Of a stretch of DNA of 64,000 nt, positions 1 to 64,000 are shown piece after piece. The DNA comes from Thermosulfuriphilus ammonigenes (GTDB lineage Bacteria > Desulfobacterota > Thermodesulfobacteria > Thermodesulfobacteriales > ST65). The notes beneath the pieces are model-generated. The model searched no databases and was not told where the DNA came from. It worked only from the letters and a program-made list of their open reading frames with translations. The stretch spans positions 984,576 through 1,048,575 of the forward strand of contig NZ_CP048877.1 in the NCBI RefSeq assembly GCF_011207455.1, in the 5' to 3' direction. Every line of letters starts with the position of its first letter. Within the stretch, counting starts at the first letter, position 1. A program made the position numbers and the translations under genes.

Positions 1-396
1 CTTCCTCACGCCAGGTTCGCCCCCTATGATGCCGAGTGGATATCCAAGCTGGGAGGATACCTTGACCGCAGTCATCGGGTCCGGGCTCCGGCCGGACGGG
101 TAAATGCCGGCCAAAAGCTCTTCTTCTGGTTTGTTCTTCTGGGGATAATTGTCCTGGCCGTCACCGGTTTTGTCATTATGTACACCCCGGCCCAACCAGG
201 TCAGGCCCTCCATTTGGCCCTTCATGACCTGGCCGCCGGTCTGGTTATTGCCGCCGTGCTGGTTCATCTTTACCTGACCACCATTGCCAATCCGGGCACC
301 TTTTGGATCATGATCACCGGCCAGGCAGACGAAGATTATATCCGCGAGCATAACCCTCAGTGGTATGAGGAGCTTAAGGAAAAGGGGCTTCTGTGA
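1..396 (+). CDS. Formate dehydrogenase cytochrome b subunit (gamma), 3' part
   Basis: The 5' end lies outside the window; the frame is open from base 1 to the TGA at 394-396. The visible 131 residues hold the motif 'NAGQKLFFW', two hydrophobic segments (about residues 42-60 and 75-97) with histidines suited to haem b ligation, and the C-terminal 'HNPQWYEEL' pattern typical of the gamma subunit of membrane formate dehydrogenases (FdnI/FdoI). Family role: passes electrons from the catalytic and Fe-S subunits to the quinone pool across the inner membrane. fdhE follows 9 bases later, which supports a formate dehydrogenase operon running in from the left. A related cytochrome b561-type hydrogenase subunit is less likely given the FdhE neighbour. 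Confidence 0.9.
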   Translation, partial: LPHARFAPYDAEWISKLGGYLDRSHRVRAPAGRVNAGQKLFFWFVLLGIIVLAVTGFVIMYTPAQPGQALHLALHDLAAGLVIAAVLVHLYLTTIANPGTFWIMITGQADEDYIREHNPQWYEELKEKGLL

Positions 397-405
397 GGGA
401 AAAGA

Positions 406-1197
406 GTGTTTGATTTTGCCCTCTGTCTGGCAAGAATCAGGCAGCTAACCGAGGAAAGACCTCATTCAGCGGCCCCTCTTGAGCTTCTCAAAAGGGCCCT
501 TTCCTTTCAGGGAAGGCAGACAGGGGGAAGGCTGAAACCAGAAGATTTTCTCTCTCCCCGGGGACGCAAAACCTTAAAAGAAACTTTTATCCAGGCCCTT
601 ACAGCCCTTGAAGGATTCCCTCCCCCTGTCTCCACCCAGGTCCCCGGGGTCAGAATAGCCTTCCGCCGAGCAGATGTTATGGCCCGGTTTCTTAAGGCCA
701 CCCTTGCCGAGGAGACCGGCTATCTCCTTCGCAAAGCCCGGGAGAAAAACTTAAACCTCTCCCTTCTGAACCTTCTGGGCTTTTTGGTCCTGCCGGCCCT
801 TTTGGTCGGAGAGGGGCCTTCTAAAGGGACTCTCCGCACCAACCGTTGCCCCTGCTGCGGCTCAAGGCCCCAGTTTGGTCTCAACTCCTCTGAAGAAGGA
901 CGACGCTATCTTTTCTGTCCGGCCTGCTATCTTCGCTGGCCAGTAAGGCGGGATTTCTGTCCCCTCTGTGGTCAGGAACACCAGGACACAAATTACCTGT
1001 TTGCCCAGGAGACTCCCACAGTCAGGGCCCACCTCTGCCCCCAAGAGGAGAAAACCTACTTTAAAATCATTGAAGCCCGGGAGCTTGAGGCAGACAGCCT
1101 GGCCCTGGTAGAGGATCTGGCCATCCTGGAGTTTGATCTGGCTCTGGAGAAAAAGGGTCTTAAACGATGGGCCCGTGGCCTTCTGTGGCCACCCTGA
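406..1197 (+). CDS. fdhE: Formate dehydrogenase accessory protein FdhE
   Basis: 263 residues from a GTG start preceded by GAGGG. FdhE proteins bind iron or zinc through rubredoxin-like CxxC motifs and are needed for active formate dehydrogenase. The cysteine pairs are visible: C148/C150/C151, C171/C174 and C185/C188, followed by a short C-terminal domain. The N-terminal half is helical and less conserved, as usual for the family. It lies 9 bases after the cytochrome b subunit and 85 bases before the wtpABC transporter genes, so it probably shares the formate dehydrogenase transcript. Length is slightly below the roughly 300 residues of the E. coli protein. Confidence is high because of the cysteine pattern together with the context. 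Confidence 0.9.
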   Translation: MFDFALCLARIRQLTEERPHSAAPLELLKRALSFQGRQTGGRLKPEDFLSPRGRKTLKETFIQALTALEGFPPPVSTQVPGVRIAFRRADVMARFLKATLAEETGYLLRKAREKNLNLSLLNLLGFLVLPALLVGEGPSKGTLRTNRCPCCGSRPQFGLNSSEEGRRYLFCPACYLRWPVRRDFCPLCGQEHQDTNYLFAQETPTVRAHLCPQEEKTYFKIIEARELEADSLALVEDLAILEFDLALEKKGLKRWARGLLWPP

Positions 1198-1282
1198 TCA
1201 AACAATTTTGAGCTTGCTAAGTGTTTCCCCTCAATGTTAGTAATTAGCCCCTTGAAAAGACTTTTTTTTCTCAGAGGATCCT

Positions 1283-2230
1283 ATGAAGCTAGTGGCCTTT
1301 CTTTTGGGGCTGATCATACTCCTTTCCTCGCCAGTTGAGGGCAGGGAGAAGCTAATCATCTTTCATGCCGGCAGCCTGAGTGGTCCTCTGGCAGCTGTAG
1401 AGAAGGCCTTTGAGAAAAGCCACCCCCAGATAGATGTCCTCCGGGAGGCCAGCGGTTCCCTTTTGGCCATAAGGAAGGTCACTGATCTCGGCAAACGGGC
1501 CGATCTGATCTTCAGCGCCGACTATCGCCTTCTACCCCGCTTTCTCTTTCCTCACCTGGCTGAAAGAGTCTATGTTTTTGCCGAAAACAGTCTTGTTCTC
1601 TGCTACCGCCGGGGGGCTTCTCCACCATCTCCCCGAAACTGGGCTCGTCGCCTTCTGTCCCCCGGGGGGCGCTGGGCCTTTTCAGACCCCAACCTTGATC
1701 CCTGTGGTTACCGCTCTCTTATGGCTCTGGCCCTCTGGGCCCTTGAAAATGGTGAACTCCCTGTCCTCAGAGAGTATCTCTCTCGGGAGTTGGGAGTAAC
1801 AGTGGAAGAGAAGGAATCCGGGGTGCTCCTCAAGCTCCCCTCCAGGCTCAGGGCTCGAGGGCCGAAGGTCAAGATTCGTCCCAAGTCTGTGGAGCTTCTG
1901 GCCCTTCTTGAAGCCGGGGTGGTGGATTTTGCCTTCGAATACCGTAGCGTGGCCCTAGCCCACCAGAGCCTCTTTATTGAGCTTCCCCCCTCTCAGAATC
2001 TGGGAGAAGTCTCACTTACCGAAAGATACCAAAAAGTATCTGTAAAATTGAAAAATGGTGAAGTGGTTGCCGGCGGCCCGATTGCCTACGGCTTAGCCCC
2101 TTTAAAGAGGGCCCCCCACCCTGAGGCGGCCAGGCTTTTTATGGAGTTCCTCTTCTCTTCTGAAGGGGAGAGAATCCTTCGGGAATATCATCTCCGTCCC
2201 CTCTCTCCTCCCAAGCTCATTAGGCCATGA
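1283..2230 (+). CDS. wtpA: Tungstate/molybdate ABC transporter substrate-binding protein
   Basis: 315 residues with an N-terminal signal peptide (hydrophobic residues 4-17, cleavage near residue 21) and AGAGGA 6 bases before the ATG. The 'FHAGSLSGP' start of the mature domain and the 'EASGS' and 'ADLIFSADY' segments match the WtpA branch of oxyanion-binding proteins, which deliver tungstate or molybdate to the permease. It overlaps the next gene by 4 bases (ATGA), so the two are translationally coupled. The position between fdhE and fdhD suggests the metal is meant for the formate dehydrogenase pterin cofactor. Whether W or Mo is preferred cannot be read from the sequence. Confidence 0.85.
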   Translation: MKLVAFLLGLIILLSSPVEGREKLIIFHAGSLSGPLAAVEKAFEKSHPQIDVLREASGSLLAIRKVTDLGKRADLIFSADYRLLPRFLFPHLAERVYVFAENSLVLCYRRGASPPSPRNWARRLLSPGGRWAFSDPNLDPCGYRSLMALALWALENGELPVLREYLSRELGVTVEEKESGVLLKLPSRLRARGPKVKIRPKSVELLALLEAGVVDFAFEYRSVALAHQSLFIELPPSQNLGEVSLTERYQKVSVKLKNGEVVAGGPIAYGLAPLKRAPHPEAARLFMEFLFSSEGERILREYHLRPLSPPKLIRP

Positions 2231-3003
2231 CCCTCCGCCTTACGGCCCGGATACTGGCCCTTTTGGGACTTATGGTCCTTCTGGGGCCATTGATTTATCT
2301 CTTTATCTCCGCCGGGACCTCAACTGTAGCCGCCTTTAAGGATATAGAGGTCCGGAGGGCCCTTGAAGTTACCTTTTTGGGCGGGGCCTTGGCCACCCTG
2401 GCCTCCCTGATCACCGGCGTACCCCTGGCCTACTTCCTGGCCCGATACCGCAATCTCCTGACCGACTTTCTGGAAGGAGTAATCAACCTCACGGTGGCCA
2501 TTCCTCACGTGGCCGTGGGGATCATGCTCCTCCTGGCCCTTGGTCCGGCCAGTCCCCTGGGAGGAGCCCTGGCCCGGTGGGGCCTCTATCTGGCCGACAG
2601 CTTTCCGGCGGTCGTTCTAGCCATGTGGTATGTGGGTTTCCCCTACCTAGTGGCTGCCGCAACCGTGGGCTTCCGACAAGTGCCAGAAGAGCTGGAGCTG
2701 GTGGCCATCAATCTTGGAGCCAGTCGCCTCTATGCCTGGAGAAAGGTCATTTTTCCTCTGGCCGCCCCAGCAATCTTTCGGGGAGCGGTTCTCTCCTTTG
2801 CCCGGGCCATAAGCGAGATGGGCTCCCTTCTCATTTTGGCCTACCATCCGCGGGTGATTACCATTCTCATCCTGGAACGCTTTCAGGAGGAAGGTCTTAA
2901 GGCGGCCCAGGGGATTACCGCCCTGGGGCTCCTTATAAATCTGGGGCTATTCTTTAGCATCTTTTGGGGACTGCGAAAAATCTATGGTTCGAGCCAGACT
3001 TAA
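2227..3003 (+). CDS. wtpB: Tungstate/molybdate ABC transporter permease
   Basis: 258 residues with about six membrane segments. The EAA loop that docks on the ATPase is visible around residues 155-183 ('AINLGASRLYAW' followed by 'FPLAAPAI'). It is the membrane channel of the oxyanion importer. The start overlaps the wtpA stop by 4 bases, and the 3' end overlaps the ATPase gene by 20 bases. Length is normal for ModB/WtpB/TupB permeases. Sequence alone does not separate tungstate from molybdate or sulfate permeases; the call follows from the neighbouring WtpA-type binding protein. Confidence 0.85.
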   Translation: MTLRLTARILALLGLMVLLGPLIYLFISAGTSTVAAFKDIEVRRALEVTFLGGALATLASLITGVPLAYFLARYRNLLTDFLEGVINLTVAIPHVAVGIMLLLALGPASPLGGALARWGLYLADSFPAVVLAMWYVGFPYLVAAATVGFRQVPEELELVAINLGASRLYAWRKVIFPLAAPAIFRGAVLSFARAISEMGSLLILAYHPRVITILILERFQEEGLKAAQGITALGLLINLGLFFSIFWGLRKIYGSSQT

Positions 3004-3676
3004 AAAAAACCTGGGTGACTTCCAGCTGGAGGTGGATATCCGCCTTGATCCCATGACTTATCACGTAATGCTTGGCCCCAGCGGCTCAGGGAAAAGCCTG
3101 ACGCTGAGGTTGCTGGCCGGATTTGTCACCCCTGACAAGGGAACAGTAGAGTCTCCCAAGGAGAACAGAATCGTCTATCTTCCCCAGAACCTAGGCCTTT
3201 TCCCCCATCTTTCTGTTTATGAAAACCTCACTTTCAGCTACCTGGCTCGAGGGCAAAGACCACCCCAGAGTTTTCTTGACGAACTGATAAGAACCCTCGG
3301 CCTTAATGGCCTCCTTGATCGCCTCCCCCGGGATCTCTCTGGAGGCCAAGCTCAGAGGGTAGCCCTGGGCCGGGCCCTTATGGCCGGCCCCCGGGTTCTC
3401 CTTCTTGATGAACCCCTCTCCTCCCTCGACTTCCACCTTCGCCTGGAGCTGATCCGACTCCTCAAGGAGCTCAAAGAACGTTTCCAGCTAACCATCCTTC
3501 ACGTCACCCATGATCCCATAGAGGCCCACCTTCTGGCCGAGAAGATCTTCGTCATTGAAGAAGGTCGCCTTATCTATCAGGGAGACTGGGGAGGATTCCT
3601 GCGCTGCCGAAAGATGAGCCCCTTTGTCAGTCTGGTGGCTGCCTTCTTTCGGGAGCTGGATCTTATTCAGGACTAG
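2984..3676 (+). CDS. wtpC: Tungstate/molybdate ABC transporter ATP-binding protein
   Basis: 230 residues. Walker A 'GPSGSGKS' lies at 31-38, the Q-loop near 68, signature 'LSGGQ' at 118-122, Walker B 'LLLDE' at 139-143 and the H-loop His at 176. It powers the WtpAB importer. There is no C-terminal molybdopterin-binding (MOP/TOBE) extension, so the protein is shorter than E. coli ModC (about 350 residues). Regulation by bound molybdate through that domain is therefore unlikely here. The gene starts 20 bases inside wtpB, and its stop overlaps the convergent fdhD stop by 14 bases (3663-3676). Confidence 0.87.
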   Translation: MVRARLKKNLGDFQLEVDIRLDPMTYHVMLGPSGSGKSLTLRLLAGFVTPDKGTVESPKENRIVYLPQNLGLFPHLSVYENLTFSYLARGQRPPQSFLDELIRTLGLNGLLDRLPRDLSGGQAQRVALGRALMAGPRVLLLDEPLSSLDFHLRLELIRLLKELKERFQLTILHVTHDPIEAHLLAEKIFVIEEGRLIYQGDWGGFLRCRKMSPFVSLVAAFFRELDLIQD

Positions 3677-4442
3677 AGCCGTCTTTGAGAATTCTCTCCG
3701 GAGCATGAAAGACATTGGCCCGATCCGGACGGGCATAGCAGACAAGGGTGATTCCGGCCCGGCGGGCGATCTCCAGCCCCAAAGACGAAGTGGCCGTCCG
3801 GGACATAACAATGGGAATACCTATCCGGGCACACTTAAGGACCATATCTGAAGTCAGACGCCCGGTGGTGTAGACAGCCCCGCGAGGGCTGGCTTTACCC
3901 AGAAGGATGGCCCCGACGATCTTGTCCACAGCATTATGACGCCCCACGTCCTCGTAGAAGAGGGCCAGGCGACCTTCTTCCCAAAGACCGCAGGCGTGGA
4001 CACAGTGAGTCCGGCGCTGGAGCTCTGAGGCCTTAAGGACCTCCAGAATGAACTGCCGCATCTCTTTGAGGTGCAAACGGTATTCGGCCAAAGACTCAAA
4101 ATCTCGCTCGAGAAAATCTCGAGAAATCTTACCGGTGCCCCCACAGCCCGAGGTGACAATGGTATCCTTGGTGGTTACCTCAACATCGGCATAGACGTAT
4201 ATAGCTCCCTGATCGCAGACCCGAACCTCTTTGACCTCCTCCGGACGGGAGATATAGCCCTGGGCAAAGAGAAACCCCACGCCGAATTCCTCAAGCCCCG
4301 TAGGCAAAACCATGGAGGAGCCGATAAGGACCTCATTGAGGTAAATTCGGTAGGGTACCTCTAAAACGATCTCTTCTCCCTGGAGCCTCTCTTGATGGGG
4401 CTCTTTGACCACCGTTTGGTATTTAAGGGTAAACTGAGTCAC
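3663..4442 (-). CDS. fdhD: Sulfurtransferase FdhD for formate dehydrogenase cofactor
   Basis: 259 residues when started at the GTG at 4442, which has GGGGAG upstream on the minus strand and gives the usual family length. An upstream start at 4616 would add 58 uncharacteristic residues and run into pyrB. FdhD carries sulfur from IscS to the Mo/W-bis-MGD cofactor so that formate dehydrogenase is active. Seen: 'TSGCGGTG' near residue 97 with the likely catalytic Cys100, and the conserved 'EDVGRHNAVDKI' and 'GRLTSDMV' blocks. Only one Cys is present in the motif where E. coli has CxxC. It is convergent with wtpC and overlaps it by 14 bases. Confidence 0.92.
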   Translation of the reverse strand: MTQFTLKYQTVVKEPHQERLQGEEIVLEVPYRIYLNEVLIGSSMVLPTGLEEFGVGFLFAQGYISRPEEVKEVRVCDQGAIYVYADVEVTTKDTIVTSGCGGTGKISRDFLERDFESLAEYRLHLKEMRQFILEVLKASELQRRTHCVHACGLWEEGRLALFYEDVGRHNAVDKIVGAILLGKASPRGAVYTTGRLTSDMVLKCARIGIPIVMSRTATSSLGLEIARRAGITLVCYARPDRANVFHAPERILKDGSSPE

Positions 4443-4591
4443 CTCTTTCTCCCCAAAAGCTCTCTCCGGCCTTGACCCTGACCGGACCCCTGTGCTAGAG
4501 ATTGGCCACCGATGAAGACCAACTCTCTGGAAATTCTCTCTCGCCACTCTGGTAGGACCTCCAGGCCCTGAGGCCGGAGGTCTTTTTATTT

Positions 4592-5548
4592 TTGGATCAA
4601 AGTATGGAAAAGGCAAGTTTTCCTCATCGGCACATCCTAGGAATGGCCGAGCTCGGCCGGGCTGAGATAGAGCTCATTCTGGAGACCGCCGCCTCCATGA
4701 AAGAGATCTTATCCCGTCCCATCAAGAAGGTCCCCACCTTAAGGGGCAAGACCATTGTCCATCTCTTCTTTGAACCTTCCACCCGAACCAGGATCTCCTT
4801 TGAGATGGCCGCCAAGAGGCTCTCTGCGGACACCGTCAGTGTCACCGCCTCGGCCAGTTCGGTGGTTAAGGGAGAAACCCTCATCGATACGGCCAAAAAC
4901 CTCGAGGCCATGGCCCCGGATATAATTGTTCTCAGACACCCCTTCTCCGGAGCGGCCCATCTCCTGACCCGCCACGTTAGGGCCTCGGTGATCAACGCCG
5001 GAGACGGAACCCATGAGCATCCTACCCAGGCCCTTCTGGATCTACTGACCATCCGGGAAGAAAAGGGAAACATTAAAGGGTTAAAGGTGGCCATCGTCGG
5101 CGATATAACCCACTCCCGGGTGGCCCATTCCAACATTCTGGCTCTCAGCAAACTGGGAGCTGAGGTTTGGGTTTCCGGACCAGCGACCATGATTCCCCCG
5201 GGGATAGAACGTCTCGGGGCCAGAGTAACTTACAAAATAGAAGAGGCCCTGGCCGGAGCCGATGTGATCATGGCTTTAAGGATTCAAAAGGAACGTCAAG
5301 GCCGGGATCTCATCCCCTCCCTAAGGGAATATGCCCGAGTCTTCGGCCTTACTCCGGAGAGGGTCTCTCTGGCCGCCAAGGACTGCATTATCATGCATCC
5401 CGGCCCCATGAATCGGGGGGTAGAAATAAGCCCTGAGGTGGCCGATGGCCCCTACTCGGTGATTCTGGACCAAGTAACCAATGGGGTGGCCGTACGCATG
5501 GCCATACTCTATCTGCTTCTTGGAGGTAGCCGTGAGGCTGTTGCTTAA
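4592..5548 (+). CDS. pyrB: Aspartate carbamoyltransferase catalytic subunit
   Basis: 318 residues from a TTG start with GGAGG 11 bases upstream; an ATG four codons later (4604) is the alternative. It joins carbamoyl phosphate and aspartate in pyrimidine synthesis. The carbamoyl-phosphate motif 'STRTR' is at 63-67, and 'HPTQALLDL' and the C-terminal '[11 protein letters not shown]' block are intact. No pyrI regulatory subunit follows. The next gene is dihydroorotase, overlapping by 17 bases, so pyrB and pyrC form one unit. Length is normal for a class B or C type ATCase catalytic chain. Confidence 0.96.
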
Positions 5549-6806
5549 GGGAGGCCGGATTATCGATCCTTCCGTCGCCTTAGATATGGAAGGCGATCTC
5601 CTCATCGAGGAAGGGCAAATCAGGGCCATTGACCGGGAGATCCCCGCTGATGAAGGTCTGGAGGTTATCGATTGCCGCCAGAAGGTGATCCTTCCCGGGC
5701 TCATTGATATCCATGTCCATCTGCGTGAGCCCGGTGAAGAGTATAAAGAGACCATTGAGACTGGCACTTTAGCCGCGGTTGCCGGAGGTTTTACGGCCGT
5801 TTGCACCATGCCTAACACCAAGCCGCCCAATGACTGCGCGGCTGTGACCAAATTCATCCGAGACAGGGCCCGGGAGCAAGGCCATTGCCGGGTCTATCCT
5901 GTGGCGGCCATCACTGTGGGGCAAAGAGGAAAGCGGCTGACCGAATTTGCCGACCTAAAAGAGGCCGGGGCCGTGGCCCTCTCTGACGATGGCCACCCCG
6001 TGGCCGATGCCTTCCTTATGCGCCTGGCCCTGGAGTACAGCCGCAATTTCAATCTGCCCATTATATCTCATGCCGAGGAGCTGGCCCTTTCGGCTGGTGG
6101 CCAGATGAACGAAGGCGCCCTTTCCACCCTCTTGGGGCTTAAGGGGATACCAAAGGCCGCCGAAGAGGTGGCCATCTTTCGAGACATTTCTCTAGCGGCC
6201 CTCACCGGAGCCCCCATTCATATTGCCCACGTAAGTACCAAAGGGGCCTGTGAAATTATCCGCCGGGCCAAAGAGGCTGGCGTGCCCGTAACCGCAGAGA
6301 CCGCCCCTCACTACTTCAGCCTCACCGAAGAAGCGGTGGCCGGCTACAATACCCTGGCCAAGGTGAATCCTCCCCTGCGCACCGAAGAGGATCGAGAGGC
6401 CATTATTGAGGCCCTGGCTGAAGGGGTCATCGATGTCATTGCCACCGACCACGCTCCTCACAGTGTCTTGGAAAAGGAGGTCGAATTTGCCCAGGCCGCC
6501 TGTGGCCTCATTGGTCTGGAGACAGCCCTCCCACTCACCTTAAGGCTCGTCCGTCGGGGAATTATCAACTGGCTCCGGATGGCGGAACTTCTATCCCTCA
6601 ATCCGGCCCGGATTCTGAGCTTACCTGGTGGCCAGCTCCGCCCCGGATCTCCCGCGGATATTACCGTAATTGACCCTGAACTCTCCTGGAGGGTCACGCC
6701 AGAGGGGCTGAAGTCGCGAAGTAAGAATAGCCCTTTTCTGGGCTGGGAGATGAAGGGGGCCGCTATCCTTACCTTAGTCAGAGGAAGGGTGGCCTTTAAG
6801 CGCTAA
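5532..6806 (+). CDS. pyrC: Dihydroorotase
   Basis: 424 residues from the GTG at 5532, which has TGGAGG 5 bases upstream and leaves the usual '[12 protein letters not shown]' start. A start at 5481 would add 17 residues that lie inside pyrB. It closes carbamoyl aspartate to dihydroorotate. The amidohydrolase metal motif '[10 protein letters not shown]', the 'NTKPPND' loop and the late 'ATDHAPH' motif are present, which is the type I (long) dihydroorotase arrangement. It is coupled to pyrB by overlap, and its 3' end overlaps recR on the other strand by 11 bases. Confidence 0.96.
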
Positions 6807-7401
6807 GATCACGTCGCCCCTCGATGGCCAGACGGAGGGTCATCTCATCGACGTATTTTATCTCCATTCCCATGGGCACCCCGCAGGCGATGCGGGAAAC
6901 CCGTACTCCACTGCGGTTAAGGACGTCTCGCAGATAGGCGGCAGTAGCCTCCCCTGGAGCTGTGGGAGAAAGGGCCAGGATGATCTCCCGAATGCCTTCC
7001 TTAGGGATACGAGAAAGAAGCTCCTTTATCCTCAGCTCCTGGGGGCCGATACCGTCCCGAGGGGAGAGAAGACCGTGGAGAACATGATAGCGACCACGAA
7101 AGACCCCGGACTTCTCCACGGCCATCAGGGCCGCCGGATCCTCAACGACGCAAAGCTGATCCGATCGTCGGGACTGATCCGCACATATAGGACAGGGATC
7201 GGTCTCGGCAAAGTTAAGACAGTGCGAGCATAGACAGACCTTCTCATGGAGTGAGGCAATGCTCCGGGCCAACTCCACCGCCTCCTCCCGGGGCCAGCGA
7301 AGAATCTGGAGGGCCAGACGGGTAGCAGTCTTCTCCCCCACCCCCGGAAGCCGGGAAAGATTGGTGATCAGGCGGAGGAGGGCTGGAGGATAAGCGGCCA
7401 T
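6796..7401 (-). CDS. recR: Recombination protein RecR
   Basis: 201 residues, the family length. It starts with the helix-hairpin-helix region 'RLPGVGEKTATRLA', then a four-cysteine zinc finger ('CSHC' and 'CPIC') and a Toprim domain ('LCVVEDPAALMAVE'). RecR works with RecF/RecO to load RecA on gapped DNA. It is the last gene of the tadA-tRNA-ffs-dnaX-ebfC-recR block on the minus strand, an order widely conserved in bacteria. Six bases separate it from ebfC. Its stop overlaps the convergent pyrC stop. Confidence 0.97.
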   Translation of the reverse strand: MAAYPPALLRLITNLSRLPGVGEKTATRLALQILRWPREEAVELARSIASLHEKVCLCSHCLNFAETDPCPICADQSRRSDQLCVVEDPAALMAVEKSGVFRGRYHVLHGLLSPRDGIGPQELRIKELLSRIPKEGIREIILALSPTAPGEATAAYLRDVLNRSGVRVSRIACGVPMGMEIKYVDEMTLRLAIEGRRDLSA

Positions 7402-7406
7402 AGCCC

Positions 7407-7718
7407 CTAGAAGAGACCGGGGATCTTCATTCCCCCGGTAAGTTTGGTCATCTCCTCCTGAACCATCTGCTGCGACTTGCGAAGGGCGTCATTGACAGCA
7501 GCCACGATGAGGTCCTCAAGCATTTCCACCTCCTCGGCGTTTACTACCTCCGGATCTATCTTAATGGAAACGAGCTCTTGGCGACCATTGACCACGGCTG
7601 TGACCATACCGCCGCCAACGCTGGACTCCACCGTCTTGTCGGCCAGCTCCTCCTGAAGCTTGGCCAGACGAGCCTGCATCTTCTGGGCCTGACGCATAAG
7701 GTCCTTGATATTGTGCAT
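7407..7718 (-). CDS. ebfC: Nucleoid-associated protein, YbaB/EbfC family
   Basis: 103 residues. It has an N-terminal coiled coil ('AQKMQARLAKLQEELADK') followed by the conserved 'VESSVGGGMVTAVVNG' strand region and 'IDPEVV'. Family members form dimers that bind DNA without strong sequence demand. It sits between dnaX (2 bases) and recR (5 bases), the classic position for this gene, so it is almost certainly co-transcribed and may be co-translated with them. Confidence is high. Confidence 0.95.
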   Translation of the reverse strand: MHNIKDLMRQAQKMQARLAKLQEELADKTVESSVGGGMVTAVVNGRQELVSIKIDPEVVNAEEVEMLEDLIVAAVNDALRKSQQMVQEEMTKLTGGMKIPGLF

Positions 7719-7720
7719 AG

Positions 7721-9247
7721 CTACTCCTTCCGCAGGTGTGGTTTGAACCCGGTAACCCGGGCGTTAAAAACCTTTACCGTCTCCTGGACTAGAGGGTCCT
7801 GAAGAATATCACGGCGCAGGTTTCGGCTATTGTTTGGCTCTTCTTCTTGAAAATCAAGCTCCAAGGTCACTTCAGGGCCGAAGAACTCCTTAAGGGCCGC
7901 CTCCAGACTCTGACGCCGATCCTTATGCTCAAGAAGCCCTCCCTTGGGCACCTGGAGACGAAGAACCCGCCCGTCCCAGACCTTGTTCTTGACTTGGTTA
8001 AGGTAAGCCCCAAGGGAAGGATGCTTTTCCTTCAGGAAGGAAAGGAACCCCGAAAGATCTCCGGGAGTCTCCCCGGAAGGTAGCGAAGTTGATGCCACCA
8101 TAGACTGAGCGGTGCTGCTATGGAGGCGTTTGATCTCCTTAAGGATCTCCTCAAGACCGAGGACATTTTTCACCTCACAGGCCTTGATAACCGCCATCTC
8201 CAGGGCCAGACGAGGAAGAGCCGAGCGTCTCACCCCCTCATGTTCCCTGAGAAAGGTCTGAAAATAAAGATGTAGACTCTCTACTGAGACCTTTCGGGCC
8301 AGAGACTCAAGACGCCCTATCTCCTCTGAGGGAAGGTTAACCAGAACCTCATCAGCGCCGCAGACCTTAAGAATGGTGAGATCCCGAAAGGAACGCACCA
8401 GATCTTCAGAAAGGCGCAACAAATCATAGCCGAAGTCTGCCGCCTGGCCGACCAGGGAAAGGGCCGTCTGGGCATCTGAGGCCAGAATGGCCTCGATAAG
8501 ATCGACAAGAAGCCGGCGGCTGATGAGGCCCAAAGCATCAATGACCTCCTCCTCGCTTCGAGCCCCAGCAGCCAGTGCTTGGTCAAGAAGGCTCAAGGCA
8601 TCCCGGATGCTTCCCTCGGCCGCTTGGGCAATAAGGGAAAGGGCCGCTTCGGCCATCTCTACCCCCTCGCTGGCCGCTACCCGCCGGAGGTGGTCCACCA
8701 GCCGACGCACCGGCAGGCGTCTAAATTCATAGCGCTGACAGCGAGAAAGGATGGTCAAAGGAATCCGGTGGGCCTCGGTAGTGGCCAGAATAAAAAAGAC
8801 ATGGGCCGGAGGCTCCTCTAGAGTCTTAAGGAGGGCATTGAAGGCCTCTTTGGTGAGCATATGGACTTCGTCGATGATGTAAACCTTGTAGCGGGCCCGA
8901 ACAGGCATAAAACGAATGTTTTCCCGTAAATCCCGGATTTCATCTATTCCTCTGTTGGAGGCCCCGTCTATCTCGTAGACATCTACCGCCCGGCCGGCCG
9001 TGATCTCCTCACAGACGGGGCACTGGTTACAGGGGTTCTCCGCCGGGCCCTTTTCACAATTTAGGGCCTTGGCCAGAATCCGGGCCACTGAGGTCTTACC
9101 CACCCCACGGATGCCGGAGAAAAGGAGGGCATGGGCCACCCGGCCCAGAGCCAGGGCCCTCTTGAGAGTGGATGTAATATGATCCTGCCCAACGACCTGA
9201 TCAAAGGTCTGAGGACGATATTTTCTGGCCAGTACTAGGTAGGACAT
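7721..9247 (-). CDS. dnaX: DNA polymerase III subunit gamma/tau
   Basis: 508 residues from the ATG at 9247 ('MSYLVLARKYRPQTF' is the normal N terminus). A GTG at 9283 would lie inside the SRP RNA gene. It is the clamp-loader ATPase of the replisome. Walker A 'GIRGVGKT' is at 45-52, zinc ligands C64, C73, C76 and C79 match the E. coli positions, and 'DEVHML' is Walker B. The C-terminal tau part is short. I see no clear slippery A-run that would make a separate gamma form. There is no Shine-Dalgarno sequence between the SRP RNA T-tract and the ATG, which is unusual. Confidence 0.96.
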   Translation of the reverse strand: MSYLVLARKYRPQTFDQVVGQDHITSTLKRALALGRVAHALLFSGIRGVGKTSVARILAKALNCEKGPAENPCNQCPVCEEITAGRAVDVYEIDGASNRGIDEIRDLRENIRFMPVRARYKVYIIDEVHMLTKEAFNALLKTLEEPPAHVFFILATTEAHRIPLTILSRCQRYEFRRLPVRRLVDHLRRVAASEGVEMAEAALSLIAQAAEGSIRDALSLLDQALAAGARSEEEVIDALGLISRRLLVDLIEAILASDAQTALSLVGQAADFGYDLLRLSEDLVRSFRDLTILKVCGADEVLVNLPSEEIGRLESLARKVSVESLHLYFQTFLREHEGVRRSALPRLALEMAVIKACEVKNVLGLEEILKEIKRLHSSTAQSMVASTSLPSGETPGDLSGFLSFLKEKHPSLGAYLNQVKNKVWDGRVLRLQVPKGGLLEHKDRRQSLEAALKEFFGPEVTLELDFQEEEPNNSRNLRRDILQDPLVQETVKVFNARVTGFKPHLRKE

Positions 9248-9253
9248 AAGAAA

Positions 9254-9362
9254 AAAGAGGGCCGTCGGGCTACCCTGCGGCACACGAAGGGCCCTGCTAC
9301 CGTTGCTCCCTCCCGGGCCTGGCGGGGTTCACAGGGATTCGTTGCGCAGGACCCAACGGCCC
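9254..9362 (-). ncRNA. ffs: Signal recognition particle 4.5S-type RNA
   Basis: On the minus strand the segment folds into one long hairpin: 5' arm 9351-9362 pairs with 3' arm 9259-9270. Between them lies the SRP domain IV signature ('GTGAACCCCGCCAGGCCC' followed by 'GAGGGAGCAACGGTAGC'). A T-run at 9251-9256 follows the helix and looks like the terminator. The length of about 105 bases is the small bacterial form without an Alu domain. It lies between tRNA-Ser and dnaX, the same neighbourhood as scr in Bacillus. The exact ends are estimated from base pairing. Confidence 0.92.
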
Positions 9363-9373
9363 AAAAATAAAAA

Positions 9374-9466
<93 letters not shown>

Positions 9467-9483
9467 GCATAATGACGCCGTTT

Positions 9484-9576
9484 TGGCGGAGGGGGTGGGA
9501 TTCGAACCCACGGTCCCCGATTAAGGGGACAGTCGATTTCGAGTCGACCCCGTTACGACCACTTCGGTACCCCTCC
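9484..9576 (-). tRNA. tRNA-Ser (anticodon CGA)
   Basis: 93 bases including an encoded CCA. The acceptor GGAGGGG (9570-9576) pairs with CCCCTCC before discriminator G. The anticodon arm is GTCGA-CTCGAAA-TCGAC, so the anticodon is CGA (reads UCG). The long variable arm GTCCCC/GGGGAC is typical for serine. It begins 5 bases after the tadA stop, so it is probably cut from a transcript shared with tadA. Confidence 0.97.
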
Positions 9577-9580
9577 GGGC

Positions 9581-10039
9581 TTAGCGACGTGCTCTAAAGA
9601 AGGCCTGGATGATCTCCCGGCAGCGATTCTCCAGGACCCCCGCCACCACCTCCAGACGGTGGTTAAGGCGCTGATCCTGGACTATCTGATACAGGGAACC
9701 ACAGGCCCCGGATTTTGGATCCCCTGCTCCAAAGACCAGCCGCGAAACCCGGGCCAGGACCAAAGCTCCGGCACACATAGGACACGGCTCAATGGTCACG
9801 TAGACAGTGACCCCTGGCAGCCGGTAATTACCGACCTTCCGGGCGGCCTGACGAAGAGCGTTGATCTCAGCATGGGCCGTAGGATCACAGGTTGTGATAA
9901 CCAGATTGTGGCCCCGCCCAAGGATCTCGCCTTCAGGGGAGACAACTACAGCCCCTACAGGAACCTCACCGGCGGCCTGAGCCCTTTCGGCCTCAAGAAG
10001 GGCCTCTGCCATAAAGAGCTCATCCAGACCCTCTCTCAT
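9581..10039 (-). CDS. tadA: tRNA adenosine(34) deaminase TadA
   Basis: 152 residues from the ATG at 10039; an upstream TTG at 10096 gives an atypical extension, and the ATG at 10012 is another option. TadA converts A34 of tRNA-Arg(ACG) to inosine. The zinc site is clear: 'HAEINALRQA' (His plus catalytic Glu) and 'PCPMCAGAL'. The C-terminal 'REIIQAFFRARR' tail matches the family. The next genes downstream are the two tRNA-Ser genes and SRP RNA. The ribosome-binding site is weak at each candidate start, so the N terminus is uncertain by about ten residues. Confidence 0.93.
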   Translation of the reverse strand: MREGLDELFMAEALLEAERAQAAGEVPVGAVVVSPEGEILGRGHNLVITTCDPTAHAEINALRQAARKVGNYRLPGVTVYVTIEPCPMCAGALVLARVSRLVFGAGDPKSGACGSLYQIVQDQRLNHRLEVVAGVLENRCREIIQAFFRARR

Positions 10040-10096
10040 TTTTGAAAGAGCTAAAACCCAAGAAAAAATAACATGAGCTCTAGAAGGCGGCAACAA

Positions 10097-10285
10097 TTAG
10101 AGCCTTTCAGCCGCCCGCTTAAGGGCCTCATTGGCCTCATAGACCAGACGGGCGGCCTGACGGAGGTCTTCCGCAGCTTCCCCGGCCTTCTCGGCCCAAG
10201 ACTCAAACTCCTTGGCGTGTTCCTGATTGTGCTCTATCCAGTGGGGGATAAGAACCTTGAGACGCTCACGATCATCCATCATCAC
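10097..10285 (-). CDS. Small helical protein encoded next to CooT
   Basis: 62 residues, charged and predicted to be helical. A recognisable core, 'IPHWIEHNQEHAKEF', carries several His, Glu and Asp residues that could bind metal. I recall this type of short protein beside CooT-type genes, but know of no established function. Its start overlaps the end of cooT by 14 bases, which argues for coupled translation. Three Met codons open the frame; which is used is unclear. A nickel-related role is inference from the neighbour only. Confidence 0.75.
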   Translation of the reverse strand: MMMDDRERLKVLIPHWIEHNQEHAKEFESWAEKAGEAAEDLRQAARLVYEANEALKRAAERL

Positions 10286-10469
10286 TTCTCCTTAAATAAA
10301 CAATATGTTTGAGGAAGTCTATCTTCTCAACGGTGGCCCGCAGGCTAGAGGGAGGGTCAAAGAAGGTTCTCAGGTTGACCTCATCCCCTTTGACCTCAAG
10401 CCAGATGACATCCTTCATAATCTCTTCTTCCTGGTCCCCCTTAAGGAGGACAACCTTAGCCTGACACAT
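10272..10469 (-). CDS. CooT family nickel-binding protein
   Basis: 65 residues starting 'MCQAKVVL'. CooT proteins are small beta-rich proteins whose Cys2 binds Ni(II) at the dimer interface; CooT of Rhodospirillum is linked to nickel supply for CO dehydrogenase. Here Cys2 is present and the length is normal. No CO dehydrogenase gene is in the window, but hydrogenase maturation genes (hypF, hypD) are. The start is only 3 bases after the end of a peptide-like frame without an obvious start (10473-10589). The downstream small helical gene overlaps it. Confidence 0.85.
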   Translation of the reverse strand: MCQAKVVLLKGDQEEEIMKDVIWLEVKGDEVNLRTFFDPPSSLRATVEKIDFLKHIVYLRRSDDG

Positions 10470-10472
10470 TAC

Positions 10473-10589
10473 CTACCCCCAAGTGTTTTCCCGGAACTCT
10501 TTCTCGGTAATGGGTCCAGCCGCTTTTTTCAAGATCTTGTGGGAGAAAATATCAAGCTGGCAGGCCCGGGGAAGGGGCGGATTTTTGAC
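10473..10589 (-). other. Peptide-like open frame without a standard start, ahead of cooT
   Basis: Between two in-frame stop codons (TGA at 10590-10592, TAG at 10473-10475) lie 38 codons whose second half reads like a real protein: 'LDIFSHKILKKAAGPITE' followed by 'KEFRENTWG'. The TAG is 3 bases from the cooT ATG, a spacing typical of coupled genes. No ATG, GTG or TTG precedes the protein-like part. It could be a tiny gene with a rare start (ATT or CTT), a decayed gene, or a UGA-recoded frame; I see no SECIS-like hairpin. It lies in the carbonic anhydrase frame, after that gene's TGA. Unresolved. Confidence 0.3.
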
Positions 10590-10601
10590 TCACTTGGGTA
10601 A

Positions 10602-11354
10602 TCAGTGGTGAGCAGCCACCACCAGGTTTTTGATCTTCTCGGAGAGTTTGCTGGTTACAGAATGACGCTTAATGGCCTCAGGAGAGGTGGCTCCATTGAC
10701 ATTGATGATGACCATCCGACCATAGCCCTTACCATAGGCGTTGATGAAGTCATAGACGGCCCCGACCACGACCAGTTTCCCCTCCTTGACCAGGTCGTGA
10801 TAAAAAGAGATGGCCTGGGCCACCTGCCAGTCCACATTACGCTCCACATTCTTGAGCCAACGGCTTTCAAAGTCTCCCCGACCGTCGTCAGCAGAGATAG
10901 GGAGATGGAGATGATCAAGTTCATTACGGATGGCCTCTGTCTCCTTGCGATAATCTCCCATGGCCGCCTTGACCGCCCCACAGTGCGTGTGCCCTAAGAT
11001 GACCAGAATAGGGGTGTGAAGGTGAAGAACCCCATAGTCTATAGACCCATGGGAGACCACCAGTTGATTGCCAATGTTGCGGATGACAAACATCTTATCG
11101 ATGGGGTCCTTGAGCAGGGCAGACATATGCACCCGGGCATCAGAGCAGGTGATAAGGGTGACAAAAGGATGCTGAGAGGTCTGATAAGCCGAAAAATACT
11201 CCGGATGGTGACTGGAGACAAATTCGTTGTTGCCCTCTACTACCTTCTCCAGGGCCTCCGAAGGGCTGGGGCCGGCAGCTCCGTGCCCCGAAGCCCATAC
11301 CTGACCAACCGTTAATAAAAGGGCAATGGCTACAAATGCCACTATTTTCTTCAT
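10602..11354 (-). CDS. Exported beta-type carbonic anhydrase
   Basis: 250 residues with a clear signal peptide (residues 1-21, 'VWASG' cleavage region), so it acts in the periplasm. It interconverts CO2 and bicarbonate. The zinc site of the beta class is visible: C70-S-D72-A-R74 and H122-T-H-C125. The rest of the fold ('IRNIGNQL', 'SIDYGVLHL') fits. A good AGGAGG lies before the ATG. Export of a beta-class enzyme is less common than a cytoplasmic location and could serve CO2 handling near the membrane. It appears to have its own promoter (-10 at 11422-11427). Confidence 0.93.
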   Translation of the reverse strand: MKKIVAFVAIALLLTVGQVWASGHGAAGPSPSEALEKVVEGNNEFVSSHHPEYFSAYQTSQHPFVTLITCSDARVHMSALLKDPIDKMFVIRNIGNQLVVSHGSIDYGVLHLHTPILVILGHTHCGAVKAAMGDYRKETEAIRNELDHLHLPISADDGRGDFESRWLKNVERNVDWQVAQAISFYHDLVKEGKLVVVGAVYDFINAYGKGYGRMVIINVNGATSPEAIKRHSVTSKLSEKIKNLVVAAHH

Positions 11355-11421
11355 TTCACGCCTCCTTTCTCGCTTTTTTATTATCAGGCACCCTGCCCCT
11401 TCCCCGATGGGAATGTTTTCT

Positions 11422-11427
11422 ATTATA
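11422..11427 (-). promoter_or_regulatory. Possible -10 box for carbonic anhydrase
   Basis: Perfect TATAAT on the minus strand in an AT-rich stretch, 68 bases before the carbonic anhydrase ATG. No convincing -35 hexamer lies 16-18 bases upstream, so this is a weak call based on the -10 and its position in the only sizeable gap of the local operon. Confidence 0.35.
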
Positions 11428-11506
11428 TTTTTGCATTTACTACAACTTTTTAATCTGTAGCTGAAGCTTTACCTAACAAAGAAACACTCCAGAAAACAGG
11501 AGAGCC

Positions 11507-12640
11507 TTAAACACGGATCAGAAGACACTTGAGATAAGCGGTCTCAGGCATGGAAAGAAGGACAGGGTGGTCCGGAGATTGCCCCCGGATCTCCAGAAGA
11601 CGGGCAGGACGGAGAAGCCCCTGGGCCGCCTGCTGCACCAGGTGCTGATGTTCCTGGAGAGAGAGATGGTGCGAGCAGGAGCAGGAGATGAGGAGCCCTC
11701 CAGGCTTCAGGGCTTTGATGGCCAAGTGATTGAGACGACGGTAATTTCTAAGGCCGGCGGCAAGATGTGATCTCTTTTTGATAAGGGCCGGCGGATCAAC
11801 AATGACCACGTCAAAAGGCCTTTGAGGACGCCTGAGAAAGGAGAAAACATCCTCCTGGAGGAACTGAACCTCCAGACCGTTGCGCTGGGCCGCCAGCCGG
11901 GCCTGAGAGATGGCCCAGGCCGAACGATCTACCCCTAAGATCTCCCTGGCCCCGGCGGCCGCCGCGTTGAGAGCCCAGCCGCCAAGGTAACAAAAGAGGT
12001 CAAGGATCCGCCGACCAGAGAAAAATCTGCAGGCGGCCTTCTGATTCTCCCGCTGATCCAGAAAAAGACCCGTCTTTTGGCCGGATTCAGGATCAACTGG
12101 AAAAAGAAGACCCCCTACCTTCACCCAGTAGGGAAGAGGAAAGGTCCCCCGAACAAATCCCCGGGGAATATCAAGCCCTGGGCCGGGTTGGAGGAAAAAA
12201 GCCCCTTGGGGAAAGAGCTCCTCTAGGGCCGCTAAAACACTTTTGAGACGGGTGGCCATGCCAACGGTGGCCACCTGAAGGACAAAAAGATCCCCATAGC
12301 GATCAACAATAAGGCCCGGGAGAAAATCTGCCTCGCTAAAGACCAACCGGTAGGCAGGCTCTCCCGGAAAAAGTTCCCGGCGCAGGCAAAGGGCCGCTTT
12401 AAAACGTTCTCTAAAGAAATCCACCTCCGGGGAAACCACCTCCGTGGCCACCACCCGGAGAGCGATAGATCTCTGGAAATCAAGGTATCCGGTGGCCACT
12501 GGCTCCCCTCTGGGGCTAAGGAGAATCAGCCAGGTCCCCGGAGGCCAATGGGGGCTTTCGGCCAGATCGTCCATCTTCAGCCAAAGGCGACCGGAGAGAA
12601 TTTTTCTAAGGCCTCCCGGTGTCAAACGCAGAGCCTTCAC
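11507..12640 (-). CDS. rRNA cytosine-C5 methyltransferase, RlmI-like
   Basis: 377 residues: an N-terminal PUA domain (about 1-75), a linker domain, then a Rossmann SAM-dependent methyltransferase ('ILDLFCYLGGWALNAAAAG' is the SAM loop, 'VDPPALIKK' the NPPY-like motif, 'SCSCSHHLS' the catalytic Cys region). The family methylates 23S rRNA C1962 in E. coli (RlmI) or neighbouring cytosines. The gene overlaps the preceding acyl-CoA synthetase by 4 bases. The exact target base cannot be told from sequence. Confidence 0.9.
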   Translation of the reverse strand: MKALRLTPGGLRKILSGRLWLKMDDLAESPHWPPGTWLILLSPRGEPVATGYLDFQRSIALRVVATEVVSPEVDFFRERFKAALCLRRELFPGEPAYRLVFSEADFLPGLIVDRYGDLFVLQVATVGMATRLKSVLAALEELFPQGAFFLQPGPGLDIPRGFVRGTFPLPYWVKVGGLLFPVDPESGQKTGLFLDQRENQKAACRFFSGRRILDLFCYLGGWALNAAAAGAREILGVDRSAWAISQARLAAQRNGLEVQFLQEDVFSFLRRPQRPFDVVIVDPPALIKKRSHLAAGLRNYRRLNHLAIKALKPGGLLISCSCSHHLSLQEHQHLVQQAAQGLLRPARLLEIRGQSPDHPVLLSMPETAYLKCLLIRV

Positions 12641-14418
12641 GAATACATCTCCTCGATCTCATGGGCATATCTTTTACTGATCAGGGCCCGCCTCTTCTTT
12701 AAAGTGAAGGTGAGAAGCCCGTTTTCCAGAGTCCAATCCTCGGGAATGAGCCGGACTGCCCCTACATGCTCAAAGGGATGGACTCGAGCCCGGGAAAGAA
12801 TGGCCTTTATCTCCTGATGGATAAAGTCCCGGGCCTCCGGAGATCGGCAGAGATCCGGCCAACTCAGATCAAGCCCCCTTTGCCTGGCCCACTCCAGAAG
12901 CCTTTCTCGATCAGGGACTACCAAGGCCCCAAGGAATTTGCGATCCTGACCAACAAGCATCACCTGGGAGATAAAGGGGCTCTCAAAAAGGAGGGCCTCG
13001 ATGGGGTCAGGATCAACGTTCTCACCGCTGGACAGGACAATGACATCCTTAAGGCGACCACAGATGATAAGATCTCCCCGAGGAGTAAAACAACCCAGAT
13101 CCCCGGTCTTAAGAAAACCGTCATCAGTAAAAATGGCGGCAGTGGCCGAAGGATTTTGCCAGTACCCCTTCATCACCTGAGGCCCCCTGACCAAAACCTC
13201 CCCCTTTTCTGGAGGCTCAATGCGGATCTCCGTTCCCGGCAGGGGCGGCCCTACTGTACCTGGCAGGTTACGTCCCTTATAACGAACAGAGATCACCGGA
13301 GAGGTCTCGGTGAGGCCGTAGCCGTTAAAGAGGGGCATCCCTATGGCCTCGTAGAAATCATCAAGTTCGGGAGCCAACGTGCTCCCGCCGCTTATGGCCA
13401 TCTCCACCGAGCCGCCAAAAACCCCCCTCAGCCGCCGGAAGAAAACGGCCTCAGCCAGAAGCCAGGGGAGGAAGAAGATAAGACCGCCGCCCAGGCCGCC
13501 GAGAAGATGCTTAAGGCGAGCCATGGGGCCGACGGCCGCGGTCTCCCCCCGGATCATCTTAAGGGAACGGCGGAAGAGGAGCCCCACCCTCAGGGCTCGC
13601 TTAAACCAGGCCTCAAGCCCCCTTGAAGCCACCTCCTGGTTGATCCGCTGATAAAAGGCCTCCCAGAGACGGGGAACCCCCACCAGATAATGAGGGCGAT
13701 GGCGCCTTAAGTCCTCCCGAAAATGGCGCTTGTCGCTAAAGATTATCTCTACCCCGGAAGACAGGAGAAGATACTCAACGGTGCGCTCCAGCATATGGTA
13801 GGGCATAAGAAGGGAGAGATAGCGCTTTCCCGGCCGAGGCCTGAGCACAGTCTGGCAGGCCAAGACGTTGGAGGCAATGTTGGCCTGGGTAAGCATTACT
13901 CCCTTGGGGTTGCCGGTGGTGCCAGAGGTGTAAACAATAGTGGCCAGGTCGTCAGGGAGAGCCCCTGGCTTTCGAAACTCATCCTGACCCAGGTTCTCTA
14001 CAACAAAGACTTCCGGGTCTCGGGCCACTAAGGAAAGCACCTTCTCCAACTTAGAAAGCCCTTGGGGCTCGACGACCACAGCCATGGCCTGGGAGTGATC
14101 AAGGAGAAAGGCCAGTTCCTCCTCGGGGGCAGAGATTCCTCGGGGAACAGTGACTAAACCGGCTATCTGGGCTGCCAGATCCGCAATTAACCAGTTGGGA
14201 CCGCTGTCAATATAGATGGCCACCCTCTCCCGAGGAGAGAGCTTCCTTTCCTCAAACTTCCGGGCCAGAAAGCTTGCCCTCTGCCACAACCCACCATAGG
14301 AAATGGTCTGCCAGCTTTTCCCCTCCCTGAACGTCAGGGCTGGAAGACCTTCGTAGGCCTTTACAGCCCGGAAGATGAGATCAGAAACGGTGGTAATCAT
14401 GGGGTTTTCGTCAGCCAT
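12637..14418 (-). CDS. AMP-forming acyl-CoA synthetase (FadD-like)
   Basis: 593 residues of the ANL superfamily. The ATP/AMP loop 'YTSGTTGNPKGVMLT' is near 163-177, 'FNGYGLTETSPVIS' is the adenylate motif, and 'TGDLGCFTPRGDLIICGR' is the hinge with the conserved Asp. The C-terminal domain ends in 'LTFTLKKRRALI', where the Lys of the usual 'TxTxKxxR' motif is kept. It probably activates long-chain fatty acids with CoA. It shares the pattern of the long-chain synthetases common in delta-proteobacteria rather than short acetate enzymes. It overlaps the next gene by 4 bases. Confidence 0.92.
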   Translation of the reverse strand: MADENPMITTVSDLIFRAVKAYEGLPALTFREGKSWQTISYGGLWQRASFLARKFEERKLSPRERVAIYIDSGPNWLIADLAAQIAGLVTVPRGISAPEEELAFLLDHSQAMAVVVEPQGLSKLEKVLSLVARDPEVFVVENLGQDEFRKPGALPDDLATIVYTSGTTGNPKGVMLTQANIASNVLACQTVLRPRPGKRYLSLLMPYHMLERTVEYLLLSSGVEIIFSDKRHFREDLRRHRPHYLVGVPRLWEAFYQRINQEVASRGLEAWFKRALRVGLLFRRSLKMIRGETAAVGPMARLKHLLGGLGGGLIFFLPWLLAEAVFFRRLRGVFGGSVEMAISGGSTLAPELDDFYEAIGMPLFNGYGLTETSPVISVRYKGRNLPGTVGPPLPGTEIRIEPPEKGEVLVRGPQVMKGYWQNPSATAAIFTDDGFLKTGDLGCFTPRGDLIICGRLKDVIVLSSGENVDPDPIEALLFESPFISQVMLVGQDRKFLGALVVPDRERLLEWARQRGLDLSWPDLCRSPEARDFIHQEIKAILSRARVHPFEHVGAVRLIPEDWTLENGLLTFTLKKRRALISKRYAHEIEEMYS

Positions 14419-14495
14419 TTATCCAAAATGTTTTTAAAGAGCTCATACCAGAGGAGGTAAGAAACACAAGCCCGGAAGGTAAAGCCGGGAAGAGG

Positions 14496-14524
14496 TTGTT
14501 TTTAGGAGTCGATAAGGCTATTCT
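14496..14524 (+). promoter_or_regulatory. Candidate promoter for the small selenoprotein gene
   Basis: TTGTTT (14496-14501) and TATTCT (14519-14524) are separated by exactly 17 bases and end 31 bases before the TTG start. Each box keeps four or five consensus bases. It lies in the 137-base gap between the divergent acyl-CoA synthetase and selenoprotein genes. Not proven. Confidence 0.4.
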
Positions 14525-14555
14525 AAAAAGAAATCCTGTGGGGAGGGGACTCACT

Positions 14556-14723
14556 TTGAAGTGTAAGATTTGCGGCGCCAAGCTAGAACTCTTTCGGAGC
14601 TGACGCTCGGTTTATTTCCGCTGCCAGGTCTGTCAGCGGACGTATCGCCTCTCAGATCTTAAAGACGAAATAGACGAAGAGATCGAAACCATTCTGGCCT
14701 ACACTCGGTGTGACCGCCTGTAA
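14556..14723 (+). CDS. Small dual-CXXC selenoprotein (in-frame UGA = Sec16)
   Basis: 55 residues when UGA at 14601-14603 is read as selenocysteine. It starts at TTG with GGGAGGGG upstream (spacing about 9). Before the UGA: 'MKCKICGAKLELFRS'; after it: 'RSVYFRCQVCQRTYRLSDL' and an acidic helix ending 'ILAYTRCDRL', then TAA. The reading frame, the two zinc-ribbon CXXC pairs (C3/C6, C23/C26) and the protein-like quality on both sides of the UGA show it is one gene. A SECIS-like hairpin follows the UGA by 14 bases. I recall a family described as dual-CXXC small selenoprotein, with Cys in non-Sec members; its function is unknown. A redox or metal-handling role is inference. A strong terminator lies downstream. 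Confidence 0.85.
14601..14640 (+). promoter_or_regulatory. SECIS-like element for selenocysteine insertion
   Basis: Starting at the UGA (14601-14603), CCGCTG (14618-14623) pairs perfectly with CAGCGG (14634-14639). Inside, after one C-T mismatch, CA/TG close a GGTC loop (14627-14630). A GGUC apical loop a short distance after UGA is what SelB recognises in E. coli fdhF (from memory). The element is inside the coding frame, as bacterial SECIS elements are. Confidence 0.8.
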
Positions 14724-14791
14724 GGGGGCTTAAAGGGGAGCTTCCTTCCCAAAGAGCCTCTGGTGAAAATCACCTTTAAAGACCGGCAATT

Positions 14792-14825
14792 TTAAGGGGG
14801 GCGGCTTTTTGGCCGCCCCCCTTAA
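14792..14825. terminator. Strong bidirectional terminator
   Basis: A perfect 14-bp inverted repeat, TTAAGGGGGGCGGC (14792-14805) and its complement (14812-14825), with a 6-base loop. It separates the plus-strand selenoprotein gene from the minus-strand FBP aldolase/phosphatase gene. It is the clearest stem-loop terminator in the window. The flanking TTAA ends give an A/T tract on either strand. Confidence 0.85.
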
Positions 14826-14838
14826 GCCCTGTTAAATT

Positions 14839-15981
14839 TTAGTCCATATCTTCCTTCTCCAGTATTTTGGCATCCTTGGCCATCTTTTCTCCCGAATCCA
14901 TAAAACGATCCTTAAGGCGCTCCATAACCTTGGGCAAAGTGGTGTACTCCATCTCCTCGGGAGGCAATCTGTGGGGTTCGAAGATTCCCTGGCGCCGCAG
15001 GCGATTGGCCATGTAGGAGCATTCGTGCCTGGCCATATCAAAGGCCGGGTCATCAAAGAGATCCACCGGACCTACCAGTCGGCCATTGCAGATCTGATAG
15101 CCAGCGGCAATTACCCGGGGCGGACCATCAAACCGGGTGGGTTTTGCCTGCTTAAAGGAGACGGGCATCAGAGGACCGGTGTGGGACCCCCGCATCCAGC
15201 CCTCCACCAGCCAGGGACGTCCAAAGGGCTCGAGGATCTCTCCAATGGCCGGGAAACCGCTCTGAGACCTCACCGCCAGGACCGGGTCATCCTTACCCAC
15301 ATACTGACCGGCCATAAGAGAAAGCCTCTGGGTAGAGGCCGCAGCCGCTATCTCCCCATCGGAATTGCGGTATACGGCCCGAACGACATACTTGCTTACT
15401 GAACCAATAAGGGCCAGAAGGTCATAAAGTTCGGCCGGAGTCTTCAGCTTGACCACCTTCCCGGTATAAACATCCATAATCTCAAAGGTAAAGCCACCGT
15501 GCATTGAAGGGTCGATAACCAGGCCGGCGGTGTTCATAGGGTCAGCAAACATCTCGTAGAGGGGAAGATTCCAGGCGCTGGGGGCGGTCTTGTCGGCGAA
15601 AAAGACAATCACCGGCTCACTCTTCCTCTCTTCAAACTCCATCTCGGCAATCCCCGGTCCTAAGCCTCGAACATTGCCCGAGAAGGCATCTGAGAGAAGA
15701 TCCTGGCCGGCCCCGTAGAGCTTCAGGTCTCTGGCCACCTGGGTTCCGGCCACAAAGGCATCCCAGGCCAGCTTGTGAATCTTCTCGTTATCCACCCCCT
15801 GCTGGTGGGTCATCACCAAGGCAATGTCGTCACCACAGGTAAGGACCGAAACGTCTATAAGCAGATCCCCTTTGGCCGCCTGGGCTACCTCCGTTACCTT
15901 AGCCACCACTTCGGGATGGGTGGAAGAATGACCGACGTATCCTCCGATGTCGGCCTTAATGATAGAAAGCGTGATTTTCAT
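14839..15981 (-). CDS. fbp: Bifunctional fructose-1,6-bisphosphate aldolase/phosphatase (FBPase V)
   Basis: 380 residues from the ATG at 15981 with AGGAGGT just upstream; the start at 16008 lacks such support. The protein begins 'MKITLSIIKADIGGYVGH' and has the acidic metal-binding and phosphate segments of type V FBPase. This enzyme condenses triose phosphates and removes the C1 phosphate, making gluconeogenesis one-way. The 'QYVGKDDP' motif keeps the Tyr-x-x-Lys spacing reported for the aldolase lysine in archaeal enzymes. It is found in archaea and deep-branching or thermophilic bacteria. Its neighbours include a second, class I aldolase. Confidence 0.95.
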   Translation of the reverse strand: MKITLSIIKADIGGYVGHSSTHPEVVAKVTEVAQAAKGDLLIDVSVLTCGDDIALVMTHQQGVDNEKIHKLAWDAFVAGTQVARDLKLYGAGQDLLSDAFSGNVRGLGPGIAEMEFEERKSEPVIVFFADKTAPSAWNLPLYEMFADPMNTAGLVIDPSMHGGFTFEIMDVYTGKVVKLKTPAELYDLLALIGSVSKYVVRAVYRNSDGEIAAAASTQRLSLMAGQYVGKDDPVLAVRSQSGFPAIGEILEPFGRPWLVEGWMRGSHTGPLMPVSFKQAKPTRFDGPPRVIAAGYQICNGRLVGPVDLFDDPAFDMARHECSYMANRLRRQGIFEPHRLPPEEMEYTTLPKVMERLKDRFMDSGEKMAKDAKILEKEDMD

Positions 15982-16056
15982 AGAATACCTCCTTTCTCTT
16001 TTCCTCAATCTTTTAAATAAAAGCCCTTCCGGGTCTTTCCCGGCCGGGCCCTATCT

Positions 16057-16563
16057 TCAGAGCCTATCACGGCATCCGGTCAGATCTTGGCCTTTGGTGA
16101 TCAGGGAGACGGCGTGGGCAGCAATGGCCTCTCCTCGACCAATAAAACCCAGATGTTCAGTAGTGGTGGCCTTGATGTTTACCGCGCCTTCCCCCATGGC
16201 CTCCCTGAGGCGTCTTATCATCTCTTCCCGATAGGGAGCAAGTTTTGGGCTCTGGCAGACGACGGTTACATCAACGTTTATCACCCTCCAGCCCCTCTCG
16301 GACAGAAGATCCACCACTTCTTTTAAGAGCTTAAGGCTCTCTATACCACGAAAACGAGGGTCTGAGTCAGGAAATAGTTGACCGATATCTTTCAGGCCGG
16401 CGGCCCCCAGAAGGGCGTCGCAGACGGCGTGGGTGATAACATCGGCATCCGAATGGCCGGCCAGGCCCTTCTCAAAGGGTATGGCCACTCCGGCCAGGAC
16501 CAGAGGGCGCCCTTCCACCAGCGGATGAACATCGTAGCCATGTCCCACGCGAAGCTCTCCCAT
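16057..16563 (-). CDS. ispF: 2-C-methyl-D-erythritol 2,4-cyclodiphosphate synthase
   Basis: 168 residues, slightly longer than the usual 157-160. It makes the cyclic diphosphate of the MEP isoprenoid pathway. The metal site 'GYDVHPL', 'GHSDADVITHAVCDALLGAAGL', 'FPDSDPRF' and the CDP-binding 'IKATTTEHLGFIGRGE' are all visible. It lies between the two FBP aldolase genes on the minus strand and is divergent from fbaB. The C-terminal tail after 'HAVSLI' is a little extended. Very secure. Confidence 0.96.
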   Translation of the reverse strand: MGELRVGHGYDVHPLVEGRPLVLAGVAIPFEKGLAGHSDADVITHAVCDALLGAAGLKDIGQLFPDSDPRFRGIESLKLLKEVVDLLSERGWRVINVDVTVVCQSPKLAPYREEMIRRLREAMGEGAVNIKATTTEHLGFIGRGEAIAAHAVSLITKGQDLTGCRDRL

Positions 16564-16628
16564 TCAGACTCCCCAAAAACTTCTCATGGAATGAATAGGT
16601 ATTCACGAAAATACTTTCAAGGGTTTCA

Positions 16629-16657
16629 TTGAACTGCCTCGAAGTAAGAATTACCTT
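16629..16657 (+). promoter_or_regulatory. Candidate promoter for class I aldolase
   Basis: TTGAAC (16629-16634), 17 bases, then TACCTT (16652-16657), ending 31 bases before the fbaB ATG. The -35 is good; the -10 keeps only the TAnnnT frame. It lies in the 125-base gap between divergent ispF and fbaB. Confidence 0.35.
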
Positions 16658-16688
16658 AGCAAAATTAGAAAGGGAAAGGAGGACGAAG

Positions 16689-17750
16689 ATGTCGGCCACA
16701 ATTGACAAAATTGCTGAGCTTTTAGGAGATGAGGCCTCTTACCTGCTGGAACATCGGTGCCAGACCATTCCCAAAGAGATGCTTCACCTCCCAGGGCCTG
16801 ACTTTGTTGACCGGGTGGTAGCCCTTAGCGACCGGCCCACGGCGGTTTTAAGAAATCTCCAGCTTCTCTTCAACCACGGCCGGTTAGCCGGAACGGGGTA
16901 TCTTTCTATCTTACCGGTGGATCAGGGTATAGAGCACTCTGCCGGCGCCTCCTTTGCCCCCAATCCTATCTACTTTGATCCTGAGGCCATCGTCCGCCTG
17001 GCTATTGAGGCCGGGTGCAACGCCGTGGCCTCTACCCTTGGGGTTTTGGGGAGTGTGGCTCGAAAGTATGCCCACAAGATTCCCTTCATTCTCAAGATAA
17101 ATCATAACGAGCTCTTGTCTTATCCCAATCAATACGATCAGACCCTCTTTGCCGACATCAAACAGGCCTTTGATATGGGGGCCATTGGGGTAGGAGCGAC
17201 CATCTACTTCGGGTCTCCCCACTGCCGGCGCCAGATCATGGAGATCAGTCAGGCCTTCCGCCGGGCCCATGAGTTGGGAATGGTGACCATCCTCTGGTGT
17301 TACCTGCGCAACGAGGCCTTCAAAACCAAAGAGGCCGACTACCACGTGGCTGCGGACTTAACCGGCCAGGCCAACCACTTAGGGGTGACCTTAGAGGCGG
17401 ACATCATTAAACAAAAACTACCGGAGACAAATGGTGGTTACTTGGCCCTTAAGTTTGGCAAAACCCATCCCCTCGTCTACGAGAAGCTAACCAGCGACCA
17501 CCCCATAGACCTGACCCGCTACCAGGTGGCCAACTGCTACCTGGGCCGGGCTGGGCTAATTAACTCTGGGGGGCCCTCCGACGACAATGATTTGGCCCAG
17601 GCAGTGCGCACAGCGGTAATCAACAAAAGGGCCGGCGGTATGGGGCTTATCCTGGGACGCAAGGCCTTTCAGCGCCCCATGGAAGAGGGGATAGCCATCA
17701 TTCACGCTGTTCAGGATGTCTATCTTTGTCCGGAGGTAACCATTGCCTGA
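16689..17750 (+). CDS. fbaB: Class I fructose-bisphosphate aldolase (DhnA/FbaB type)
   Basis: 353 residues from the ATG at 16689, with AAAGGAGGACG as a strong ribosome site. The match to the E. coli FbaB type is recognised throughout: '[19 protein letters not shown]', 'VGATIYFGS', '[10 protein letters not shown]' and '[19 protein letters not shown]'. It cleaves FBP by Schiff-base chemistry without metal. Having both this and the bifunctional FBPA/P nearby suggests separate glycolytic and gluconeogenic aldolases, which is inference. The stop overlaps the next gene by 8 bases. Confidence 0.96.
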
Positions 17751-18573
17751 GGCCGAATCGGCCCCGGTAGTTTCCTTAAACCCCCTCTATGAAGGCGACA
17801 TCTTTCTCTGGGCCAAGGGCTTTTTAGGGGACAGAGAGCTGGGAATACTCTCCCGGGCCCGGGCCATTGTCCTCCCCCAGACGGTCAGACCGGAGCTTTA
17901 TTGGCTGGCCCGGGAGCTGGCTCCTACCTTTCCCAATTATGATTTTCGTTTCCGGTTCCCCGGCAAAGTGGGGCAGGCTTTGGCCTTCTCCGCCTTTGAT
18001 ATTCCCCACCCCCGAACCATCGCTTGTCTCCAGCTTGAACCCCTCCTAAGAGATCATCCCCTGAGCCCCACCCTCAGGCTCCCCGCCTTTCCTTTTGTTC
18101 TCAAGGCGGATATCGGCGGCGAAGGGGGCGGCACCTGGCTGATAAGCGGTGAAGAGGATCTCAAAAAGGCCATATCCAGGCTGAAGGCCTTAGAGATACA
18201 GGGCCGGGAAGGGCTTATCATTCAGGAGTATCTTCCTGGGCTCCAGGAAGACCTCAGGGTGACGGTAATCGGCCAGCGGATTATCAGCTACTGGCGCCGG
18301 CGGCCGGGGTTTCATCATCATCTGGCCCGGGGGGGAGAAATAGACTACGATTACCGTCCAGATCTTCAAGCCCGCGGCCATAGCCTCATAAAGGAAATCT
18401 GCCGCCGGGTGGGAATAAACCTGGCCGGGTTTGATCTGGCCTTTTCCCCCCAAGGCGAGCCCCTTGTGCTGGAGATCAACTTTACCTTTGGTCGTCGGGG
18501 GCTTGAACCTTTTGGTGGTTTTGAAGCCCTCCTTCTTGAGGCCATAGAGGGCTTCCTCAAAGGCCTTCCATAA
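17743..18573 (+). CDS. ATP-grasp protein, RimK/glutathione synthetase-like
   Basis: 276 residues from TTG at 17743, with GGAGG 6 bases upstream inside fbaB. The ATP-grasp fold is visible in '[16 protein letters not shown]' (phosphate loop), 'LIIQEYLPG' (adenine strand), 'DLRVTVIG' and '[14 protein letters not shown]' (magnesium-binding Glu/Asn). Such enzymes ligate a carboxylate to an amine via acyl phosphate. No substrate is known to me. The tight overlap with fbaB suggests co-expression, but functional linkage is unproven. The N-terminal 70 residues look like a pre-ATP-grasp domain. Confidence 0.85.
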
Positions 18574-18580
18574 GCTCCCT

Positions 18581-18613
18581 TTGGCAAAAAGGCCAGGATC
18601 AATTAGATATAAT
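18581..18613 (+). promoter_or_regulatory. Candidate promoter for the Hsp70-like gene
   Basis: TTGGCA (18581-18586) is followed after 17 bases by TAGATA (18604-18609), with an overlapping perfect TATAAT (18608-18613) at a longer spacing. The stretch up to the ATG at 18664 is much more AT-rich than its surroundings. No heat-shock CIRCE element is visible. Confidence 0.4.
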
Positions 18614-18663
18614 AAGCAGATTATATAAGAGACGAAATTTTTCTTTGTGGAGTTTTCTAATCT

Positions 18664-21459
18664 ATGTCGCGCTATCTAATAGGGATAGACTTGGGAACCA
18701 CCAATTCGGCGGTAGCCTATGTGGACCTTCAAGAACCCGGGCCTCGACCCCGTTTGCAGATATTTGAGGTCCCTCAGCTCATAGATCGGGGGCGACTCTC
18801 TCCCCAGGCCATGCTCCCTTCTTTTCTTTATCTGCCGGGGGAATTTGATCTCGAACCTGGATCATGCGCCCTGCCCTGGGACAAGGATCGAAATTACATC
18901 GTCGGGGTCTTCGCCCGTCAACAGGGGCTCAAGGTTCCCAATCGCCTCGTTTCATCGGCCAAAAGCTGGCTTTGCCATGGAGGAGTGGATCGACGGTCAC
19001 CCATTCTTCCGTGGGGGGCTGGTCAGGAGGTGCAGAAAGTCTCGCCAGTTGAGGCCTCGGCCCGATATCTTCGCCACATAAAAGAGGCCTGGGACTGGAC
19101 GATAGCCAAGGATGACCCTGAGGCCCGGTTTGAAAACCAGGAGGTCATTGTCACCGTGCCGGCCTCCTTTGATGAGGTGGCCAGAGAGCTCACCCTTGAG
19201 GCCGCTAAGGCCGCCGGGCTCTCTGTCACCCTTATTGAGGAGCCTACCGCCGCCTTCTACGCCTGGTTGTCAGCCAACGAGGAAGGCTGGACAGAGTTTA
19301 TCCGCCAGGGAGACCTCATTCTCGTTTGTGACATCGGGGGAGGAACCACCGACTTTACCCTCATTGAAGCCCAACCGGGGCCAGAGGGACCTGAACTTAA
19401 ACGGGTCGCCGTAGGAGACCATATCCTTCTCGGAGGAGATAATATGGACCTGGCCCTGGCCCGTCTGGTGGAAAAGAAGCTCTCCGGGGCCAGGCTGGAC
19501 CTGGTTCGCTTCCAGATGCTCACCCACCAATGCCGTCAGGTTAAAGAAAGGCTCTTAGCCGAAGATGGCCCAGGGGAAGAAGCTGTAAGGCTCACTGGCC
19601 GGGGGACAGCCCTTATTGCCGAGACCCTGGTGGCTCGGCTGAGAAAAGAAGAAGTCTTGTCCCTCATCCTTGAGGAATTCTTCCCGCCCCAGCCCTGGCA
19701 CGATGGCCTAAAAGGCTTTAAGTCCGTCCCCGGAGGGCTTAAAGAATGGGGGCTTCCCTATGCCCGGGAGACAGCCATTACCAAACACCTGGCGGCCTTC
19801 CTTTACCGCCACGGGGAAAGAGCTCCCAACCTGGTTCTTTTCAACGGCGGGGCCATGAAACCCACCCTCCTCCGGAGACGAATTCTTGAATCTCTGGCCG
19901 GGTGGTTCGGCCAGGAGCCCAGGGAACTTACAAACCCTTCTCTTGACCTGGCTATCTCCCTCGGGGCCGCCTATTACGGCCTTGTCCGTCGGGGCCTGGG
20001 GATCAGGGTCGGCGGGGGGGTGCCAAGGTCTTACTACCTGGGGGTAGCCAGCCCTGAAAAAGATAAGCTAACCGCTGTTTGCCTTATCCCTCAGGGAACC
20101 GAAGAGGGTAGCGAACTGGAAGTTCCTCGAGACTTTGATGTTATCACCAATCGCCCGGTCCGCTTCAGCCTTTATCATGCTACCGATCGCCAAGAAGATG
20201 GCCTAGGCGATGTAGTCAACCTCTCTAAAGGAGAGCTGGCAGAGCTTCCGCCTCTGGTAACAGTTCTTAAGTATGGAAAAAAGGGGGAGAGAAGACACAT
20301 CGCTGTCCGTGTAGGAGCTAGGCTCACCGAGGTAGGGACCCTGGAGGTCTTTTGTCGCTCGCTAGAGAGCCCTCATCGGTGGCGTCTCCAGTTTGACCTC
20401 CGCCGCGAGAAGCCATCCAGGGAGACAGCCCCCCTGGCCACAGGAGTAGTAGTGGAACCCACCGAAGAAGACAGAAGGGCCCTGGTTGACCGTCTGGAAG
20501 AAGATCTTCGGCTACGTTTTGAGGCCGCTGCTGAGGCCTTAAGAGCTGTCTTCTCCGGCCAGGCCTCTCCCGAGGCCCTACCCCGCAGGTTGCGGGAGAT
20601 CCTGGAGATGGAACGGGATCAGTGGCCGCTCAGTCTCCTCAGGGCCCTGGCCGAGGTAGTCATCGAGCTCAAAAAGGAACGGCGGCGCAGTCCAGCCCAC
20701 GAAGCCCGATGGCTCAACCTGGCCGGTTTCTTCATGCGTCCGGGCTACGGTGATCCCCTTGATCCCTGGAGGGTTAAACAGCTCTGGCCCCTCCATCTGG
20801 AGGGTCTTGCCTACCCCCGAGATGTGAGTTGCGCCCGAGAGTGGTGGATATTCTGGCGCCGGCTGGCCGGAGGCCTTACTGCCGGTCAGCAAAATCAGAT
20901 TCTGGCCCGGATAAAACCGGTCTTAATTCCCCCTCGGCGGAAAAAGTCCCGCCAAAAGGTCCGCTTCTTTCGGGAAGAAAAGATCGAAATGTGGCTTCTG
21001 GCCGGAAACCTGGAGCGTCTTCCCTGGCAGACAAAGGTGGATCTGGGGCGGGCTTTGCTGGCGGAGATTGGCCGGGGGCTGCCCCTTAACCTGGCCTTTC
21101 TTACCATCTCCCGGCTGGGGGCCCGAGAACCCTTGTACGGACCAGCCAATGAGGTCGTTCCGGCCCCGGAGGTCTGCCGCTGGATCCAGGACCTCATCGA
21201 ACGTTTTACTCCTCCGGCCAAGGCCGGGAAGGCCGCCTGGGCCTTGGCCCAGGCCCTGGGCCACCTGGGCCGGATGACAGGCGATCGGGCCAGAGACATT
21301 GACGAAGACACCCGGCACCGGCTCATCGCCTATCTGGAGCTCTTCCCCCAGGCCAAGGGGATCATCCGTCAGCTAAAAGAACCCCTGCCCCTGGAGAAGG
21401 CAGAGGCCGCCAGGCTCTACGGTGAAAGCCTGCCCGAAGGACTTATCCTTAAGGGTTAA
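18664..21459 (+). CDS. Large Hsp70/DnaK-like ATPase
   Basis: 931 residues. The N-terminal half is an actin-fold Hsp70 ATPase: phosphate-1 loop 'GIDLGTTNSAVAYVDL' (7-22), 'VIVTVPASFDEVARELTLEA', 'LIEEPTAAFYAWLS' and phosphate-2 'CDIGGGTTDFTLIE'. The second half (about 500-931) is not a DnaK peptide-binding domain; it is basic, helix-rich and unfamiliar to me in detail. Similar oversized Hsp70-like proteins exist in delta-proteobacteria. A chaperone role is likely but not shown. No DnaJ or GrpE gene is adjacent; tRNA-Leu follows. Confidence 0.88.
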   Translation: MSRYLIGIDLGTTNSAVAYVDLQEPGPRPRLQIFEVPQLIDRGRLSPQAMLPSFLYLPGEFDLEPGSCALPWDKDRNYIVGVFARQQGLKVPNRLVSSAKSWLCHGGVDRRSPILPWGAGQEVQKVSPVEASARYLRHIKEAWDWTIAKDDPEARFENQEVIVTVPASFDEVARELTLEAAKAAGLSVTLIEEPTAAFYAWLSANEEGWTEFIRQGDLILVCDIGGGTTDFTLIEAQPGPEGPELKRVAVGDHILLGGDNMDLALARLVEKKLSGARLDLVRFQMLTHQCRQVKERLLAEDGPGEEAVRLTGRGTALIAETLVARLRKEEVLSLILEEFFPPQPWHDGLKGFKSVPGGLKEWGLPYARETAITKHLAAFLYRHGERAPNLVLFNGGAMKPTLLRRRILESLAGWFGQEPRELTNPSLDLAISLGAAYYGLVRRGLGIRVGGGVPRSYYLGVASPEKDKLTAVCLIPQGTEEGSELEVPRDFDVITNRPVRFSLYHATDRQEDGLGDVVNLSKGELAELPPLVTVLKYGKKGERRHIAVRVGARLTEVGTLEVFCRSLESPHRWRLQFDLRREKPSRETAPLATGVVVEPTEEDRRALVDRLEEDLRLRFEAAAEALRAVFSGQASPEALPRRLREILEMERDQWPLSLLRALAEVVIELKKERRRSPAHEARWLNLAGFFMRPGYGDPLDPWRVKQLWPLHLEGLAYPRDVSCAREWWIFWRRLAGGLTAGQQNQILARIKPVLIPPRRKKSRQKVRFFREEKIEMWLLAGNLERLPWQTKVDLGRALLAEIGRGLPLNLAFLTISRLGAREPLYGPANEVVPAPEVCRWIQDLIERFTPPAKAGKAAWALAQALGHLGRMTGDRARDIDEDTRHRLIAYLELFPQAKGIIRQLKEPLPLEKAEAARLYGESLPEGLILKG

Positions 21460-21468
21460 TTTGAGGGA

Positions 21469-21496
21469 TTGACACCGAAGGCGGTCCGGTTAATCT
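21469..21496 (+). promoter_or_regulatory. Promoter of tRNA-Leu
   Basis: Perfect TTGACA (21469-21474), 16 bases, TAATCT (21491-21496). The tRNA starts 12 bases after the -10, as expected for a tRNA transcript with a short leader. Confidence 0.75.
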
Positions 21497-21507
21497 AAAA
21501 AAGTCGT

Positions 21508-21596
21508 GCCGAAGTGGCGGAATTGGCAGACGCGCTAGATTCAGGATCTAGTGGGCGCTAATGCCCGTGGGGGTTCGACTCCCCCCTTCGGCACCA
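21508..21596 (+). tRNA. tRNA-Leu (anticodon CAG)
   Basis: 89 bases including an encoded CCA. Acceptor GCCGAAG pairs with CTTCGGC, followed by discriminator A. The anticodon arm is CTAGA-TTCAGGA-TCTAG (anticodon CAG, reads CUG). A long variable arm and GGTTCGACTCC T-arm confirm leucine class II. It stands alone with its own promoter. Confidence 0.97.
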
Positions 21597-21687
21597 TCGA
21601 TAGCCTTCCTCAAATACCCGCCTCTTTAAGCCGGAAAACATTTTTAAGCGAATAGTTATGAATTTTATACTCTTTCCTTAAAACCTT

Positions 21688-21721
21688 ACTCTCTTAGAGA
21701 CAAAAGAGGTTTTTTGAGAGT
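21688..21721 (+). terminator. Possible terminator or attenuator after tRNA-Leu
   Basis: CTCTT (21691-21695) pairs with AAGAG (21704-21708), followed by GTTTTTT, which is terminator-like. An alternative pairing of ACTCTC (21688-21693) with GAGAGT (21716-21721) would disrupt it. The stem is short, so the terminator call is tentative. A promoter-like TTGCAT-N16-TAAAGT (21731-21758) follows, pointing to the next gene. Confidence 0.35.
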
Positions 21722-21803
21722 AGAGCCGCTTTGCATTTTGAAACACTAAAATTAAAGTCCTTTTTACTGAAGAGGGAAAATCCTCAAACGGGGAGGCAAG
21801 TTC

Positions 21804-22202
21804 ATGGATGACCAGCGGCGCCAACTATTCTCTGAGGCTCTCTTACAGAAACTCTTTCCCCCGGAAAGAGCCAATCAGTTCTTCGAGGCCCTCTTTGGTG
21901 ACCCGGAGGAAGGAGCCTACGATATTTTCCTGGTCTATCGCTGGTTTGATGAAGAAAGAGGGCTCATCAGGCTAGATTTTGAGCTTCGCCAAAGACCAGG
22001 ACGCTGCCTAGCCTGTCATCTGACATATGGGCTCCCTGAGGTCTTCGCTCGCCATCCGGTGATAAATGTCTCTGGCCTGGTAGAAAAGCTTAACCGCCAG
22101 CTAGATGGCTTAAGGATAACCGGCTGGCGTCTGGGGCCCACCGAGGAGCTTGGCCCGGCCACCCATGCTGTGCCCCTGTGGTTAGAGGTCACCGAGGTTT
22201 GA
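21804..22202 (+). CDS. Conserved small protein of unknown function
   Basis: 132 residues; GGGGAGG before the ATG. It contains 'ANQFFEALFGDPEEGAYDI', 'LDFELRQRPGRCLACHLTYG' and 'VFARHPVINV'. I recall this type as a conserved delta-proteobacterial family that databases sometimes mislabel as a vertebrate homeobox protein. A single CxxC (CLAC) could bind metal. No signal peptide or membrane segment is seen. It has its own candidate promoter and abuts the convergent KamA-like gene, with stop codons side by side at 22202/22203. Function unknown. Confidence 0.8.
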   Translation: MDDQRRQLFSEALLQKLFPPERANQFFEALFGDPEEGAYDIFLVYRWFDEERGLIRLDFELRQRPGRCLACHLTYGLPEVFARHPVINVSGLVEKLNRQLDGLRITGWRLGPTEELGPATHAVPLWLEVTEV

Positions 22203-23333
22203 TTACTCCGGGCCGTAACAGCCACTTACCAGGCTAAGAGGATACTCGGATACAGCCTCTTCATAATCGTCAAACCAGTAGGCCTTGGGGTTGCGACGGT
22301 AGATCATAAAGCGGGCGCTATCCGAGTTGTCGGCAGCACGGTGGAACTTAAAGAAGACCTGATCCTCGGTAAGGCCGACGATTTCTATCTTTCCTAAGGC
22401 GTGGGACATAACGTATCGGGCCCTCTTGTCTAGCCCGGAGCCCAAGGATCTGGCCCTTTCGAATATGTGATAGGCCTCTTCAATGGGCACAGCATAGGGT
22501 TTGTTGCCCACTGCTGGCCGGCACTGGAAGACATAGTACGGGGCCACTCCTATGGAAGAGAGCCGGCGGAAAAGTCCGGCCAGGGCCTCAGGGGTGTCGT
22601 TAACTCCACGGATGATAGGAGTCTGGTTGAGAACCACCGCGCCGGCCCGAAGAAGCATATGGACCGCCCTCTCAGCCTCAGGAGTAATCTCCCGGGCATG
22701 ATCAAAATGGGCCATGATATATATCTTCTTTCCGGCGCCGCTATAGCGGCTGATGACCTCTATAAGCCGACGGTCGTTGATGACCCGGGCCGGGTTGTAA
22801 GACAGACATTTGGTTCCCACCCGAATAATCTGAAGATGGTCTATCTCCCGAAGCCGAGCCAGGGCTTCTTCAATGCGGGCGGTTGAGAGGGCCAGAGGGT
22901 CACCACCGCTTAAAATGGCATTGGTAATCTCAGGGTGCTCACGGATATAGCGAATAGCCTCGTCAAGATCAACCACCCTTTCCTGACGCCCTTCAAGGAA
23001 AAGACGCTTACGGAAGCAGTAACGGCAGAAACCCAGACAAAGGTTGCTGAAGAGGATGAGGGCCGTGGAGCCATATTTGTGCTGAAGACCAGGAACAACG
23101 GTGTAGGAGCTCTCGTTTGAGGGATCAAGGCGCCCCCATTGCTGGCACTCCTCCTCGTCAGGAAGGATAATACGTCGGAGAGGATCCTGAGGATCATTGA
23201 AGTCTATAAGAGACAGATAGTACTCTGTGGCCTTAAAAGGGAAAAAATCCGTGACCTTCTCCAGACCCCTCAGGTTTACTCCGGGACCGAAGACTTCAAC
23301 ATCCCTGATGTCTGTGATAAAATTTCCCAGCAT
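22203..23333 (-). CDS. KamA-family radical SAM enzyme
   Basis: 376 residues, shorter than lysine 2,3-aminomutase (about 416). The radical SAM cluster motif C99-x3-C103-x2-C106 is intact, and 'SGGDPLALS' is the SAM-binding turn. PLP-dependent KamA enzymes hold lysine with an Asp just after 'FQC'; here that position is Arg272 ('YYVFQCRPAVGNKPY'). 'HALGKIEIVG' near 311-320 may keep the PLP lysine (K315). Lysine aminomutase activity is therefore doubtful, and another substrate or role is likely. Both flanking genes look unrelated. It is read toward the convergent 21804 gene. Confidence 0.85.
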   Translation of the reverse strand: MLGNFITDIRDVEVFGPGVNLRGLEKVTDFFPFKATEYYLSLIDFNDPQDPLRRIILPDEEECQQWGRLDPSNESSYTVVPGLQHKYGSTALILFSNLCLGFCRYCFRKRLFLEGRQERVVDLDEAIRYIREHPEITNAILSGGDPLALSTARIEEALARLREIDHLQIIRVGTKCLSYNPARVINDRRLIEVISRYSGAGKKIYIMAHFDHAREITPEAERAVHMLLRAGAVVLNQTPIIRGVNDTPEALAGLFRRLSSIGVAPYYVFQCRPAVGNKPYAVPIEEAYHIFERARSLGSGLDKRARYVMSHALGKIEIVGLTEDQVFFKFHRAADNSDSARFMIYRRNPKAYWFDDYEEAVSEYPLSLVSGCYGPE

Positions 23334-23561
23334 CGGACACCCCTTAGATAGAGATCTTTTAGAGTAGCAAAAGTTGGAAAATTACAAAGAAAAAGCCAGG
23401 TGAAAAATAATTATGTCCCCAATGAAATTGGCGGGATCTTTAAGCGCAAAAACATCACCTTTTCCCTTACCAGAGGATTGGCCTTTTGACAAGTTTGTCC
23501 CTTTTGCGCCTCAGGCTTACAGAAAAAATTAAAAGACACTTATATTTAGGAGAGAAATAAA
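23334..23561 (+). other. Divergent intergenic region with an inverted repeat
   Basis: 228 bases without a gene between the KamA-like gene and DAHP synthase. GCGCAAAA (23444-23451) and TTTTGCGC (23502-23509) form an 8-base inverted repeat 50 bases apart. Between them is TTGACA (23485-23490), which has no good -10 at the normal distance. TATATT (23549-23554) lies close to the aroF start. It could be an operator pair or an RNA leader; nothing decisive is visible. Confidence 0.3.
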
Positions 23562-24728
23562 ATGATTATCATTCTCAAGCAGGATCTTGACCCCCACGGC
23601 CCAGAGGTAAAGCGCATCCTTGATGTGCTTCACCAATACGAGGGCATCACCACCCGTCTCTCAGGCATCAGAGGCACCACCCGCACCGTCATGGAACTCT
23701 ACGTAATTGGCCCGACAGCCCACATTCCCGATGAGGAGATTCAGGCCCTTCCTGGCGTAGAAAAGGTCATCCGGGTCTCCAAGAAGTACCGTCTCATTGG
23801 TCGCCACCAGGAGGAGCTGGAGGGTTTTGGGTTTGACTACAATGGTCTCCACTTTGACCAGGATTCTTTCCATATCTTTGCCGGTCTGTGCGCCGTTGAC
23901 ACCCGGGAAAATGTGGCCCGAATCTTTGCCGCCTTAAAGGAGATGGGGATCAGCACCAGCCGGATGGGGGCCTACAAACCCCGCACCAACCCCTACTCCT
24001 TCCAGGGGCATGGTAAAAAGTGTCTTCCCTGGCTTTTTGAGCTGGCCGGCAAATATAATATTCGCTGTATTGCCATGGAGGTGACCAAGGAATCCCATAT
24101 TGAAGAAATAAGGCAGGCCTTAGAGGAGGCCGGTCGGCCTACAGGAATTATGCTTCAGATTGGCACTCGCAATGCCCAGAACTTTGAGCTTCTTAAGGCC
24201 GTGGGCCAGCAGGATGAATTTCCGGTCCTTTACAAGAGGGGAATGGGCATCACCATTGAAGAGGCCCTTAATGCCTGTGAATACATCGCCAGTGAAGGAA
24301 ATCGTAATATCATCTTCTGTCTTCGGGGGGTAAAGACCAATTTAGGAGACCCCCATCGCAACCTGATAGATTTTGGCCATGTACCGGTAATCAAGCGCCT
24401 GACCAGGCTGCCTGTCTGTGTGGATCCTACCCATTCGGTAGGCATCAAGGAATGGGCCCCCGATGGTATTCTTGATATCTTCCATGCCGCCGCCCAGGGA
24501 ATCATCGCCGGGGCCAATATGATCCTGGTAGAATTTCACCCCCGACCGGAGGAGGCTCTTTGTGATGGCCCTCAGGCTCTGACCTTGGAGGAGCTTCCCC
24601 ACTTTGTGGCCGATATGGCTCTGGTGCGGGAGGCATATCTGCGGCGCAAGGATCTGGCCGCCCGATACCGCCTCAAGGCCTGGGCCCCAGGGCAGGCCGA
24701 AGGGAGAAAGGAGGCCCTGGCCCGATGA
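23562..24728 (+). CDS. aroF: 3-deoxy-7-phosphoheptulonate synthase (AroAI-beta/KDOPS-like)
   Basis: 388 residues. An N-terminal FL (ferredoxin-like, ACT-related) regulatory domain (about 1-90) precedes the TIM-barrel synthase with 'GAYKPRTNPYSFQG', 'LQIGTRNAQNFELL', 'KRGMGITIEEALNACEYI' and 'VDPTHSVGI'. It condenses PEP and erythrose 4-phosphate, the entry step to aromatic amino acids. The N-terminal domain suggests feedback control by Tyr or Phe, as in Thermotoga. The downstream amidotransferase-like gene overlaps by 4 bases. The C terminus is extended by about 30 polar residues. Confidence 0.93.
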   Translation: MIIILKQDLDPHGPEVKRILDVLHQYEGITTRLSGIRGTTRTVMELYVIGPTAHIPDEEIQALPGVEKVIRVSKKYRLIGRHQEELEGFGFDYNGLHFDQDSFHIFAGLCAVDTRENVARIFAALKEMGISTSRMGAYKPRTNPYSFQGHGKKCLPWLFELAGKYNIRCIAMEVTKESHIEEIRQALEEAGRPTGIMLQIGTRNAQNFELLKAVGQQDEFPVLYKRGMGITIEEALNACEYIASEGNRNIIFCLRGVKTNLGDPHRNLIDFGHVPVIKRLTRLPVCVDPTHSVGIKEWAPDGILDIFHAAAQGIIAGANMILVEFHPRPEEALCDGPQALTLEELPHFVADMALVREAYLRRKDLAARYRLKAWAPGQAEGRKEALAR

Positions 24729-25435
24729 AACGTCTCCATTATCTTCAGCACGTCCCCTTTGAGACCCCCGGGCTTATCCTTGACTGGGCCCAGGATGCCG
24801 GTTTTGAAATCTCCAGAACGGCTCTCTACGGTGGAGACGGCTTTCCCCCCCCGGGGGAGATTGATCTTTTAGTGGTCATGGGAGGCCCCATGGGAGTTCA
24901 CGACGAAGAGGCCTACCCATGGCTGGTGGAGGAGAAGAGATTTCTCAATCAGGCCCTTAAAGAGAAGATCCCCTGTATAGGGATATGTCTTGGGGCTCAG
25001 CTCTTGGCCGCTGTTCTGGGAGCTGAGGTCAGAAGCAACCGCTACAAAGAGATTGGCTGGTTTCCGGTAGAGCTTACGGAAGAAGGCCGGGACCACCCCC
25101 TCCTTCAGGATATACCTGACCGCTTTCTGGCCTTTCACTGGCATGGGGATACCTTCGAGATCCCCTCAGGGGCCGTGCACCTGGCCAGATCAGAGGCTTG
25201 CGAAAACCAGGCCTTTCTCTATGAGGACTATGTCCTGGGGCTTCAGTTTCACCTAGAGGTAGGTCCTGAAAACGTCGCCGCCTTGGTGGAACACTGCGAA
25301 CATGAGATCATCGACGCCCCTTATATCCAGACCAAGGAGGCCATCCTCGGCGACCATGACCTCTACGAGCAGATGCGTCCCATTCTCTATGAGCTTTTAG
25401 GAAACTTTGTGGATCTAACGGAGCTTGAGGACTAG
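24725..25435 (+). CDS. Class I glutamine amidotransferase-like protein
   Basis: 236 residues. The triad is present: nucleophile in 'GICLGAQLLA', 'GLQFHLEV' for the catalytic His and a following Glu; 'VVMGGPMGVHDE' is the oxyanion strand. It resembles stand-alone GMP-synthase-like amidotransferases, which hydrolyse glutamine or gamma-glutamyl compounds. It starts at ATGA overlapping aroF. No synthetase partner is adjacent, so the acceptor is unknown. Its stop overlaps the convergent Wzz-type gene by 4 bases. Confidence 0.88.
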   Translation: MKRLHYLQHVPFETPGLILDWAQDAGFEISRTALYGGDGFPPPGEIDLLVVMGGPMGVHDEEAYPWLVEEKRFLNQALKEKIPCIGICLGAQLLAAVLGAEVRSNRYKEIGWFPVELTEEGRDHPLLQDIPDRFLAFHWHGDTFEIPSGAVHLARSEACENQAFLYEDYVLGLQFHLEVGPENVAALVEHCEHEIIDAPYIQTKEAILGDHDLYEQMRPILYELLGNFVDLTELED

Positions 25436-26466
25436 GCCTGCTGTCTGATCTTATCTCGGCTCTTCTCCAAGAATTCCAGGAAGAAGGCCAGAAATACAGC
25501 CATAAAGAGCCCTGCTACTAAAGATAGGGCCAGAATTTTGGCCTTTTCTGGTTTTACCGGTTTTGGAGAGGCAAAAGGAGGCTGAATTATCTCTACTGGA
25601 GAAAGGAGGGCCAGTCTGGCCTTCCAGTCAGCAATTTGTGCCTCCAAACTAGTTATTTCCTCATCTAAAGAAGAAACTTCCTCTCGAAGAAGGAGAACCT
25701 CTTCATTGATGCTATTTAAGTATTGATTTAAGTTAGAGTAAAGAACGTTTTGTTGAATAATGTTTGCCTGAATAAGGAAATAGCTTTCTTCCGTTTGAAC
25801 AAAATTTCTACTAACTAAAAGTAAATCAGCAGCATTTTCTTCAATCTTGCTTATTTTTTCCCTGAGCCTTCGAGAACGATCTTCTGCATCTTTTAAAGCA
25901 TGGATTCTTCTCTCTTTCTCTTTAAGAGCCAGATTTCTTTTTCTTCTTAGAGTAGCTATTTTATTGGTGACTTTCTGTCGAGAAAACCCGAGTTTATTTA
26001 GCTGACCTTCCTCAGCATCAGAAGCAAAAGATTGAACTACCTTATTCAAAATTTTCTGCCCTAAAGAAGGATCAGAATGATACATAGTCAAAGTCACTAA
26101 AGTCCCTTTCCGAAGACTTTTAGCCTTTATTTCTGACATTTCTTTCCCTTTAAATTCTTTTAGCAAGAAACTTATGTAAGCCTTTTCATTTATCCAAGAC
26201 TGAAGATCCTCCACCGTCCAGTCAGAAATCGGATTTCCTTCATTGTCAAATCCAGTTATTCCTGGACGAATTTGCATAGATATCTTGTAAAGAGGTTTGG
26301 AGAGAAAGCAATAAAGTCCAGCCACTAACAAACACAAGGAGGTAAATCCTAAAATAAACCGCCTTCGACGCCACAAGACGGCAAAAATGTCAGCTAAGTC
26401 AATCTCCTCCTCATAAGGAGGGAGGGAAGATCCAGGATGATAAAGTGGCTTTTCTTTGTCCTCCAT
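25432..26466 (-). CDS. Wzz-type polysaccharide chain-length/coiled-coil membrane protein
   Basis: 344 residues with two membrane segments ('ILGFTSLCLLVAGLYCFL' near 38-55 and 'ILALSLVAGLFMAVFLAFF' near 310-330) flanking a long periplasmic coiled coil. This is the polysaccharide co-polymerase (Wzz) arrangement, and the 'EEIDLADIFAVLWRRR' lead-in is typical. It would set O-antigen or capsule chain length. The gene is clearly richer in A/T than its neighbours, which hints at different origin or weak codon constraint. No glycosyltransferase or Wzy gene is close by. Confidence 0.82.
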   Translation of the reverse strand: MEDKEKPLYHPGSSLPPYEEEIDLADIFAVLWRRRRFILGFTSLCLLVAGLYCFLSKPLYKISMQIRPGITGFDNEGNPISDWTVEDLQSWINEKAYISFLLKEFKGKEMSEIKAKSLRKGTLVTLTMYHSDPSLGQKILNKVVQSFASDAEEGQLNKLGFSRQKVTNKIATLRRKRNLALKEKERRIHALKDAEDRSRRLREKISKIEENAADLLLVSRNFVQTEESYFLIQANIIQQNVLYSNLNQYLNSINEEVLLLREEVSSLDEEITSLEAQIADWKARLALLSPVEIIQPPFASPKPVKPEKAKILALSLVAGLFMAVFLAFFLEFLEKSRDKIRQQA

Positions 26467-26578
26467 TTTTGGCTCCTTGACTTGATCGTTCTGGATCTAG
26501 CTCGTTAAAGATAGCATATCCTTCCTGGGCCTTGCCAGAAGGGAATGGATCAACTTGCAAGGTCTGGGTAGGAAAAGG

Positions 26579-27652
26579 TCAGATTCGTATATCTAAGAAG
26601 TATTTCTTACCCAGAATTTTTTTAAGAACCACGGCCAGCATCCCAGAGAAGGAAACCCGATCTCCCAGGGCAGCTACGGCTTCAGCCTCTCCCAGGCTGA
26701 CCACCAGCCCCTTGTAAGCAAACCGGGGCGGGGGAGGCTCCTGACCAGAGACTATTTGGGGAAGATATTCCCCCAGAAACTTTCCCTGCTGGACGGCGAT
26801 CTGTCCCAGCATGGGAAGACCTGTGCCTGCACAGTCTCCTAAAACAAAGACATCCTCCCGACCTTGGGCCCTAAGATACTCGTCCACCAGGGCCCGGCCC
26901 CGCTCATCAACCTCAAACCCCGAAGCCTCCAGCACCCTGCTGGCCCTCACCCCAGCAGCCCAGAGGAAAAGGTCACCTGGAATCTCTGTGCCGTCTTTGA
27001 GGACCAAACGCCCTTTATCGATGGCCTCAACCGGAACCCCGGTGTGAATCTTAACCCCCCGTTCTTCGAGAACCGAGCGGGCCTTCTTTCTAGCCTCAGG
27101 CGGCAGGCCAGAGAGAAGGTCCGGGGCCGCTTCAACGAGATGGATCTCCAGCCCCAGCTTGATCCCCAGGTCTGTAGCGATCTCCCCGGCATACTCGACC
27201 CCTACAAAACCGCCGCCACAGATAACCACCCTCTGCCCCTCCTGAAGGTAAAGGGCCCGGCGGGCCATGAAGGCATCCGGGAGTTCGCGGACAAAGCAGA
27301 CCCCCTTGGCCGGGAAACGGACATCCGGCTCCCACCCCAGACAGATCACCAGGGCCTTTCTCCAACCAACAAGTACCGACTCCCGTCCGTGGTCAAGGGC
27401 GACCACTCGTCGGCCGGAGAGATCTATCTCTCTGACTTCGGCCACCAGAACCTTTTTAAGGAGAGGCTTGAGCCAGATGATCCCCTCTTCCTCACAGATT
27501 GAGCCGGTAATCAACTCCGGAAGGAGGGCAGCCAGAGTCTGATAGGGACGGCGATTAACCAAAAGAAAATCTTCTCCTTTACGGGCCAGACGATAGGCCA
27601 GGGGAACCCCGGCATAACCTCCACCCAAAATGAGATAGTCCGTTTTAAGCAC
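26579..27652 (-). CDS. FAD-dependent NAD(P)H oxidoreductase, NDH-2-like
   Basis: 357 residues with two dinucleotide folds: FAD 'LGGGYAGVPLAYRLA' at the N terminus, NAD(P) 'VVICGGGFVGVEYAGEIA' in the middle, and the late 'DVFVLGDCAGTGLPMLGQIA' FAD contact. It resembles type II NADH dehydrogenases and sulfide:quinone oxidoreductase relatives. It lacks the usual C-terminal amphipathic extension of long NDH-2 and has no cysteine pair for sulfide oxidation. Physiological donor unknown. It overlaps the PfpI-like gene by 8 bases. Confidence 0.85.
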   Translation of the reverse strand: MLKTDYLILGGGYAGVPLAYRLARKGEDFLLVNRRPYQTLAALLPELITGSICEEEGIIWLKPLLKKVLVAEVREIDLSGRRVVALDHGRESVLVGWRKALVICLGWEPDVRFPAKGVCFVRELPDAFMARRALYLQEGQRVVICGGGFVGVEYAGEIATDLGIKLGLEIHLVEAAPDLLSGLPPEARKKARSVLEERGVKIHTGVPVEAIDKGRLVLKDGTEIPGDLFLWAAGVRASRVLEASGFEVDERGRALVDEYLRAQGREDVFVLGDCAGTGLPMLGQIAVQQGKFLGEYLPQIVSGQEPPPPRFAYKGLVVSLGEAEAVAALGDRVSFSGMLAVVLKKILGKKYFLDIRI

Positions 27653-28166
27653 AACCTCCCCTCCCCTCAGAAAGAATTCTGATGATCTCCTTCATAAAGA
27701 AAGGGATGTCCGAAGGCATCCGAGAGGTAATAAAGATATCATCTACCACCACAGGGCTGTCCTCATAAAGGGCTCCAGCCGCCTTAAGTTCGGAAGCCAC
27801 CGTCTTGTAGGCTGTGGCCCGACGCCCCTTGAGCAGGCCTGCAGATATAAGAACCTGCGGACCATGACAGATGGCGGCGATTGGTTTGCGGGCCGCGGCA
27901 AACTGACGCACCAATTCAAGGACAGCACCATTCTCTCTCAGGGCCGCCGGGGCTTTGCCTCCAGGGATAAGAAGAAGGCGATAGCCATCGGGTGAAACAT
28001 CATCCACCGAGAGATTGGCCGCTACCTTGTAGCCCCTTTTGCCGGTTATCTCTCCCCACTCCAGGGAAGCAATATCCACCTGATAGCCGGCCTCGGCCAG
28101 ACGGTACATAGGACAAAGAAGTTCACTGTCTTCAAAACCATTGGCCGCAAGGATCAGAACCCTCAT
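27645..28166 (-). CDS. DJ-1/PfpI family protein
   Basis: 173 residues. The nucleophilic elbow 'IAAICHGPQVLISAG' with the reactive Cys, the early 'LAANGFEDSELL' Glu and 'LLIPGGKAP' are all present. Members act as glyoxalase III, chaperones or redox stress proteins; the PfpI branch was first called an intracellular protease. Which applies here cannot be told. It is the first gene of a two-gene unit with the oxidoreductase and is divergent from pgi. Confidence 0.92.
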   Translation of the reverse strand: MRVLILAANGFEDSELLCPMYRLAEAGYQVDIASLEWGEITGKRGYKVAANLSVDDVSPDGYRLLLIPGGKAPAALRENGAVLELVRQFAAARKPIAAICHGPQVLISAGLLKGRRATAYKTVASELKAAGALYEDSPVVVDDIFITSRMPSDIPFFMKEIIRILSEGRGGCA

Positions 28167-28273
28167 CCTGGCCTCCTTAAGGTGTTTGTTAAATCAAGGA
28201 AAGAGAAACCAAAATCATTATCAAGCTAAAGCTCTCCCTCTGGCTGTCAAGAACAGCCAACAGAGAAAAAGTT

Positions 28274-28305
28274 TTGCATTACCGGGGGATATTAGCTTTA
28301 ATATC
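28274..28305 (+). promoter_or_regulatory. Candidate pgi promoter with overlapping palindrome
   Basis: TTGCAT (28274-28279), 17 bases, TTTAAT (28297-28302). A perfect inverted repeat GATATTA-gctt-TAATATC (28288-28305) covers the -10 box, as a repressor operator would. An additional GGCTGT/ACAGCC hairpin lies upstream, near 28240-28257. A strong AAGGAGG precedes the pgi ATG. Confidence 0.45.
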
Positions 28306-28371
28306 TGGGCTGATTTTCGTCTATCAGACGCTATTGTTCCGTGATGTCAGATCATCCAAGGAGGTCTTTGT

Positions 28372-30051
28372 ATGTTTGTTCGTCCCTCTAAGCTTAGCGA
28401 ATCAGAGAAATCCCTTATCCTCCACCGCCTCTGGGAAAAAGACGCCAGCCTATGGAGTGGTGACGAAGAGGTCCAGAAGGCCATCAGCAATCGCCTTGGC
28501 TGGCTGGATTTACCAGAGGCCATGGCCAAAAGCATCGATGAGATCCGCTCCTTTAGTGAGGAGGTCAAAGAAGAGTTCGAGGCCGTCTGCCTCCTGGGCA
28601 TGGGAGGCTCCAGTCTCTTTGCCCTCACCCTGAGTAAGATCTTTGGCCCCCAGCCCGGTTATCCCTACTTTTTCGTCCTGGATACTACAGATCCTGAAGA
28701 GGTGGCCAAGCTGGAAGACGATTTTGATCTCAAGAAAGTCCTCTTCCTGGTAGCCTCCAAATCCGGAACAACCATCGAGGTGGTCAGCCTCTTTAAGTAC
28801 TTCTGGGGCCGACTGGAGGGCCTTATGGATCAGCCGGGGGGAAACTTTGCGGCCATAACCGACCCCGGGACCCCTTTGGCCAAGACCGCCGAAGAAAGAA
28901 AATTCCGGCGCCTCTTTCTGGCTCCTCCTGATGTCGGAGGCCGTTTCTCGGCCCTCTCCTACTTTGGGTTAGTGCCCGCTGGCCTTATGGGGCTTGACCT
29001 TGAAAGACTCCTTAAGGCCGCCCAGGAGATGGCCACCGTCTGTGGCCCGGAGGTACCCTGGGAGTACAATCCGGCGGCCAAACTGGCCGAATATATCGGC
29101 GAAAACTTCATCCTCGAGCGGGACAAACTGACTATCCTGGCCGATCCTTTGATCCGCCCCTACGGGCTCTGGATAGAGCAACTGGTGGCTGAAAGCACCG
29201 GAAAGACGGGCATCGGGGTGGTGCCTATCGTCGGAGAAGCCCCCGGTTCCCCTACGGTTTACGGCCCAGATCGTTTTTTTGTCAACCTGGGCCTCGAAGG
29301 CCGGCGCGACATTTATGGCCGACTGCTCTCTGAGCTCAAACAAAATGAATTTCCGCTGGTCAACCACTGGTGGGAGGATCGCTATGAAATCGGGGCCGAG
29401 TGTTTCCGCTGGGAGATGGCCACGGCCCTGGTAGGCTACTTTATGGATATTAACCCTTTTGATGAACCCGATGTCATTCGGGCCAAACGCAAGACCGCCG
29501 AGATCCTTAAGCTCTTCAAAGAGACCGGGGACTTCGGAGTAGAATTTGGCCTCGATGATCGCACTGGCCACGCCTTCATCACCTCGCGCATCCTGGGAGA
29601 CACCCCCAGCCTCAAGCTGGCCATAAGAAAATTTTTCCTCTCCCTCTCCCCCTGGTCATATGTGGCCTTCCTGGCCTATCTTCCCTACGATGCCGAGTTA
29701 GAAGAGTTCTTTACCGACTTGCGAACCATGGTCCGGACAAGGCGACAGTGTTCAACCATGTTCGGCTTTGGCCCCCGGTATCTCCACTCCAGCGGGCAGC
29801 TGCATAAGGGAGGCCCCAAAACCGGCTCATTTTTTATTTTTACCCGCCGGGGGCGCAAGGAAGAGCAGATGGTTCCCGGTGAGGGCTATACCCTTTGGGA
29901 TCTCCAGTTTGCCCAGGCCTACGGCGACTTTCAGGCCCTCTCTGATCTGGAGCGGCAGGTCATTCACATCCATCTTGGCGAAGATTATCGTAAAGAATTA
30001 GAAGATTTCGCCGCCTTTCTCAAAGAAACCATTGAGCTGGCGGAATTTTAA
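28372..30051 (+). CDS. pgi: Glucose-6-phosphate isomerase
   Basis: 559 residues. The SIS-fold sugar phosphate site 'LLGMGGSSLFALTL', 'LVASKSGTTIEVVSLF' and the second lobe 'VVPIVGEAPGSP' fit the Pgi family. 'GPRYLHSSGQLHKGGP' is the conserved C-terminal catalytic segment. It converts glucose-6-P to fructose-6-P. In several delta-proteobacteria this domain is fused behind a transaldolase; here only the isomerase part is present, with a complete own start. A possible promoter with palindrome lies just upstream. ligA follows after 18 bases. Confidence 0.92.
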   Translation: MFVRPSKLSESEKSLILHRLWEKDASLWSGDEEVQKAISNRLGWLDLPEAMAKSIDEIRSFSEEVKEEFEAVCLLGMGGSSLFALTLSKIFGPQPGYPYFFVLDTTDPEEVAKLEDDFDLKKVLFLVASKSGTTIEVVSLFKYFWGRLEGLMDQPGGNFAAITDPGTPLAKTAEERKFRRLFLAPPDVGGRFSALSYFGLVPAGLMGLDLERLLKAAQEMATVCGPEVPWEYNPAAKLAEYIGENFILERDKLTILADPLIRPYGLWIEQLVAESTGKTGIGVVPIVGEAPGSPTVYGPDRFFVNLGLEGRRDIYGRLLSELKQNEFPLVNHWWEDRYEIGAECFRWEMATALVGYFMDINPFDEPDVIRAKRKTAEILKLFKETGDFGVEFGLDDRTGHAFITSRILGDTPSLKLAIRKFFLSLSPWSYVAFLAYLPYDAELEEFFTDLRTMVRTRRQCSTMFGFGPRYLHSSGQLHKGGPKTGSFFIFTRRGRKEEQMVPGEGYTLWDLQFAQAYGDFQALSDLERQVIHIHLGEDYRKELEDFAAFLKETIELAEF

Positions 30052-33125
<3,074 letters not shown>

Positions 33126-33185
33126 ATTCTCCTTAAGAGAAGACTGCTTCAGGTTTGGAAGGGATAACAGAAGAGAACTGGTCTT

Positions 33186-33776
33186 TCAATCTTTAGCCCC
33201 AAAGATGGCCTCCTCCAGGACTTCGCAGACCAGGTGAATCCAGAAAATATGGGCCTCCTGGATCCGGGGAGTCTCCTGAGAGGCCACGGCAATCACCAGT
33301 TCGGCCACCTCCCTTAGCCGACCGCCCCCCTGACCGGTAAGGGCGGCCGTTTTTAACCCCCTGGCCCGGGCCACCTTTAAGGCCTGGTAGACGTTCTCCG
33401 ACTCCCCGCTGGTACTGATCCCCAGGGCCACATCTCCCGGCTGACCGAGGGCCTCTAGCTGTCGAGCAAATACCTGGGAGAAATGGTAATCATTGGCCAC
33501 ACTGGTGATGATGGAGGTGTCTGTAGTCAGGGCCAGGGCCGGCAGGGCCGAACGCTCGAGGCGAAAGCGATTGACAAGCTCAGCGGCCATGTGCTGGGCA
33601 TCGGCGGCGCTTCCTCCGTTTCCAAAAATCAAGAGCCGGCCGCCTCGCCGAAAGGCCTCCTCACACCAGGCGCAGAAGGTCTCGGTAGCCAAAAGCCCCT
33701 CTTCCTTAAGCAGGGAGCTTTTGGCTGCCAGGCTGGCAGAAAGGGCCTCCTCTCCTCTTTCTTTAAGGGAGATCAT
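33186..33776 (-). CDS. gmhA: D-sedoheptulose-7-phosphate isomerase
   Basis: 196 residues of SIS fold: 'IFGNGGSAADAQHMAAELVNRF' is the near-invariant GmhA motif, and 'GISTSGESENVYQAL' the phosphate loop. It makes D-glycero-D-manno-heptose 7-phosphate for the LPS core, consistent with a Gram-negative envelope. It overlaps argD by 4 bases and is the last gene of the lysine/arginine operon on the minus strand. No gmhB or hldE gene is next to it. Confidence 0.94.
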   Translation of the reverse strand: MISLKERGEEALSASLAAKSSLLKEEGLLATETFCAWCEEAFRRGGRLLIFGNGGSAADAQHMAAELVNRFRLERSALPALALTTDTSIITSVANDYHFSQVFARQLEALGQPGDVALGISTSGESENVYQALKVARARGLKTAALTGQGGGRLREVAELVIAVASQETPRIQEAHIFWIHLVCEVLEEAIFGAKD

Positions 33777-34966
33777 GAGCCTCTCTCCCCAAGAACCTCT
33801 TTCACCGCGGCCACTACGGCATCAATCTCTCGGTAGGCCACGGTAAGGGGAGGCAGAAATCGTAAAACCTTTTCTCCCGCAGGCACAGTAAGTATCCGGC
33901 GCTCAAAGAGACGATCAGCCAACTCCTTGGCGGGAAAGGAGAGCTCCAGCCCCCAAATAAGACCGCGACCGCGGACATCAAGAACAAGTTCCGGAAAGTC
34001 TCTTCTTAGTCTCTCCAGGGCCTTGGCCAGCTGGGCTCCCTTGAGACGAACTTCATCCAGAAAATCCGGGCCAAGGAGGGTCTCCAGTACGGCCTTGGCC
34101 GCCGCACAGGCCACCGGATTACCTCCAAAGGTGGAGGCATGACTGCCGGGAACCAAGGCAGACATAACCCTCTCCCGACCAAGGAGAGCCCCGATGGGAA
34201 GGCCCCCTCCGAGGGCCTTAGCCAGGGTGAGGAGGTCAGGCTCTATCCCCAGCCCCTGATAGGCAAAAAGATGGCCGGTGCGCCCCAACCCCACCTGGAT
34301 CTCGTCGAAGATGAGAACCAGATCGTGCTCGTCACAAAGACGGCGGACCTCAAGCAGATAGTCAGCCGAAAGGGGTCTTACCCCTCCCTCACCCTGAATG
34401 GGCTCAAGGATTACAGCGCAGGTGGCCGGACCGATAGCCTCGGTCAAGGCCGAAATATCCTCAGGCGGGACATGCTTGACCCCCGGCACCAGGGGCTCAA
34501 AGCCCTCCCAGTATTTCCTCTGCCCGGTAAGAGAGAGGGCCCCCATTGTCCGGCCATGGAAGGAATGCCATAGGGCGATGATCTCATGGCGACCCGGGCC
34601 ATATTTCTGATAGCTGTAGCGCCGGGCACATTTAAAGGCGGCCTCTACCGCCTCGGCCCCGCTATTAACAAAGAAGACCCGGTCAGCAAAGGAATTCTCA
34701 CACAGAATTTGGGCCACTTCGGTCTGAGGGGCAGTCCAGTAAAGATTGGAGGTATGAAGGAGGCGCTGGGCCTGATCCTTGATGGCTTCAACCACCACTT
34801 CTGGACAGTGCCCTAAAGCGCAAACGGCAATCCCGGAGACAAAATCCAAATACTCCCGGCCCTCTTCGTCCCAGAGACGACTCCCTTGCCCCCGGACAAA
34901 GGCTACCGGAAAGCGCTGGTAAGTCCTGGCCACATAGATCTCCCCTCGGTCAACGATGATGCCCAC
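33773..34966 (-). CDS. argD: Acetylornithine aminotransferase family (ArgD)
   Basis: 397 residues from GTG at 34966, with AGGAGG upstream. A class III PLP aminotransferase: 'FVNSGAEAVEAAFKCAR', 'ALWHSFHGRTMGALSLTG', 'ILEPIQGEGGV', 'DEIQVGLGRTG' and PLP-lysine 'LTLAKALGGGLPIGALLG'. ArgD transaminates N-acetylornithine and in many bacteria also N-succinyl-LL-DAP. Its location directly after dapB makes the second activity plausible. dapD, dapE or dapL are not seen here. It overlaps gmhA by 4 bases. Confidence 0.94.
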   Translation of the reverse strand: MGIIVDRGEIYVARTYQRFPVAFVRGQGSRLWDEEGREYLDFVSGIAVCALGHCPEVVVEAIKDQAQRLLHTSNLYWTAPQTEVAQILCENSFADRVFFVNSGAEAVEAAFKCARRYSYQKYGPGRHEIIALWHSFHGRTMGALSLTGQRKYWEGFEPLVPGVKHVPPEDISALTEAIGPATCAVILEPIQGEGGVRPLSADYLLEVRRLCDEHDLVLIFDEIQVGLGRTGHLFAYQGLGIEPDLLTLAKALGGGLPIGALLGRERVMSALVPGSHASTFGGNPVACAAAKAVLETLLGPDFLDEVRLKGAQLAKALERLRRDFPELVLDVRGRGLIWGLELSFPAKELADRLFERRILTVPAGEKVLRFLPPLTVAYREIDAVVAAVKEVLGERGS

Positions 34967-34978
34967 CCAGGCCTCCTC

Positions 34979-35782
34979 TTACTTAAGCCCCAGGACATCA
35001 TGCATGTCATAGACCCCTTTGGGCTGGCCAACAACCCACTTGGCCGCCCGCACTGCCCCTCGCGCAAAGGTATCCCGGCTGGAGGCTCTATGGGTGAGTT
35101 CGATTCGTTCACCTATTCCGGCGAAAAACACCGTGTGCTCACCGACAATATCCCCTCCGCGGATAGTCTGAATGCCGATCTCTTCTTCAGGGCGCTCACC
35201 GATAAGCCCTTGCCGACAGAAGCGAAAACGAGAGTCATCCCAGCCTTTCACCTTGGCGATAACATTGGCCAGGGCGATGGCCGTACCACTAGGGGCGTCT
35301 TTCTTTAGCCGATGATGGGCCTCAACGATTTCAATATCAAAGCCCTCAGAGAGCACCTGGGCTGTCAACTCCACCAGTTTGTAAAGAAGGTTAATACCGG
35401 TGCTCATATTGTAGGCCTGAACTAGAGGAAAGGACTCTTGAGCCAGACGGTGAATCTCTTCTAATTCCTCCTTACTGAAACCTGTGGTCCCAATAACCAT
35501 GGCCTTGCCGTATTTGCTGTTTATACGGGCGTGATTAAGGGAGGCTTCATGAAAGGTAAAGTCGATGATCACCTCCCCAGCCTCGATGACCTTTTCTAGA
35601 GAATCCTCGACAACAATTCCCATTTTGGGGAGCCCCACTACCTCGCCTACATCTTTACCCACTGCAGGGGATTGAGGGTGTTCAAAGGCTCCCACCAGCT
35701 CGATTCCTTCGGTCTGAACGATATTGTGGATTATGCGGCCACCCATGCGACCGGCGGCCCCGGCAACGATAGCCTTAACCAT
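34979..35782 (-). CDS. dapB: 4-hydroxy-tetrahydrodipicolinate reductase
   Basis: 267 residues, family length. 'VAGAAGRMGGRIIHNI' binds NAD(P)H, 'GTTGFSKEEL' follows, and 'VEAHHRLKKDAPSGTAIALA' contains the catalytic His/Lys pair and substrate loop. It catalyses the second step of the DAP branch. A clear AGGAGGT precedes the ATG. It is separated from argD by 12 bases and from the upstream DUF4412 gene by 10 bases. Confidence 0.96.
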   Translation of the reverse strand: MVKAIVAGAAGRMGGRIIHNIVQTEGIELVGAFEHPQSPAVGKDVGEVVGLPKMGIVVEDSLEKVIEAGEVIIDFTFHEASLNHARINSKYGKAMVIGTTGFSKEELEEIHRLAQESFPLVQAYNMSTGINLLYKLVELTAQVLSEGFDIEIVEAHHRLKKDAPSGTAIALANVIAKVKGWDDSRFRFCRQGLIGERPEEEIGIQTIRGGDIVGEHTVFFAGIGERIELTHRASSRDTFARGAVRAAKWVVGQPKGVYDMHDVLGLK

Positions 35783-35792
35783 ACTTCACCTC

Positions 35793-36578
35793 CTAAAAGG
35801 GACTTGCCCCCGACTTTCCAACCTCCAGCCTCTTGAAGCCTTCAGGAACTTTAAAATAAGAGGAGGAAAGTCTCTTTTTCTCTGCCTTGATAAGGCGCAA
35901 AATCTCCTTACCTTGGGCCATATCAACCACCTTAACCGGAAAGCCAGAGATTCCCTCTCCCTTAAAAGGCCCTACCCTGGGCCTCCCCTTCTCATAGACA
36001 GCCATTTGTTGCCCCTCGGGGGTCATGGCCTTGATCATGGCCTCCAGCTTAGAGTAGTCGCAGGCCTGAGCGATATCTTTGGCCAGGGCCTCAGAGACCC
36101 AGAGTTCGGCTACCGGATGGCCATCTTCCAGCTGGAGAACCTTAAGGGCCTTATAACCAGCAATATGTTTTTTATCTCCGGTTGGCTTATAGGTGACCTT
36201 GGGCCCCAGAGAAGATGAATCCTGGGGCTTTTCCTCTTTTTTCCCGCCAAATAGCTTTCCTAAACCCTTAAACTTTTTCTCCAGGGTTTTCAGGCGGGAG
36301 AGTTGTTTTTGCATCTCCTCCATTTGCCTGCGGACTTCGGCGGCGGTGGACACGGTATATTCTCGCTCCTTGACCATGACGGTATAGATCCGCTGGCTGT
36401 CGGCATCCATAACGGTATAGACCTCTTTGTTGCCCATCCGGAACTTGGCCCCTTCACAGGCCCAGGTAAGCTCCTCACCGGAAGGAGACTGCTGAACAAT
36501 AAGCATGCCGGCTTCAGCAAAACTGCTTCCCAGTAAAAAGAGGCCGAACAAAAACCAAAAGACAATATTATTTCTCAT
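35793..36578 (-). CDS. Exported DUF4412-like protein
   Basis: 261 residues with an N-terminal signal peptide ('FWFLFGLFLLGSSFAEA', cleavage near 23). The mature part starts with repeats of short beta-strands ('GEELTWACEGAKFRM', 'YTVMDADSQRIYTVM') and has a lysine-rich linker near 85-120. The layout fits DUF4412, an outer-membrane or periplasmic beta-rich family of unknown role. It is inserted between dapA and dapB with short spacings, so it is transcribed with lysine genes. A link to peptidoglycan is only a guess. Confidence 0.75.
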   Translation of the reverse strand: MRNNIVFWFLFGLFLLGSSFAEAGMLIVQQSPSGEELTWACEGAKFRMGNKEVYTVMDADSQRIYTVMVKEREYTVSTAAEVRRQMEEMQKQLSRLKTLEKKFKGLGKLFGGKKEEKPQDSSSLGPKVTYKPTGDKKHIAGYKALKVLQLEDGHPVAELWVSEALAKDIAQACDYSKLEAMIKAMTPEGQQMAVYEKGRPRVGPFKGEGISGFPVKVVDMAQGKEILRLIKAEKKRLSSSYFKVPEGFKRLEVGKSGASPF

Positions 36579-36615
36579 TTACTCCCCCCTCAAAGTTCTC
36601 AAAGCTCTCAGCAGA

Positions 36616-37551
36616 TTAGATAAGCTTACAGGCAGACAAAATCTCCTTGAGCTTCTCCAGGTTGGCCTCACTCATAGGAGCCAAGGGCAGACGGACCTCA
36701 GGAGAGGGAATCTTGCCCATAAGGTGAAGGGCGGTTTTAGCCGGCACAGGATTGGTCTCAATAAATAGCCCGGTAAAAAGGGAAAAATACTTATAGTGGA
36801 GACGTCTGGCCTTATCCCAATCACCCTTGAGGCAGTAATTCATCATCTGGGCCATTTCCTTAGGAATAACGTTAGAGGCCACGGAGATCACTCCCCGGCC
36901 GCCAAGGGCCATGGTAGGAAAGGCCGTGGGATCGTCGCCCGAGAGGACGGTAAACCGGGGGCCACAGAGCTGGATGATCTTGGAGACCTGTTTCAGATCC
37001 CCCGAGGCCTCCTTAATTCCAACGATGTTTTTGATCTTGGCCAGTCGAGCTACAGTCTCTGGCAAAAGATTAACACTTGTCCGGCCGGGGACATTGTAAA
37101 CGATGATCGGAATCTTGATGGCCTCGGCCACTGTCTTGTAATGCTGGTAAAGGCCCTCCTGAGTGGGCTTGTTGTAGTAAGGGGTAACCATAAGCACGGC
37201 GTCGGCCCCCACAGATTCGGCGAATTTGGCCAGATCCAGAGACTCAGCCGTGTTGTTGGAGCCAGCCCCGGCAATCACCGGCACCCTGCCAGCCACTTGA
37301 TCAACACAGATTTCAATAACCTTTTTATGCTCATCGTGAGAGAGGGTGGCCGACTCACCGGTAGTACCCACAGGAACGATGCCGTGAGTGCCACTTTTGA
37401 TGTGCCATTCAATGAGTTGGCGGTAGGTTTCCTCGTCTACCTGCCCATCTTTAAAAGGAGTTACAATGGCCACAATGGCCCCTTCAAATACTTTGCTGCT
37501 TCCCTTCTTTTTGGCACACCCCTTTGCCTTGGACTTACATGCTCTGGCCAT
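36616..37551 (-). CDS. dapA: 4-hydroxy-tetrahydrodipicolinate synthase with N-terminal extension
   Basis: 311 residues. The core begins at about residue 21 ('VFEGAIVAIVTPFKDG'), then 'GTTGESATLS', 'MVTPYYNKPTQEGLY', catalytic Tyr 'IVYNVPGRTS' and Schiff-base Lys 'IVGIKEASGDL'. It makes HTPA from pyruvate and aspartate semialdehyde. Before the core come about 20 extra residues rich in Lys with two Cys ('ACKSKAKGCAKKKG'). AAGGAGG sits before this ATG, and Val21 is GTA, so the extension is very likely translated. dapF is 15 bases upstream. Confidence 0.95.
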   Translation of the reverse strand: MARACKSKAKGCAKKKGSSKVFEGAIVAIVTPFKDGQVDEETYRQLIEWHIKSGTHGIVPVGTTGESATLSHDEHKKVIEICVDQVAGRVPVIAGAGSNNTAESLDLAKFAESVGADAVLMVTPYYNKPTQEGLYQHYKTVAEAIKIPIIVYNVPGRTSVNLLPETVARLAKIKNIVGIKEASGDLKQVSKIIQLCGPRFTVLSGDDPTAFPTMALGGRGVISVASNVIPKEMAQMMNYCLKGDWDKARRLHYKYFSLFTGLFIETNPVPAKTALHLMGKIPSPEVRLPLAPMSEANLEKLKEILSACKLI

Positions 37552-37566
37552 ACCTTCCTCCTTCTT

Positions 37567-38400
37567 TTAAAGACTCAGACCCGAGAGGGCCTCCGGAAAA
37601 AGCTTCCCCTGATAAATAAATCTGGCTATGCCCTCAAGGAATACTTCTTTTGGACCGTGGGCATCAAGAGAAAAATAAACCCGAAGAATCTCTCCTCCCC
37701 GGGTGACCACCTCCACCGGAGAAGAAACCTGTCCCTTGGCCCCCAACACCAAGGCGGCAGCACAAGCCCCGGTGCCGCAGGCCAGGGTCTCGTCCTCAAC
37801 ACCCCTTTCGTAAGTCCGGATAAAAATTCTCTCTCCATCTAAAGCGACGAAATTGACATTGGTCCCTGCGGGAGAAAACTGGGGATGGAAACGAATCTGA
37901 GGGCCTAGCTCCTTAAGAGGGGCCTTATCTATATCGTTTACTTCAACGACTACATGGGGGACCCCGGTATTGACGAAGCTGTAAAAGATCTGCTTCTCAG
38001 CCAAGGCCAGTTTTCTGTCTAAAGTCAGATCTCGAGGAGGGGTCATCTCCAGTTTCACCCGCTCACCCATAACCTCAGCCCGAACAAGGCCCGCCCCGGT
38101 CTCAAAGACCATTTGGGCCGGAGCGATGCCCTTTACGTAGGCAAACCTGGCGGCGCAACGTCCACCGTTTCCACACATCTCCGCCTCGCTACCGTCGGCA
38201 TTAAAGAAGCGCCAGGCAAAGTGAGCCTCAGCCAGGGTGGCCGGCTCAAGGAGGATGAGACCATCGGCCCCCACAGAAAACCCCCGCCGGCAAAGGGTCT
38301 TGGCCAGGCTCGGAGCCGCTGAGGGGTGAATGGCCCGGTCCATGTTGGCAATGAGGATAAAATCGTTGCCACTGCCGGAAAGCTTGGCAAAGCTAAGCAT
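37567..38400 (-). CDS. dapF: Diaminopimelate epimerase
   Basis: 277 residues. Both catalytic cysteines are in place: '[14 protein letters not shown]' and '[14 protein letters not shown]'. It turns LL-DAP into meso-DAP for lysine and peptidoglycan. The start overlaps the lysA stop by 8 bases, giving lysA-dapF-dapA-(DUF4412)-dapB in transcription order. Length is normal. PLP is not needed by this family. Confidence 0.96.
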
Positions 38401-39655
38401 GGCCGTCCTCCCAGGGGATTATTTCTCCGCGAATTAGATCATCGTAGCTCTCCCTTTCTCGAACCAGATAGAACTGATCTCCCTTTACCAGAACCTCTGC
38501 CGGCCTGGGGCGAGAGTTATAGTTGGAGGCCATGACAAAGCCATAGGCCCCGGCGCTCATAACCGCTAAAAGATCCCCTGGGGCCACCTCAGGCAGAGGC
38601 CGTTCCCGGGCCAAAAAATCCCCCGACTCACAGATGGGCCCAACCACATCCACGACCACGGTCTCTCTTTCCTCCCGCCGCACCGGAACAATCTCGTGGT
38701 AGGAGCCATAAAGGGAAGGTCGAGCCAGATCATTCATGCCGGCATCGACAATAACGAATCGCTTCTCACCGGTGTCCTTGGTATAAAGAACGCGAGTCAC
38801 CAGGATACCGGCGTTACCTACAATCACCCGGCCTGGTTCAAGGATCAGAGTATAGGGAAGGCCTTTGAGCTCCTTGACCAAGGCCTGACCATAGTAAGTG
38901 GGATGAGGCGGAGTCTCATCCCGATAGGGAATCCCCAAACCACCTCCCAGATCCAGATAGCGAATCTTGATCCCCTCTTCTTCGAGCTGAGAGATAAACT
39001 CTTTGACCCTCTTCAGGGCATCGAGAAAGGGGCTCAGCTCGGTGATCTGAGAGCCGATATGACAGTCCACCCCTACCGGCGAAAGGCCCGGCATCTCCCG
39101 GGCCAAACGATATCCCTCCAGGGCCTGATCTAGAGGGAGACCAAACTTGTTTTTCCTTAGCCCGGTGGAGATATAGGGATGGGTCTGGGGGTCCACATCC
39201 GGATTGATTCTCAGGGCCACCCGGGCCTCTTTGCCCATCCGGCTGGCCATCTGACCGATGAGCTCTAGCTCCTGAAGAGACTCCACGTTAAACATGAGGA
39301 TATCGCTCTTGAGGGCGGCCTCGATCTCAGCCTCTGTTTTCCCCACCCCGGAGAAAACAATCCTGCTTGCCGGAATACCGGCCTTAATGGCCCGGTAGAG
39401 TTCCCCACCGGAAACAATGTCCGCCCCGGCCCCCAGACGGGCCAGGGCCGCCAGAATGGCCAGGTTGGAGTTAGCCTTGACTGAATAACAGACCAGATGT
39501 CCTACCGAGGAGAAGGCCTGATCGAAGGCCTGATAATGGCGTTCCAGGGTGGCCAGAGAGTAAATGTAACAGGGAGTGCCAAACTTTTCGATTATCTCTC
39601 CCACGGGAACGTTTTCGCAGTAGAGCTCCTTGCGGGGATACCAGAAGTGGTGCAT
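38393..39655 (-). CDS. lysA: Diaminopimelate decarboxylase
   Basis: 420 residues, a fold III PLP enzyme. The PLP lysine is in '[17 protein letters not shown]', followed by '[10 protein letters not shown]', '[12 protein letters not shown]', '[12 protein letters not shown]' and the dimer-interface '[10 protein letters not shown]' with the catalytic Cys. It converts meso-DAP to lysine. It lies 5 bases after the lipoprotein gene and is coupled to dapF by overlap. Very secure. Confidence 0.96.
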
Positions 39656-39660
39656 GGCGG

Positions 39661-40695
39661 CTACCTCTCCTTTGATTTATATTCCACCTCCACCGGCGCC
39701 GACGGAGGGCTCTCGTTGGCCCGGGGAGAATCATCTACGGCCGTTACCCGATAAACATAGACTCCCGGCCCTGGCAAGGTCCGATCTATGTACTCCGGTC
39801 GGGCAATCAGCCCCTGATGAATAGGGACAAACTTCTTTCCTTTTCTGGCCCGATAGACGCGATACCCAGCAACGTCAGGCTCCGGGGCCTCCCGCCAACG
39901 GAGCCAGATCCCTTCTGGCACCGGCACAGCCACCAGGGCCCGGGGGGCTGAAGGGGGGGTGAGGTCATGAGGAATGGCGCAGAGAACCTCCGTCGGGGCC
40001 CCTTCAATCCAGGTGCCGTAAAACTGAATAACCGCCGCCACCCGGTAACAAAAACGGATTTCGTTCTCCACCGAGCCGTCAAAAAAGGAAGTACCATCTA
40101 CCAGTACGGCAAGGGGTTTTAGGGCCTCGGGGGATGGTCCACGCCAGAGGCGATACCTTAGGGGAAGGTCAACAGGCGTACCATCAAGAAAGGACTGTGG
40201 CGGACGCCAAAAGAGATAGATCTTTCGATCCCAGGCCTCCAGGCGCAGCCCCTCCGGGGGGCCCGGAGGACTGTGCCAGCTAAAGGAGACCGGAGCCGAA
40301 AACGGCCCCACTGAGCGAAATCCCCTTACGGCCCGGACCCGATAGACATAACGGCAACCAGAACGCAGATTGCTATCCTCATAGCCAAAGCTAGAGACCT
40401 TATCCAGATCACGATCCACGGGAACGAAGATCTTAAAGCTTCTGGTAAGCCCTTGGCCGATGACTTTTTCCGTTTTCAGGATTTCAAAGCCCTTAAGGTG
40501 TCCAACTGGGGTTCCGGCCAGAGTGCGTCGAGGGACCTTCCAGGTAAGCTTGACTCCGGAGACGCGGAGTTCGTAGCGAAGACCGGTGACCTGACGAGGG
40601 GCCACCTGTTCGGGAGGAAGAGGAGGGGTCTTGCGGCCACAGCCAGCGAGAATACTAAACAGAATCAGCCAAAGGCCTAAAGCCCTAAGTCTCAT
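39661..40695 (-). CDS. Lipoprotein with fibronectin type III-like domains
   Basis: 344 residues. The lipobox '[11 protein letters not shown]' puts a lipidated Cys at residue 19. A short Pro-rich stretch follows, then three FN3-like beta-sandwich units with repeated 'VTGLRYEL...W' and '[12 protein letters not shown]' patterns (near 35-130, 140-230 and 240-340). Likely anchored to the inner or outer membrane; binding partner unknown. Similar lipoproteins sit between argH and lysA in other delta-proteobacteria in my memory. It overlaps the argH stop by 11 bases. Confidence 0.82.
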
Positions 40696-42076
40696 CCTGG
40701 CTAAGTCTGGTTCGAGCCGAAGCGATGGCCTCTTTTACCCGCTCAGGGGCCGTCCCACCAAAGGAGTTTCTCCTGGCCACCGATCCCTCGATGGAGAGAC
40801 GCTCCAGCAGATCTTCGTCAATAAGCTCGGAGAAGCGACGCAACTCCTCAAGACTCAGCTCCCAGAGCCGTCGTCCCCTCTCTAGGGCGTAGGCAACAAC
40901 CCTTCCGGCTACAGCGTGGGCCTCCCTGAAGGCCAGCCCCTTCTCCACCAAGTAGTCTGCCAGATCCGTGGCGGTAAGAAACCCCTCTTCACAGACCTCT
41001 CGCATTCGTTCCGGCCGGGGCTTAAGGTGAGCCACAATTTCGCCCATGATGGCCACAGCGGTCTTGACGGTATCTACGGTATCAAAAAGGGGCTCCTTGT
41101 CCTCCTGCATGTCTCGATTGTAAGCCAGGGGCAGGGCCTTCATGGTGGTAAGAAGAGAGAGGAGATGGCCGAAGACCCGCCCAGATTTTCCGCGGATAAG
41201 TTCTGGAACATCGGGGTTTTTTTTCTGGGGCATAATGGAGCTCCCGGTACAGTAGGCGTCCGGGAGATCCACAAAGGCAAACTCCGAGCTCATCCAGAGG
41301 ATAAGCTCTTCACTGAGTCGGGAAAGGTGCATCATTATCAGGGCTGCCGCCCCCAAAAACTCAATAATGAAATCCCGGTCAGAGACGGCATCCAGACTGT
41401 TAGCACAGGGGGCCGTGAACCCCAGCTCGCGGGCCACAAAGTGGCGATCAACAGGAAAGCCAGTTCCAGCCAGGGCCGCCGACCCCAGAGGGCAATAGTT
41501 AAGCCGGCGGCGACAGTCGGCCAGACGTTCCCGATCACGCTGGAACATCTCAAAATAGGCCATCAGGTGGTGGGCAAAAAGAATGGGCTGGGCGTGCTGA
41601 AGATGGGTAAACCCAGGCATAATCACCTGAATATTCTCCTCAGCCTTATCCACCAAGGCCTGCTGCAGGCCCTGGAGCCGCCGACAAAGATCGTCGATCT
41701 CATCCCGGAGGTATAGACGAACATCGGTTGCCACCTGATCATTACGAGAGCGGGCCGTATGAAGCCTGGCCCCGGCAGGGCCAATGAGCTCGATCAGGGC
41801 GGCCTCAATATTCATATGGACGTCTTCAAGCTCCGAGCGCCAACGGAAACGTCCGCTTTCGATCTCCCGCCAGATTTTCTCCAGACCCTCAATGATCTTC
41901 TGGGCATCTTCCTCGGAGATGATTCCCTGCCTGGCCAGCATCCTGGCATGGACCTTACTGCCTAAGATGTCCCAGTAGGCCAGACGGGAGTCAAACTCCA
42001 CCGAAACAGTAAACTCCTCTACCGAACGGGCCGTCTTCTCCTTAAAGCGGCCGGCCCAGGGTTTCTCTTTGCTCAT
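40685..42076 (-). CDS. argH: Argininosuccinate lyase
   Basis: 463 residues of the fumarase/aspartase superfamily. The signature '[12 protein letters not shown]' with catalytic Ser is intact, as are '[13 protein letters not shown]' and '[12 protein letters not shown]'. It releases arginine and fumarate. It overlaps trpC by 4 bases upstream and the lipoprotein gene downstream. argG and argF are not in the window. Confidence 0.96.
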
Positions 42077-42849
42077 GTCGCCTCCCTGCCCTTTCCCAGA
42101 AGCTCTCTCAACTTGGCCACTCGATTCTTCTCCCTCATCAGGGACTCTCCAATAAGGGCGGCATCAACGCCTACCTCCTCAAGCCGCTGGATATCCTCCC
42201 GACCTTTCAGGCCGCTTTCGCTGACCACCACTACCCCTTGAGGGATCAGGGGTCTCAGGCGGACAGTTGTCTCTATGTCCACGGTAAAATCCTTAAGATT
42301 GCGGTTGTTAATCCCCACGATCTCTGCACCGGCGGAAATGGCCACCGAGAGTTCGCTGGCATCATGCACTTCAACCAGGGCCTCAAGCCCCCACTTCCTG
42401 ACACAGGCCAGGAGTTCAGATAACCTCCTCGGCGAAAGGGCGGCAACAATCAGAAGCACCGCGTCAGCACCAGCGTAGCGGGCCTCTTCGATCTGGATTT
42501 CATCAATGATGAAGTCTTTACGCAAGATGGGAAGGGTGACAGCCCTCTTTACCTGGGGAATATAGGCCAAGGAACCCTTAAAGTATTTTTTATCGGTAAG
42601 GACGGAAATAGCCGCCGCGCCGCCGGCTTCATAGTCTCTGGCGATGGCCACAGGATCAAAATCTGCGGCGATGAGCCCCTTGGAAGGAGAGGCCCTTTTG
42701 ATCTCGGCGATAATGGAGATCCCAGGCCGAACAAGGGCCTCCTTAAAGGGCCGAACCTCCGGAAGGACCTCCGGCTGACTGAGCCCTCGAGCCTTAAGAG
42801 CGGCCACCTCTAGCTCTTTTTGGGCCAAAATCTCTTCTAAGATAGTCAT
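42073..42849 (-). CDS. trpC: Indole-3-glycerol phosphate synthase
   Basis: 258 residues, a TIM barrel. The family marks '[15 protein letters not shown]', '[12 protein letters not shown]', '[12 protein letters not shown]', '[13 protein letters not shown]' and 'VSESGL' are all seen. It closes the indole ring in tryptophan synthesis. It is the first gene of the long minus-strand operon ending at gmhA. No other trp gene is next to it, so the pathway genes are dispersed here. Confidence 0.96.
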
Positions 42850-42983
42850 TTGAACCCCCTGGCCGAGGGATATTACCTCAGGATGAAAAAGAGGGCAAAA
42901 ACAGAGTTTGCTTTGGGGGGCTCCATTTTGTTAAAGTCGGCTAAAAATATCCTTAAAAGCAACTCTTCTCGCTGAGGAGTCAG

Positions 42984-43313
42984 ATGGCCAATCAAAAACG
43001 GGTTCTCCTCAAGCTCGATTTTCGTCAACCAGAGGCCTTCCTGGGCCCCCTCCTTGAGGGGCTTAATCAGCGAGAATTCTTTGTCGCCAGCGAAGACCTC
43101 CTTCCTCCCGGCACCAGGGTGACCTTGGAAATCCTTCTTCCCCTGGACTTTCCCCCTCTTAAGCTTAAGGGGCAGGTTGAGTGGCACACACGGCTCCCCC
43201 ACGTGCGCCGGAGACGTCCGGGAATGGGGATTCGTTTTGAGCCTCCCAGCCCCATCGACCTTGAGCTTCTGGAGACTATCGGCCGGCGCCTCAAAAAAGA
43301 GGGTACTTTTTAA
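42984..43313 (+). CDS. PilZ-like domain protein
   Basis: 109 residues forming one beta-barrel domain: 'REFFVASEDLLPPGTRVTLEI', 'LKLKGQVEWHTR' and 'PGMGIRFEPPS' match the single-domain PilZ proteins found in myxobacteria and relatives. The c-di-GMP contacts RxxxR and D/NxSxxG are not recognisable, so nucleotide binding is uncertain. Its stop codon overlaps the convergent sugar-isomerase-like gene by 23 bases. Divergent from trpC. Confidence 0.75.
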   Translation: MANQKRVLLKLDFRQPEAFLGPLLEGLNQREFFVASEDLLPPGTRVTLEILLPLDFPPLKLKGQVEWHTRLPHVRRRRPGMGIRFEPPSPIDLELLETIGRRLKKEGTF

Positions 43314-44094
43314 ACAGGCGGCCCAAACCCTCAAGACTGGGATAGACGTCTTCTTCCCGATGGGGCTCAAGGGTAATGATAGGTCTGATGCCTCGCTGGT
43401 AGAGGTACTCAAAAATTGCCTCAAAATCCACACTCCCGGCCCCCACAGGAAGATGATCATCCCAGTGGCCGGTGTTGTCGTGGAGATGGAGCTGGCCGAT
43501 ATAAGGTCCCAATACCTTGAGCCAGTCTTTAAGATCACCCCCGGCAAAGGCCTTTTGATGACCGGCATCCAGGCAAAACCTGAAATACGGGGAGGAGACG
43601 GCCTCAAAGATCCGACGATAAAGTTCCGGCGTGGGCTCAAAGACATTCTCCAGCATCAGGGGGATCCCCACCGCCTCGGCCTTCTCGGCCAGATAGGCAA
43701 AGCTCTCCATGGCCGTAAGAAGCCACCTTTCCTCCTCACCCCGGTACCACTGGGGGACAAAGCCACTATGACAGACCACGGAGCGGGCCTCAAAGAGTTC
43801 GGCCACCTTTAGGGCCCAGGTGAGTCTATCAAGGGAGACCTTTCTTATCCGGGGATCACTGGCAGCCGGCAAGACCTCCAGAAAGGGAGCATGAATGGTG
43901 ACCTTGAGGCCTTCGCTTTTAAGGATCCGGGCCACCCTCTGGAAAGAGCCCCAGCGAAACTGGTAGCTGGCCCCATCGTCCAGGCCTACTTCGGGATTCA
44001 GTCGATGCTCCAAGACCAGGGGAAGATACTTTTCGTAGAGCATCGGAAAAGGAACACAGACAAAAACCAGGGCCTTTATCGCTTCTGGATCCAT
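43291..44094 (-). CDS. Sugar phosphate isomerase/epimerase-like TIM barrel
   Basis: 267 residues from the ATG at 44094 with AGGAGG 6 bases upstream; starting at 44130 would overlap the preceding gene. The xylose-isomerase-like barrel is indicated by 'VTIHAPFLEV', 'SVVCHSGFVP', 'LMLENVFEP', 'FCLDAGHQKAF', 'QLHLHDNTG' and 'IITLEPH', which supply the metal-binding Glu, His and Asp residues. Substrate unknown; endonuclease IV-like relatives also share the fold. It is downstream of the CofD-like gene by 10 bases. Confidence 0.82.
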   Translation of the reverse strand: MDPEAIKALVFVCVPFPMLYEKYLPLVLEHRLNPEVGLDDGASYQFRWGSFQRVARILKSEGLKVTIHAPFLEVLPAASDPRIRKVSLDRLTWALKVAELFEARSVVCHSGFVPQWYRGEEERWLLTAMESFAYLAEKAEAVGIPLMLENVFEPTPELYRRIFEAVSSPYFRFCLDAGHQKAFAGGDLKDWLKVLGPYIGQLHLHDNTGHWDDHLPVGAGSVDFEAIFEYLYQRGIRPIITLEPHREEDVYPSLEGLGRLFKKYPLF

Positions 44095-44104
44095 ACCGAA
44101 CCTC

Positions 44105-45130
44105 CTAGACAAGAGAAAGCAGGGCCTCAAGTAAGGCCTCTGCCTGATAACGTCCCGAAATGAAGGGAAGATCCAACCAGATGGTTTCCACCCCTGAGAC
44201 CTTCTCCTTGGGCCAGGCCGAATCCAGAACCAGGGTATCGATTATCTCCCCGGCCACTTGGGTCCAGATCTGGTAGATCTGAACAGGGGTAAGCCCTCTT
44301 CTTTCCGGATCTTCCAGGCTTCCGGGAACAAGAACCACCCGGGCCCCCGAGGCGGCCACCGTCTCCGAGAGGCCGGAGACCAGAAAACAGGACAAAAGGC
44401 TGGTAAAAAAACTCCCCGGGCCGATAACCACTATATCGGCCCGAGAGAGAAACTCCCGGGCCTGAGGGCAAAGAGAAGGCCTTACCGGCCGGCCCTGATG
44501 GTCAAGAAGGAAAAAGTCCTTTATCTCCGCGAGAGAAAGCCTGGTCAGGCGATCTTGACCGACCACCAGCCCCCCTTGGGGAAGTTCAGCCGCCAGTTCG
44601 GCCTCTTCTTCCGTTACCAGGGCCAGTTCAGCCGGAGCTCGAATCAGACCAGCCAAAAGGGCAGCTGCGGCCATCAGGCTGCCAAAAAGATAGCGCCCGC
44701 CCAACAGGGCCAGATTACCCAAGCAGGCCCCAGAGAGGGGGAAGCCCGGCCCGGCCTTCTTTTCAAAGCTCTCCAGGAGCCCCTGGACAACAGCCATGGA
44801 ACCGGCGGCCTCAGCCTCTAAGAACCGCTGGCCTCTTATGCGGGCGTAAATCTCCCGGGCGGCTTCTTCGTATTCGGGCAGACGTTGATTTAGAAACCCC
44901 GCCAAAGAGGCCGTCGCCGGATAGCTTCTGTCGGCCAGGGCCAGAAGGCGGTTACGCAAGTCTCCAGGAGGAGGCCCTCCCAGGTGGCGCCGCAACAGGC
45001 CACTTGACCCTCCCGAATCAAAGGCCGCTACCAGATGATAAGAATACAATCCCCTTCTGACGAGGGCTGGCCCCAGGGAGGCAATGCCGCTACCACCACC
45101 AATGAAGACAAGCCGCAGATCAGGCCCCAC
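44105..45130 (-). CDS. CofD/YvcK-like protein (gluconeogenesis factor family)
   Basis: 341 residues from GTG. 'VFIGGGSGIASLGPALV' is the nucleotide-sugar-binding glycine loop; 'VAAFDSGGSSGLLRR' and 'PPPGDLRNRLLALA' are the family hallmark. Members either make phospholactate-type F420 precursors (CofD) or, as YvcK, bind UDP-GlcNAc and influence wall metabolism. The YvcK-type is more likely by length and 'GDLRN' motif. It overlaps the radical SAM gene by 11 bases. Confidence 0.85.
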   Translation of the reverse strand: MGPDLRLVFIGGGSGIASLGPALVRRGLYSYHLVAAFDSGGSSGLLRRHLGGPPPGDLRNRLLALADRSYPATASLAGFLNQRLPEYEEAAREIYARIRGQRFLEAEAAGSMAVVQGLLESFEKKAGPGFPLSGACLGNLALLGGRYLFGSLMAAAALLAGLIRAPAELALVTEEEAELAAELPQGGLVVGQDRLTRLSLAEIKDFFLLDHQGRPVRPSLCPQAREFLSRADIVVIGPGSFFTSLLSCFLVSGLSETVAASGARVVLVPGSLEDPERRGLTPVQIYQIWTQVAGEIIDTLVLDSAWPKEKVSGVETIWLDLPFISGRYQAEALLEALLSLV

Positions 45131-46922
45131 CTTCCACCCCTCTTATGGCCAAGGCCAGAAAACGATCTCCCTCGGCAAAGACAAGCCTTTTGGCTACCAG
45201 ATCTTTAAGAAAGGCCAGCAGGCGGTCACTGGCCAGAGACATTCTGGCGCTTATCTCTTCAAGGCTCTGGGGGCTCTCCAGAAAGAGATAGACCCTTCTT
45301 GAAGGCCCCCTTAAGCGGTGGTGGTGAACCGAACCATCGGGCAAAACCTGACGGAGGATAATAAAATCTCCTCCATCCCGGTAGGAAAGAAGTGGGCCCT
45401 GGCCTCTTAAGCGTCGGTAGGCCTCGGCCCAGGCCCTGGCCTTGACCACTACCGGACGCCAAAGGGCCTGCTGACGACGACGATCACCAACATATCCCCA
45501 GACCAGGGGCACCAGGGTCTGGAGGATCTCTGGAGGGAAGAGGTAACGATAAAATGAGTGGGGATAGAGACGGCGAAGACCATAGATCTTGGGCTGGCTA
45601 AAGACAGGAGAACCATATCCCAGCCAGAAGGAAACGGCCTTAAGCGGCCTAAAGGGAAAGACAAAATCCAGGGCCTCAAGGGTTTCGGCCACCTCCTCAG
45701 ACGTGGAGGTAGGGAAACAGGTAATCAGGTTGCCATGGAGACGGAGACCCGCGGCCTGGGCATTCTTCATAATGGCCACGTTATCCATAGCCGTGGTGCC
45801 CTTGTTAAGACGCCTGAGGAGAGAGGTGCTAAGGGCCTCGATACCCACCTGAACCTCAGTAAGACCTCCCTGGCGCATTTCCCTGAGCTCTTTGAGGCTG
45901 TGTCTGGCCCGAAGTTCGCAAAAAAGATGGTAATCTCGCCCCTCTTTGGCCAAGAGGCGGAAGAAATCCATAGCCCTGGCCGGAGGAAGGACGTTGTCCA
46001 TCAGGGCGAAATCAAGAACTCCCAACCTTTGAGAGAGGCCTATGACCTCTTCCGCCAAGCGTTGGGGACTCTTGAGCCGATATCCCCGCCACTGAAGGTT
46101 TAGATTGCAAAAACGGCAGCGTCCCCACCAGCACCCCCGGGAAAATTCCAGAGGAATTATGGGAAAAAACCTTTTACTGGGGGCAAGGGCGGTCAGGTCC
46201 TGAAAATAATCGGAAAAATCCGGCACAGGCAGCCGGTCAGGATCATCTATCTGGGAGCAACCTCCACCGAGGATCTCACCGCTTCGGCGGTAAAAGACTC
46301 CTTCAGGAGGAGTCGGCTCCTCTCCAGCCAAATAGCGAACCAGGCCCAAGAGGGGAAGCTCCCCCTCACCGTTTACGACATAATCGATGAAGGGAAAGGC
46401 GGCCATCAGCGAACGCCCCATCTCCTGGGCGCAACTTGAACCTCCAAAGACGATCTTCAGCTGGGGACAGACCGCTTTGAGGGATCTGGCGGCATAGAGG
46501 CTGGCGGTGAGCTGGTTGAGACAGACCGAAAAACCCACCAAAAGGATTCCTTCAGGATCAAAAGAGGCTAAAAAAGCAGCTACGGTCTCCTTGAGAGCGG
46601 CAACTAATCGGGGGAAATAATCTTTTTTCAGGCCATGGCGAGGGGCCAATCTTCGATAAAGGGACTCAGCAGCCCCAGACATCTCCTTAAAAAGGGCCGC
46701 TGCTCCCACAGCCTCCGAAAGCCAAGAACTCTGCGAGAGGGCATAGTAACCCTGGGGGCCAATGCGTTCCAGAAGGGAAAGATATAGATGGTAGGCCCTA
46801 CAGGGCCAGCCTTCTTGCTCCAAAAAGGCCTTAAGGGTGGCCAGCTGGATTGAAGGGCGATTGAAAAGCGGCCAGGGCATGGAGACGAGAACCACCCCTG
46901 GCCGTTGTTGGGCCGTGGCCAT
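45120..46922 (-). CDS. B12-binding radical SAM protein with CX4CX2C motif
   Basis: 600 residues. An N-terminal cobalamin-binding-like domain (about 1-200, 'VFGGSSCAQE', 'VVNGEGELP') precedes a radical SAM domain. The cluster cysteines are C264, C269 and C272 in 'SRGCWWGRCRFCNLN', spacing CX4CX2C rather than CX3CX2C. 'RGCWWG...CxFCNLN' recalls the RiPP-maturation radical SAM methyltransferases (which I remember as CX7CX2C). About 130 C-terminal residues form a separate winged-helix-like part. I saw no precursor peptide gene nearby. Substrate unknown. It is co-transcribed with the CofD-like and FG-GAP genes. Confidence 0.8.
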   Translation of the reverse strand: MATAQQRPGVVLVSMPWPLFNRPSIQLATLKAFLEQEGWPCRAYHLYLSLLERIGPQGYYALSQSSWLSEAVGAAALFKEMSGAAESLYRRLAPRHGLKKDYFPRLVAALKETVAAFLASFDPEGILLVGFSVCLNQLTASLYAARSLKAVCPQLKIVFGGSSCAQEMGRSLMAAFPFIDYVVNGEGELPLLGLVRYLAGEEPTPPEGVFYRRSGEILGGGCSQIDDPDRLPVPDFSDYFQDLTALAPSKRFFPIIPLEFSRGCWWGRCRFCNLNLQWRGYRLKSPQRLAEEVIGLSQRLGVLDFALMDNVLPPARAMDFFRLLAKEGRDYHLFCELRARHSLKELREMRQGGLTEVQVGIEALSTSLLRRLNKGTTAMDNVAIMKNAQAAGLRLHGNLITCFPTSTSEEVAETLEALDFVFPFRPLKAVSFWLGYGSPVFSQPKIYGLRRLYPHSFYRYLFPPEILQTLVPLVWGYVGDRRRQQALWRPVVVKARAWAEAYRRLRGQGPLLSYRDGGDFIILRQVLPDGSVHHHRLRGPSRRVYLFLESPQSLEEISARMSLASDRLLAFLKDLVAKRLVFAEGDRFLALAIRGVEGGA

Positions 46923-46936
46923 AAATACGCCCCGGG

Positions 46937-48661
46937 CTACCTCCCTCCTGGATTTTGCGAAGGCCCAGCGGCAGGGGCGACCAAGGGAAAGGCCAAAAGA
47001 TAGCTTTCTCCCTCCTGGGTGAAGGGGTTGCCCTTAACCACCACACAGTAGAGCTCCTTTCCCCAGATGGCCAGCCCCTGAACAGGGCCTTCGAGCTTAC
47101 CGGTAAGGGGAATAAGCTCATATCCAGTGGCCGAGTAGATGAGGGCCAGCACCTCACCTGACTCATAGGCTGGCAGATTGGGAAGGATATCTCGATGAGA
47201 GGAGATATTCCGCACCAAGATAACCTCTTGACGCCCGTCACCGTTGAGATCCCGAACCAGCGGCTCCACCTCGGCAGAGATGGTCTTTTTATAGACGGCC
47301 TTCATGGTTTTGGGGCCAGCGGCCAAGGCATAGATGGAACCTCCCACCTTGGTGGTCGAGGTCCACAGGCGCCTTCCCCGCTCATAGACTCTCAGTTTGT
47401 GCCCCAGATCCATAAAGCAGGCCTCCTTTACCCGATTACCATTGATGTCGGCAAAGGCGGCCAGCAGCACCCTAAAGCCCCCGGGAACGCGCTCCGTCTC
47501 TAGATAGGAGATCTTATCCCAGGCCGGTTTAAGTCGATAGATCGTGGGGCCAAAAAGACTCTGACGATCATAGGTCTGGCCCAGAAGGGTTTCCTTCAAG
47601 CCGTCGCCATTTAGATCAAAAAAGGCCAAAAAGAAATTTATATCGGAGACGGCCGTCTCCAGACGTCCCCGCTGATAGCGAAGAAGCCTGGAACGCATGG
47701 CCTCCCCGGGCACATAGATGTTGAGGGCAATCCAGCCATCCGGCCCCAGAGAAAAATTGACCATTTTGCCAAAACCGGTGTGCCTATAAGAGGCCAAAAG
47801 CCTCCCACCAAACTGAGACACATAAAGCCCCTGAGGAGTCATATAGACCACCTCCGGGCGTCCATCGGCATCAAGATCGCCCATCTCAAAATCCGTAACT
47901 ACTGCCGGAAGTCGGGCCACTCGGCGAAACTGGGGGGCGGCTGGAAGCTGATACCGCAGAGTAGAATAAGGATAGGGGCCGGAGGGCCCGGAAGGCCGAA
48001 GCTGTCCCTGGGCTGGTAAAGAGGTGACAGGGGCCGACGGCCTAGAAGGAAGCCCTGTCACCGGCCAGGTGTAGGCCTGAAGAAGCTCTAAATTAGCATT
48101 ATAGACTCGCAAACCGTTCTCATCGGCTACCAGAACCAGATCAATACCCTCCCGCGAGAGAAAAGTCGGATTTAGCTCCCGCCAGGAGACCCCAGGTGAG
48201 GTGACAAGTTCGGCCTCGGCCAGGGCCGATCTCAGAGAAGGTAAAACTTTCTGGGCTGCCCCTGGAGGCTCTTCAAGGAGGAGAACCTTAATGTCGGCAA
48301 AGCGAACCGCCGGCTGGCCCACCTTAACTGTCTCCTTCTTGGAGACGAGATGAAGGACAGAAAAGGTCTCCTCTACCCTGACCGCCTCGGCCTTGGCAAT
48401 AGGTTCCTTGAGGCGGCCGATCTCCTGTTTGGTCACCGGGTGGATGATCTTCTTGCCCTCCCGATAGATGGTAAAAAGATCGCCCCGGTGGATCCCATCT
48501 CTGACCCCTTTATCAATAAGAACCGTGTCTCCCTCTACATTGATTACCAAGGCCGAAACAGGAGAAAAACCAGCGGCCAAATCATCCAGACTGCGGGCCA
48601 GGGAAACCCCCGTCCCTAAAAAGAGCACCACCAGAACCACCGAAAGTAACGTCCTGTACAT
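46937..48661 (-). CDS. Exported FG-GAP/VCBS repeat-type protein
   Basis: 574 residues from the ATG at 48661 with GTGAGGT upstream; the Met at 48790 would put 43 basic residues before the signal peptide. Signal segment 'LLSVVLVVLFLGTGVSLA'. Next is a FlgT-like region ('VEGDTVLIDKGVRDGIHRGDLFTIYR'), a linker, then beta-propeller repeats with FG-GAP/EF-hand-like 'FEMGDLDADGRPEVVYM', 'FFDLNGDGLKETLLG', 'FADINGNRVKEACFM' and 'VRDLNGDGRQEVILV'. Calcium binding is likely. Secreted or periplasmic; function unknown. Located 14 bases before the radical SAM gene. Confidence 0.82.
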   Translation of the reverse strand: MYRTLLSVVLVVLFLGTGVSLARSLDDLAAGFSPVSALVINVEGDTVLIDKGVRDGIHRGDLFTIYREGKKIIHPVTKQEIGRLKEPIAKAEAVRVEETFSVLHLVSKKETVKVGQPAVRFADIKVLLLEEPPGAAQKVLPSLRSALAEAELVTSPGVSWRELNPTFLSREGIDLVLVADENGLRVYNANLELLQAYTWPVTGLPSRPSAPVTSLPAQGQLRPSGPSGPYPYSTLRYQLPAAPQFRRVARLPAVVTDFEMGDLDADGRPEVVYMTPQGLYVSQFGGRLLASYRHTGFGKMVNFSLGPDGWIALNIYVPGEAMRSRLLRYQRGRLETAVSDINFFLAFFDLNGDGLKETLLGQTYDRQSLFGPTIYRLKPAWDKISYLETERVPGGFRVLLAAFADINGNRVKEACFMDLGHKLRVYERGRRLWTSTTKVGGSIYALAAGPKTMKAVYKKTISAEVEPLVRDLNGDGRQEVILVRNISSHRDILPNLPAYESGEVLALIYSATGYELIPLTGKLEGPVQGLAIWGKELYCVVVKGNPFTQEGESYLLAFPLVAPAAGPSQNPGGR

Positions 48662-48886
48662 GAAAGACCTCACCGTAACAGCTGAATTAGACTTCATCTT
48701 TAACAGAAAGCGCCCCGGCTTCAAAGGCCTCTTTTGGCCGGGAAAAAAGAGAATCTTGTCACTTAAGAAGCGACACCGTTTTTTAAACATTAGGCTTAAG
48801 CTTTTTATTTAGGGAGACGATTTCCATGTAATAAATCCAAAAAAGTGACAAAATTCTTTAAAAGAGAAACTTTTCAGGAGGTAACG

Positions 48887-49714
48887 ATGTCTGAAGTTAC
48901 CGCTACCGAAGCGCAAGGCTTTGCAGAAAGAATCAGACATCAGCACGAAGCCCTTATGGCGGCCTGGGTAGCCTTTTTGGGAATTCAACGGGAGAAAAAG
49001 ATTCCCTATCCGGCCATTTATCAGAGGAGCTTTAGTGAAGCCCTTCGCCTTAAGGAAAAGAACAACGTCCTTCTGGAAATCCTATCCGAAAGTCGAAGCC
49101 TCATGGAGGAAATCATCCAGGAGCTTAATATCCAGAAAGATGGGCTAAGGCCTCTTAAGAACTATTTTGCCCGCATGCAGGAACATATTCGGCGTATAAA
49201 AGATCTTGAAGAAGAGCTTTCCTTCCTCCGAGAGAACTATCTTCGGGATCACCTAACCAGACTCTGGAACGAAAGGGCTCTGGAGAAATTCTATGTGGAG
49301 GTCGTCCGTCCTAACATCTTTCAGGAAGACTATGTCTTTATTTATCTAGATCTAAACAATTTCAAGGAAGTCAACGACTCCCTGGGCCATCGGGCCGGAG
49401 ATGAAACCCTTAAAGCCTTTGCCCGTTATCTCAAAGGCCAGTTCAAGGCCCGAGACTTTGTCTGTCGCCTCCATGGTGACGAATTTGTAGTTGTAGCCAC
49501 CGGAGTAACCCTAGAGCGGGCCACCCCTTTTCTGGAATATCTGGCCGGCCAGAGGCTCTCACTCTCTTACAAGGGAATCCCTATCTGTCTTTCCTTCGCC
49601 TTAGGGGCTACCAACGTTATTGCCAGCGACTCTCTGGCCTCTATCCTTGAAAGAGCCGATGCTTCTATGTATCACCACAAACACCAAGGGGAGCTCCGAC
49701 TGAGGCGGATTTAA
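48887..49714 (+). CDS. GGDEF domain protein (likely diguanylate cyclase)
   Basis: 275 residues from the ATG at 48887 with AGGAGGT at spacing 5; the ATG at 48845 lacks one. N-terminal about 115 residues are helical and unrecognised (possible sensory or coiled-coil part). The GGDEF domain starts at 'YLRDHLTRLWNERALEKF' and includes 'YLDLNNFKEVNDSLGHRAGDE'. The active loop is H-G-D-E-F (196-200). An RxxD inhibitory site is absent. It would make c-di-GMP if active; the His at the first motif position is unusual. No membrane segment. Confidence 0.85.
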   Translation: MSEVTATEAQGFAERIRHQHEALMAAWVAFLGIQREKKIPYPAIYQRSFSEALRLKEKNNVLLEILSESRSLMEEIIQELNIQKDGLRPLKNYFARMQEHIRRIKDLEEELSFLRENYLRDHLTRLWNERALEKFYVEVVRPNIFQEDYVFIYLDLNNFKEVNDSLGHRAGDETLKAFARYLKGQFKARDFVCRLHGDEFVVVATGVTLERATPFLEYLAGQRLSLSYKGIPICLSFALGATNVIASDSLASILERADASMYHHKHQGELRLRRI

Positions 49715-49734
49715 GTAAGGGAGGTAAAAGATTT

Positions 49735-49809
49735 TGGTGGGCGGTGCAGGATTCGAACCTGCGACTTCCACCGTGTGAGGATGGCACTCTGCCACTGAGT
49801 TAACCGCCC
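49735..49809 (-). tRNA. tRNA-Val (anticodon CAC)
   Basis: 75 bases with encoded CCA. The 5' end GGGCGGT (49803-49809) pairs with the ACCGCCC at the 3' end. Anticodon arm CCATC-CTCACAC-GGTGG gives CAC. T-arm AGGTTCGAATCCT is intact. A near-consensus promoter lies just upstream (minus strand). Confidence 0.96.
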
Positions 49810-49820
49810 AAGCGGTTAAT

Positions 49821-49849
49821 TTTATACCCTAGCCTCAATGGATTGTAAA
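49821..49849 (-). promoter_or_regulatory. Promoter of tRNA-Val
   Basis: TTTACA (49844-49849) and TATAAA (49821-49826) on the minus strand, exactly 17 bases apart, ending 11 bases before the tRNA 5' base. The -35 box lies two bases before the end of the histidine kinase gene. Confidence 0.75.
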
Positions 49850-49851
49850 CC

Positions 49852-51930
49852 TCAGCTGCTCAGGACTCGAGCAATAGTCTGGGAGAGTTCTTCAATCCGG
49901 GCTGGCTTCTGGAGCCAAGCGACCTTTTTGAGGCCCTCAAGAAAATGGTGGTCCTCGCCCAGGGGATAACCACTTAGAAGGACGATGCGCACCTGAGGAT
50001 CAAGCCGACGCAGGTTCTCGAGAAGTTCGAGACCATTCATCCGGGGCATAACCATGTCCGTTAAGACCAAAGCAATCTCGTTGGCCCTTTTGGAATAGAT
50101 CTTCAGGGCTTCAAGACCGTCTCGAGCCACTGTTACCTGATAGCCCAGGGCCTCTAATGAGGCTTTAAGGGCCTCAAGGACCGATTCCTCATCTTCCACC
50201 AAGAGAATTTCCTGTCCTCGACCAGGAACAAGGCCACCTCCAGCCTTTGTCTCCAGGGCTATTTCTTTTATGGCCTTAAGGAAAATAGTCATGGTGGTTC
50301 CCTGGCCCGAGGCAGTCTCTACAGTAAGACACCCCCGATGTTGGCGAATAATACCCTCCACCTGGGCCAATCCCAGACCGGTACCCCGCCCTCGTTCCTT
50401 GGTGGTGAAGAAGGGCTCAAAAATATGAGGCAGTATCTCTGGCGGGATCCCCTCGCCCGTGTCGGATACAGAAATAGATATCCACTCCCCTGGAGCCATA
50501 TCCTCACAGGGGGTAAGCTCTTTAGGGCTGACCTTTAATCTGGAGAGGGCCAGGGTGATTACCCCCCCTTTAGGCATGGCATCCCGGGCGTTTAGGGCCA
50601 GATTAATTAAAGCCTGCTGGAGTTTGCTGGCGTCAGCGGCCACAGTATATCTCCCTGGAGGAATCTCAAGCCTCAGCTCAATATTCTCAGGGATGGTTCT
50701 TTTAAGGAAAAGGGCCAGATCCTTAAGAAAGGCCGAAAGCTCCAAGGGGGCCATCTTGAGCACAGAACGGCGGCTGTAGTCCAGGATCTGACGGGTAAGA
50801 TCGGCCGCCCGCTGTCCCTGAGAGATAATGAGATCCAATCTCTTTTGGGTCTCTGGAGGGATTCCCGGATCCAGTTTAAGGAGTTCAGCAAAACTAATGA
50901 TGCTGGTAAGGAGATTATTGAAGTCGTGAGCAATACCAGCGGCCAGCTGTCCCACAGCGGCCAGCTTCTCCTGAGCCAGGGCTCGATCCCGGAGCTGACG
51001 TTCCAAAGTCACCTCTCGAACAACCACCACCCAACCCTTCTGTTGCCCCCCGGCCTGAAGGGGACGGGTAGCCACAGTAAAAGTTCGAGGAGAAGGTTCC
51101 TTTATCTCCAGCTCCTGTATTTCGCCCTTTAGAAGCTCGACCACCGGTCTTCCGGCCAGCCGCCTGAGACGCCCCTGGGAGTCAAAATCAGCCAAAAGAT
51201 CCAGATACTCCTTCCCCAAAGGATTAACCACCTCCACCAGAAGCCCTTCATCCAAGAGAAGAACTCCCTCGGGGACGGAGTCCATAATACGCTGGATCTT
51301 CTCCAGCAGACGCCGGATCTCCTCTTCGGCCAGACGTCGATGGGTAAGGTCCCGGGCAATATGGACGATGTGACGGATCTGCCCTGAAGGGCTCTTTATA
51401 GGAATAGAACTCACTTCAACATATCGCTTCTCCCCCTGAGGGCCCCGGTGCACGTGTTCAAAAATGGCCGGCTCTCCCGTCTCCAGAGTGTAAAAAACCG
51501 GACAGGGACAGTCTGGGGGCTGGCAGGGACTTTCTCGATGATGGGTTAGTCGATAGCAGGTCTGCCCCAGAACCTCCTCTCGCTCCAGCCCCACCTCCTG
51601 AAGGAAGAGACGGTTGGCCTCGATAATTTTGAAAGTTTGGGGATCAATAAGGGAGACAGCCTCATTGATGCTATTGAGGATAAGATCGCAGGCCAGACCC
51701 TCATCAGAGGACTTTCGAAAGCGATAGTGAAAAAATAAAGCAAAACCACCCACCGCCAGAATAGTTACCAGATGGAGCCAGACTTCGTGAAAGGCAGGAG
51801 GGACAGATATCACCCCTCGATGGAAGATAAGAAGATCAGCCAGGGCCCCAAGCCCCCAGATAAAAAGCCCCAGAAATAGAGCCAAAACAGGTCTGGGGCA
51901 ACGATCAAACAGGTCACATCTCTCAAACAT
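49852..51930 (-). CDS. PAS-containing hybrid sensor histidine kinase
   Basis: 692 residues. Two membrane helices near the N terminus (about 14-32 and 45-65) place it in the inner membrane. They are followed by a PAS domain with the Cys-rich 'CYRLTHHRESPC' and 'CPCPVF' elements, a second PAS, HisKA with 'GIAHDFNNLLTSI' (phosphoryl His), HATPase motifs 'LNARDAM' and 'DTGEGIPPE', and a C-terminal receiver with 'LVEDEESV' and phospho-acceptor Asp in 'LVLTDMVMP'. The Cys/His-rich PAS could bind haem or Fe-S or sense redox, but no ligand is proven. No partner regulator is adjacent; tRNA-Val lies downstream. Confidence 0.9.
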   Translation of the reverse strand: MFERCDLFDRCPRPVLALFLGLFIWGLGALADLLIFHRGVISVPPAFHEVWLHLVTILAVGGFALFFHYRFRKSSDEGLACDLILNSINEAVSLIDPQTFKIIEANRLFLQEVGLEREEVLGQTCYRLTHHRESPCQPPDCPCPVFYTLETGEPAIFEHVHRGPQGEKRYVEVSSIPIKSPSGQIRHIVHIARDLTHRRLAEEEIRRLLEKIQRIMDSVPEGVLLLDEGLLVEVVNPLGKEYLDLLADFDSQGRLRRLAGRPVVELLKGEIQELEIKEPSPRTFTVATRPLQAGGQQKGWVVVVREVTLERQLRDRALAQEKLAAVGQLAAGIAHDFNNLLTSIISFAELLKLDPGIPPETQKRLDLIISQGQRAADLTRQILDYSRRSVLKMAPLELSAFLKDLALFLKRTIPENIELRLEIPPGRYTVAADASKLQQALINLALNARDAMPKGGVITLALSRLKVSPKELTPCEDMAPGEWISISVSDTGEGIPPEILPHIFEPFFTTKERGRGTGLGLAQVEGIIRQHRGCLTVETASGQGTTMTIFLKAIKEIALETKAGGGLVPGRGQEILLVEDEESVLEALKASLEALGYQVTVARDGLEALKIYSKRANEIALVLTDMVMPRMNGLELLENLRRLDPQVRIVLLSGYPLGEDHHFLEGLKKVAWLQKPARIEELSQTIARVLSS

Positions 51931-52055
51931 CGAGTCGATCCACCGGATAAGGCCGGAAGGTGAAGTCTAAACTTTTCGTCTATCGAAATATAATCGGATT
52001 TAACATTTGGCAACATGAAAATGTTAAAGGAGAAAGAATCAAGCAAGGAAGGTCC

Positions 52056-52661
52056 TTAAGAAAGGTCTTTTTCGGGCTCCAGCTCGATCTCTTGACAAGT
52101 AGCCTTCCCAGCCGGCCAGATAAAACTCAACTCCTGGGTCTTGTATCCCGGAGCACTAACAATCAGCTGGACCTTGATCCGCCCCTTGGGCCCGGGAATG
52201 ATATGGCCGCCCTGATGTTTCCGCCACTTTTTCTTCTCTTCCGGCCCGGGGAAAAGGACAAAACAGCCATAGTCATCGGTGATGGTCTCACACCGCCCCC
52301 CGGCCCATTTAAGACAGACCTTGGCCCCACCGATGGGATATTCGGTACGATCCACTACTCCACCCTTAAAAAGGGTAGCCCCTTCGGGGAAGGGATAAAG
52401 TTCAGAAGGGTAAAGAGAGACCTCAATGCTAGACTCCACAGAAGAATCCACCACCACGTCTTTATCCCTGAAATAGGGACTCCGGAAACAGATGGTCACC
52501 TTGCCGGAGGGCAGGTTAAAAAAAGCTACTGTGCCATCCTGGATGTGACCTTCAATATCTGGAATCTCCTTCACGAAACAACGGAAGGGAAGAGTAGGCC
52601 CCCTCCCCGTAAAAGCGTCCTTGACCCTGACTATCAAAGAGGATTTTCTCCCCTCCGGCAT
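52056..52661 (-). CDS. Protein with carboxypeptidase-regulatory-like folds, unknown role
   Basis: 201 residues from the ATG at 52661 (GGGAGGGGG upstream; TTG at 52673 lies inside that site). Predicted as two beta-sandwich (transthyretin-like) units: 'VRVKDAFTGRGPT' to about 95, and 'GGVVDRTEYPIGGAKVCLKWA' to the end, ending in a Glu-rich tail. Such domains act as stability or ligand-binding modules. No signal peptide is visible, so it is probably cytoplasmic. It lies between the histidine kinase and hypD on the same strand, with an AT-rich 120-base gap before it. Function unknown. Confidence 0.7.
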   Translation of the reverse strand: MPEGRKSSLIVRVKDAFTGRGPTLPFRCFVKEIPDIEGHIQDGTVAFFNLPSGKVTICFRSPYFRDKDVVVDSSVESSIEVSLYPSELYPFPEGATLFKGGVVDRTEYPIGGAKVCLKWAGGRCETITDDYGCFVLFPGPEEKKKWRKHQGGHIIPGPKGRIKVQLIVSAPGYKTQELSFIWPAGKATCQEIELEPEKDLS

Positions 52662-52781
52662 GCCCCCTCCCAAAATTTAACTTTAAGACAAAAAATAAAG
52701 ATTTCAGAAATTGTTTGGCAAAAAACAAAAAATTGTAATATCTACAAGAGGATATAGCCGTTTTATAGCCTAAAAGTCAAG

Positions 52782-53864
52782 TCAGGAGCTATTTTCGTGA
52801 AATTGGAACCAGGCAGCGCAGGTACCCTCACTGGAGACCATGCAAGGGCCCTGCGGGTTATCTGGACGACAGCCCCTGGCAAAGAGGGGGCAGTCGAGAG
52901 GCCTTTTCCGTCCGGAGAGAATCTGGCCACAGAGACAGCCCTTAGTCTCTCTGACAGGAGGAAGGTCAAGGTCAAGCCGACCTCGGGCATCAAACTCCTC
53001 GTAGGTCTGACGGAGAAACAACCCGCCGCCGGGTATCTCTCCCAGCCCCCGGAAAGAGGCGTCTCCAGTTGAAAAGACCTCTTTCATGAGCGCCTGGGCC
53101 GCTGGATTTCCCTCAGGAGGAACGGCTCGACTGTACTGAATAACAATCTCGGCCCGACCCTCCCTAATCTGGTGGGCCAAGAGACAGAGACCTTCCATAA
53201 TGTCCGTAGCCTCAAAGCCGGTGATGACTCCCGGAAGACCAAAATCTCGGGCAATAAATTCATAGGGCCCTCGTCCGATGACTGCACTCACATGCCCCGG
53301 CAGGATGAAACCATCAAGATTGAGATCTCCGGAGGCCAACAGGGCCCTTATAGCTGGAGGGACGAGACGATGGCTGGTGGCCAGGACCAGATTACTCACC
53401 CCTCTCCTTTTGGCCTCCAAGACTGTAGCCGCCACCGCCGGAGCAGTAGTCTCAAAGCCAACGGCTGCCAGAAGGACCGTCTCCTGGGGAAAATTTTCGG
53501 CCAGGGAAAGGGCCTCCATAGGTGAGTAGATGATCTTTATCTTCGCCCCCTGAGCCCTGGCCTCCTTAAGGGAGCCCCAACTCCCCGGCACTCGCAAGAG
53601 ATCACCAAAGGTGGCCAGCCTCGCTCCCTGACTAAGGGCAGCGGCCACCAGAAAGTCTATCTCCTCCACCGGGGTAACGCAGACTGGACACCCTGGCCCG
53701 GAGACGAGCTCCAAGGTCTCAGGGAAGAGGCTTCGGAGGCCAAAACGAAAGATGTTTACCGTATGAGTCCCGCAGACCTCCATTACCTTGACCGGCCGGG
53801 GGAGAAGGGCGGCCAAATGTTTGGCCAGGGCTGAAACCTTATGAGCTGGCGTAATAATAGACAT
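52782..53864 (-). CDS. hypD: Hydrogenase maturation protein HypD
   Basis: 360 residues from the ATG at 53864; the ATG at 53897 adds 11 residues with no ribosome-site advantage. Fe-S scaffold that assembles the Fe(CN)2CO unit of [NiFe]-hydrogenase together with HypC and HypE. Typical motifs: 'KVMEVCGTHTVNIFRFGLR', 'SGPGCPVCVTP', 'LLAAVGFETTAPAV', and a C-terminal Cys cluster ('CLCGQILSG', 'CPLFARGCRP', 'GPCMVSSEGTC') for the 4Fe-4S cluster. It overlaps hypF by 26 bases. hypC is not between them. Confidence 0.96.
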   Translation of the reverse strand: MSIITPAHKVSALAKHLAALLPRPVKVMEVCGTHTVNIFRFGLRSLFPETLELVSGPGCPVCVTPVEEIDFLVAAALSQGARLATFGDLLRVPGSWGSLKEARAQGAKIKIIYSPMEALSLAENFPQETVLLAAVGFETTAPAVAATVLEAKRRGVSNLVLATSHRLVPPAIRALLASGDLNLDGFILPGHVSAVIGRGPYEFIARDFGLPGVITGFEATDIMEGLCLLAHQIREGRAEIVIQYSRAVPPEGNPAAQALMKEVFSTGDASFRGLGEIPGGGLFLRQTYEEFDARGRLDLDLPPVRETKGCLCGQILSGRKRPLDCPLFARGCRPDNPQGPCMVSSEGTCAAWFQFHENSS

Positions 53865-56115
53865 AAGCTGCCTGTCCCAGAGAGATCCCTCCGTCATTTA
53901 CCGGGATATTCTCTGGAGCATAGGGAATGAGCCCTAGAGATTCAAGGCGTAGAAGAGTTTTTTCAAGGAGAAGCCGATTCTGGAAACAGCCTCCAGAAAG
54001 AAGGATCTGCCTGACTCCCCGCCTCCTAGCAAACTCCGCCGCTACTACCGAAAAGGCTTCAGCCAAAGTGGCGACAAATCTTCCAGCGATCACCTCAGAA
54101 GGCACGCCGGCTAAAATATCGGCAACCAAATCCCTGATGGCCGGATGAAGACATATGCGCCAGGGAAGACCGGCCTTCTCCAAAGAAAACGGATAGGGAC
54201 GGCTTTGAGACACGGCCAGAGCCTCAAGCATCATGGCCGCCTGGGCCTCATAGAGATTTTCGTAACAGAGCCCCAAAAGGGCGGCCACGGCATCAAAGAG
54301 ACGGCCAGCACTTGAGGTAGGGGGAGAGTTAATCCCTTTTTCCATCATGGTGGTTAAAAAATGCCACTTCTGCGGAGTGACGACCTCAAAAAGTCTTAAA
54401 GGAAGGTCCCGGGCCTCCGGTCCCATGGCCGTATAAAGAGCCGAGGTTGCCATACGCCAGGGAGATTTTATGGCCGCCTCCCCTCCGGGCAGGGGGAGAT
54501 ACTCCAGATGGGCCAGACGTTGAAAGCCCCGGTCTTCAAGCCAGAAAACCTCTCCCCCCCAGATGGCTCCATCCAGGCCAAGGCCCAGGCCATCAAGGAC
54601 TACAGCCAGGGAGGGGAGGGAAAGCCCTCTTTCGGTTAAGGTGGCCAAGGCATGGGCCAAATGATGCTGGACAGAGATGACCCTTATCCCCTTCCTTCGG
54701 CCATAGTCCCGGGCCCATTGACTGGAGAGGTAATCAGGATGGAGATCAGAGACCACCAACCGGGGAGAAAGATCCAAAAGGCGGAGAAGATGCTCCAGGG
54801 TCTCTTCAAAAAAGGCCAGGCTTTGGGGACTGTCAAGATCTCCAATATGCTGACTGACAAAGACTTCAGCTTCCCTGGTAAGGGAGAAGGTATTTTTAAG
54901 GAAGGCCCCGATGGCTAGGGTACTGGTCATGGGGCCCGGGAGTCGAAAAGGTTCAGGAACATAGCCTCTAGCCCGCCTTATCAGGCGAGGACGGCCGGCC
55001 ATCACCCTAACCACAGAGTCATCCACCCTGACAGCAATCTCTCGATCATGGAGGAGAAAGAAATCAGCAATCGAGGCCAGACGCTCCAGGGCCTCCTCGT
55101 TGGTGCGGGCGATGGGCTCATCGCTTAGATTGCCACTGGTCATCACCAGATAGGCCGGACCCTTCTTCAATAAGAGATGGTGAAGGGGGGTATAGGGAAG
55201 CATGACTCCGATAAGATCTATCCCCGGGGCCAGAGAAGGGGCCAGAGGAAAGGGATCCTTCTTTTTCAGCAGGACAATGGGCCGGCGGGGCGAGACCAGG
55301 ACTTCCTCTTCCCCAGGATCAAGACAGGCCACCTTTTTAACCCGGCTAAGGTCCCGAACCATGATGGCCAGGGGTTTGGCCGGACGGTGTTTCCGGGCTC
55401 TTAATTTGATCACCGCCGCCTCGTCTTGGGCCGAGACGGCCAACTGGAACCCCCCCAATCCTTTCAGGGCCACGATGGCCCCTTCAAAAAGACGCCGAGC
55501 CACAAAGTCCAACGGGTTATCGACGGCCAGAGAACGCCCCTGAGAATCGACCACCCAGAGCCGAGGTCCACAACGAGGGCAGGCATTAGGCTCGGCGTGG
55601 AAACGCCGGTCTTCAGGGTTGAGATACTCCTGAAGACAGTCTGGACACAGCTTAAAGGGAGCCATAGTGGTCTTTTCTCGATCGTAGGGTAGATCAAGGA
55701 TCACGCTGTACCGAGGGCCACAGTTAGTACAATTTGTAAAGGGATAACCATAGCGACGATCAGCCGGATCAAAAATCTCGGCCAGGCAGGCCTCACAGGT
55801 GGCCACATCAGAGGGAATGTAGGTCTGTCGGGGGCCGGGTTGGCTCTCGGCTACCGAGAACTCCTGAGGGGATTGACCCTCAAGGGGAAAGACCTTCATA
55901 GAGGTAATCCGAGCCAAAGGAGGGGCTTCCTTTTCAAGGGCGGTTAAAAAAGAAGAGAGCTCCTTTCCCCAGGCGGCGATCTCCACCCCTTCTCCAGTAT
56001 TTCTCACCCAGCCTTTAAGGCCATACTTCCGGGCCAAGCGAAACACAAAAGGACGAAACCCCACCCCCTGAACCACCCCGGATATGAGAATCCGTAAAGC
56101 CCTCATTAAAGACAA
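53839..56115 (-). CDS. hypF: Carbamoyltransferase HypF
   Basis: 758 residues, all domains present: acylphosphatase ('SGVVQGVGFRPFVFRLA'), two zinc fingers ('CEACLAEI', 'NCTNCGPRYS', 'CPDCLQEY', 'ACPRCGPRLW'), YrdC-like domain and Kae1-like carbamoyl transferase ('VISVQHHLAHALA', C-terminal 'LLSGGCFQNRLLLE'). It activates carbamoyl phosphate to supply the CN ligands of [NiFe]-hydrogenase. The start is TTG at 56115 (GGAG at 5 bases) or ATG at 56106. It overlaps hypD. The hydrogenase structural genes are elsewhere. Confidence 0.96.
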   Translation of the reverse strand: MSLMRALRILISGVVQGVGFRPFVFRLARKYGLKGWVRNTGEGVEIAAWGKELSSFLTALEKEAPPLARITSMKVFPLEGQSPQEFSVAESQPGPRQTYIPSDVATCEACLAEIFDPADRRYGYPFTNCTNCGPRYSVILDLPYDREKTTMAPFKLCPDCLQEYLNPEDRRFHAEPNACPRCGPRLWVVDSQGRSLAVDNPLDFVARRLFEGAIVALKGLGGFQLAVSAQDEAAVIKLRARKHRPAKPLAIMVRDLSRVKKVACLDPGEEEVLVSPRRPIVLLKKKDPFPLAPSLAPGIDLIGVMLPYTPLHHLLLKKGPAYLVMTSGNLSDEPIARTNEEALERLASIADFFLLHDREIAVRVDDSVVRVMAGRPRLIRRARGYVPEPFRLPGPMTSTLAIGAFLKNTFSLTREAEVFVSQHIGDLDSPQSLAFFEETLEHLLRLLDLSPRLVVSDLHPDYLSSQWARDYGRRKGIRVISVQHHLAHALATLTERGLSLPSLAVVLDGLGLGLDGAIWGGEVFWLEDRGFQRLAHLEYLPLPGGEAAIKSPWRMATSALYTAMGPEARDLPLRLFEVVTPQKWHFLTTMMEKGINSPPTSSAGRLFDAVAALLGLCYENLYEAQAAMMLEALAVSQSRPYPFSLEKAGLPWRICLHPAIRDLVADILAGVPSEVIAGRFVATLAEAFSVVAAEFARRRGVRQILLSGGCFQNRLLLEKTLLRLESLGLIPYAPENIPVNDGGISLGQAAYVYYYASS

Positions 56116-56219
56116 GGATACTCCAAGAGGCAGGGGGGAGAAAGCGAGTCTTGTTTCCGGGGCCGGTTGGGATTAATTTCCTCAAGAACTATTTCACCAT
56201 TTCAAGACGGAGGTGCCCT

Positions 56220-56417
56220 ATGACCCCTCTTAGAGCTCAACGACTCTTTATGGGAACCCTTCTGCTCGTGGCCCTCGTGCTTATGCACAGCGGACGCAGC
56301 TGGGGAGAGTACATCATCTGGTTTATGACCTTTATGCTCTACTTCTCGGGGATTACCGGCTTCTGCCCTTCGGATGTGGTCTTTAAAAAGCTCTTTAAAG
56401 GAGAAATGAAACTCTAG
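56220..56417 (+). CDS. Small DUF2892-type inner-membrane protein
   Basis: 65 residues from the ATG at 56220 with GGAGG 7 bases upstream; the Met at 56151 would add 23 residues without a clear site. Two membrane helices (about 9-26 and 31-48) followed by 'GITGFCPSDVVFKKLF', the typical tail of DUF2892/YgaP-like proteins. These often accompany rhodanese domains; here the protein stands alone, upstream of gpmA by 12 bases. Function unknown. Confidence 0.8.
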   Translation: MTPLRAQRLFMGTLLLVALVLMHSGRSWGEYIIWFMTFMLYFSGITGFCPSDVVFKKLFKGEMKL

Positions 56418-56429
56418 AAGGAGCCTTAA

Positions 56430-57113
56430 ATGGCCAAACTTGTCCTCATTCGCCACGGAGAATCCCTGTGGAACAAGGCCAATCGCTTCACCGGGTGGGT
56501 GGATGTCCCCCTCTCTGACAGGGGGCGAGAAGAGGCCCGAGTGGCCGGACGTCTCATCCGAAATATCCCCTTGCATCGGGCCTACACCTCCCTTTTGATC
56601 CGGGCGGTGGAGACTCTCCTCCTGGTTCTGGCTGAGGCCGGAGGGGAGAAAGTCCCCATCATCAAGCATCCTTCAGGCCGAATGAAAGATTGGGGTAAGT
56701 ATCAGGGAGAGCCTTCGCTTGAGCTCCCCATATTTCAGGCCTGGGAGCTCAACGAGCGCTATTATGGCCAGCTTCAGGGGCTCAATAAGGCCGAAACAGC
56801 CCAAAAATACGGTCCGGAGCAGGTCAAGCTCTGGCGGCGCAGTTATGACGTTGCCCCTCCTGGGGGAGAGAGCCTCAAGGACACCGCCAAGAGAACCATT
56901 CCCTTTTTAAAAGAGACCATTCTTCCGGTGGTTGTCTCTGGAGAAAATGTCTTGGTGGTGGCCCATGGCAACAGCCTTCGAAGCATTATTATGCATCTTG
57001 ATGGTCTCAGCCCCGAAGAGGTAGTAGCCCTTGAGCTGGCCACCGGAGTGCCCATAGTCTACGAGATAGACGCCGGGGGCCGGGTTGAGGCCAAGGAGGT
57101 CCTGGGGTCTTGA
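56430..57113 (+). CDS. gpmA: 2,3-bisphosphoglycerate-dependent phosphoglycerate mutase
   Basis: 227 residues. Phospho-histidine motif 'LIRHGESLWNKANRFTGW', substrate loop 'ERYYGQLQGLNKAETA', second His 'VVAHGNSLRSIIMHL' and 'PGGESLKDTAKR' are all there. It interconverts 3- and 2-phosphoglycerate. A stretch around 70-85 ('KVPIIKHPSGRMKDWG') is unlike the E. coli enzyme, and the C terminus is about 20 residues shorter. cstA overlaps its stop by 4 bases. Confidence 0.93.
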   Translation: MAKLVLIRHGESLWNKANRFTGWVDVPLSDRGREEARVAGRLIRNIPLHRAYTSLLIRAVETLLLVLAEAGGEKVPIIKHPSGRMKDWGKYQGEPSLELPIFQAWELNERYYGQLQGLNKAETAQKYGPEQVKLWRRSYDVAPPGGESLKDTAKRTIPFLKETILPVVVSGENVLVVAHGNSLRSIIMHLDGLSPEEVVALELATGVPIVYEIDAGGRVEAKEVLGS

Positions 57114-58708
57114 ATGGAGCCATCATCCTCTTGGGAGCGATGGGGACTCTTCTTCTCGGATATCTCATCTACAGCCGTCTGGCCGCTGGCTGGTTCGGCC
57201 TCAGGGAAGATGAGCCCACCCCCGCCCACCGCTTAAAAGACGGCGTGGACTATGTCCCAGCCCCTTTGCCGGTCCTCTTTGGCCACCACTTTGCTTCCAT
57301 CGCTGGAGCCGGTCCCATTATTGGACCGATTCTGGCCATCTCTTTTGGCTGGGTAGGGGTCTTTGTCTGGCTAGTTCTAGGAGTCATCTTTGCCGGAGGT
57401 ATCCACGACCTGGGGGCCATGATTGCCTCTGTCCGCCACGAAGGACGATCCATTGGGGAGATCATCAGGCTCCATATGGGTCAGCGGGCCTTTTTTCTCT
57501 TTCTCTCTTTTGCCTGGGCCACCTTGGTCTTGGTTATTGCCGCCTTTGCCGTCATCGTGGCCAAGACCTTCAGCGCTCGACCAGAGGTGGCCAGTGCCTC
57601 GGTAATGTTTTTGATCCTGGCCATAGTCTTTGGCCTGGGGGTCTATCGTCTTGGGATCCCCCTCTGGCTGGCCACCACCCTGGGGGTGCCTCTCCTGGCG
57701 GGAGCCATTTTTGTCTCCTATCGAATTCCCCTGGCTCTGCCCCAAAACCTCTGGCTCTATCTTCTGCTGGTCTACATTTTTGTTGCTGCCACTGTCCCCG
57801 TCCACGCCCTCCTTCAGCCACGGGACTACCTGAACTCCTTCCTTCTCTATGGACTTCTGGGTGGGGGCCTTCTGGGCCTTATGGTCAAACAACCCCAGAT
57901 CAACTTCCCGGCCTGGACAGGGTTCAGCAATGAGATCGGCCCGTTTTTCCCCCTTCTTTTTGTGATCACCTCCTGTGGGGCCATCTCTGGTTTCCACTCT
58001 TTGGTAGCCTCAGGGACAACGGCCAAACAACTCTCCCGGGCCGCCCACGCAAGACCTATAGGCTATGGGGCGATGTTACTGGAGACGGTTCTGGCCCTTG
58101 TATCTCTGATGGCGGTGGCCGGTCTTAGCCTGGCAAGCTACAAAAGCCAACTGGCCACCATGGGGCCTATTGCCCTTTTCTCCCAGGGAGTAGGAGAATT
58201 TATGGCCGCTTTAGGGATCCCCCCTTCCCTGGGACGCTCTTTTGCCGGGCTGGCGGTTTCGGCCTTTGCCCTCACCTCTTTAGACACAGCCACCCGGGTG
58301 GCCCGTTTCACCCTCGAGGAGCTGCTGGCCACAAAGACCCATGACCCCAGCGGGACCAGACGCCTCCTGGCCACCGGAGTCACGGTGGTGGCCGCCGCTG
58401 CCCTGGCCATATCCGGTAAATGGCGAGCCATTTGGCCAGTTATGGGCAGTGCCAATCAACTTCTGGCGGCCCTGGCCCTGCTGGCCCTCTTCGTTTGGCT
58501 CTGGCGTTCGGGTCTGCCAGCGGTCTTTGTCGGCCTGCCGGCAGCCTTCATGCTTCTCGTGACCACCACCTCCCTCGGCCTTCTCTTTAGTAAACAGTGG
58601 CAGGCTGGACATCATCTCCTCTCTGGCATAAGCCTGGCCCTTCTGGCCCTAAGTCTTGTTCTGGTAGCAGAGGCCGTAAAGATCAGCAGGGATTCATGGA
58701 GAAGATAA
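57110..58708 (+). CDS. CstA-type peptide/pyruvate transporter
   Basis: 532 residues with about 14-15 membrane helices. The CstA signature is visible: 'HHFASIAGAGPIIGPILA', 'VGVFVWLVLGVIFAGGIHDLGAM' and 'ISGFHSLVASGTTAKQL'. Family members import peptides or pyruvate when carbon is scarce. It is shorter than E. coli CstA (about 700 residues), closer to the short form. The stop overlaps glnE by 13 bases. Coupling with gpmA suggests expression with lower glycolysis. Substrate unproven. Confidence 0.9.
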   Translation: MNGAIILLGAMGTLLLGYLIYSRLAAGWFGLREDEPTPAHRLKDGVDYVPAPLPVLFGHHFASIAGAGPIIGPILAISFGWVGVFVWLVLGVIFAGGIHDLGAMIASVRHEGRSIGEIIRLHMGQRAFFLFLSFAWATLVLVIAAFAVIVAKTFSARPEVASASVMFLILAIVFGLGVYRLGIPLWLATTLGVPLLAGAIFVSYRIPLALPQNLWLYLLLVYIFVAATVPVHALLQPRDYLNSFLLYGLLGGGLLGLMVKQPQINFPAWTGFSNEIGPFFPLLFVITSCGAISGFHSLVASGTTAKQLSRAAHARPIGYGAMLLETVLALVSLMAVAGLSLASYKSQLATMGPIALFSQGVGEFMAALGIPPSLGRSFAGLAVSAFALTSLDTATRVARFTLEELLATKTHDPSGTRRLLATGVTVVAAAALAISGKWRAIWPVMGSANQLLAALALLALFVWLWRSGLPAVFVGLPAAFMLLVTTTSLGLLFSKQWQAGHHLLSGISLALLALSLVLVAEAVKISRDSWRR

Positions 58709-61461
58709 TCCGTTTGGCTCGGGATAAGGCCCCGGATCCAGAGACGGCCTTAAGAGGCTGGGAGAGGCTAACTGAGGCCCATTCTGATCTTCCCTGGAGC
58801 CAACTCACCGAAGAAAACTTGACCAGGCTGGTAAGACTTCTTGGAGCCTCCATCTACCTGACAAACGCCCTGGTAAACGACCGCGGGATTCTCCAGGAGG
58901 TCTTCTTTGAAGGACGCCTTTTTCTCCCCAGTCGCCTCAGCCTGTGGCGGGAGCTCTCCGGGGCCATTGCTGGTGACCGCCGGATTTTTTTAAGGCGCTT
59001 GAGAGAGGTCAAAAAGAAGGCCTTTGTTCGACTGGCCACCATTGATCTGAAAGGAAGACTATCTTTTGTTCGCATCCTTCGAAGTATCACGGCCATCTAC
59101 GAAATGCTTATCAGGGCGGCTCTCTCCTTTGCCGCTAAAGAGCAGGGGCTTCCAGCCGAGGCCTTAATTGTCTTGGGCATGGGAAAGCTCGGGGCCAGAG
59201 AGCTCAATTATAGCTCTGACGTTGATCTCATCTTTCTCTCTCCGAACCGGTACCCTCGAACCAGGGTCATTCGGCTGGCCGAAAGTCTTATCCAGCTCCT
59301 CTCTTCTTATGTTGAGGGAGATATTGCCGCCCGGGTGGACATGCGTCTTCGCCCCGGAGGCAAGGATGGAGAGCTGGTCCACAGTCTGCCAGCGGCCGTA
59401 ACTTACTACCGCTTTCAGGCCCAAGCCTGGGAACATCTGGCCCTGATTAAGGCCCGGGGCCTGGCCGGAGACCTTAAAGGTGGCCTTCACTTTCTGGCTG
59501 GAGTGGAACCCATCGTCTTCAGACGCTATCTTGACTACGCCTATCTGGAAGAGATCGCCAGACTCAAGGAAAAAATCTCCCGAGAGACGGCCCAGAAGAA
59601 GCTGGCCCGGGATATCAAGCTGGGCCCCGGAGGTATCCGGGAGATAGAATTTTTTGTCCAGGCCCTTCAACTCATCTTTGGGGGGAGACTCCCTAAAATA
59701 AGAAAAAGAGATACTCTAGGCGGCCTTAGGCGACTGGCGGAGGCCGGCCTTATCTCTGAGGCAGCCTTAAGGGAGCTGTCGGCGGCCTATATCTTTCTGC
59801 GCAATCTGGAACATCGACTCCAGATGATCCACTTCACCCAGACCCATCGTCTGCCCGGCCAGCCGGCGGCCTCCAGAGCTCTGGCCCGTTCTTTAGGGCT
59901 GAAAGATGAAGAAGAGCTGGAGGATCGTCTTCAACGAATACGTCGTCAGGTAGAGGAGCACTTCGGGGCCCTTTTTCGCCCCACAAGCCGCAAATCCACC
60001 TCCAGCCAGCTAAAAGAGGCCCTAGAACTGGCCCTTGAAGGTGCCCCTCTTAAGGAAACCGCTGCCAGCCTGGGGCTGGCCTCTGAGGAACCGCTGGCTT
60101 CACTGGTGGCCAAATTTCGAGGGAAAAGTCGTCTTGTTCAAAAAAGGCGGGAGATCCTCTGGCCTGTTCTTCCTGATCTCATTCAGATGGCCCTTAAGAC
60201 TCCCCGGCCAGGGGTGGCCCTAAATAACCTGGAGGCCTTTATTACCAGAGCTGGAGGAAGAACCTCCCTGCTCTACCTTTTAAAAGACCGACCAGATGTG
60301 GCTGAAAGGTTGATCTACGCCCTGGGGACGAGCCCTTTTCTGGCCGATCTTCTCCTTAAAGGCCCTATCTTAAGCGAGGCCCTGGTCCTTCGCGTCCACC
60401 AGACCGGAGCGGGACAAAGACCGCTGGTTTTAGAGCAAATTGATCGGGAGGATTACGGTCAGGCCGTTGCCAGCCTGCGGCGTTTCAAGAACGAAGAGGT
60501 TCTGGTCACCGGTTTTGGGGATCTTTTTGGAGAGGTTAAGACCGTGGGTGAAAGGTTGACCAGAATCGCCGAGACCGTAGTCCGGGGGGCCTTTCTCCTT
60601 TCTCGACGAGAGCTTAAGCGTCGTAGTGGCCAGCCGTCTCAGACCTTGGCTATTCTGGCCTTAGGGAAATTAGGTAGCCGCGAGCTTTCCTACCGCTCAG
60701 ACCTGGATGTGATCTTCCTTTACCGAGGAGATCAGGAGGAGATGATCAGGGCCACCAAATTGGCCCAGAATATCATTTCCGTCTTGACTATGCCCCTTGA
60801 GGAAGGCCCCGGATATGAAGTGGATGTCCGCCTCCGGCCAGGAGGTAGCAAGGGCCCACTGGTCAGCGAAATCGGGGCCTTTCTAGACTATCATCGAAGA
60901 GAATCCGACCTCTGGGAAAAGCAGGTCCTTTTGCGTCTGGCCCCCCTGGTGGGAGAGGCTACAGTAGTTGAGGAGGCCTTAGCAGGGGTAGCCGAAATTT
61001 TAGGTAGCCTCCGGGTAGGACCTAAAGAGGCCCAACAGCTTCGCGAGATGAGGGCCCGGATAGAGAAAGAAAGAGGCCGAGAAGAAAACGGACGTCTAAA
61101 CCCAAAGTTGGGGTACGGAGGCCTGGCCGATGTGGAGTTTATCGTCCAGTGGCATCAGCTCTCTCACCTCCCCCGGTATCCTCAACTCCTGGTGCCTAAC
61201 CCCCTTAAAGCCCTTCACCTTCTGGCCCAATATGATCTTATTCCCCAAACCGAGGTCCAAACCTTGAGCCACAACTATCGCTTCCTGACCCGGCTGGACC
61301 GCAGACTAATCCTCTTCTATGACCGCCGCACTGAAGAGAGGGTCTATACGGCTGAGGAGATAAAAGAAGCCGAAGTCGTCCTCGGCCCCCATAGCCTGGA
61401 AGAATATCTCCGAATCCGAGAGGTCAACCGGCACCTCTTTGAAAGACTTATCCCCCACTGA
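58696..61461 (+). CDS. glnE: Glutamine synthetase adenylyltransferase/adenylyl-removing enzyme
   Basis: 921 residues from the ATG at 58696; earlier starts lie inside cstA. Two nucleotidyltransferase domains in tandem: N-terminal 'GMGKLGARELNYSSDVDLIFLS' (adenylyl removal) and C-terminal 'ALGKLGSRELSYRSDLDVIFLY' (adenylylation), each with the DxD metal pair. It switches glutamine synthetase on and off according to nitrogen state via PII. Length is normal (about 945 in E. coli). The Shine-Dalgarno site is weak, consistent with coupling to cstA. No glnA or glnB is in the window. Confidence 0.95.
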   Translation: MEKIIRLARDKAPDPETALRGWERLTEAHSDLPWSQLTEENLTRLVRLLGASIYLTNALVNDRGILQEVFFEGRLFLPSRLSLWRELSGAIAGDRRIFLRRLREVKKKAFVRLATIDLKGRLSFVRILRSITAIYEMLIRAALSFAAKEQGLPAEALIVLGMGKLGARELNYSSDVDLIFLSPNRYPRTRVIRLAESLIQLLSSYVEGDIAARVDMRLRPGGKDGELVHSLPAAVTYYRFQAQAWEHLALIKARGLAGDLKGGLHFLAGVEPIVFRRYLDYAYLEEIARLKEKISRETAQKKLARDIKLGPGGIREIEFFVQALQLIFGGRLPKIRKRDTLGGLRRLAEAGLISEAALRELSAAYIFLRNLEHRLQMIHFTQTHRLPGQPAASRALARSLGLKDEEELEDRLQRIRRQVEEHFGALFRPTSRKSTSSQLKEALELALEGAPLKETAASLGLASEEPLASLVAKFRGKSRLVQKRREILWPVLPDLIQMALKTPRPGVALNNLEAFITRAGGRTSLLYLLKDRPDVAERLIYALGTSPFLADLLLKGPILSEALVLRVHQTGAGQRPLVLEQIDREDYGQAVASLRRFKNEEVLVTGFGDLFGEVKTVGERLTRIAETVVRGAFLLSRRELKRRSGQPSQTLAILALGKLGSRELSYRSDLDVIFLYRGDQEEMIRATKLAQNIISVLTMPLEEGPGYEVDVRLRPGGSKGPLVSEIGAFLDYHRRESDLWEKQVLLRLAPLVGEATVVEEALAGVAEILGSLRVGPKEAQQLREMRARIEKERGREENGRLNPKLGYGGLADVEFIVQWHQLSHLPRYPQLLVPNPLKALHLLAQYDLIPQTEVQTLSHNYRFLTRLDRRLILFYDRRTEERVYTAEEIKEAEVVLGPHSLEEYLRIREVNRHLFERLIPH

Positions 61462-61537
61462 CCCACCCTCTTAAGAGTTTAGGAAGAGATGTCGATCAAA
61501 ATTTAGAATTCAATCATATAGACATTACAGGAAAACC

Positions 61538-62620
61538 ATGGCCAAAATAGACGCCTTTTTCAAACTCATGGTTGATGCCGGGGCCTCGGATCTTCATTTA
61601 GTAGCCGGAGCCGTACCCCGAGTGCGTATTCACGGAGAACTTCAAAAAATCAAGTATCCTCCCCTGGACAACGAAGAGCTCAAAAGCATGCTCTACGAAA
61701 TCGCTCCAGAGGACAAGATCAAAATCTTTGAAGAGACGGGAGACGTTGACTTCGGCTACGAGATCCCCAAACTGGCCCGCTTCCGGGCCAATTATTTCCG
61801 CCAAAAAAATGGCGTAGGGGCCGTCTTTCGGCTTATTCCCTCCCGAATCCTCTCCGCTGACGAGCTGGGGCTTCCCTCCATCCTGACCAAACTGGCCTCT
61901 CTTCCTAAAGGGCTGGTTTTGGTTACTGGGCCCACAGGATCCGGTAAATCAACCACCCTGGCAGCCATTATCGACCATGCCAATAAGACCCGTCGGGACC
62001 ATATCCTGACCATCGAGGATCCCATTGAATTTGTCCATGAGTCTCAGCTCTGTTTGGTTAATCATCGGGAGGTAGGGCTTCATACCAAGAGTTTTGCCGC
62101 CGCTCTCCGGGCGGCCCTGCGTGAGGACCCAGACATCATCATGGTGGGAGAGATGCGAGATCTTGAGACCATTGCTTTGGCCATTGAGGCCGCCATGACT
62201 GGTCACCTGGTCTTTGGTACCCTCCACACCATCAATGCAGCCAAGACCGTAGACCGGGTTATTGAGATCTTTCCCCACCAGCAGCAACCCCAGATCCGCT
62301 CAACCCTGGCGGATGCCCTCCGGGCCGTGGTTTCTCAGACCATGTTCAAACGGGTGGATGTTCCCGGAAGGTGTGTGGCCTTTGAGATCCTTATCGCTAC
62401 GCCAGCGGTACGGAACCTCATCCGGGAAGGCAAAACTTATCAAATTCCCTCCGCCATCCAGACAGGAAGAAAATACGGCATGATCAGTCTGGATGATTCC
62501 ATCATGGAACTTCTCAAAAAGGGCTGGATTAATCCTCAGGAGGCCCTCAATAAGGCTGTGGACAAGGCCCGATTTTTGCCCTTTGTCAAGGGAGAGCTTT
62601 CTGACTTCACGGAGGTCTAG
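61538..62620 (+). CDS. pilT: Type IV pilus retraction ATPase PilT
   Basis: 360 residues, normal PilT length. N-terminal PAS-like part, then Walker A 'VTGPTGSGKSTTLAAI', Asp box 'ILTIEDPIEF', Walker B 'DPDIIMVGEMRDLETI' and His box 'GHLVFGTLHT'. It powers pilus retraction and twitching. A second PilT-like gene follows 2 bases later. No pilin or assembly genes are within the window on this side. Confidence 0.95.
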   Translation: MAKIDAFFKLMVDAGASDLHLVAGAVPRVRIHGELQKIKYPPLDNEELKSMLYEIAPEDKIKIFEETGDVDFGYEIPKLARFRANYFRQKNGVGAVFRLIPSRILSADELGLPSILTKLASLPKGLVLVTGPTGSGKSTTLAAIIDHANKTRRDHILTIEDPIEFVHESQLCLVNHREVGLHTKSFAAALRAALREDPDIIMVGEMRDLETIALAIEAAMTGHLVFGTLHTINAAKTVDRVIEIFPHQQQPQIRSTLADALRAVVSQTMFKRVDVPGRCVAFEILIATPAVRNLIREGKTYQIPSAIQTGRKYGMISLDDSIMELLKKGWINPQEALNKAVDKARFLPFVKGELSDFTEV

Positions 62621-62622
62621 TC

Positions 62623-63786
62623 TTGAGAGATCAAGATGTAGCCCATCTCATTGGTTATCTGGCCCGGGCCAGGGAACGGGTTACTGATCTTAACTTCACC
62701 GTGGGCCGGCCTCTTCAGGTGGCCGCTGACGGACGGCTACATCCCGTCTTTTGGGAAGAGGTCCCTATAGAGGCCCTTACCCCCTTCCAGACCGAAATTC
62801 TGGCTCTCTCTCTCATTCGGGGCAATGAACGCCTTCTCAAAGACTTAGTGACCACTGGCTCCTGCGATCTCTCCTACCGGTTGCCTGACGGCACCCGCTT
62901 CCGGATAAATATCTTCTCCAGGCAGGGTTCTTACAGCTTGGTAATGCGTAAACTGGAGAGCCGGGTCCCCAGTATCAAAGAGCTTTCCCTGCCAAAGTGT
63001 TTTTACCAGATGGCCCGGGAGAAAAACGGCATTATTTTGTTTACCGGCGCCACTGGTACCGGTAAAACCACCTCTCTGGCGGCCATCCTTGACGCCATTA
63101 ATGAAGAAGAAGCCGTCCACATTGTCACCCTGGAGGATCCCGTAGAGTATGTCCACCAGTCCAAAAAGGCCACTTTTAACCAGCGGGAGCTGGGGCTGGA
63201 TTTTGACCACTTTGCCAGCGGACTCCGGGCGGCTCTGCGTCAGGCCCCTAATGTCATCCTGGTAGGGGAGATCCGAGACCGGGAGACTATGGAAATTGCC
63301 CTCACCGCCGCCGAGACCGGACACCTGGTCTTCTCCACCCTGCACACCGTAAATGCCGGCCATACCATCAACCGAATTCTGGGCTTTTTCAACACGGAAG
63401 AGGAAAGACAGATACGTTTTCGTTTGGCCGATGCCCTCAGATGGATTGTCTGCCAAAAGCTACTTCCTAAAATAGGTGGCGGGCGAGTAGCCATATTCGA
63501 GATTCTCTACAACAACCTGCGGGCCAAAGAGGCCATTCTCTTAGGAGAAGATGAGGGGCGAACTTTTTATCATATCATTCACGAAGGAAGCCCTTATGGA
63601 ATGCAAACCTTTGATCAGCACATCCTCGAGCTCTTCAAGCAAGGGATGATTACCGAAGAGACAGCCCTGGCCTATTGCACCAGAAAGGATCTGGTCGGTC
63701 GGGGGATAGATCTCATCAAGAGTGCCCGAGGAGAAAAAACCAGCGACATGGAGCTTTCCCTTGACCTCGAAAGTGACTTCCAGTAG
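62623..63786 (+). CDS. Second PilT/PilU-like ATPase
   Basis: 387 residues from TTG at 62623 with GGAGG at spacing 7. It has Walker A 'FTGATGTGKTTSLAAI', Asp box 'HIVTLEDPVEYV', Walker B 'APNVILVGEIRDRETM' and His box 'GHLVFSTLHT'. It differs from the first PilT in the N-terminal domain and in the C-terminal acidic tail ('DMELSLDLESDF'). It may be a PilU-type partner acting with PilT, or a retraction paralogue. The end overlaps the next reading frame by 14 bases. Confidence 0.9.
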   Translation: MRDQDVAHLIGYLARARERVTDLNFTVGRPLQVAADGRLHPVFWEEVPIEALTPFQTEILALSLIRGNERLLKDLVTTGSCDLSYRLPDGTRFRINIFSRQGSYSLVMRKLESRVPSIKELSLPKCFYQMAREKNGIILFTGATGTGKTTSLAAILDAINEEEAVHIVTLEDPVEYVHQSKKATFNQRELGLDFDHFASGLRAALRQAPNVILVGEIRDRETMEIALTAAETGHLVFSTLHTVNAGHTINRILGFFNTEEERQIRFRLADALRWIVCQKLLPKIGGGRVAIFEILYNNLRAKEAILLGEDEGRTFYHIIHEGSPYGMQTFDQHILELFKQGMITEETALAYCTRKDLVGRGIDLIKSARGEKTSDMELSLDLESDFQ

Positions 63787-64000
63787 CCACCAGGAAGGAA
63801 GAGAATTTCGTTGCCCGAGCTGTGGGGGCCGTTTTCGGCTCAAGGGGCAGATTAATCTGACTCGCCCCATTCCTTGCCCCAAGTGCAAGGTGCCCCTTGA
63901 AGCGGCTACCAAAACGGAAGGGCTCTTTACTACCGATTCCAAGGGAGAGGAGCCTTTCGATTGGCCCCGGGGAGCCACGGCCCTTATTTACTGGGGTTTT
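63773..64000 (+). CDS. Zinc-ribbon protein, 5' part
   Basis: The frame runs from GTG at 63773 (overlapping the PilT paralogue by 14 bases) to the window end without a stop; 76 residues are visible. 'FRCPSCGGRFRLKGQI' and 'IPCPKCKVPLEAAT' form a four-cysteine zinc ribbon resembling the MJ0042-type domain, often found at the start of larger regulatory or TPR proteins. The last residues 'RGATALIYWGF' may begin a membrane or folded domain. Start uncertain, as the Shine-Dalgarno is weak. The rest lies beyond the window. Confidence 0.65.
   Translation, partial: MTSSSHQEGREFRCPSCGGRFRLKGQINLTRPIPCPKCKVPLEAATKTEGLFTTDSKGEEPFDWPRGATALIYWGF

Follow-up and report, generated by a model that had tools for sequence, protein, structure and literature searches.

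Does the TGA triplet at positions 14601-14603 (+ strand) of the Thermosulfuriphilus ammonigenes window (the whole stretch of 64,000 nucleotides analysed here) end a short frame, or does it encode selenocysteine (Sec) within a longer gene, and if so, what might the product do? A plain gene caller sees only 15 codons at this place, and elsewhere in the window TGA is a normal stop, closing many other long frames; both points speak for an ordinary stop followed by a frame that is non-coding or belongs to a decayed gene. The first-pass annotation had instead taken the UGA as Sec, joining a C3/C6 half and a C23/C26 half in one frame.

Frame, start and surroundings of the gene

With the TGA read as Sec, the gene extends from a TTG start at 14556 to a TAA stop at 14721-14723 (14556-14723, + strand) and encodes a product of 55 residues, LKCKICGAKLELFRSURSVYFRCQVCQRTYRLSDLKDEIDEEIETILAYTRCDRL, whose landmarks are the pairs C3/C6 and C23/C26 and the Sec residue U16. 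The ribosome-binding site claimed for it was recovered as the candidate GGGAGGGG at 14541-14548 (+ strand), 7 nt upstream of the TTG. Initiation at the TTG gives the N-terminus MKC, which several relatives with an ATG start share. An alternative in-frame start, GTG at 14538, would give MGRGLTLKC, and translation may possibly begin at this longer start, since N-terminal extensions of about 8-14 residues, ending in GLKC-like motifs, occur in some relatives from this order.

The gene lies alone between two genes of the opposite strand, which from our own reading of their translations we take to be an AMP-binding-ligase-like gene (12637-14418) and a fructose-bisphosphatase-like gene (14839-16008). 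Regarding its borders, the candidate promoter proposed earlier was not recovered, the promoter scan at the locus giving no sigma-70-like promoter, and of the strong terminator only part stood: a perfect 14-bp inverted repeat (14792-14825, -32 kcal/mol) lies between the convergent genes, but it has no clear T-run and the terminator scan at the locus was empty. From its sequence, this repeat could possibly act as a bidirectional terminator.

Assignment to the dual-CXXC family

The translated product was compared with the profile NF041197, "dual CXXC motif small (seleno)protein" (CxxC_Se_CxxC, NCBIfam), which is included in the current NCBI models and has a curated cut-off of 40 bits. It matched with 61.9 bits (E 4.7e-17), residues 3-55 of 55 being aligned to profile positions 1-53; because the curated family is matched across both halves, the read-through frame goes beyond chance. 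The coordinates and frame proposed for it proved exact. C3/C6, U16 and C23/C26 follow the layout of the family and coincide with the columns that are invariant among 56 sequences of the same type (C3, C6, C16 or U, C23 and C26).

A small selenoprotein family with two CXXC motifs had been named in the first-pass annotation, and this family indeed exists, as NF041197 / OS_HP3. A 2026 review lists OS_HP3, with the motif RxU, for NF041197, and attributes its first report to work from 2007 on the Olavius algarvensis symbiont by Zhang and Gladyshev (PMC13188914). The same review files under this model the "hypothetical protein DW", with the motif GxU (PMC13188914), which was reported in 2025 with deep-Sep (PMC12013277). 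The product shares with OS_HP3 a full-length match above the cut-off, the two CXXC motifs, the Sec column, the RxU motif (R14-S15-U16) and the C-terminal CDRL, and differs from it in sequence divergence only, with 29-51% identity to the aligned OS_HP3-type members. Hypothetical protein DW has the same CXXC-Sec-CXXC layout with equal spacing, but it carries GxU in place of RxU, lacks the C-terminal DRL and falls into a separate clade, the RxU and GxU types being split in the tree with support 99/98; the GxU type of the present analysis would correspond to DW, the two being identified by motif only. The gene is therefore an additional member of a catalogued bacterial family and not a new family. 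Its significance, which is modest, lies in the unsolved function of the family; because plain gene callers truncate these genes at the UGA, each confirmed member aids annotation.

Conservation of the Sec column and selenocysteine machinery

Matches to the family were found in 38 of 99 relatives (E limit 1e-3) and in 91 of the 395 genomes sampled in the phylum (E limit 1e-7). By our own count, the 94 matches in the phylum sample comprise 67 that contain a single in-frame TGA, 26 that are full-length and stop-free and one that is partial. Pattern scans of the contig collection found no relatives, probably because the Sec column was read as Cys or the query was too divergent.

Homologues that continue past the UGA, one of the observations by which the proposal could be judged, were found throughout the alignment, with Sec or Cys at the U16 column in all 78 loci aligned. 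The sequence downstream of the UGA is conserved family-wide and not decayed in the relatives, and Cys stands at the UGA position in several lineages, both of which weigh against an ordinary stop. In addition to the five columns named above, the 21 sequences of the GxU type keep G8, G14, V21, E40 and E44 invariant. A basic residue usually follows Sec directly in the RxU type, and a DR[LIVF]-like C-terminal motif, under a pattern that accepts close variants too, is present in 39/39 Sec members of this type, 27 of which have a Cys directly before it.

The Cys forms are located at four separate spots of the tree (two clades, of ten and of six members, a single form next to a Sec sister, and another inside the GxU type), as we read them from a drawn tree built on only 54 columns, the tool's own count having left many rows out. 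Two isolated Cys forms (L050:6968 and L127:6488) adjoin Sec sisters in the tree and constitute natural Sec/Cys pairs. Having such natural Cys forms in several lineages makes a Sec/Cys comparison practical.

The absence of sel genes, which had been named as a refutation, did not occur, and their presence is a further point against an ordinary stop: in the genome, searched as one contig of 2,287,345 bases, all four components scored above their cut-offs, namely tRNA-Sec (selC, 76.4 bits), SelB (393 bits), SelA (633 bits) and SelD (376 bits, with one in-frame TGA). The SelD gene (748881-749804, - strand of the contig; L088, G000:C1) is itself a selenoprotein gene, with the motif RASGUAAKLG. SelB was also present in 70 of the 75 related genomes searched, among them G054 and G091, which carry Cys forms; since both retain SelB, losing the machinery does not account for the Cys form there.

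A hairpin downstream of the UGA

A bSECIS-like hairpin, TCCGCTGCCAG-GT-CTGTCAGCGGA, occupies positions 14617-14640 (+ strand) and begins 13 nt after the TGA, its arms at 14617-14627 (TCCGCTGCCAG) and 14630-14640 (CTGTCAGCGGA) being 91% complementary. Such a position directly downstream of the UGA is that of bacterial SECIS elements, and the sister type has a hairpin there likewise. The region 11-41 nt from the TGA was folded at every locus and set against 1000 synonymous-codon variants drawn with local codon usage. In this test the hairpin of the window gene (-12.4 kcal/mol) gave z -4.1 and p 0.006. The mean z was -1.89 for 60 Sec loci, with p < 0.1 in 70% of them, against -0.08 for 18 Cys loci (Mann-Whitney p 2.7e-7, and 1.2e-5 for the RxU type alone, values that are optimistic as the loci are related). 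The hairpin is thus specific to Sec loci, which again disfavors an ordinary stop.

Among 16 loci of the GxU type, the stem of 7 pairs is kept, with 112/112 cells paired, and the column pair 18-27 is AU in 8 loci and GC in the other 8, through GTA/GTG and CTT/CTC swaps that are both synonymous; these paired synonymous changes point to selection on the RNA.

The comparison of sequences argues strongly against the reading of the UGA as an ordinary stop, which we regard as extremely unlikely. A pseudogene with a stop was rejected, and so was genome-wide recoding of UGA, given the other long window frames that TGA ends. Taking gene, family (NF041197 / OS_HP3) and Sec jointly, we are highly confident that this is a real selenoprotein gene. 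In the mechanism that we propose, SelB with Sec-tRNA would read the UGA at 14601-14603 as Sec, presumably aided by the downstream hairpin.

Predicted fold and possible role of Sec16

We are far less sure of the biochemical role than of gene, family and Sec. An AlphaFold2 model from 56 sequences (pLDDT 85) has strands at residues 9-14, 19-23 and 29-31 and helices at 32-38 and 41-48, and places Sec16 in the turn (15-18) of a beta-hairpin, with the CXXC pairs at its opposite end. The product would accordingly be pictured as a small zinc ribbon in which C3/C6 and C23/C26 hold one zinc; this zinc would be structural, and the exposed, reactive selenol, at the predicted tip away from the CXXC knuckles, would be the working group on a rigid scaffold. 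Sec usually serves a redox or nucleophilic function, and we lean toward the selenol of Sec16 being such a center, acting on a partner protein or a small molecule. Cys replaces Sec16 in several lineages. A simple intramolecular selenyl-sulfide redox pair is not general, because 12 of the 39 RxU-type Sec members lack, at that position, the C-terminal Cys (of CDRL) that might resolve such a bond.

Sec16 could otherwise be a metal ligand, in a metal carrier or sensor and not in a redox center; a small protein resembling a zinc ribbon, with four invariant Cys and a Sec, would suit this, as would a weak profile similarity of part of the product to the HypA zinc domain. We consider it rather unlikely, for the model puts Sec in the turn of the hairpin, apart from the four Cys, and no metal-related gene is found among the conserved neighbours of about 78 loci.

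Fold searches returned generic zinc ribbons only. The best Foldseek match had E 0.37, and a second-look search had as its best the zinc ribbons of RPB9 (Z 4.0, rmsd 1.9-2.3, 36-39 residues); with matches this weak, and with zinc ribbons being common, no function can be read from the fold. The ribbons of RPB9 / RPC11 (RNA polymerase II and III subunits) share the zinc-ribbon layout, with Z ~4 over 36-39 residues, but have no Sec and no significant sequence relation to the product, and a score of this size may mean just a common arrangement. Being the closest fold matches, they lend something to the idea of an accessory zinc ribbon of transcription or translation whose Sec tip enters the active site of a partner in the manner of TFIIS-like ribbons, as do the basic residue after Sec and some neighbours that look to us like translation genes (truA or alaS). 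With Z ~4 within the range of common arrangements and neighbours that vary between families, we hold this to be very unlikely.

A more novel reading would be a catalytic finger, in which the selenol-bearing tip of the modelled zinc-ribbon hairpin reaches into a partner enzyme, one genome retaining it as two paralogs, of the RxU and the GxU type. We know of no description of Sec as a catalytic finger on a zinc-ribbon tip, and the idea is speculative and quite unlikely as it stands.

Second copy and neighbours across the family

The genome of T. ammonigenes carries both paralogous types, RxU and GxU. The other gene for a dual-CXXC selenoprotein, DW-like and of the GxU type, is located outside the window at 1603474-1603602 of the contig (+ strand; G000:C1, L039:7475); as a protein it scored 35.3 bits against NF041197, below the cut-off of 40, while two other GxU-type proteins reached 42.5 and 46.7 bits. 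Its own hairpin after the TGA gave p 0.08 against synonymous shuffles.

Across the approximately 78 loci analysed, no gene neighbour common to the families and no functional partner gene was found, only lineage-bound neighbours, which in our own reading of the sequences resemble asd, truA, pyrE, dnaX, topA, fabD and alaS. In the clade of Cys forms whose C-terminus reads IIYD or similar, the dual-CXXC gene often directly follows the end of a pyrE-like gene on the same strand (L060, L123, L124, L125, L126 and L129), and the two genes possibly form an operon in this clade.
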